DNA of 64,000 nucleotides from Siniperca chuatsi (taxonomy: Eukaryota > Chordata > Actinopteri > Centrarchiformes > Sinipercidae), in assembly GCF_020085105.1 (NCBI RefSeq), contig NC_058042.1:24312001-24376000 (forward strand). Direction: 5' to 3'. The stretch's first letter is position 1. Each line of letters starts with the position of its first letter. This document shows, piece after piece, positions 1 to 64,000 of this stretch. A program made the translations under genes and the position numbers. The notes beneath the pieces are model-generated. The model saw nothing but the letters and a program-made list of their open reading frames with translations. It searched no databases and was not told where the DNA came from.

Positions 1-227
1 AGAAATTCTTTATACAGATCCGGGTGTCGGTCTCTCAGGTGCTTTGCTATATTAGTGGTGTTAGCGCCTTTTGTTAGCACTGTTCTGTAGCATCTCTTGC
101 ATATTGGCTTGCTTGTGTCCTTCGGCTTTCCATGTTCATTTGCCTCATATGCAAAATATTTCCAGATAGCACTCCTGCTGTGTTCCTTATCAACCAAAGC
201 CGGTCGCGCGGGCGTTGCACTCGCCAT
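1..227 (-). CDS. hAT-type transposase, N-terminal BED zinc finger (partial, runs off left edge)
   Basis: An uninterrupted minus-strand frame begins at ATG 227-225 and stays open to the window edge (75 codons). About residue 22 is the Trp of an IWKYF segment, followed by CKRC and then a KHLRDRH segment. That gives the Cys-x2-Cys and His-x4-His of a BED zinc finger, the DNA-binding N-terminus of many hAT transposases and ZBED proteins. The frame lies just inside a transposon-like terminus at 411-420, which supports a transposon copy rather than a host ZBED gene. The catalytic domain lies outside the window, so activity cannot be judged, although the visible part has no stop or frameshift. It could also be a domesticated ZBED gene, but the nearby terminus argues against that. 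Confidence 0.7.
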   Translation of the reverse strand, partial: MASATPARPALVDKEHSRSAIWKYFAYEANEHGKPKDTSKPICKRCYRTVLTKGANTTNIAKHLRDRHPDLYKEF

Positions 228-420
228 CTTTCCATTCACTTCAGTTTTGCTAACCAGAGCGAATGAGACAAGTGCAAGTGCGCGTGTGGTGATCGTCAAC
301 GTGCCTTTGGAGAGAAGTGAAAGTGCGGCTAGTATCGATACTTCGGGAAATTAGTATTGGTACCGTTCAGATATTTCAGTATCGATATTTATCAAAATAT
401 CGATATTTTTGACAACACTA
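228..420 (-). mobile_element. hAT transposon terminus and 5' leader
   Basis: Read on the minus strand, the element begins at about 420 with TAGTGTTGTC, followed by palindromic TATCGATA-type motifs near 336-345 and 380-408. This matches the short terminal inverted repeats of hAT elements. The leader continues to the transposase ATG at 227. The other end and a complete target-site duplication are not visible, so the exact boundary is approximate. It lies in or upstream of an early trpm7 intron. Confidence 0.6.
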
Positions 421-599
421 GTCAACATATAGGAAAGGAACATAATGGCCACAGCAGAAGTAGACATGTCAGTGTTAGTAGCTGCTTTATTTGTGGATGT
501 GTGTTATTTAAGGTGTAGCTAGTTAAAATAATTTTTTCATACAACTGAAGTGTGTTGAGGTTGTTAAGGTTGGTTTGGTCAGCAATCATGCTACCACTT

Positions 600-790
600 G
601 GAGTGAAGCTGAATGTTCCAACCATTTATCCATTACTTTTAGCTAATCATTTGAACTGTTTAGTCATTACTTTTAGCTATTTATTTCAACCATTTATCCA
701 TTACTTTTAGCTACCTGTTTAGACTTCTGTGCTCACTTCCTAGCTAGTTTTCATGCACTCCTACATAATTGCAACAGGTACAGTAGTGTT
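600..790 (+). repeat. Short interspersed repeat with imperfect internal duplication
   Basis: The segment ATTACTTTTAGCTA recurs at about 633, 665 and 699, separated by similar ATTT-rich spacers. It looks like a degenerate tandem duplication within a dispersed repeat. No coding potential or RNA gene was recognised. The rest of 421-1437 shows no other feature and is presumably trpm7 intron. Confidence 0.4.
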
Positions 791-1437
791 CAGGTGTTAC
801 AGCTGCCCTTTTAATGAAATATTATTTTAATGAAATCATAATTTCTATTTTTTTGCACAAACACACATCAGTGTGACACGCTGTAGCAGAAGTTGTAATA
901 CCGGGCTCTAGGCGTGTCATTTAGCTGTGTGTCGTGGCCAAGGTGTGTCTGTAGCCACAGCTCGGCGTTAAGATGGTGTGGTCTGATCATAGTGTTTAAA
1001 TCATTACTCACAGGGTCAATTACCCAGACCAGTGATTACTTTTAATACCTCTCTGGCACCCTGGCCAGCTGGGATGGTCTCCTGGCTCACAAATTACTGC
1101 TGAATCCATGAGATCCATTAGTTGGGGATTGCGGTTCTCAAACAACCCCAAGACTAATGTACTTGTTGTGGACTTGCCCTGCATGCAGCATTTTGGTTGC
1201 AGAAGCTCAGGTGTCTTGGCTATTCACATGCATGGTTAATGGTACCTACAGTATCTAGCACACTTTAACTGGTCATAGATTTATACCGAAATATATATGT
1301 TAAAGGGTCAGTTTAATTACTTGCCAGTCAGAATTTTAAGTTAGGTATGGCAAAGGTTAAGTAGCAATAAAAACTTTACACTACTGTCCAAGAAATAATG
1401 AAAGTTTTATTGATTGTTTAATGCATCCTTCCCAAAG

Positions 1438-31967
<30,530 letters not shown>

Positions 31968-32850
31968 TCTGTTCAGCGAGAGAGACAGAGAGCGTGAACG
32001 ATCATGAGGGAACACCGTTCTGATTGATTTTAGTCAAAGCCAAGGAGTGGAGAGGCGCACCCAATCAACTGGAAGAATCACACTTGTGTTTCCATGGAAT
32101 CCAGTGCATGCAGACTGTGTTATGTTTTTGTTGGTCACACCAAAATGCTGTCGAACACAATTTCAACCATGTTAACCTTTTTGTTTTTTAGTACATAAAT
32201 GAGGAAAAAACTTTTTAAAATATATTTTGTACAAGTTTATGGGGGTGGAAAAAATAAATAATAAAAAATATATATATATACGAACTGGATATATCGACAG
32301 GTACAATATCATCGCAGAGGGTGTATTATTTATTATGAAGTTTGAGAAGTTGCCTTGTTTTAACAAAAAGACAAAAAAAAATAACAAATCTAAGTGCATT
32401 GTACATCTGTTACAGCAGCTTCACAGAAGACAGCCTGCTGAGATTCAGTCACTGCAACACTGCAGTTTGCCACCGGATCGTTTTTATAAATGTATAAAGC
32501 CTTGTTATCACAACTTTTTGTCTCTTAGCTAATGAAAAGATATGAATTTGAAGATCTTGTAAAATATGGGCATATTGCAATGCAACTTTTACAGAACAAT
32601 GTATGTAATTTCATTGTATTGAGTGTGTCCACCAAAATATTGCTGATAGTTTTTATTGTTACAAAGGTACTATTGCTATATCTTTGTCATCAACTATTGT
32701 ATGAGCAAATTACAATCTAGTGTATCTCATAGATACTGTTATCTGGCATGAGCTGAACAGATTAAAATATTTTATTCAGGGGAACTGACAAACATAAGGG
32801 TATTACTGTATACATTTTGTACTGGATATCATTTTAAACAAAATAAAATG
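31968..32850 (+). other. trpm7: trpm7 3' UTR with candidate poly(A) signals
   Basis: AT-rich non-coding sequence follows the TGA. Candidate AATAAA hexamers are at 32253-32258 and 32842-32847. I see no SINE or other gene in it. The end is chosen at the second signal and is approximate. Confidence 0.5.
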
Positions 32851-33029
32851 TTAAAAAGCTTTAGCAACATCGCTCAAGACTGCCTGTTTCAATGTGTGGC
32901 CTCGCTTCAGTTTCAAATCAAATGGATATTTCTCCCTGCAGCTTTTAACAAGTGGGCTGTGAAGAAGAAGAAACAACAGTCACTTATATCTGGAAGATTT
33001 TATTCCAAAGTTCACTATGGTAAAAAATG

Positions 33030-33320
33030 TATTGATTAGTTGGTCGACTTTTTAACCTGCAAGAATGTCATCAATCAATTCAATCATTGTTTCACTTATT
33101 CTCAAGCAAAAATGCCAAACTTCATGGCTGCGATGCTTTTCTTCGTCACTTATGATAGTAAACCAGACATATTTTGGATTTGGACTGTGGGTCGGATATA
33201 ATAATCAATCACCTTAGTCTTGGGGAAATTATAATCGGCATTTGTCACTATTTTCTGAGAATTTATATACAAACGATTATTAGATTAATCAAGAAAACAA
33301 TCATTATTTGCTGCCCCTTG
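33030..33320. mobile_element. hAT-like MITE, same family as 25098-25460
   Basis: It shares CAAGCAAAAATGCCAAAC and TTTGGATTTGGACTG with the 25098-25460 copy, and ends in AATCAAGAAAACAATCATTATTTGCTGCCC. It lies between trpm7 and the selenoprotein gene. The remaining sequence from 32850 to 34250 shows nothing I can assign. Confidence 0.6.
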
Positions 33321-34337
33321 TAAAAATGTTGCTGCCTTAAAATATCTCCACATTGAGGTCTGTCTATAACAACCCATTTTTTCATGCATGCAAACTTTTT
33401 CACAAGCTGTGAAAAGCCTATCACTGTTCAAAATGTTGCCATCACATTGAGCCTGTCATCAGCAGAGCAGCGTCGTCCCGCAGATTAAAGGGCTGGTAGA
33501 TTCTTGGATGTCTGCCTGCAGAAGGAGACAGTGGGTCTGGTGTTTGGACAGAGGCCTCGGATTCTTCAGTTGGACAGCAGCTGCTGGTATTTGAATCCAC
33601 ACACAATAACCTCTGTTCAGCTGCCTCTGGTCAAAGTGACACCTGTGCACCTGTGTGATAGTTGAGCTAAGGACACTGTGCTGGTTATCTCTTGGCTCTA
33701 AAAGGAGAAAGGGGTCTGACTGCAAGGTCAGCAGGAGGGATGTAGTGGTGGATATATTAACTTTTTGGGAGGGAGAATAAGAGTTTACCCTGAGCTTTTT
33801 GCTCTGCAATCTATTTTGTACAGTTTTTGTGAATTTGGCTTGAATTTTGCTGCCACTTTTCCCTCTTAACCTTAAAAGACAAGTTCATCCCCGTCCATAT
33901 GTACATTGCAAGAGTTTTTAGTTGCTGTAATAATTGTCCATAAAGAGATCCCTCACTAAAGCAATGTTAATGTGAGTGATGGAGGACAAAATCCACAGGC
34001 TTCATCCTGTGTAAAAAATATTCCAAATATTCTAATGTTCGGCTGAAGCCAACATGAGGCTTCAGCAGCCTGAGATGGTCAAACCAAGTTGGTCTCCTCT
34101 AAAGTCGGTTATTTTAATGTGAAATTCATTCATTACAGCTGTAATTATACTGAAACAAAAGTGTTGGTCAGGTAGTCAGTTCAAATGTATTTGTGATGCC
34201 TAAACTGGACCGACTGGCTACCCTCCCCCTGGGTGTGGTTTACTTTATAAGTACACTAATCATGACTCTGTATCTTATTCAGCTCATCTTCGGACTGAAC
34301 GGTTACAGCTCTGCATCTACTAACACAAGTCACAACC

Positions 34338-34872
34338 ATGGCTGCGGTCACCATTGAATACTGGTAAGTTTTTAATTTTCTGCTGATTAGTGGAGGACAG
34401 ACTGCAATAACTTCATGGGGGGGGGGATTAAGGAAGTAGAAATAAACTTCTGTAAACTTGAATTCATCATATTCATGTTGGCTAGAAATGCAGAAATAGC
34501 CTGACAGAATTTTTCTCTGCATAGAAACTGTCACACCCAGAAAGGATTTCTGCACACTTCAAAATAAGAAGTTGAATCAGAAGTTGAAGCCAAGCCAATA
34601 AGTAGGTTTATTAATGTGTCTATTCGTCGTGTTTTTTGTGTTACAGTAAAGGATGAAGTTACGCGTACCGCTACCAGGAAATGGCCGGTGTCGTCCGGCA
34701 GGTTCCCGGTGTGCAGGTGACGGGAGTCAAAGGGAGGCCAGGCAAGCTGCTTTTTCTTTCTCCACTCACACAGTCCAATATGGAGGCCCATTTCTGCCAC
34801 GAAAATATAATAATATAACTAAAATGATTGGAGTGAGAAACATAAAAAATATCCCTCTCATGGCAGATTATA

Positions 34873-34919
<47 letters not shown>

Positions 34920-35568
34920 GTTATTAGTTCAAATAACCTTTGACTTTTTAAAGACTTTTAAGTTCCAACCCTGTTTCTTTGTTCCAGCTGTTCACTTATC
35001 TCTTGTTATAAGTCATATATTTCCAAAAGACATTTTTGAGTGTTTATATGTCAAAATCCTTCCCTTTTCGTGATCTGGGGTGACTATAGCTAACCTGTCC
35101 ATTACATAAACCCACACTTGTTGGTCTAGTAGTTAGTATGTAAATAAATAATAATTGTGTGTTTGGATCAGTTGGGGGAAAAAAAACTTTGTTTATATTT
35201 TCAAAAGACGGTGGTTGAGGTCTGATTTATTCATTTCTCCCTCAACCTCCACTGCCTGATCTAAAAGCACAGATGATGGCTGTGGCTGTGAACGCCCCAA
35301 AATCCTGCTAACACCAAGAATTTATGTAGATTATCCAGAAGAAATAGGGTTTGGAAATTAGATCCCAGTGCTGTGTCAGAGTTAAAATAATGAATGAAGC
35401 AGCTACAGGTATTAACTGACTCGAAATAAAGGAATTTGTACCGTACAGTACATTCACTATCCGTAAGAATCCGCTAACCCAGTGCAGACTCTGCCTACTA
35501 CATCGACAACATAATCTACTGAGCAAAATCTGCATGTCATTGTGTTGGTGTTTGTTTTGTTTTTTTTC

Positions 35569-35600
<32 letters not shown>

Positions 35601-37547
35601 GTCTGTCTGTCTGTGTCACTCACTTAGCCGTAGTGCATCCCTACATCACTGCGCACCTTTACTGTCTAGCTCTTATTTTGACTCACCATGAGTAATTTTA
35701 TTTTTAGCATTTACTTTTCACTCTTGTTTTGTTCTTTGTTGTTTTTTCTTTCTGGCAGAAATGGTCTTCTGTAATCCAGTCACACAGTGTCAGTTTCCAT
35801 GCATATCAGCCTACATTTCGACCAGATACTACACCCAGGGATGTATCTATACTAACAATCAGTAAATATTAAAAATTCAAACAGAAACGTTCAGTTTGTG
35901 GTTGTAAAACACCATGAACCTGGGTTAACATTTCAAGCACTTAGATTAAGACAATAAACATGTAATTATTACTATTGTGAAAGTATAGCCTACCTGTATT
36001 TGTCCTTAGGTTTCCTTGACGGGAGTTTATAATAAAATGTACTAACTTTGCCTTTCAGCTGTGTCATTGACATACTGTACTGTGCCCATTCTGTCAGAGA
36101 AACCTGTTTTACTGGTTTTAATCCAAACACAGATCATATGTGTAAATACACATAATGGACTACTTTATATTCAATTGACATGGATGCATTTTCATTTTCG
36201 CTATCTTGTTTTTCACCCCCACAGACAGCTTTGAGGTGTCAGTGAATGGTCAACTGATCTACTCCAAGCTTAATACAGGAACGTTTCCTGTTCCTGAACA
36301 GGTTAGTGTGTTAGTGAGATAGATATCCACTATTTTTTTTATTACATATATTATATTATTTATTTATTATAAGTGACATCTTATTTACAGTATGGCATTA
36401 AAAATAACAGATGATCTTAGTTTTAATGGACTGCTGTGTAATTTGCTTATAACAGTTAAAAACTTAGGGTTAGGGTCATAATAGCATTTGCATCTCAAGT
36501 AATAATGTGATTTTTTACATCTAGAAAACTCTTTTAGTACAAAAACATAATGCAATAAGACAATACTTTCTATGAGTGTGTTCTTCACAGCAGTGAGTCA
36601 AGTTGTGGTTTGGGCTACACACCCACACAAAAACCTTACAGATAAGAAGACAGTTCCCGTTTTGGTATCACATACAGTAGTGTGAAAAAGTGTTTGCCCC
36701 CTTCCTGATTTCTTTTTTTTTTTTTGCATGTTTGTCACACTTAAATGTTTCAGATCATTAAACAAATTTAAATATTAGTCAAAGATAACACAAGTAAACA
36801 CAAAATGCAGTTTTTAAATGAAGGTTGTTATTATTAAGGGAAAACAAAATCCAAACCTACATGACCCTGTGTGAAATAGTGATTGCCCTCTAAACCTAAT
36901 AACTGGTTGGGCCACCCTTTCATTCAGGCAGAAAAATAAAGAAATAATAATAGAAATACCATGATTGAGTGTCTTTGGTCACCATTCGTGTTACTGACTT
37001 CACGGGACACACGTGAATAGAGAGAATTTATCAGAATATGTTTCTATGTTTAGAGTATACATCAGAATTTAATTCTATTTTATTTTATTTCCCAAAATGT
37101 CTACAGCCATGCTAGCAGCTCTGTGAGACTGTACTTAGGCACAGCGGTTCTTTGCACTAAATGCTAACGCCAGCATGCTAACGTGCTCACAATGACAACG
37201 CTTGCATACTGATGTCAAGAGTGTTCACCATCTTAGTTTAGAGTGTTAGCATGCTAACATTTACTAATTAGCACTAATCACAAAGTACAGCTGAGGCTCA
37301 TTTAGTCATAAGTATTGGACAAATAAAAAATGTGACCTGATGGTGGCGCTAGATGAAAAGTCAGAGGATCACCAAAGTGATTACGATTCATCCTGAGGAG
37401 ACCATAAATGTCTGTACCAAGTTTCATGGTGAATTTTGTGTTTCATGTGACCAGGTGGCAGAGATGGTGAAGCAGATTGTCCATGGAGAAAAAGTGGAGA
37501 AAACCTCCAAATTGATGCGTCTGAAGAGCAGATGCTCTTACCATTAG
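34338..37547 (+). CDS. SelW/MIEN1 (Rdx) family selenoprotein, in-frame UGA, four exons
   Basis: Exons 34338-34363, 34647-34741, 36225-36301 and 37455-37547 join into a 96-residue protein if the TGA at 34654-34656 is read as selenocysteine. The start MAAVTIEYCKG places Sec in the Cys-x2-Sec redox motif after the first beta strand. It is followed by FEVSVNGQLIYSKLNTGTFP, the hallmark of SelW, SelT, SelH and MIEN1/Rdx12 proteins, then EMVKQIV and GEKVEK..SRC, as near the MIEN1 C-terminus. These are small cytosolic thioredoxin-fold proteins thought to use Cys/Sec in thiol redox. Fish SelW2 is the closest match I know. Intron 2 has a GC donor (CCAG/GCAAGC); the others are GT. A SECIS-like hairpin follows. 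Unlike MIEN1 it ends SYH, with no prenylation box. A cysteine-for-Sec pseudogene is unlikely given clean splice phases. Confidence 0.85.
34654..34656 (+). other. In-frame UGA, predicted selenocysteine codon (residue 12)
   Basis: TGA falls at the second redox position of Cys-Lys-Gly-Sec, where SelW-family selenoproteins carry Sec and paralogues carry Cys. The downstream frame is conserved in family-specific positions, so it is not a stop. Confidence 0.85.
34871..34926 (+). repeat. (ATT)n microsatellite in selenoprotein intron 2
   Basis: About 17 ATT units lie 130 nt after the GC donor at 34742. A TC run (about 35568-35601) lies further on in the same intron. Confidence 0.9.
36665..36945 (+). 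repeat. Truncated dispersed DNA-transposon-like repeat
   Basis: GTGAAAAAGTGTTTGCCCCCTTCCTG, then TTGTCACACTTAAATGTTTCAG and a later GTGTGAAATAGTGATTGCCCTC form internally related blocks of a repeat I recall as very common in fish genomes. No coding frame. It sits in selenoprotein intron 3. Confidence 0.55.
37140..37440 (+). repeat. Dispersed teleost repeat, copy 2, 3'-truncated
   Basis: Same family as 14635-15012, ending abruptly after CCAAGTTTCATGG at about 37430. It lies in the last intron of the selenoprotein gene and ends only about 20-25 nt before the acceptor of exon 4 at 37455, so it borders the functional splice signal. Confidence 0.7.
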
Positions 37548-37820
37548 AAGATGGAGGATAAAATAACAGCTGTATTCACACTGCAAGAACAGTGGTTTGT
37601 TTTCTGTGGCTCAGACTGCATTCTCTCATGCACGCGTATCTGACTGCAAAAATCAATTCAAACATTGAAATATGACATTAAAACATTTAAAACAAATTAT
37701 AACTGTTGACCAAAATCAAAACGTTTAAGTCTCACCGTCGGCCATAGAAGAAGATCAGACCATATATCGTCTTCACTGTGAATACAGACAAGAAGAAGAT
37801 GAGAACAACTCTGAGGAGCC

Positions 37821-37905
37821 AGGCACTGATCTGCACTTCTGTTTATGAATGTTCACGCTGAAAAACATGTAGTGTGTGCACGATGCAAGTCTAGAAGCTT
37901 TTCAG
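37821..37905 (+). promoter_or_regulatory. SECIS element in the selenoprotein 3' UTR
   Basis: The SECIS core ATGA at 37845-37848 is followed by a 12-nt strand (37849-37860), an apical AAAAA at 37861-37865, the opposing strand 37870-37881 and GA at 37882-37883. The two 12-nt strands pair with about ten Watson-Crick or G-U pairs. ATGA, the 12-nt spacing to the apical adenines and the partner GA form the kink-turn quartet geometry of eukaryotic SECIS elements. Below it, CTTCT (37835) can pair with AGAAG (37893). It lies about 300 nt after the stop and before AATAAA at 37960-37965, as expected for recoding the upstream UGA. Confidence 0.75.
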
Positions 37906-37959
37906 CCGACTGGAGTCTGAGGAACTGCTCTCATCATGTCCGTCTGGCAAGTGCTCATA

Positions 37960-37965
37960 AATAAA
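37960..37965 (+). terminator. Poly(A) signal of the selenoprotein gene
   Basis: AATAAA lies about 415 nt downstream of the stop and about 75 nt beyond the SECIS core, placing the SECIS within the transcript. Confidence 0.6.
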
Positions 37966-38102
37966 ACGTCTCTGCAGCGGCATTTACTTAGGAATGGAAA
38001 ATCAGAAAATGTAACTCTATATCAAGCCACATATATATTTCATATTTAGCTTTTCTCTGTTTCGATAAAGTTTCAGGTCTGTGACATGATTGGGCACAAA
38101 CT

Positions 38103-38795
38103 TAAAGGAATAGTTTGCCATTTTTGGAAGTACTTTTATTAGCTCTTAGCTTGCCAAGAGTTAGCTAGATGAGAAGATCGATATCACTCTCATGTCTATT
38201 CATTAAAAATGAAGCTACAGCCATCAGCTGCTTAGCTTAGCTTAGCATAAAGACTGGAAACAGGGGGAAATAGTTAGTCTGGCACTGTCCTGTCAACAAA
38301 ATCTGCCTGCCAGCACCTCTAACGCTCACTAATTAACACGTTATATCTTGTTTGTTTCATCCGTACAACAACCCAAGTGTAAAAATTAGCTGTTTGATGG
38401 GGAGTTATGTGTTGGACTACTTCTTGGCCGGTACCAGTAACTTCCTGGAGTCTCCGCTACTTGTCCAGGCCAAGAAATAGTCCCGCACATAACGCCCCGG
38501 TAAACTGGCGAATTGTCATTTTTACACTTCAGTTTTTTGTATACGGATGAAACAAACAAGATATTACATGCTAATTAGTTAACTTTAGATGAGCTGGTAG
38601 GCAGGTTTTGTTACCTTTGGACAGAGTCAGCTAGCTCTTTCCCCCTGTTTTTAGTCTTCATGCTAAGCTAAGCTAACTGGCTGCGGGGCTGTAGCTTCAT
38701 ATTTCAGGTACAGACAAAGGAGTGGTATCAATCTTCTCATCTAACTCTAAGCAAGAAAGCGAATAAATGTATTTCCCAAAATGAACTAAATAACC
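38103..38795. mobile_element. Fold-back (palindromic) repeat, well-preserved copy
   Basis: Two inverted arms of about 340 bp meet near 38455-38475. The left arm contains GCTTAGCTTAGCATAAAGACTG and CTTCTTGGCC; the right arm contains their reverse complements CAGTC-like TAGTCTTCATGCTAAGCTAA and GGCCAAGAAATAG. Outer ends are AAAGGAATAGTTTG and CCCAAAATGAACTA. Non-coding. It lies just past the selenoprotein poly(A) signal. Confidence 0.75.
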
Positions 38796-39089
38796 ATGCT
38801 TTTAATCTTTGTGTAGTCAGATATAATATGCACTGCTAATTTTCAACAAATTTTAACAAATTGAGCTTTTTAATGTAGGACATTTTCAAAGCACCTTACA
38901 CCATTATTAAGGTGTGCAAGGTGACCACCCCATTCAACTTTTGTCTGTATTTTTAGATTGGCACCTGAATTACTCTTAAATACTCAGACTCATTATTTTC
39001 TAACATATCTATTTTATAGTCATACCTGCCATGTATGCCCTACTTTTTCAAATATACATGAGATATAAAATATAAATGGATTTTACCTG

Positions 39090-39295
39090 GCATGCCTCCC
39101 AATAAGGAGATCGTGGGTTTGGGTTCGATTCCCGGACCGGACCAACATCACACAATCTCTCTGGGTGGAGTCTGCATGTCCTCCCGTGTTACCGTGGGTT
39201 CTCTCCGAAAGACATGAGGTATGTTACTATACTGACATTTTAAGGCCCGGTTTAGATAGGCTCCAGTCACCCGCGACATTAAATCATCATTACAT
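39090..39295 (+). repeat. tRNA-related SINE or composite repeat fragment
   Basis: GGAGATCGTGGGTTTGGGTTCGATTCCCGGACCGG contains a tRNA B box. It is followed by CTGCATGTCCTCCCGTG, GGGTTCTCTCC and a GATAGGCTCCAGTCACCCGCGAC end, which are blocks of a common fish interspersed repeat. No complete unit is visible. Confidence 0.5.
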
Positions 39296-39759
39296 ATTTT
39301 AAACTTTTAAAACATGACTATTTTACTTTTTAAATGACTTACTGTACTGTTATTCTTTTGTTATCTAATTTGTCATCGATTCCAACAAAAAAACAATAAA
39401 TGTCCTGAAATGCAATAAAATAAAAACCAATGATCTGCTCTTTTCCGATGATTTTCACACTGCTTATTTAACAGTGCTAAGTTGTTCAGGAAAAGACGTA
39501 CTCAGATTTCTCTCTGTGTAGTGATCAGGGCGGACAGTACCGGCTTTGTGTCTGACCGACTGACAGGATCATCCACCTCAACAGAGATCAGCCAGACTTC
39601 CTGAACTGTCCCTCTGTTTCCACCAGATAAAATCAAATCATATCTGAGAAATCACCATGGGATGGAAATACAGAGCTTCCTGTTTTAACTATTTTATATA
39701 ATGTCAGTTAGGTTAATGTACTTAAAGACAATTAATATTTAATATTCTCATTAAATTTG

Positions 39760-39893
39760 AATGCAAAGTAACTACTAATGATACCTGCATAATAAATATA
39801 GTGGAGTAAAAAGTACAATATTTCCCTCTGAAATGTAGTGGAGTAGAAAAAGTAATATTGTGCTTTAGTACAGTACTTGAATGAGTGTACTTT
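39760..39893 (+). repeat. Fragment of the CAGTGGTG-type hAT-like repeat
   Basis: AATATAGTGGAGTAAAAAGTACAATATTTCCCTCTGAAATGTAGTGG and CAGTACTTGAATGAGTGTACTTTG match segments of the fuller copies at 41492-41915 and 59339-59874. Only the right part remains. Confidence 0.65.
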
Positions 39894-39969
39894 GTTACCT
39901 ATGTGTGAAAAAACTGAGCAGTAACCTCTGTGACTCGACCCGCTGTCTGTCTGTTGTTGTGCTGGTCAG

Positions 39970-40096
39970 CCCCGAGGTCACAGAGTTGAACCTGTTCCTC
40001 AGTACTCTTATGGAGGGTGTCACAGAAACACATCAGATCGACGAGGATGTGACAAAAGCTGCTGGTCTGGTCCTGAAAAACCCATGTGGAAATTGA
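39970..40096 (+). CDS. Unidentified terminal-exon-like reading frame
   Basis: A pyrimidine-rich tract and GTGCTGGTCAG acceptor precede a frame that reads PEVTELNLFLSTLMEGVTETHQ... and ends NPCGN then TGA. AATAAA follows at 40544-40549. This looks like the last exon of a small plus-strand gene, but I do not recognise the family and no upstream exon is secure. A candidate at 39523-39630 with its own acceptor (CTGTGTAG) reads IRADSTGFVSDRLTG and stops. The two need not belong together, and either could be spurious. Confidence 0.3.
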
Positions 40097-40559
40097 TGGC
40101 CCCCAGCCATACTGATCTCTGATGAGCAGCTGCTGTGTGTCCTGCCTATCATCATGTTAAAGGATGACACTGGCGATATTCTATAATAATTTTGTTATTG
40201 TCAACGATATCCTATGAAAAGACCAAAACCAACAATGTGACAGTCCAACTCTCAATACTTTCTCAGCCCCAAGCTCATTGGTTCCTACTGAAGACATGCA
40301 TCTTTAAAAACGGGTCATGTGTATATAGTTTAACTTTTTAAAGGCTAAACAATTTCCTAAAACAGCTGTAGTTTTTAGCAGAAGTTACTCAAACAGGAGC
40401 AAACAGTGTATATGTTGGGAACTGATTTCCACCACAGGTTTGGTGCGGAAGAGCAGAAGAGTGAATATGGGACTGACTCAGAATAAACTACAGTGCCCCT
40501 GTTCGTCATAACAAAGGACATCAATGGAACTCTGTGACACAGAAATAAACTGTATCAGG

Positions 40560-43500
40560 CTTTGGATACACAGACAATGCTTGTTAATAGGGTCAGTTCA
40601 CTGTTGATTTAGTCTTTTCAGGGGATTTATTGACAATAATAGAAATGAAGAATATCACCTTATCATTTAAAGGGACAGATATCATTCAGCTTATGGAATG
40701 ACACAATGAAAAGCAAATATATTGTGGCTCTAGATTGAGTTTTAAAGCAGTTACAGAGGACTGCTGTCCTTGTCCTTGCTGTCATGTCTCTGTACCATAT
40801 AACCCATAAACTAAACAGATGGTAATGATGGTAATAACAAGAGTCTGCCATTTGTGTTTCACTGGTAGAGTAAAACTCTATCAACAGGAAGCACCAGATA
40901 CCCACATCAGAAGCAGTCGTGGTTCTCTGTTTCACAATGTGAACTGAACTGAGTGTTGTGAGTGTAATGGAGAAAATACTCGACATGGGGGAGTGTGTGT
41001 GTGTGTGTGTGTGTGTGTTGAAACTACCCCCTATACTTTAGGAAATGCCCGGTTTCAGTGCTCCAACTAAATGAAAAGACCAACACATGGGCTCTTTGTC
41101 TGAGAGATGCAGGCACAATAGCCTCATTGCAGTGTCATGACACACATACACACACACAATGGCCTCATTTGCAACAGACAAGTTTGCGACTTTATCTGTC
41201 AGTTAAATATATATTATTTAACTATATTACTTTCTTATCTATGAAGCAGTTTGTTAAATGCAGGTGAGATATAAAGCTTTATTGATATTTACAGTAAACT
41301 TCATATTCTGTGAGTTTGGGGTTTTAACGTTCCTTCTATGTTTAGGTGATGAGTGCTTTTGCTTTCCTCTACATGGCAGGAAGTGGCCAAAGAGCGAAGG
41401 CTGTTTTTGCATTTGTACAAACCAGTTTTAGAGATAACCAACCCACGTTTGGAGGCTATCTTATACTGTACAGCATTATTTGGCTGCGTAACAGTGGTGA
41501 AAGAAATACTGAAAGATTTTACTTGAATAAAATATTTGCAGCAAAATATATTTAAAGTATCAAAGTGTTGGTGCATTATGTGGCAAAATGGCCTCTTTCA
41601 GATTGTTGTGTTATTGTTTTACTATTACTGATGCATTACTGTGCAAGCAGCACTTTACAATTGTAGCTGGTCAAAGTCAAGCTAGTATTAGCTATACACT
41701 TTTGGGTGGTTAAATCTATAACAGTGCATCATATTTTAGCTGATCATATGCTTTCTATGAAAAATCCTGATCTTCAAAGTAACTGTCAAATAAATGTAGT
41801 GGAGTTAAAAATTGCAATATCTTCCTCTGAAATGTGGCTAAGTAGAAGAATAAAGTTACGTATAATTATTTTGAAATTGTGTTTAAGGACAGTACTTGAT
41901 TAAATGTACTGTTCGCAAAACTGTAAAAGCAGCTTAATGGCCTGAAGACAAAATGTTCCCAGCACAGCTTATTTAGCAAAAATAATAAAATGGTAATTTG
42001 TTTATATTGCAATCCATTCAGCATACTAAACCTGTTTGCATGTGCGCTTCTTAAATAACTGTTGAAGATAATGTTAAGTGGAACCTCTCCACAGACGTTC
42101 ATATGTCAATATAAACCTGAATGCCTGGTAGACCACAGGGCGACAGAATCATCCATCAGATCCCTTCAGGTGAGAGATTGTGTCAGAAGGTGCTTTGAAG
42201 ATGATGGTGTGTGTTTCTGTAGCTGGTGTGCTGATTTTGTTGTGTATGGTGGAGCAAAGAAAGCTGATTTGGTTTGACAGCCTGCAGCTTTTTCTTTCTC
42301 TATTAAAGTGATGAAGGCGGTTCTTTTGCGGAGGCACAGCAACAGGTGATCTGGTTGGGCGACTCTGGTATTGTGGAGTCCAGCACTTTTCACTGGGTGG
42401 CAGCAAAAACATCGAACATCCACTCTGAACAAAATGTTGTTTTGTCAATCAAAAGCCTCATGTAACTTAGCAACAGTAAAAATGTTTACAGCCTGTAGAA
42501 TCATGTATGAATGTTTAATTGATTTAGTTTTGAGAGGTTTATTTAAAAAACTGCTGTGAACCTGTACGTCAATAATATACTGAGTATCGTATCAACTGCA
42601 AACATTGTAAATGAAATTAAATCTTTCAGTATACATCAACTGTGCAAATCACAAAACACCACGTGGATACAAAAAACTACACTTCATCTGCTGATGAGGA
42701 CCTTGAGATGTGGTTGAAAGCTTCAAGAAAAGCTAGTAAATGGACCTTGAGTTAAGATTATTTTGTCAATAGACCAAATAAAGTCAACATCTAAAGAAAC
42801 TATAAAACTGCCACTTGTGGAAACTGTAAATTTAATGAAAATGAAAATTTAATTAGATAAAAATTTAATTTGATTAAATTAAAAAAATGTAATCAAACTT
42901 TAAAAAGATTCAATAGAAAATTTCAGATCAAATTAAACATTAAATTAAAATAGATGTCATTAACAAATGTTTTAAATATTTTTTAAATTGTGTCACAAAT
43001 TTTATATATGAACAAAGTAAAATATTGGTGGGTTTTTTTGACCGAACAAATATTCAACCTTCGATGGGGTAATTCTACTATTTCTAATTCGTGCATCTTC
43101 TACATGTAATCCATCGATGGCTATGAAATCAGCTTTATTTTTTTAATTGAACTGTCAAACAAATATTGATCTGAAGAATGCATTTTTGGTTTGAGGAATC
43201 ATTTTCACAGACGGCTGAGATATTTCAAGTTCATCAGCACTGCAAAGTGTATTTTTCCTGTAGTGGAGAGTTGATCCAGCTCATCTCGGGTCTTTTTGGA
43301 TCATTTCAAATCTGTTGGTGAGCTGATTTGAGTCTTATTAACTGACCTGCCATCAAAATATGCTTTTAAAAGTTCATTTTAGCCTCAGGACTTGTGCATG
43401 CTGCCCCTGTTGTGTAACTTGAGCACTGTGACGGTCAGAGGAGCACAGAGACAGACGGCAGGTCATATCTTATTCATGACAATATGTCTGCATATAATAA

Positions 43501-43640
43501 AAAAGGAGGGAGAATCATTTACTATTCATATTCGCCTACACACTCTTGACCTGCTGCGGAGACATTTAGGGAAAAAATAAATAAATAACAAAACCAGACT
43601 TCACTGCACTCAATCACAAGACTCACAAACTCCATGATAG
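40560..43640. other. Intergenic DNA between the orphan exon and bcl2l10
   Basis: Apart from the MITE at 41492-41915 and a TG run at 40992-41018, I see no supported gene here. Tracts around 42830-43000 are very AT-rich with repeated AATTTAATTAGAT-like units. A splice-flanked open stretch at 42095-42169 was considered and rejected. Confidence 0.5.
41492..41915 (+). mobile_element. hAT-like MITE, CAGTGGTG family, copy 1
   Basis: It starts CAGTGGTGAAAGAAATACTG and includes ACTTTACAATTGTAGCTGGTC and AATGTAGTGGAGTTAAAAATTGC. It ends near CAGTACTTGATTAAATGTACTG without its final inverted repeat. Collinear with 59339-59874. Intergenic. No coding frame. Confidence 0.65.
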
Positions 43641-43647
43641 CTTTGTT

Positions 43648-44486
43648 TTTATTAAAAAAAACTGTGACAAATAAATAGAACAAAACAATGTAAAAATATA
43701 ATGTTTAATTAAGAGATCTGTGGGGGGGGATGCCATAGCAACGGTTTGTTCTAATAGCAATATGTTTTAAGTCAGATTGGTCCCTGGTTTGTTAGATTGA
43801 TATGAAAAACATTTCACAACATTTCATAGCACCGTTGTGTGGTCACCAGCTCTGTATTCAGCTGCTGACCCGTGTAAATCACAGACATTTCACACGAATG
43901 TAGGACAGACTTGAAAACAATGAAACAACTGAATAAGCTGTGGATCAGTTAGAAAAAAGGGCCACCGCTTTCAGTTTCATTTCATATAAATATAATATAT
44001 TAATTTATACATTGTACACTAGAATGGCTCTATATCAAATACACAACTCAGGTAAACACGTGAATAAAAGGCAGCGGACAATTTGAAAAATCAAAACCAG
44101 AAGCTGTGGGGAAAATTGAAATCAAGTCTTTTAGCTAAACGCTGAAAATACAAGCTTTGAAAACAAGAGGACTCTGTTGAGAAACCTTTAGTAATTAATT
44201 AACTTGTCTAAGATATGCAAACTGAGGTCACTTACTCCAAAATTTCTGAAGGCATTGAGATCATTTTTTACAATCTTAAGGAGCAAGTGACAAAATGTCA
44301 GTATTAATGGGGTTCGAGTATGTGCAAACATTCAGTTGATGATTTGAGATTACAACCCTGAATTCACTACAGATTAAGCCTGTTTTTGCAGCATTGATGT
44401 TAGAATTTAAAAAAAGGTCTACATAATTGTGCCAAATGAAAGGAGGAGAACATGGGTGAGGATGTGTTCAGGATGTAGAAGGCTCG
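43648..44486 (-). other. bcl2l10: bcl2l10 3' UTR with poly(A) signal
   Basis: TTTATT at 43648-43653 (AATAAA on the minus strand) is the most convincing signal downstream of the stop, giving a 3' UTR of about 840 nt. No repeats were recognised inside it. Confidence 0.5.
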
Positions 44487-45356
44487 CTAGCGCACCAGGA
44501 GGAAGGTGAGTCCAGCGAGGCCCACGCCCGCAGCAGCAAACAGCGCCGTCTTCATGGACGAGTCCTGACTCACCTCTCTGGCACTGCGGGAGAACTTACA
44601 GAACCCCTCCTATAAGAGGGAAAAAAAGAGAAATGTTAAGTTGAGAGCATGAAACTTTGTTTACTACCAAGAGAGAATATTTATCTGCTACTTTCAGGTT
44701 TTTTCCATATACTGTAGGTTTTACAAAAACAAAAGAGCAAGTATTAGCTGCCAAAACGACTTCCAACTAACAGTGGCTGAGCTGACGGCTGGTGGCAATT
44801 ATACCATATATTTTGGAAAGTATGTCAGAGTCACTGACAGCCCCGTGTTTCTCCACAAACACAGAAAAATATTTGCACTCCGAGGGTCCCGCTGATATCT
44901 GCAACTTTCCTGACAGCAAAGCAGTTCTTCAAAGTGCAAAAAATACGTCTCAACCTGAAGTTATAGAAAAATGTGCCAGTATGCCTAGCAATTATACAGA
45001 AATTTTTCAATTTGATTTTATTAATTATGAACCAGTTTTATCTTCTTCTGCTCTATTAGTAAGACCATACAGTAAAAACTGGGTATTCAGATGCTGTTCA
45101 GCCCCCCAGCAGCTGTATTTCAAACATGTTTTCAAAGTGAAGCCACACATTTGACCAGTGAGTGCACCTGCTCTCAGCTCCAGGTGTTTCGCTGTTTTAC
45201 AGCTGCTTGTTTTTCTAGTCATACCACACCGACTTTCAATATGGCTAATGCCAAATTCAACACACTGAAGCTTTGACTGTTACTACAAAGTCCATCTGGC
45301 AGAGCTGGTTACGTGTCTGTTGAAACCAGCTGCCAGCTGAAGAAAGGAGGGGTAAG

Positions 45357-45420
<64 letters not shown>

Positions 45421-46591
45421 GTGGGTGTTTGGGAGTGGGCCAGGGCAAACCCATTCACAAAAGCAGACATTCAACTGTAGTTGTGTTCGGTTTGATGGGG
45501 CTTCTGGGACCTTAGTCTACCCGGAGTCCATCGTAACTATCCCTGCATTTCCAGTTAAATAAGCCACACCAAGCAGGTTTAAAATTAGCTTTGTCCTTTT
45601 GATTTCACAAGTATGCAGTCCAATACTATCTGACAATGCAGATTTTGCCCAGCTGTTACAAAACACTCTGATAATCTAAAGCCCAACACCGTTTGATCAT
45701 GGCCCCGAATTTACATTGCTGAGGTTTGTCTTGTTGTAGCATACATTCCCCAGAATCTGGCCTATTGCTACTCCACAATTCATATAATCACAGCAGCCAC
45801 ATGAGACGTCCGAACCCTCTTCTCATCGGGAAACAGCAAAGTCAAAAAGGCTGCATCTAAACTAAACCATGGCCACGTTTACACATAGATCTGAATATAT
45901 ATACCCGAGCAAGAAGCAAACATGATCCTATCAAATGAGGTGGTTTTCAATGCCAAAAGCCTAAAAACATCACTTTAACTTTTACAGACTTTCTGGGATT
46001 TTTAAAATTATTATTTGTTTGTTTTTTACAGTTTCTTTAAACATGCTTGCCGCCCTAGAGACAATCAAAACACTTCTCTTATCTGCAATGTTTGTGTTGA
46101 GTCACTTTAGGAGCAGACATATTGTTACGACCTACCCATCCATCATTCTCCAGCAGCCAGTCTCTCTTCTCCTCTCCCAAGTAATCAGCTATGGTCTCTG
46201 CCAGTCCCCTGCAGTTTCCGGACCCCTGTCCCAGTTCCTGCCCAGGGTCCAGCCCCGGCTTCACGTCCTTCTGCTCCAGTAGCTGTCTGGCCAGCACCCC
46301 AGTAAAGGTGAAAAGGGACACTACCCTCCCCCAGTTCATGTGCCCGTCTCCCACCAGCTCCTCTATCACCTTCCTGAGGCCGGGGCAGGGGTCCGGCCCG
46401 CACTGCCTCAGGAAGGTGTGAGCGAGGGCGTGGAAGCGAGCCTGGTGCTGCGTCTCCATGTCCTGGGCCAGGCGCCTCATGGCAGCGGCTGACTCGCTGG
46501 GAGGTGGAGGGGCTGGCCGTGGGCTTGTGCAGCACAGGGACAGGTAGTCCTCTGCCAGGGCCAGGGTGTCTTTCCACAGCCCACACGACAT
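44487..46591 (-). CDS. bcl2l10: BCL2L10 (Nr-13/Boo-type) BCL-2 family apoptosis regulator
   Basis: Coding exons 46136-46591 and 44487-44609 join in phase 0 into 192 residues ending LLVR then TAG. The protein begins MSCGLWKDTLALAEDYL (BH4-like helix). It carries BH1 in HMNWGRVVSLFTFTGVLA and BH2 across the splice junction (WLLENDGW/EGFCKF), and ends in a hydrophobic anchor (ALFAAAGVGLAGLTFLLV). A clear BH3 is not obvious, as is usual for BCL2L10. Members sit on mitochondria and ER, bind BAX/BAK or BH3 proteins and act on IP3-receptor calcium release; whether this copy is pro- or anti-apoptotic cannot be read from sequence. The ATG is preceded by a CCCTGGTAG acceptor, so a non-coding exon lies upstream. 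It lies next to gnb5 on the same strand, an adjacency also seen in human. Confidence 0.95.
45361..45417 (+). repeat. (TG)n microsatellite in bcl2l10 intron
   Basis: A near-perfect TG run of about 57 nt between the two bcl2l10 coding exons. It is a convenient length-polymorphic marker, with no other significance seen. Confidence 0.9.
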
Positions 46592-46739
46592 TTTCTACCA
46601 GGGGGAAAGAAAAAAAAAAAAAAGACAATTCGCTCAACTAAATAAATGAAGAGATCCTGCTGTGAGCACCAAATCTTTGTACTGCTATGAAGAACCACAA
46701 ATATGGTTTGTTGATTTGACAGAAACAAAGAGCAGCCAG

Positions 46740-47075
46740 TTTAGGGCTGCAGCTAATGATTATTTTCATTATCAAATTTATCTGCCAAACACCAATGTCA
46801 AATCAATTATTTGTTTGGTCTATAAAAGACAACTGTGTGCCTCATGATTTTTAGAGTCCAAGGTGGCATCTTCAAACTATTTGTTTGGTCAAACCAACAG
46901 TTCACTCAGATATAGTCAGTTTCAAATGAAAAAGAAACAGAAACGTCGGCATTTGTTTGGCTTTTTTTCCCCTTGAAAAACGACCTTAACCATTAGTTGA
47001 TTATTAAAATGACTGCCATTTAATTTTCTGCCAATTGACTAATCAATTAATCAACTGTTTCAGCTTTAGACCAAT
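46740..47075. mobile_element. hAT-like MITE, same family as 25098-25460
   Basis: It begins TTTAGGGCTGCAGCTAATGATTATTTTC and ends CCAATTGACTAATCAATTAATCAACTGTTTCAGCT, inverted relatives of the same terminus. It sits upstream of the bcl2l10 start codon, inside the inferred 5' UTR intron. Confidence 0.6.
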
Positions 47076-47299
47076 TAACTGTTACTTCCAATCAGCACTT
47101 CCTGCAATTAAGGACGTTACCCATTAGCTGTGCCCGGTTTATAGTTAGCATCAGCTTTCCTTAGAAATAACCTACTAACGTTATTCTTATATTAACACTG
47201 GCCAATTTCAGTTTTTTTATTCTAAAAACAAAAAGGCCGTAAAGACTTGTATCGTTAGCTTCTGAACCGCTATATTTAAGTTAAGCCAGGTGTCAAATC

Positions 47300-47960
47300 A
47301 ACAGCCTGACAAGGTGTGTTAGCGTCAGTTAACTTCAGTGCTGTTGGACAGCCAGCTAACAGCAACGCTAGCAATGGCGTAATGAACGGCAGACGGCTTG
47401 TGTTAACGTTATTTCAAGATGGTGGAGGCTTAATATAGATACGTTAACGTAATAGCCTAACAAACCGATACACATAAGACTGTAGTCTGAGAGTTGCATA
47501 ACGTTAATTATCCGTTTGTTAAGGGGTTGTACCGCGTGAACTTGCAGTTGGCTCCGCTAACAGACCGTTGATCTGTCACCAGAGCTATGGAGGACACAAA
47601 GGACCGCATTCACACAGGCTCGGTGCGCCAGCTCCACTGCGAGAGCCACATCGAAGCATTAAACGCCGTTTTATATCGTTATTCAAGCACCTCTGCGTGG
47701 CAAGGGTTTTACATTTCCAAAAGGACACACATACAAGTCGGTAAAATACATGTTTCCGTTCGTAAAACAAACAAAAGCTTACCCTCCCAGCGATATCAGA
47801 CTGCTCTCTGCACATACGGACGGCGGAAGGAGAACCTTGCTACACTCACAGTTTCCCTTCAGCTGGCTGCTCATTTATCATCTGACTCCGCCTCCGGGTC
47901 CGCTATATGCATACATCTGCTCCCCGCAAAAAACCCCGCAAAAGTCCCGTCACACAGTAA
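47300..47960 (-). promoter_or_regulatory. bcl2l10: CpG-enriched region, candidate bcl2l10 promoter and non-coding exon 1
   Basis: CG dinucleotides are clearly denser here than in the AT-rich surroundings (for example around 47340-47420, 47520-47620 and 47815-47940). On the minus strand, GCTGGGAGG/GTAAGC near 47778 could be the donor of a 5' UTR exon that splices to the acceptor before 46594. A plus-strand open frame at 47587-48063 (158 codons) shows no recognised domain and is probably incidental. Confidence 0.35.
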
Positions 47961-48099
47961 TGGAACCAACACCTCTGCCACACACCTAATTGCGTCCTTA
48001 CCTGTGTCAGTGTGCACACAAGGGGAAAGCGTCAAGGAGGAAAAACCAAAGGGGTTGCAATAAATACAGTTATTGAGGCTAAATACATTTGTTGTAATG

Positions 48100-50740
48100 A
48101 ATTGTCTTGGCACAGTATTTGTGCATTCTACTGTTAATATAGGCCCAGTATATAGTTGTAGTGAAAGCTGTATCTGTAAGGTGTCAGTACTCATACAACT
48201 ACAATATTTAAAAAAAAAAAACTATAAATATCAACAATTGCAGTAGTTTATAGGGAATAAACAAAGTAACAATAGAGCCAAGAGTGTGTGCATGTGTGTT
48301 TCTATGGGTGGCAACAGGGTGGATCTGAAATGATTAGTCGATTTATCATCGACTATTTTGACAATCAATAACACCAAATTAATCAGTGATGAAAATAATC
48401 GTTAGCTGCCACTCTACTGCAGGGATATGATTGAAGTATTGTGAGCTAGAGATGATACATGAATTTTTACTGTAGTGGCATCTCACAGCTGTTGAAGTGT
48501 AACATTGGCTGATTTCTTTATAGAAATATGATTTGTCATCACAGGAGACCCAGTGGCCTGAGATGATGGAATACAAAGATACTGGTTGACTTTCATTACA
48601 GCAAAACGTTATGAAAAGCTCTCACACATAACACATTCATGTCCACATAAATTCATTCACGTCATCTCCGTGGGATGAATCTAAACTAAATATAGGTCTG
48701 AGTTGGGGCAGCCAGGTTTCAATTCTGCTCTGAAAAGGTTGAGAGCAGACTCGTGATTTTAGGACTCCTCTCACTCTCAGTGTGTCATTTCCCAGTTTGT
48801 AAACTACACATAGTCCACTTCAGTGATCAGCATGAGGAAGTGAAAACTGCAGAGAATGTGTTTGCAGTCAAATGAATGGCGGTCAAAACAAATGGTTCAA
48901 GTAGTTTGGTGCATCTGGTGATATATTTGGGTACTTTCTCTGCATGGTAAAACCCATGTCTCTGCCATCAGTCCCTTTTCTCCTCCTGTAATTAACTACC
49001 CTGTCGCTCTTTGCCTTGGTGTTTTCCTCTCGGTGTTACCCTCTTTGAATTCCAGAGGACCTTTTATTTTCCGGCTAGTGTTAAAACAGAAAAAAAAAAC
49101 CCAGATGAGCTCAGACTCACAGGAATATGCTTTAAATGTTGATATGTATTTCAGGTGTTTTTCACAGTGAAAGGAAGAAGAAGAAGGTAGGTCAGTTTTT
49201 TTGTTTTGGTGGCTTTCACCACAGTGGAGTAATGATAGAAAAACAGTTCATGTATATTCTCTATAACACTCAGGGGATGTTGTGTGATGAAGTGAATAAG
49301 GACTGCTGACCTTTGAGCATTGTTTAAAAAAAATAAAGACGTGTAAGATGGAGAGACTATCTGATCAATAATACTTTGAGGACACACACTTTAACAAACA
49401 GTCATGAAAACACAGAGACATACAGGTACAAAATTACATCAAGTGCTGGAGAAATTTAGTGTTACATTGAGGTAATTGTAGACATACCTCAACTGTACAC
49501 CAGTTTGTACACCAGTATTTTTTTAATAATAAACATTATAGACCTTTGATGAGACAATTCAGTTGAACCAGTATATATACATTATATATGTATATACATA
49601 TATACTTATTTGAATTTAAGTTGGGAGGTGCCTGAGGTAAAGCCCCACGACTTTGTCACTGAGGATGAAGCCTACTCAAAGAACCATACCAGTGTGTCAT
49701 CACGCTTTAGAAATTATATACGGTGTACTTTACATTTTTGGTGATCATTTTCAAAGTTCATGCTGAATACTTTTACATTTTGAATTGTAATTTTACTACT
49801 ATTCTAGACAGCCATTGGTTCCATTAATTTCCATGGGGCATGAAAATCAAATGGCAGGCTCTTGAAACTTGCTTAACTTCAGTGAACATCAAGTCGACAT
49901 CGTTTTTGGTCAAAGTTGCTTCTGCAGAGTAAACCAGTCCAAACCAATATCCAATGAAATTGCATTACCGAGCAATGACAATGTTTGACCAAAGTTCACA
50001 CCAGCATAGTTTGCAACACTGTTATTTGTGATGTAATATACAGTATATGGGATTATATGAGTCACTGGTATGATCATGCAGGTGACATTTTATATGGATT
50101 AGTCTAATCTTTAGCAAACAATTAAGATGTGCTCTTCTCCCAGGATATGTCTTCTCAAATTATGTAAGTGATTCATTTAAAAAAACAAAACAACCACTAT
50201 GTACTTTTCATGGGCAGGACAGCCAGACTTTCCTGTTACAATTGCAGGAAATTGTGATGCAGTGCAACGCCCCCTGGTGGCATTTAGTGTAACCAAAGAA
50301 GTGTTTTTCAGCACTCTAGCTTCCCTTGAGCCCATTTAGTTGTCAGTTGTTTTAAAAACAGTTTTTCTTACACAGAAAACACAGAATGGTCTGTGAAAAA
50401 TAGTAACATGTTTGTGCTCAAGTGTACTTTCACAACAACGGACTCTCGGGTTCAAACGCTCCAGGTATTCTACTGTAGCTAATCACAGGACCATAATGGC
50501 AGAATCATCAGGTGTCAGCCTATTTACATTTCTCCCCTCCACAGAATAGGAGAAATGCAAATTTCAGCCATTGGGATTGAATCTAGGTCCACCTCTGTGT
50601 CAGGAGGCTGCAGCTGAATGAGAGACATGTGCGGTCACCTTTATCTGTTTTGGCAAAGTGTGTTTTAGTTTCAGCTCCAGCTGCACATGAGCTGAGTGAA
50701 TTAAAGGCAGAAGAGAACAGAAAGATACAAAAAAAAAAAC
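48100..50740. other. Intergenic DNA between bcl2l10 and gnb5
   Basis: Contains a MITE fragment at about 48325-48410 (GATTAGTCGATTTATCATCGACTATTTTG) and AT-rich sequence with a short TATATA palindrome near 49574-49600. No exon with supporting splice sites or recognisable protein was found. Confidence 0.5.
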
Positions 50741-50751
50741 TTAAAATCTTC

Positions 50752-51337
50752 TTTATTTTTCTCACAAGAAATGTACCTAAGCTGATGAGGTTTATGTTTA
50801 TTGAAATAAGAAAAATCTGTGGCTACATTTAAAGTTTCCAATAGTTGACAATATCTATGGCAGAGTGCCACAATAAACAAGAATCACAGCGTGTACACCC
50901 GCAGTATGTGTGGTTCTCACAGGAGAGGTGACAGAGATTTGAACCGATGTACATAATTTACAAGATAATTGCTGTTATCGTCTGCAGGTCTACATGGCAG
51001 AGCAGAAACATGCTGCTGATTTCTACTGGTCATTCTGGCTCTTTACACTTGCAATTAGTTCCCACTATATTAGCAATACCATTATATAATTATACAATCA
51101 CTCATCAAGCTAACAATAACAAAGATTAGGAATCCAAACTGTCTGTTCAGATGAATCCCCACCCGACAGTTATGATAATCATTCAGAGGAGACGTTTTAG
51201 GTTTTTGTGCTTCTGTGTGTTTGTCAGACTGAAGGTTTGTATAAACACACTCCTGCAGTAGTGTTGAATTTCAGACAGGGACTTGCAGTCTTGGCGGTCA
51301 CATGCAGTAATGCTGGATCACAACAGTGATATAAACT
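50752..51337 (-). other. gnb5: gnb5 3' UTR with poly(A) signal
   Basis: After the TAG at 51340-51338, the minus strand runs about 580 nt to AATAAA (TTTATT at 50752-50757 on plus). No other feature is recognised within it. Confidence 0.5.
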
Positions 51338-51349
51338 CTAGGCCCAAAT
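51338..51349 (-). CDS. gnb5: gnb5 terminal coding segment of only four codons
   Basis: After CGG at 51648-51646 and a GTGAGC donor, the acceptor CATGCAG at 51356-51350 leads to ATT TGG GCC TAG. This restores the LR-IWA end expected of G-beta-5 (RVWA in mammals). Without this splice the frame would add [12 protein letters not shown]-like residues that fit no beta subunit. Confidence 0.85.
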   Translation of the reverse strand: MWA

Positions 51350-53591
51350 CTGCATGAGAGAAGTGTGATGGGTTAAAACGTAAAACATGTTTAAGCATTT
51401 TTAAGCATAAGTTACAAGCTCAAGAGCCTCAACATATGACACCCCTTTTAGTCTAAAAAAGCAAATGTAAATCAGAATGCAGGCCTGTTGCATACTTGAA
51501 TGGAGGGTTCCTGCTTGTATTATGCTGTGATGTGATTTTACGCATGTGATGTGGTTTTATGCATGAAAAAAGTTATAAACAAATAAGAAAAAATTAACAA
51601 CAGCTAAATGGTAAAGTCAAGCTGAGTAGGGAAACTCCTGCTCACCCGTAAGGTGTTGTCCCAGGAGGCCGAGCAGAGCGCCGTGCCATCAGGTGACACT
51701 CTGACCCTACTGACACGGTTCTCATGGCCAAACAGGACCGAGACGCGACTTCCCTTCAAAACGTCCCACACATTGATGGTGTAGTCATTGTAACCAGCGA
51801 AAAGCAGGCGACCTGGGAGTGTGAGGAGGCGAGAGAGAGAAGGAGGAAGTCGGGAATTTGGAACAAGGGGAATTTGGAACAAGGGGAAGTAGAGACAGAC
51901 AAAGGAGTGGTAGAAATTGTGAGACAGAGATCTAATTTTTCCTTGAACACTAAAAATTGTTTCATGTATAATACTGTATTTAGATGCAGATGAGATCACA
52001 GAAGAAACTGAAAGTGTGTTTTTGTTTTATCTCAAAAACCAAGTCTGGCATTTTTGGAACCCTTTCTCAAGTCAAGTCAACATTTATTGATCACATTTGA
52101 TTCAACTTAAAAGTGCTTTACAAACTCCTTACCACTCAGAGAGAAGTCCACAGTGGAAGCACCAAATAAGATGCTGTCCTTCTGGTAGACGGCTACCTCA
52201 CGGTCAGCTCGCAGATCATAGAAACGGCACTGAGGAACACCAATAAACCAATAAACATGCAACAACAGACACAAACAGACGGTCATTTTAGCCCGTGAAT
52301 GATGATGCAACCAAAGGAATGGCATCAAGACATGTTTAGGAACCCTGAATGATGATATTTGTATGTACAGTACATGTATTTGTTTCTGTTTGTTTAGGGT
52401 GTTATTCTGTTACTAAGATCGCTGAGTTCACCCCAACATCAAAGTGACTCAGAGTGAGTCCAATATATCAGTTCACTTTCTACACATGCACTGAGGAGGT
52501 CAGTCTAACAATCCTGCAGACACATCGCAACAAACTGATAGGAAGGTCATATGACGTGACTCACTGTGGCATCGTCAGAAGCAGAAGCAAATGCATCTCC
52601 ACTGGGGTAGTACCTGAGCACACATGGCCGTGGGTAGAATTAGATATATTGCAGCACCAATGAGCTTTCTATGAAATAAGTGAGTAATTCTGCTGCTTGA
52701 ACTGCATCATAGGGCTGAAACTTGGTCTTGGTCTTAGTCTAATACAGTAGATGAACAAATTTATGAAATCTGTTCCCTTTTGTACAACTCAACATCTCAG
52801 TTTTCTCAACACTTACAGATTCTTTGACCCAATGTCTCTTCTCCTTTTATGGATATTTTGCACACTCATCCATGAAAAGCTCAAATGTGAACATGCAACA
52901 AAAGCATATCACTTTTTAAAAGCTTGCGATGAAATAAAGCACAACAATATTGCTTGAGATTTTGCGTAATTTGCCTAAAATAACTCATTAGTTGGTCCCA
53001 AATCTTTTTCCACAAACCCAGACAACTGGAAAGCTAACTAAGTTAGCTTTCCAGTTAGCTAAGTTAGTTTAAATTAGCTAAGTTAGTTTAGATCAGATGC
53101 AGGTTCCATTTTTTAGACCCTAAGGGTCTCCTCATCCAGTTTTACCAAATTGAAAACATGATCTACAGTAAGGGCACTAAAGTCTCTCATTCATTAAAGA
53201 CAAAAAGGGTAGGAAAGTGCCTCAGATGTCGTCTATGACGCATGTGTGTAGACATTTGTGGGTAAAATGCGTTTGTTCATTATGCATTTTGATGATCTAG
53301 GATGGAATTTAATCATTTAGGTTTCCATTTGTAATAGTAGTAGCAGAAGTAGAAATACCAGTATAACTACCACTTCTGCTCTTCCTCTCAGTGCGTCAGT
53401 CCTCTGTCGAGTAAATTCTCCCACTTGCTTAACAAGAAAGACACTGTGAGACTTTTGTTTTTATCAAAGAGCTGGACTCACTTTACGCAGTTGATGTCAG
53501 ACTCGTGGCTCTCAAAAGACTGAATGTTCTGTCCAGAGCGCATGTCCCACACGTTGGCCTTCTTATCACAGCCCTGATAACACACATGCAA

Positions 53592-53659
<68 letters not shown>

Positions 53660-56600
53660 ACACACAGTTACAGGTTTTGCCACAACCACATGAAACAGAC
53701 AGATACACACACACTATTTCTCTCACCCCAGAGACAAAAGTGTTTCCAGTCTCAGATGGGGCGAGGTCCAGGGACAAGACATCAGCTGTGTGGCCATGGA
53801 AACTCTGCAGCAGCTGCCCGCTCTCCACGTCCCACAGGGCACATGAGCCGTCACCGCTGGAAGTCAGGATCTAACAGACATCCATACATACACATGGACA
53901 AATGCACCACACATGTTCAACATACACACAAAAACACAAAGACAAAACAAACAACACTATGAAAACATAAAGCTTATTTTACTCCAAACTTTACTGGAGC
54001 AACGGCAAGACACACATATTTTGTAACATTTTCGGAACCCAAAAGAAGTAAACTTCATCTCATCAAGGAAGCTCTTTTTAAAACACTGTATTAGGATGTA
54101 TTGAGGGAACTGTGGATACCAACCTACAGCTTAAAAACTGTGCAAACACTGGCAGCCTTATTACGCCAGTGAACCACACACTGTAGGAACTAGGCAGGAG
54201 GAAGTGCCATCACAGAGGGACTTTGATAGGTAAATTCTGTTGGAAACCCCACAATGATTTGGCTAAAGGGTGAAACTAGGTTGAATTGGGTTTAATATGG
54301 CACTGCTGGTGGTCATGGAAAGAAAGAATATGGATTAAAAGGTGATGCTAAAAAATGTATGTCAAATTATTTCAGAGAAACTGTAAACAAATGTACTGTT
54401 CATTCTATAAAAAATAAAACTGCAGGATTTGGTTGATTCTAGAGAATTGAAAGCATATAAATGTTGGTTATTTTTGTAGTTATCTGTTCTCTACTTTATA
54501 TGTGACTTCAACTACAGGTTTTGCTTTCATTTCTCAATTTTAACACTTAAAACTGAGAAATGAAACAGCCAAAAATAAACATGGAATGATTGACTTGCTG
54601 GAATGATAGTTGAAGGGAAAAGTCTAAGTTTATTGAAATTACATTTCAGTGCATCTCACCAGTGACTTAAAATAAACAGAACCATAACCAGAATAATCAT
54701 CAACATCTGCTTTCTAAAGTCTGTCTGTCAGCGTGGACAGACTATAGTGAAATGCTGTAGAGCTCTATTCTGCCATATGACTAAATCTAATGGCACCATG
54801 AGTGTAGCTGTTGTCCTCTATAAGCACATACCTACAGATGCATTCACAGGGTAGACACACACACATCTGACAAAAGCCAAAGGTCAGCACCTCCCCACTA
54901 ATACAGAAACAGTGCACAGTGTGCACTGATGTTATAGTGAACAGCTGTAACAAAAGAGTTTCCCCTCGGGGATCAATAAAGTATTTCTGATTCTGATTCT
55001 GAAAACACCCAGTGTGCATCATGTATCCACACACAAACAAGCACACGAAATGCCAAAATGTCAGCGATTCCTCTGATGAAAACAGATTATGGGCACTTAG
55101 ACACATGCAGACATCAGAGATCCCTGCTGGCTGGTGGATTAGAGAGCTCCTGCTGGATGACCTCAGGCACAAAAACAGACCACATCCTGCCTGCACTGAG
55201 AGGTAGCTCCAGTTTCAACATGAATGCAATTATCAGTAAGCCACAGTTACTGACACATACACACACATAGATAGGAACTTCACTGATCTAACAAAGAACC
55301 TTTGCATCAGTCTGACTTTGCTTACCACCACCTGCATGTTACCATATATTAAATATGTGGTTCATTAAATTACCCAGTGATCCCACATGTAAATGTCTTT
55401 AACGAGAAAGCCTCACAACTCATAACTCACACGTCAGCACATCATAAATATCAAAACACACCAACTGAAAGCCAGTGCACTACTTAAATGTTTCTCTCAG
55501 TTGGACACACACACACACACACCGAGATACAACAACACAAGACTGTATGTCATCCTAACTCTCCTGTTGGCAGACTTTTAAGGCTGCTTGAAAATGTGGA
55601 ACCAGTCTTGAATAATGATGAATAATAAACACACTTTCTGAGCCCTCAATGTAGTAAACAGCTTTGTGCTCCAAGGTCTATTTTCATAGTATGAATGCTT
55701 GTGTGCGTGCATGTGTCTTTGTGTGTGAGATGCAGTACTGTATGAGAGAGAGATGTGTGAGAGACATATGTGTGTGCGTGTTAGAGAGAAAGACAGGGAG
55801 AACACATGCATATGTGTGTCTATGTGTTAAATGTTCTGCCCTCAGGTCAGCGTGCTCCACTCTTTCCTAGATAAAAGCCACTCAGTGTCTATTAATACAC
55901 CCAGGATAGAGGACCATTACCCCCCCCGTCTCGTCTCTTTTCTGCCCCCTCCTCAGCCCTGCCATCCATCTCCTCTTCCTCCCTGTCCTCTGTCATTGAT
56001 GCTCCTCTGCCTTGCTAAGGGCCAGAGTGGGGTAAATTATTAAAGCCATTACCTTCATGTTCTCCTTTTGAGTTTGTCCCCTACTTTCATTCTTTCCTAT
56101 TGGGGAGTTGCAGGTACAGCCAACAAAAAAAGTCTAGTTGATGCTGACTCATTAACCTTCAATAGACATATAGTACATCTATGCAAAAAACATGATAACT
56201 AAAGTACAATATTTTAAATAAATGTGTAAAATCTAAATATATTAGTCATATTTTTACAGTCACATTTACTAGATGGTTAATGGGGAGACAACAATAAACA
56301 ACTGGCTCGTTGGTCTAGGGGTATGATTCTCGCTTCGGGTGCAAGAGGTCCCGGGTTCAAATCCCGCTACGCTTAACAAAAATTGTTAATAGGAAGGCTT
56401 TACTGGTTAACATGATGTTGCTGAAGCCCATTAATTGTACAGACTGTAAACTGCATCATGGCAAACCATAAATATAGCGTTGATATACTCCATATGTTCA
56501 AGGGAAACTAGCAAGATAGTCCAGCTATGGCAAGCGTTCCTTTAAATTTGCAAAATTGTTAATAGCAGTCAGCAGCTGCTTCATCTCATGGAAGACCCCC

Positions 56601-59238
56601 AGCTGAACCAAGTCCTCTCCAAGCTCTACCAAACCCTGACAATCATACCGTAACACTCAGATTCAAGTCAATGTTAATTCTTTTATTGACAAATCTTATA
56701 AATACTAACAAAACATGCACTGTTTCATTTCAGAATTCAGAATCCATGTTTGTTTAGTGGAAAAATGCATTTAATCATTGATAACAGATTACAAAAGTTT
56801 CATCTGTATAATGCTCTTATTTCTAGGTTCTCACAGGACATTAAACTGGTGCTCACCTGCATGTCTGAGTTGGTGAAGGTGCATCCTGATACATAGTTGG
56901 TGTGCATGGCGACAGACTTCTTCTTTGCAGCCAAGTTCTCGTTTTGGTCCAGTGACAGCGGGAACACTGAGCACTTGTTATCCAATCCACTTTTGAAAGA
57001 AATAAAAACATCAAGAGGTTAAATGCGGGGGGGGGCGGTTATACAATGATCATGCAGGGTTAAATGTATGTATATTAGCCTAGTTAGTAGTTCAGTATGT
57101 TGAATAAAACATATTCCAAGTAGGATCTAATTTAGTGCCACTGAGCGATAGCAGTAGCGGTCACCAAACATACACATGTAAGTAGACAGTATTTATTCAA
57201 AATATAACTACATGAGTGTGAAGCAGGAAGTTATTGAAAAAGAGCAACCAAGGTCATTTAAATGATTGATGTAATGCGAAGTTACACTTGAGTAGTATAA
57301 GAGAATATCTCTCGAATATGTATGAATATGTATAAATATGTATTTTCTCTATCATAATAGGTACTACTTTGTAGTAAAAAATTTCCAAATATATTATTTC
57401 ACTTGACAGTGATGTTGATTTTTGATTTTTGGAAAGAGTAGCAGTTTATTAAATCTAGGCGATAAAATTAGAAATTCTCTGTACTCACCCACATGCCACA
57501 GCACAACCTGAGGGAGCATAAGCACACGCCATAACCCATGTACACGGCAGGGTCACCCCATGTTCCTGTAACACACAGATAACACAAACACACACAAACA
57601 AATGCATGCAAAAGGGAGAAAAACATGAATATGGTGTGGTAATTCGTTATTGGTAAGAAAATACATTCTCTTTAATAAGCATAAACCAAATGTTCTCTTA
57701 CACATTTACACAGCCACATACACAGCTGCAGTAAACCTGGATGTGGTGAGTATTAATAGGGATTATGTTCAGTGTGGTTATGTCTGCTCCATCAAGAGGC
57801 ATGATGGCTGAACCAGGCTGAATCCTGGCTGCCATTTAAGTCCACTGAGGCACACACGCACACACACCACACACACACACAGTCATTACAAGGGACAGAT
57901 GGATAGATAATCTTTAAACTCATATTTCCATGTGATCGTGTTGCACTCTCTCTCTCAGAGGAGTATGGCAGAGGATGACCCGCCCATCCACTCAACACCA
58001 GTACATATGGTGAGGAGAACATGAGCATCTGAGCATGCAAAGGAAAAAAACAACACTTAACCTTACATAACAGAGCGTAGAAGTGCGTGAGGTTAAGCAG
58101 GGTAACCAAGCTTCTGGAAGTAACAGTCCTATTCATCATCAGTTTTTCGTGACTGTCTGTTTGTGCATTTCATCTCTTGGATGGACATTAAACTCGACCT
58201 TTTGATTTATGATGACTGACATTACTGAAAAAAAAATCTAACATATAAGACAAAATGCAAAAAGTTAGGAGCTCAGTCAGGAGTCCCATTGCAGTAAGAA
58301 ACATCCAGCTAAACTCAAAATTCTGTTTTCCACACAGCAAATGCCAGATAAATTAGAGCCTGAGTTTGTCATACTTGTTGAATTACTTTATTGTTGGATT
58401 ATGGATCTAGTGGAGCAATTCCTAACTCTGATTTCTTCTCCTTGTTCGCTAAGTCTCATGGGTATTGTAGTATTTTGTGCCTTTTGACATATGAAACTGA
58501 TAAAGAAATGACTTCTTTAGGCATGAAGGTAAAACAGTGGGTGGCAATAGTATCATTAAATTATTCAATATGTTTGTGTGTTTCTGAATTGAGTATTGAG
58601 GTTACAGTTAAGACTTTCAAATACCGATTTACAGTGGTAAAATGTCTTCACCCGCATATCTTCAAATTTCTCCTCACTGTGGCTCCTGTCGTAAAAGTAG
58701 AACCCACCAAGGAATGTTTTGATGAGGGGGTTTTCTGTATATTTGAGCCCTTAATTCATGTACAAAAATTCATTTTTGAAGTCTTTTTTTTCTTCAAACG
58801 TTTTTATTCAGCCCCTTAATTTATGATATTTTCTAACTCAAAGGACTTCACACATTCTCTTACATATGCAGAAAAATAAGCACCACATAGACCTCTACTC
58901 ACCTTATTAAGAGTGAATGCATCCCAGACAATCACTTTTCCATCCTAAATTAGAAAGAAAAACAGCATTACTACAGGGTTATAAATTAACATTATTGTGT
59001 CATATATACATTTGAATTAATATTAGATAATACTGCACTATATTTCTCTTAATAGACTGTATCGCATCTGTATGTGTGTGCATGTGTATACCTGAGAAGA
59101 GCTGACTAGACGACGTTTGTCTTTACACCAGTCCATACACAGCACCTTGTTCCCATGACCCTTCAGCACACGTCTGGTCTTTATGGAGAGAGTACCCAAC
59201 ACCTCAACTTTCTCAGCCACCTGGTGCACTGAGGTACC

Positions 59239-59302
<64 letters not shown>

Positions 59303-62209
59303 TCAGTTGGTTTTATTATGAGAACGCTTGACTGCCGGCAGTGGTGAAAGAAGTACAAATACCTCAATGCAATAATACTCTATTACAAGTAAAAGTTCTT
59401 TAACTTAAGTTATGTTTCTTTAAAATCTTACTTAAGTAAAAGTACAGAAATATCATCAGCAAACTGTACTTAAAGTATCACAGTAAAATGTAGCAGAAGA
59501 TATTGTTGGATTCTTATTACTGATGCTTAAACATGTAAGCAGCATTTCATGTTTTTAGCTAGTCAAGTCGGGGCTTTATATACCTTTGGGCAGATTACTC
59601 TTTAACAATTCATCATATTTTACAATATGTTCATAGGTTTGTATGTAAAATGTATATATGTATAGTCTGCAAAGCTGTCAGATAAATGTAGTGGTGAAAG
59701 TACAATATTTCACTCTGAAATGTAACGTTAGTGGAGTCGAAGTACAAAATAGTAGAAAATGGAAATAACGTTACTCAAGTAGTAACGTTATTTCCATTAA
59801 GTAAAGGTAAAGTAAAGGTGCCTACCTCAAAATTGTACTTGAGTAAATGTACTTGGTAATAGATTGCACCACTGACTGGAGGCAGAGTGATTGACTCACA
59901 TAAGCTTTGTACAACTTCATCATCACTAAACAGACCCAAAACAGTGATCTGACTGTAGGCTAACGTTAACTTACTTCATAAAAACTTCCCTTCACAGTGA
60001 GCATCACTGAGTTAACTCTTAGCTATAAGCAACACGGTAGGCTAACAGTTACATGCTGAAGAGTTAATTAACGAGCTGCCACCTGTCAAACTTTTAGTCG
60101 TGTTTTAAGTAAACAACGAGACTGAGTGGTGTGATAGCTTAATTTAATCCCGGACACTTACACTCTATGTCGTTCAGCTTGCCCCGCTCCTCCTCCAGCT
60201 TCTTCTTCAGACTCTCGCTCTCCCTCTTCAGTGACGCCAGGCTTTCCCCTTTCAGGAGCCCCTGACAAGCCATCTTTGAGAGGCAACAGCCACAAACAGA
60301 CACACAGAAAACAAAAGAAGGAAGGGGGAGCGGAAGGGAGTGGGGAACACGGGAGAAACGGGAAAATGTGGGGGGACGGGACGGTTGGTTCACGGTTAGA
60401 GGTTTGTTGGGATTGTCCTCGAGCGCGACAGTGATGCTGCCGCGCGGGTCACACTCAGCTCGCGCTCTGCTGCGGTCTCTCAATCCCCTCCTCCCTCCAT
60501 CCTCCGCGTTCAAACAGGGACCACAGGCGTTTAGACACGCGTACACTGATGCAAAAGCAGCTTTTAGCCTTCACTGTATTCCCATACTTCAATCATAGTT
60601 CAAATGCGTCGACACAAATATTAATTTGTAACTTTTCCTTTTCATAATATCGCCTACAAGTTACAATCTGTCTCTTTAAGGTCTGCTGCAACTGCTGCAT
60701 TTCTTTATTCAGTAGTACTTGCTCTTCATCATTTTACTAAAGTGATGTTTTTTTTTTAAACCTCTTCAGCTTAATTGATTACTGTTCAGGTTTTGATGTA
60801 GCAAGTCAAAACACACTAAAGCTGTTAGGACTGTGCCACCATAATACTGAGTAAAACATTAGAGTTAAACAAAGGCATTGTGATTATTATTATTATTAAT
60901 AATGAGATTGAATGTTTTCTCAGCAATGACATTGCAGCATATTTACATATTAACCACTTGCCATTTTCTGCAAGTTCATTTTTGAATGACAATATTTTGT
61001 GTGAAATTAACATCATGGATGTATAGAAACATACCCAAAATAATAATAAAAATAATTCCTTTCCCCTAACACATTTAAGGACATTTCAATTCGATTGGCT
61101 CATTTCCCCAAAAGATCATTAAAATGTCATCTAATATGATCATTAAATCTAATCTAAAAGCCAATGTGACAGAGTTGTAGTATTGTAAAAGAGTTGTCAG
61201 ACGATGAGGAGTTTTAATCACAATTACTATTTTACTTTACTTTTATTCATTTTCTTGCACAAAGGTTTCATCATTTTCCTTAGGCAAACTTTCCAATAAC
61301 ATTCTTTCAGGATTGTTTTCAGTCTGATGACCTCCCCTTAAATAACTGACCTGAATTGTATTGATAAACTTCAAGGTCTCAAGGTAGCCGTGATAGGATA
61401 TACAAAGATTTCAAACCCAATTCATATTAATGTTATGTAAACTAAAGACACTGGAGTTTTTCCTCCATCACCTACAATTTTGTGATCTGATCAAGTGTTC
61501 CTGCCCTTGATTGGGGAGCCACAGATCAGGAGGAGGCTCAGTGGCACCGCTCTCATCAATGTCCTCATGATGCAGTCCTTAATACAGTAAAAGGTGCTGC
61601 TGAGCGGTGTCCTCGGTTAAACACATGTAGCACCCCTTAAACATACCCCTTATTTATGTAGATAAGTAAGGGGTATCTGCCTCACAGATTGCTGTTATCA
61701 TCGTGTATGTTCATAGATAAACAGAGTCGGATACGCCGGTAATGTCAGGGCCACAGGGCTGAAACAGTGTTCAGACCTTAATGTGTTTGCATGGATTCAA
61801 GCTCTCTTTTTCCATTTTAAAAACCATCTGTTAGTCGCTGTTATTGATTGGTTGGTGTACAAATTGTAGGACCAATTAGTAATTTGGTTTGAGCGGAAAA
61901 TGACATGGTGAAATGATTCAATTAACTTTGCATTAGATAAATATCTTGTTAGACCTACACTACATCCACTCCAATTAAATTATACAAAAAAGCATTCAGA
62001 TCCTGCAAACGTTGCCACAGTTTGACATGGCATTACGTGGCAGCTGTTTAGTGTGGAGAAACTGAAAGGAAAACATCACATACCACTTCCATACAGAAGG
62101 AGCAGTAGTTGATGGCTTCATTCTTAATGTAGATGTTCATAAGAGGACTGGCTTTACTACAGCTGTCGCAGGGGCCAAAAGTGGCTGCCATGAACGTCTG
62201 GTCACACAT
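51338..62209 (-). CDS. gnb5: G-protein beta-5 subunit, long and short isoforms
   Basis: Short-form coding exons: 60162-60273, 59092-59228, 58903-58944, 57489-57565, 56857-56989, 53727-53870, 53482-53573, 52565-52613, 52133-52229, 51646-51812 and 51338-51349. They sum to 1,062 nt, or 353 residues plus stop, the usual G-beta-5 length. An N-terminal coiled coil ([20 protein letters not shown]) precedes a seven-blade WD40 propeller with repeats such as [48 protein letters not shown] and [15 protein letters not shown], ending LRIWA. G-beta-5 pairs with the GGL domain of R7 RGS proteins (RGS6/7/9/11) rather than ordinary G-gamma. It speeds GTP hydrolysis by G-alpha-i/o in neurons and photoreceptors. 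A further first exon at 62084-62209 gives the 395-aa long form. All blades are intact. Confidence 0.96.
53590..53669 (-). repeat. gnb5: (CA)n/(TG)n microsatellite inside a 153-nt gnb5 intron
   Basis: The intron 53574-53726 is largely TG repeat on the coding strand. Its GTGAGA donor and TTATCAG acceptor flank WD-repeat exons. It is a multiple of three and contains no stop in the coding frame (see findings). Confidence 0.9.
56304..56375 (+). pseudogene. tRNA-Pro(CGG)-like sequence, probably a pseudogene
   Basis: GGCTCGTTGGTCTAGGGG (A box) and GGTCCCGGGTTCAAATCCC (B box and T arm) are intact, and the anticodon loop TTCGGGT gives CGG (Pro). The 3' acceptor strand, however, reads TACGCTT, which does not pair with the 5' GGCTCGT, and the anticodon stem has a C-A mismatch (CTCGC/GCAAG). 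The promoter boxes could still recruit Pol III. It sits in gnb5 intron DNA on the opposite strand, either a retroposed tRNA copy or a SINE head. Confidence 0.65.
59238..59300 (-). repeat. gnb5: (TG)n microsatellite just upstream of gnb5 exon 2
   Basis: About 60 nt of repeat ends roughly 10 nt before the TACCTCAG acceptor of exon 59092-59228, on the coding strand. It takes the place of the usual pyrimidine tract. Confidence 0.85.
59339..59874. mobile_element. hAT-like MITE, CAGTGGTG family, complete copy
   Basis: The ends CAGTGGTG (59339) and CACCACTG (59867-59874) are inverted repeats. The flanks ACTGCCGG (59331-59338) and ACTGGAGG (59875-59882) resemble an 8-bp target duplication at 6 of 8 positions. 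The interior is rich in AAGTA/TACTT motifs (CTTACTTAAGTAAAAGTAC). Related copies are at 41492-41915 and 39760-39893. It lies in the first gnb5 intron. Confidence 0.7.
60162..60273 (-). CDS. gnb5: gnb5 exon with short-isoform start codon
   Basis: The ATG at 60273-60271 begins [16 protein letters not shown], and the exon ends in a split Leu codon at the GTAAGT donor, joining [12 protein letters not shown] in the next exon. Transcripts that start in the CpG-rich DNA upstream use this ATG. Transcripts from the upstream long-form exon enter through the acceptor TCTCAAAG, which abuts the ATG. Confidence 0.92.
60280..60580 (-). promoter_or_regulatory. gnb5: CpG-rich promoter and 5' UTR of gnb5 short form
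   Basis: GC-rich sequence with frequent CpG (GGGGACGGGACGG, CTCGAGCGCGAC, GCCGCGCGGGTC, CTCGCGCTCTGCTGCGG) contrasts sharply with flanking AT-rich DNA. It lies directly upstream of the short-form ATG, as expected for a broadly used CpG-island promoter. No TATA box is evident. The exact start site cannot be placed. Confidence 0.6.
60600..62083 (-). other. gnb5: gnb5 long-form first intron, no other feature
   Basis: An AT-rich stretch separates the CpG-rich short-form promoter from the long-form exon. A 25-codon signal-peptide-like frame at about 61495-61572 (minus) lacks any support. Nothing else recognised. Confidence 0.5.
62084..62209 (-). CDS. gnb5: gnb5 long-isoform first coding exon (42 residues)
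   Basis: The ATG at 62209-62207 starts [17 protein letters not shown] and continues to NYCSFCMEV, then GTATGT. Vertebrate G-beta-5-L begins with a similar 42-residue CDQTF extension containing two Cys-x2-Cys pairs, and in mammals the long form is the photoreceptor partner of RGS9-1. The exon ends in phase 0, and the next acceptor (TCTCAAAG) lies immediately before the short-form ATG at 60273, so translation reads ...CMEV-MACQGLL. An in-frame TGA lies upstream of the ATG, and a CTGCAG just before it suggests that another 5' UTR exon lies further right. Confidence 0.9.
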
Positions 62210-62342
62210 GGCTGCAGATGATCACCAACACGCCTGTGGAAAACACAGACACAAACATAAGGATCAATTCAGTCAGCTAGACTACAGGTTGGAGATGGAG
62301 ATTTTGTTTTATTGATTTCTGTACTGGGTTGTGACCACTTGG

Positions 62343-62385
<43 letters not shown>

Positions 62386-64000
62386 CGGGGGGGCTAGGAG
62401 ATGAGTAGTTGGTAATCTACTCCAGCCTGATCCTTCTCTGAGCTCCAGAGGAGAGGAGTGCAGCACAGCTATTCTGGGAGCTGCACACATCCAGTACACA
62501 CTCAGAGTATAATACAGTAGTACATGATAAACACTTTGCAAAATCAAATTACAACTAATTATGACCTTTCACATGACACATGTACATTTTATCACTACTG
62601 TACATAAACTGAACCTTTATTTGAAGCAGTAACTTGTTTTCTAATTGTAAATTTTCCAATATAAACAAATCAATAATGTACATCTTGTAAGATACAATGT
62701 CACAACGCACTGATGTGTCGTTTCCTTCACTTTGTTCTATTACATTTTATTTAAATGTGTGCAAATATGTACATAATCAGAAAACTACAACCTTATTAAG
62801 AGACTGAAGTTCTTCCATTAATACCAATATTATACAGTGTACAGAATGTATATATATATAATCAAATAAAATAATGTGATATTAAGGAGTTGTATTAGCT
62901 GTTTGAAGTGATGGGCTGCTATTATGTTGATACACAAATATGTCATAGATGACTCTCGATTGTAAACGCTCCAAACTCAATTCAACATGAGTGAACTTGT
63001 CACTTAGGCTGTTGAGATAATCATGTTTTTTTGTACAAAAAACATATTCTTAGCAGAAACAGGAAAGATTTAGCGCTGTCAAACTCCATCTATCCTTTTC
63101 TAAGTTATTTCTTTTTCTATTTTACAGGCTGGTTTATCACAAGTTATAAACTGCACACTCTCTAGTTACATCTGCACAACAGATTCCATAACTTGAACCC
63201 GTATGTAAACAGCCATATCGATGATAAAATCCTACCTCACAAGAAAATGTTTTCCCCTCTGTGCAGCAGGTGTGTGTCCCTGCAGAACTAAGTTGATTTT
63301 TTCCACTGAAGAGGATTGTCAGGGAGGTACAGAGAGGGAACAGTAAGCTTCTTAGTAGTGTTTAAGCTGTGACTGCTCTGCTTTTACCTCCATGGTTTAT
63401 ACGTCGCTGCAGCATTACCTGGAAAGTTACATTTACAGTCTAACCCAATACACATTACTGATTCTATATTTAAATATCGCTTGGAATACCTGAAACTGCA
63501 TGATAAAATATTACTGTACATTGCCTCCTTGTTGTAATAGAAACTGAAAAGATTACAGAGGGAAATCTAAAAGGGGGCACTTTATCAGTGTTATAAGACA
63601 ACTATAACATATTCTTTCTGCTTTTTGTACAAAGTTGCATGTTCATGTTGTAATCAGATTTGTGTAACCCAATCGAATGTAATCTATTACATTTAGCTCT
63701 GATTACCTGCAGTCTTTAGGTTTTGTACTGTCACTAAAATAGCAGAAATTGGACAGTTTCACCTCTGAAGAAAAAGAAAAATGAACATACATCTCCTCCA
63801 ATACAAATACCACTGATTCAGTGTATTTAACGGCCAGACATTTGGTAGTATAGTTTTTTGCTACTAATAGATTTCTGAGTGTTCCTTATTTTTTACGTGA
63901 CTGAAAGTATCACATTTTCACAGAATAAATAAATAAATAAATAAATTAATAAAAAAAATCACAAAAACAGAAATAATCTCTCACAAACAGTCCGATAGTG
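62210..64000. other. DNA upstream of gnb5 long-form exon, no supported gene
   Basis: Contains a TG microsatellite (62345-62384), a TATATATA run (about 62850) and an (AAAT)n tract (63925-63945). The promoter of the long form is presumably here or further right, but no exon or motif can be placed with confidence. Confidence 0.45.

Follow-up and report, generated by a model that had tools for sequence, protein, structure and literature searches.

Results

The stretch of DNA analysed here (the window, 64 kb) corresponds to C1:24312001-24376000 of the 718.8-Mb, 65-contig genome of Siniperca chuatsi and carries, in order, trpm7, the gene that is the subject of this report, bcl2l10 and, beyond it, gnb5. 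Specifically, seven of the ten window ORFs compared with Pfam are matched, and the plus strand to the left of the gene encodes the TRPM parts LSDAT, TRPM tetramerisation and alpha-kinase. An ORF at 16452-16769 has no Pfam match, and its best structures are those of TRPM7 (6.1e-39), in a set from which TRPM6 structures may be absent. To the right, the minus-strand ORF at 46082-46594 is matched best by BCL2-like 10 (1.6e-44); structure matches thus flank the gene on both sides as in the original prediction, which had placed it between trpm7 and bcl2l10. At 51607-52026 on the minus strand, the top rows are a 530-residue G-beta-1 entry, matched in two stretches, and a WD-40 repeat protein; G-beta-5 stands third (3.7e-38) and leads the other G-beta entries matched in a single stretch, which is why this ORF is assigned to gnb5.

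Between these neighbours, four plus-strand exons of 26, 95, 77 and 93 nt, with end phases 2, 1 and 0, join into 291 nt, that is, 96 codons and a TAG stop. Coding exon 1 (34338-34363) has its ATG within ACAACCATGG and, like exon 1 of the paralogue described below, closes in phase 2, followed by gtaagt; exon 2 (34647-34741) carries the proposed selenocysteine (Sec) codon and ends in phase 1 before gcaagc; exon 3 (36225-36301) holds the FEVSVNGQLIYSKL block and ends in phase 0 before gttagt; and exon 4 (37455-37547) encodes the C-terminus RCSYH and includes the stop (37545-37547). The only internal stop of the frame is the TGA at codon 12 (34654-34656, plus strand), within Y-C-K-G-U, where the UGA is the proposed selenocysteine of C-K-G-U and where a Sec-blind gene caller would truncate the gene at residue 11. 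The predicted product reads MAAVTIEYCKGUSYAYRYQEMAGVVRQVPGVQVTGVKGRPDSFEVSVNGQLIYSKLNTGTFPVPEQVAEMVKQIVHGEKVEKTSKLMRLKSRCSYH. A TATA-like TATAAGT (34246-34252, plus strand) about 90 nt 5' of the ATG has a possible promoter role, and a poly(A) signal, AATAAA (37960-37965, plus strand), is found close to where the 3' UTR ends. All of the corresponding elements of the original prediction, namely four exons with matching splice phases, an in-frame TGA at the Sec position of Cys-x2-Sec, a family-diagnostic block (here in exon 3) and a poly(A) signal, are present.

Absent from that description is the donor of intron 2. Introns 1 and 3 are GT-AG and intron 2 is GC-AG, with a donor at 34742-34743 that reads CCAG/GCAAGC (slash, splice site) and that is GT at the same site in the paralogue. 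Working GC donors usually sit in a CAG/GCAAG context. Use of an alternative GT donor inside exon 2 (gtgcag/gtgacg) removes 25 nt, counted by eye, and destroys the frame, and for this reason the GC donor is retained in the gene model.

The 3' UTR contains a candidate SECIS element (37836-37897, plus strand), delineated by a pattern scan and a fold. It comprises a lower helix I of six pairs (37836-37841/37892-37897), a quartet formed by ATGA (37845-37848) and its partner GA (37882-37883), a helix II of 11 positions with one mismatch (37850-37860/37870-37880) and a 9-nt apical loop, AAAAACATG (37861-37869), with AAAA at its start. The stop codon and the quartet are 297 nt apart, which agrees with the SECIS-like hairpin anticipated some 300 nt past the stop. 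The strict SECIS pattern matches once on the plus strand and nowhere on the minus strand of the window, and twice in 307,802 strand-bases covering the window and stretches L006-L014 of contig C21, the two matches falling one each in the 3' UTRs of the gene and its paralogue. Dinucleotide shuffles of the 423-nt window 3' UTR carry the pattern in 4 of 2000 cases in a first run and 1 of 2000 in a second; for the paralogue's UTR the figure is 1 of 2000 shuffles.

The pattern was composed after the window element had appeared in a fold, so the independent check is provided by the paralogue, whose element is laid out alike, 214 nt beyond the paralogue's stop, and was found initially with slightly wider limits and again with those of the window scan. 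Looser limits (two mismatches, a four-pair lower helix) give an extra, uncounted match at L006 5490 that overlaps the paralogue's UTR region. The stability of the hairpins does not exceed that of shuffles (z -0.18 for the window, -0.98 for the paralogue). Rfam returns no match in 33000-41000 at E up to 1, two matches in 37500-38100 at E up to 10 and two in the paralogue UTR, none of these four being a SECIS; its silence on the window element says little, because it misses the paralogue's element too. With an in-frame UGA at the redox Cys position and, by our own pattern scan, a candidate SECIS in the 3' UTR, the locus carries two features that characterize a eukaryotic selenoprotein gene.

The protein belongs to the Rdx/SelT-SelW-SelH family, with profile scores that exceed the curated cut-offs both for Pfam Rdx PF10262 (1e-15, 58.1 bits against 22.6, residues 4-72) and for NCBIfam TIGR02174 (6.1e-17, 61.7 bits against 34.2). 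In a search of solved structures at E up to 1 it matches five distinct sequences. The closest is human MIEN1 (PDB 2ljk; residues 4-84, 7e-16, 61.4 bits), followed by Atu0228 (7.4e-05), the selenoprotein W-related protein 2p0g (0.04), mouse SelW (PDB 2npb; 0.17, 15.4 bits), which is far behind MIEN1, and SAV_2001 (0.55). These scores and an intron comparison with SelW2 place the protein nearer SelW2/MIEN1 than SelW1. The protein lacks what defines MIEN1/Rdx12 itself, namely Cys where Sec would stand and a CaaX box at the C-terminus, the gene having a UGA codon and a CSYH end.

When the whole genome is searched with the product of the window gene, four rows result: one each for exons 2, 3 and 4 of that gene, the exon 2 row containing one TGA, and one for the third exon of a gene located on contig C21 (E 0.031, 42% identity); exon 1 is too short for a match of its own. 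The C21 gene (C21:5507185-5508935; L006 3486-5236) is a second, SelW2a-like SelW2 gene, with four exons of 29, 98, 77 and 84 nt, a 95-codon frame and a UGA at codon 13. It resembles the window gene in its four exons, in the positions and phases (2-1-0) of all three introns, in the 77-nt length of exon 3, in its SECIS layout and in a UGA at the corresponding codon. The UGA of the window gene also lines up with the second Cys in the CxxC motif of MIEN1. The two genes differ in that the C21 copy has GT in intron 2 and a C-terminal CaaX motif, CVIM, whereas the window copy has GC and CSYH. The proteins are identical at 38 of 93 aligned residues, and differences by codon position number 45, 32 and 48 of 93. 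The dN/dS values are 0.60/1.16 (NG86) and 0.71/0.78 (YN00); they depend on the method and are weak evidence of constraint, which is slight or hard to measure at such a distance.

Further queries of the whole genome bear on how many relatives it holds. The MIEN1 query picks up two loci, the window gene and its C21 paralogue, and no others; the mouse SelW query returns none, a result that is suggestive at most, being without a SelW1 positive control. A Pfam Rdx search gives a single row, window exon 3, and misses the C21 gene, so that exon-by-exon searches can evidently overlook members of the family. A scan of genome contigs yielded no relative: its pattern matched 76 stretches, of which none was confirmed. 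Around the C21 gene, six of six ORFs, chosen by eye among those listed, are matched (TNFR, AIG1, HCO3 transporter, HMG box, Sgf11 and ubiquitin). The last four we take to be slc4a1, ubtf, atxn7l3 and tmub2, which are presumably neighbours on human chromosome 17. MIEN1 is located in human 17q12-21 (PMC3527542).

A tree placement had been suggested alongside the original prediction. In a tree of seven rows and 85 of 102 columns, which is too small for a firm placement, the window gene pairs with its C21 paralogue at a support of 44/34, and the pair joins MIEN1 (77/93). A grouping of the window gene with mouse SelW is unrejected (p-AU 0.211), as are window plus MIEN1 (0.229) and C21 plus MIEN1 (0.419). 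Of the four vertebrate rows, that of the window gene is on the longest branch (0.92, compared with 0.39, 0.41 and 0.65).

A simulation of neutral decay, with substitutions only, at 0.58 per site in 20,000 frames started from the C21 frame, leaves 3.4% of frames open and 0.2% that also retain the ATG and the UGA; retention of the 12 splice-site bases contributes a further factor of 0.002. The window gene retains 11 of these 12 bases, the GC donor being the one change. At 0.3 per site the corresponding figures are 8.8%, 1.6% and a factor of 0.033, and simulations started from the window frame give somewhat lower figures. Because simulated frames are so readily lost, it is unlikely that the gene has long been decaying as a pseudogene, an argument that reaches long decay and not recent loss.

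Discussion

According to a 2012 survey of selenoproteins (Mariotti et al. 2012, PMC3316567), SelW2 occurs as a selenoprotein in bony fishes, frog and elephant shark, and Rdx12 is the related protein with Cys; Percomorpha carry an additional divergent copy, SelW2c, on another chromosome and have lost SelW1. The window gene fits this description: it is a divergent SelW2-like selenoprotein gene, another SelW2 gene sits on a different contig, C21, and the MIEN1 and mouse SelW queries together are in line with the Percomorph set of SelW2 plus SelW2c without SelW1. We therefore regard it as very probably a gene of the SelW2 subfamily (MIEN1/Rdx12-like), and most likely the Percomorph SelW2c. The letter 'c' we infer from the match to the published description; as a label, "SelW2c" also denotes a planarian gene in PMC3828610. 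In pufferfish, the survey reports that SelW2c has Arg for Sec and that its SECIS is lost or degenerate, whereas the UGA and the SECIS are intact in the window gene. The original prediction of a divergent SelW2/MIEN1-like selenoprotein gene is upheld by family scores, paralogue and SECIS pattern alike, and its suggestion of a distinct paralogue was right, yet the gene fits a kind already described in 2012. That it appears functional, as also proposed, is suggested by a frame, splice sites and a SECIS that are all intact. Among the matches listed by literature searches covering few subscription journals, on selenoprotein W with trpm7 or bcl2l10 and on SelW2 with percomorph, titles and the openings of abstracts gave no description of this locus; a search on selenoprotein W with CAAX and selenocysteine listed a single review, on MIEN1. 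The new details are the introns and what they say about origin, the GC donor in intron 2 and the CSYH C-terminus, and a complete gene model with its SECIS is added for a little-studied fish selenoprotein.

The same survey leaves two origins possible for SelW2c, a changed SelW2a/b or a changed SelW1, and the introns that the window gene has in common with SelW2 are relevant to this undecided point. That the window gene is a fast-evolving SelW1 and no copy of SelW2 would be compatible with the empty mouse SelW query (which lacked a positive control) and with the unrejected mouse SelW grouping in the tree. SelW1 also shares the Rdx/SelT/SelW/SelH family and, according to PMC3316567, the CxxU motif, and yet mouse SelW scores only 15.4 bits, compared with 61.4 for MIEN1. 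Further evidence on the side of SelW2 comes from the Cys that aligns at the CaaX position and from the three intron positions and phases and the 77-nt exon 3, all matching the C21 gene; the introns favour a SelW2 origin, but alone they are insufficient against SelW1, because the comparison covers SelW2 only. Taken together, we consider a SelW1 origin quite unlikely.

Somewhat less probable still is a SelW2c recently disabled in this species. The GC donor, the low identity to the C21 protein and a YN00 dN/dS near 0.9 would all suit such a pseudogene, but the reading frame, the start codon, the SECIS and the poly(A) signal are all intact, the splice sites are consensus save for the GC donor, whose context is typical of functional GC donors, and an open frame is unlikely after long neutral drift. 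A chance assembly of exon-like pieces that form no gene can practically be dismissed: three of the four exons are matched separately when the genome is searched with the gene's own product, the fourth row of that search leads to another gene built in the same way, and the family scores contradict it as well.

For a SelW2c gene derived from SelW2, the following model can be proposed. The gene would have originated as a DNA-level copy of SelW2 that kept its introns and then diverged quickly. Its four exons would be transcribed and spliced, and the ribosome, aided by the SECIS in the 3' UTR, would read the UGA at codon 12 as selenocysteine to yield a thioredoxin-like protein of 96 residues, carrying C-x-x-U as its redox motif and having a presumed redox activity. 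The Cys fourth from the end aligns at the CaaX position but is followed by SYH, and CSYH is not a usual CaaX box. MIEN1, of the same family and with Cys at the place of Sec, adopts a thioredoxin-like fold; its disulfide potential is -225 mV and its prenylation motif is CVIL (PMC3527542). Set against this CVIL and the CVIM of the C21 protein, the CSYH end of the window protein suggests that the C-terminal lipidation signal kept by the paralogue has apparently been lost, and with it lipid anchoring, so that the window protein would probably work as an untethered redox protein; the C21 protein, given its CVIM end, may be a lipid-anchored selenoprotein. Whether SelW2c is thus a SelW2 without a membrane anchor, and this fish holds one anchored (C21) and one soluble (window) redox selenoprotein, we judge to be an evenly balanced question, and the contrast between the C-termini offers a hypothesis, open to testing, for the persistence of two SelW2 copies.

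Repetitive DNA is also present in the window. About 200 nt beyond the gene's poly(A) signal lies a fold-back element (38163-38746) that looks like a MITE-type element. Its four nested pairs of inverted-repeat arms measure 48-71 nt and are 79-86% complementary, and there is a fifth, short pair. A minus-strand ORF at 3-350 with a BED zinc finger (3.3e-4) is probably a DNA transposon fragment, and long CA/GT microsatellite runs yield open frames at 53495-53959, 45286-45516 and 26203-26779.
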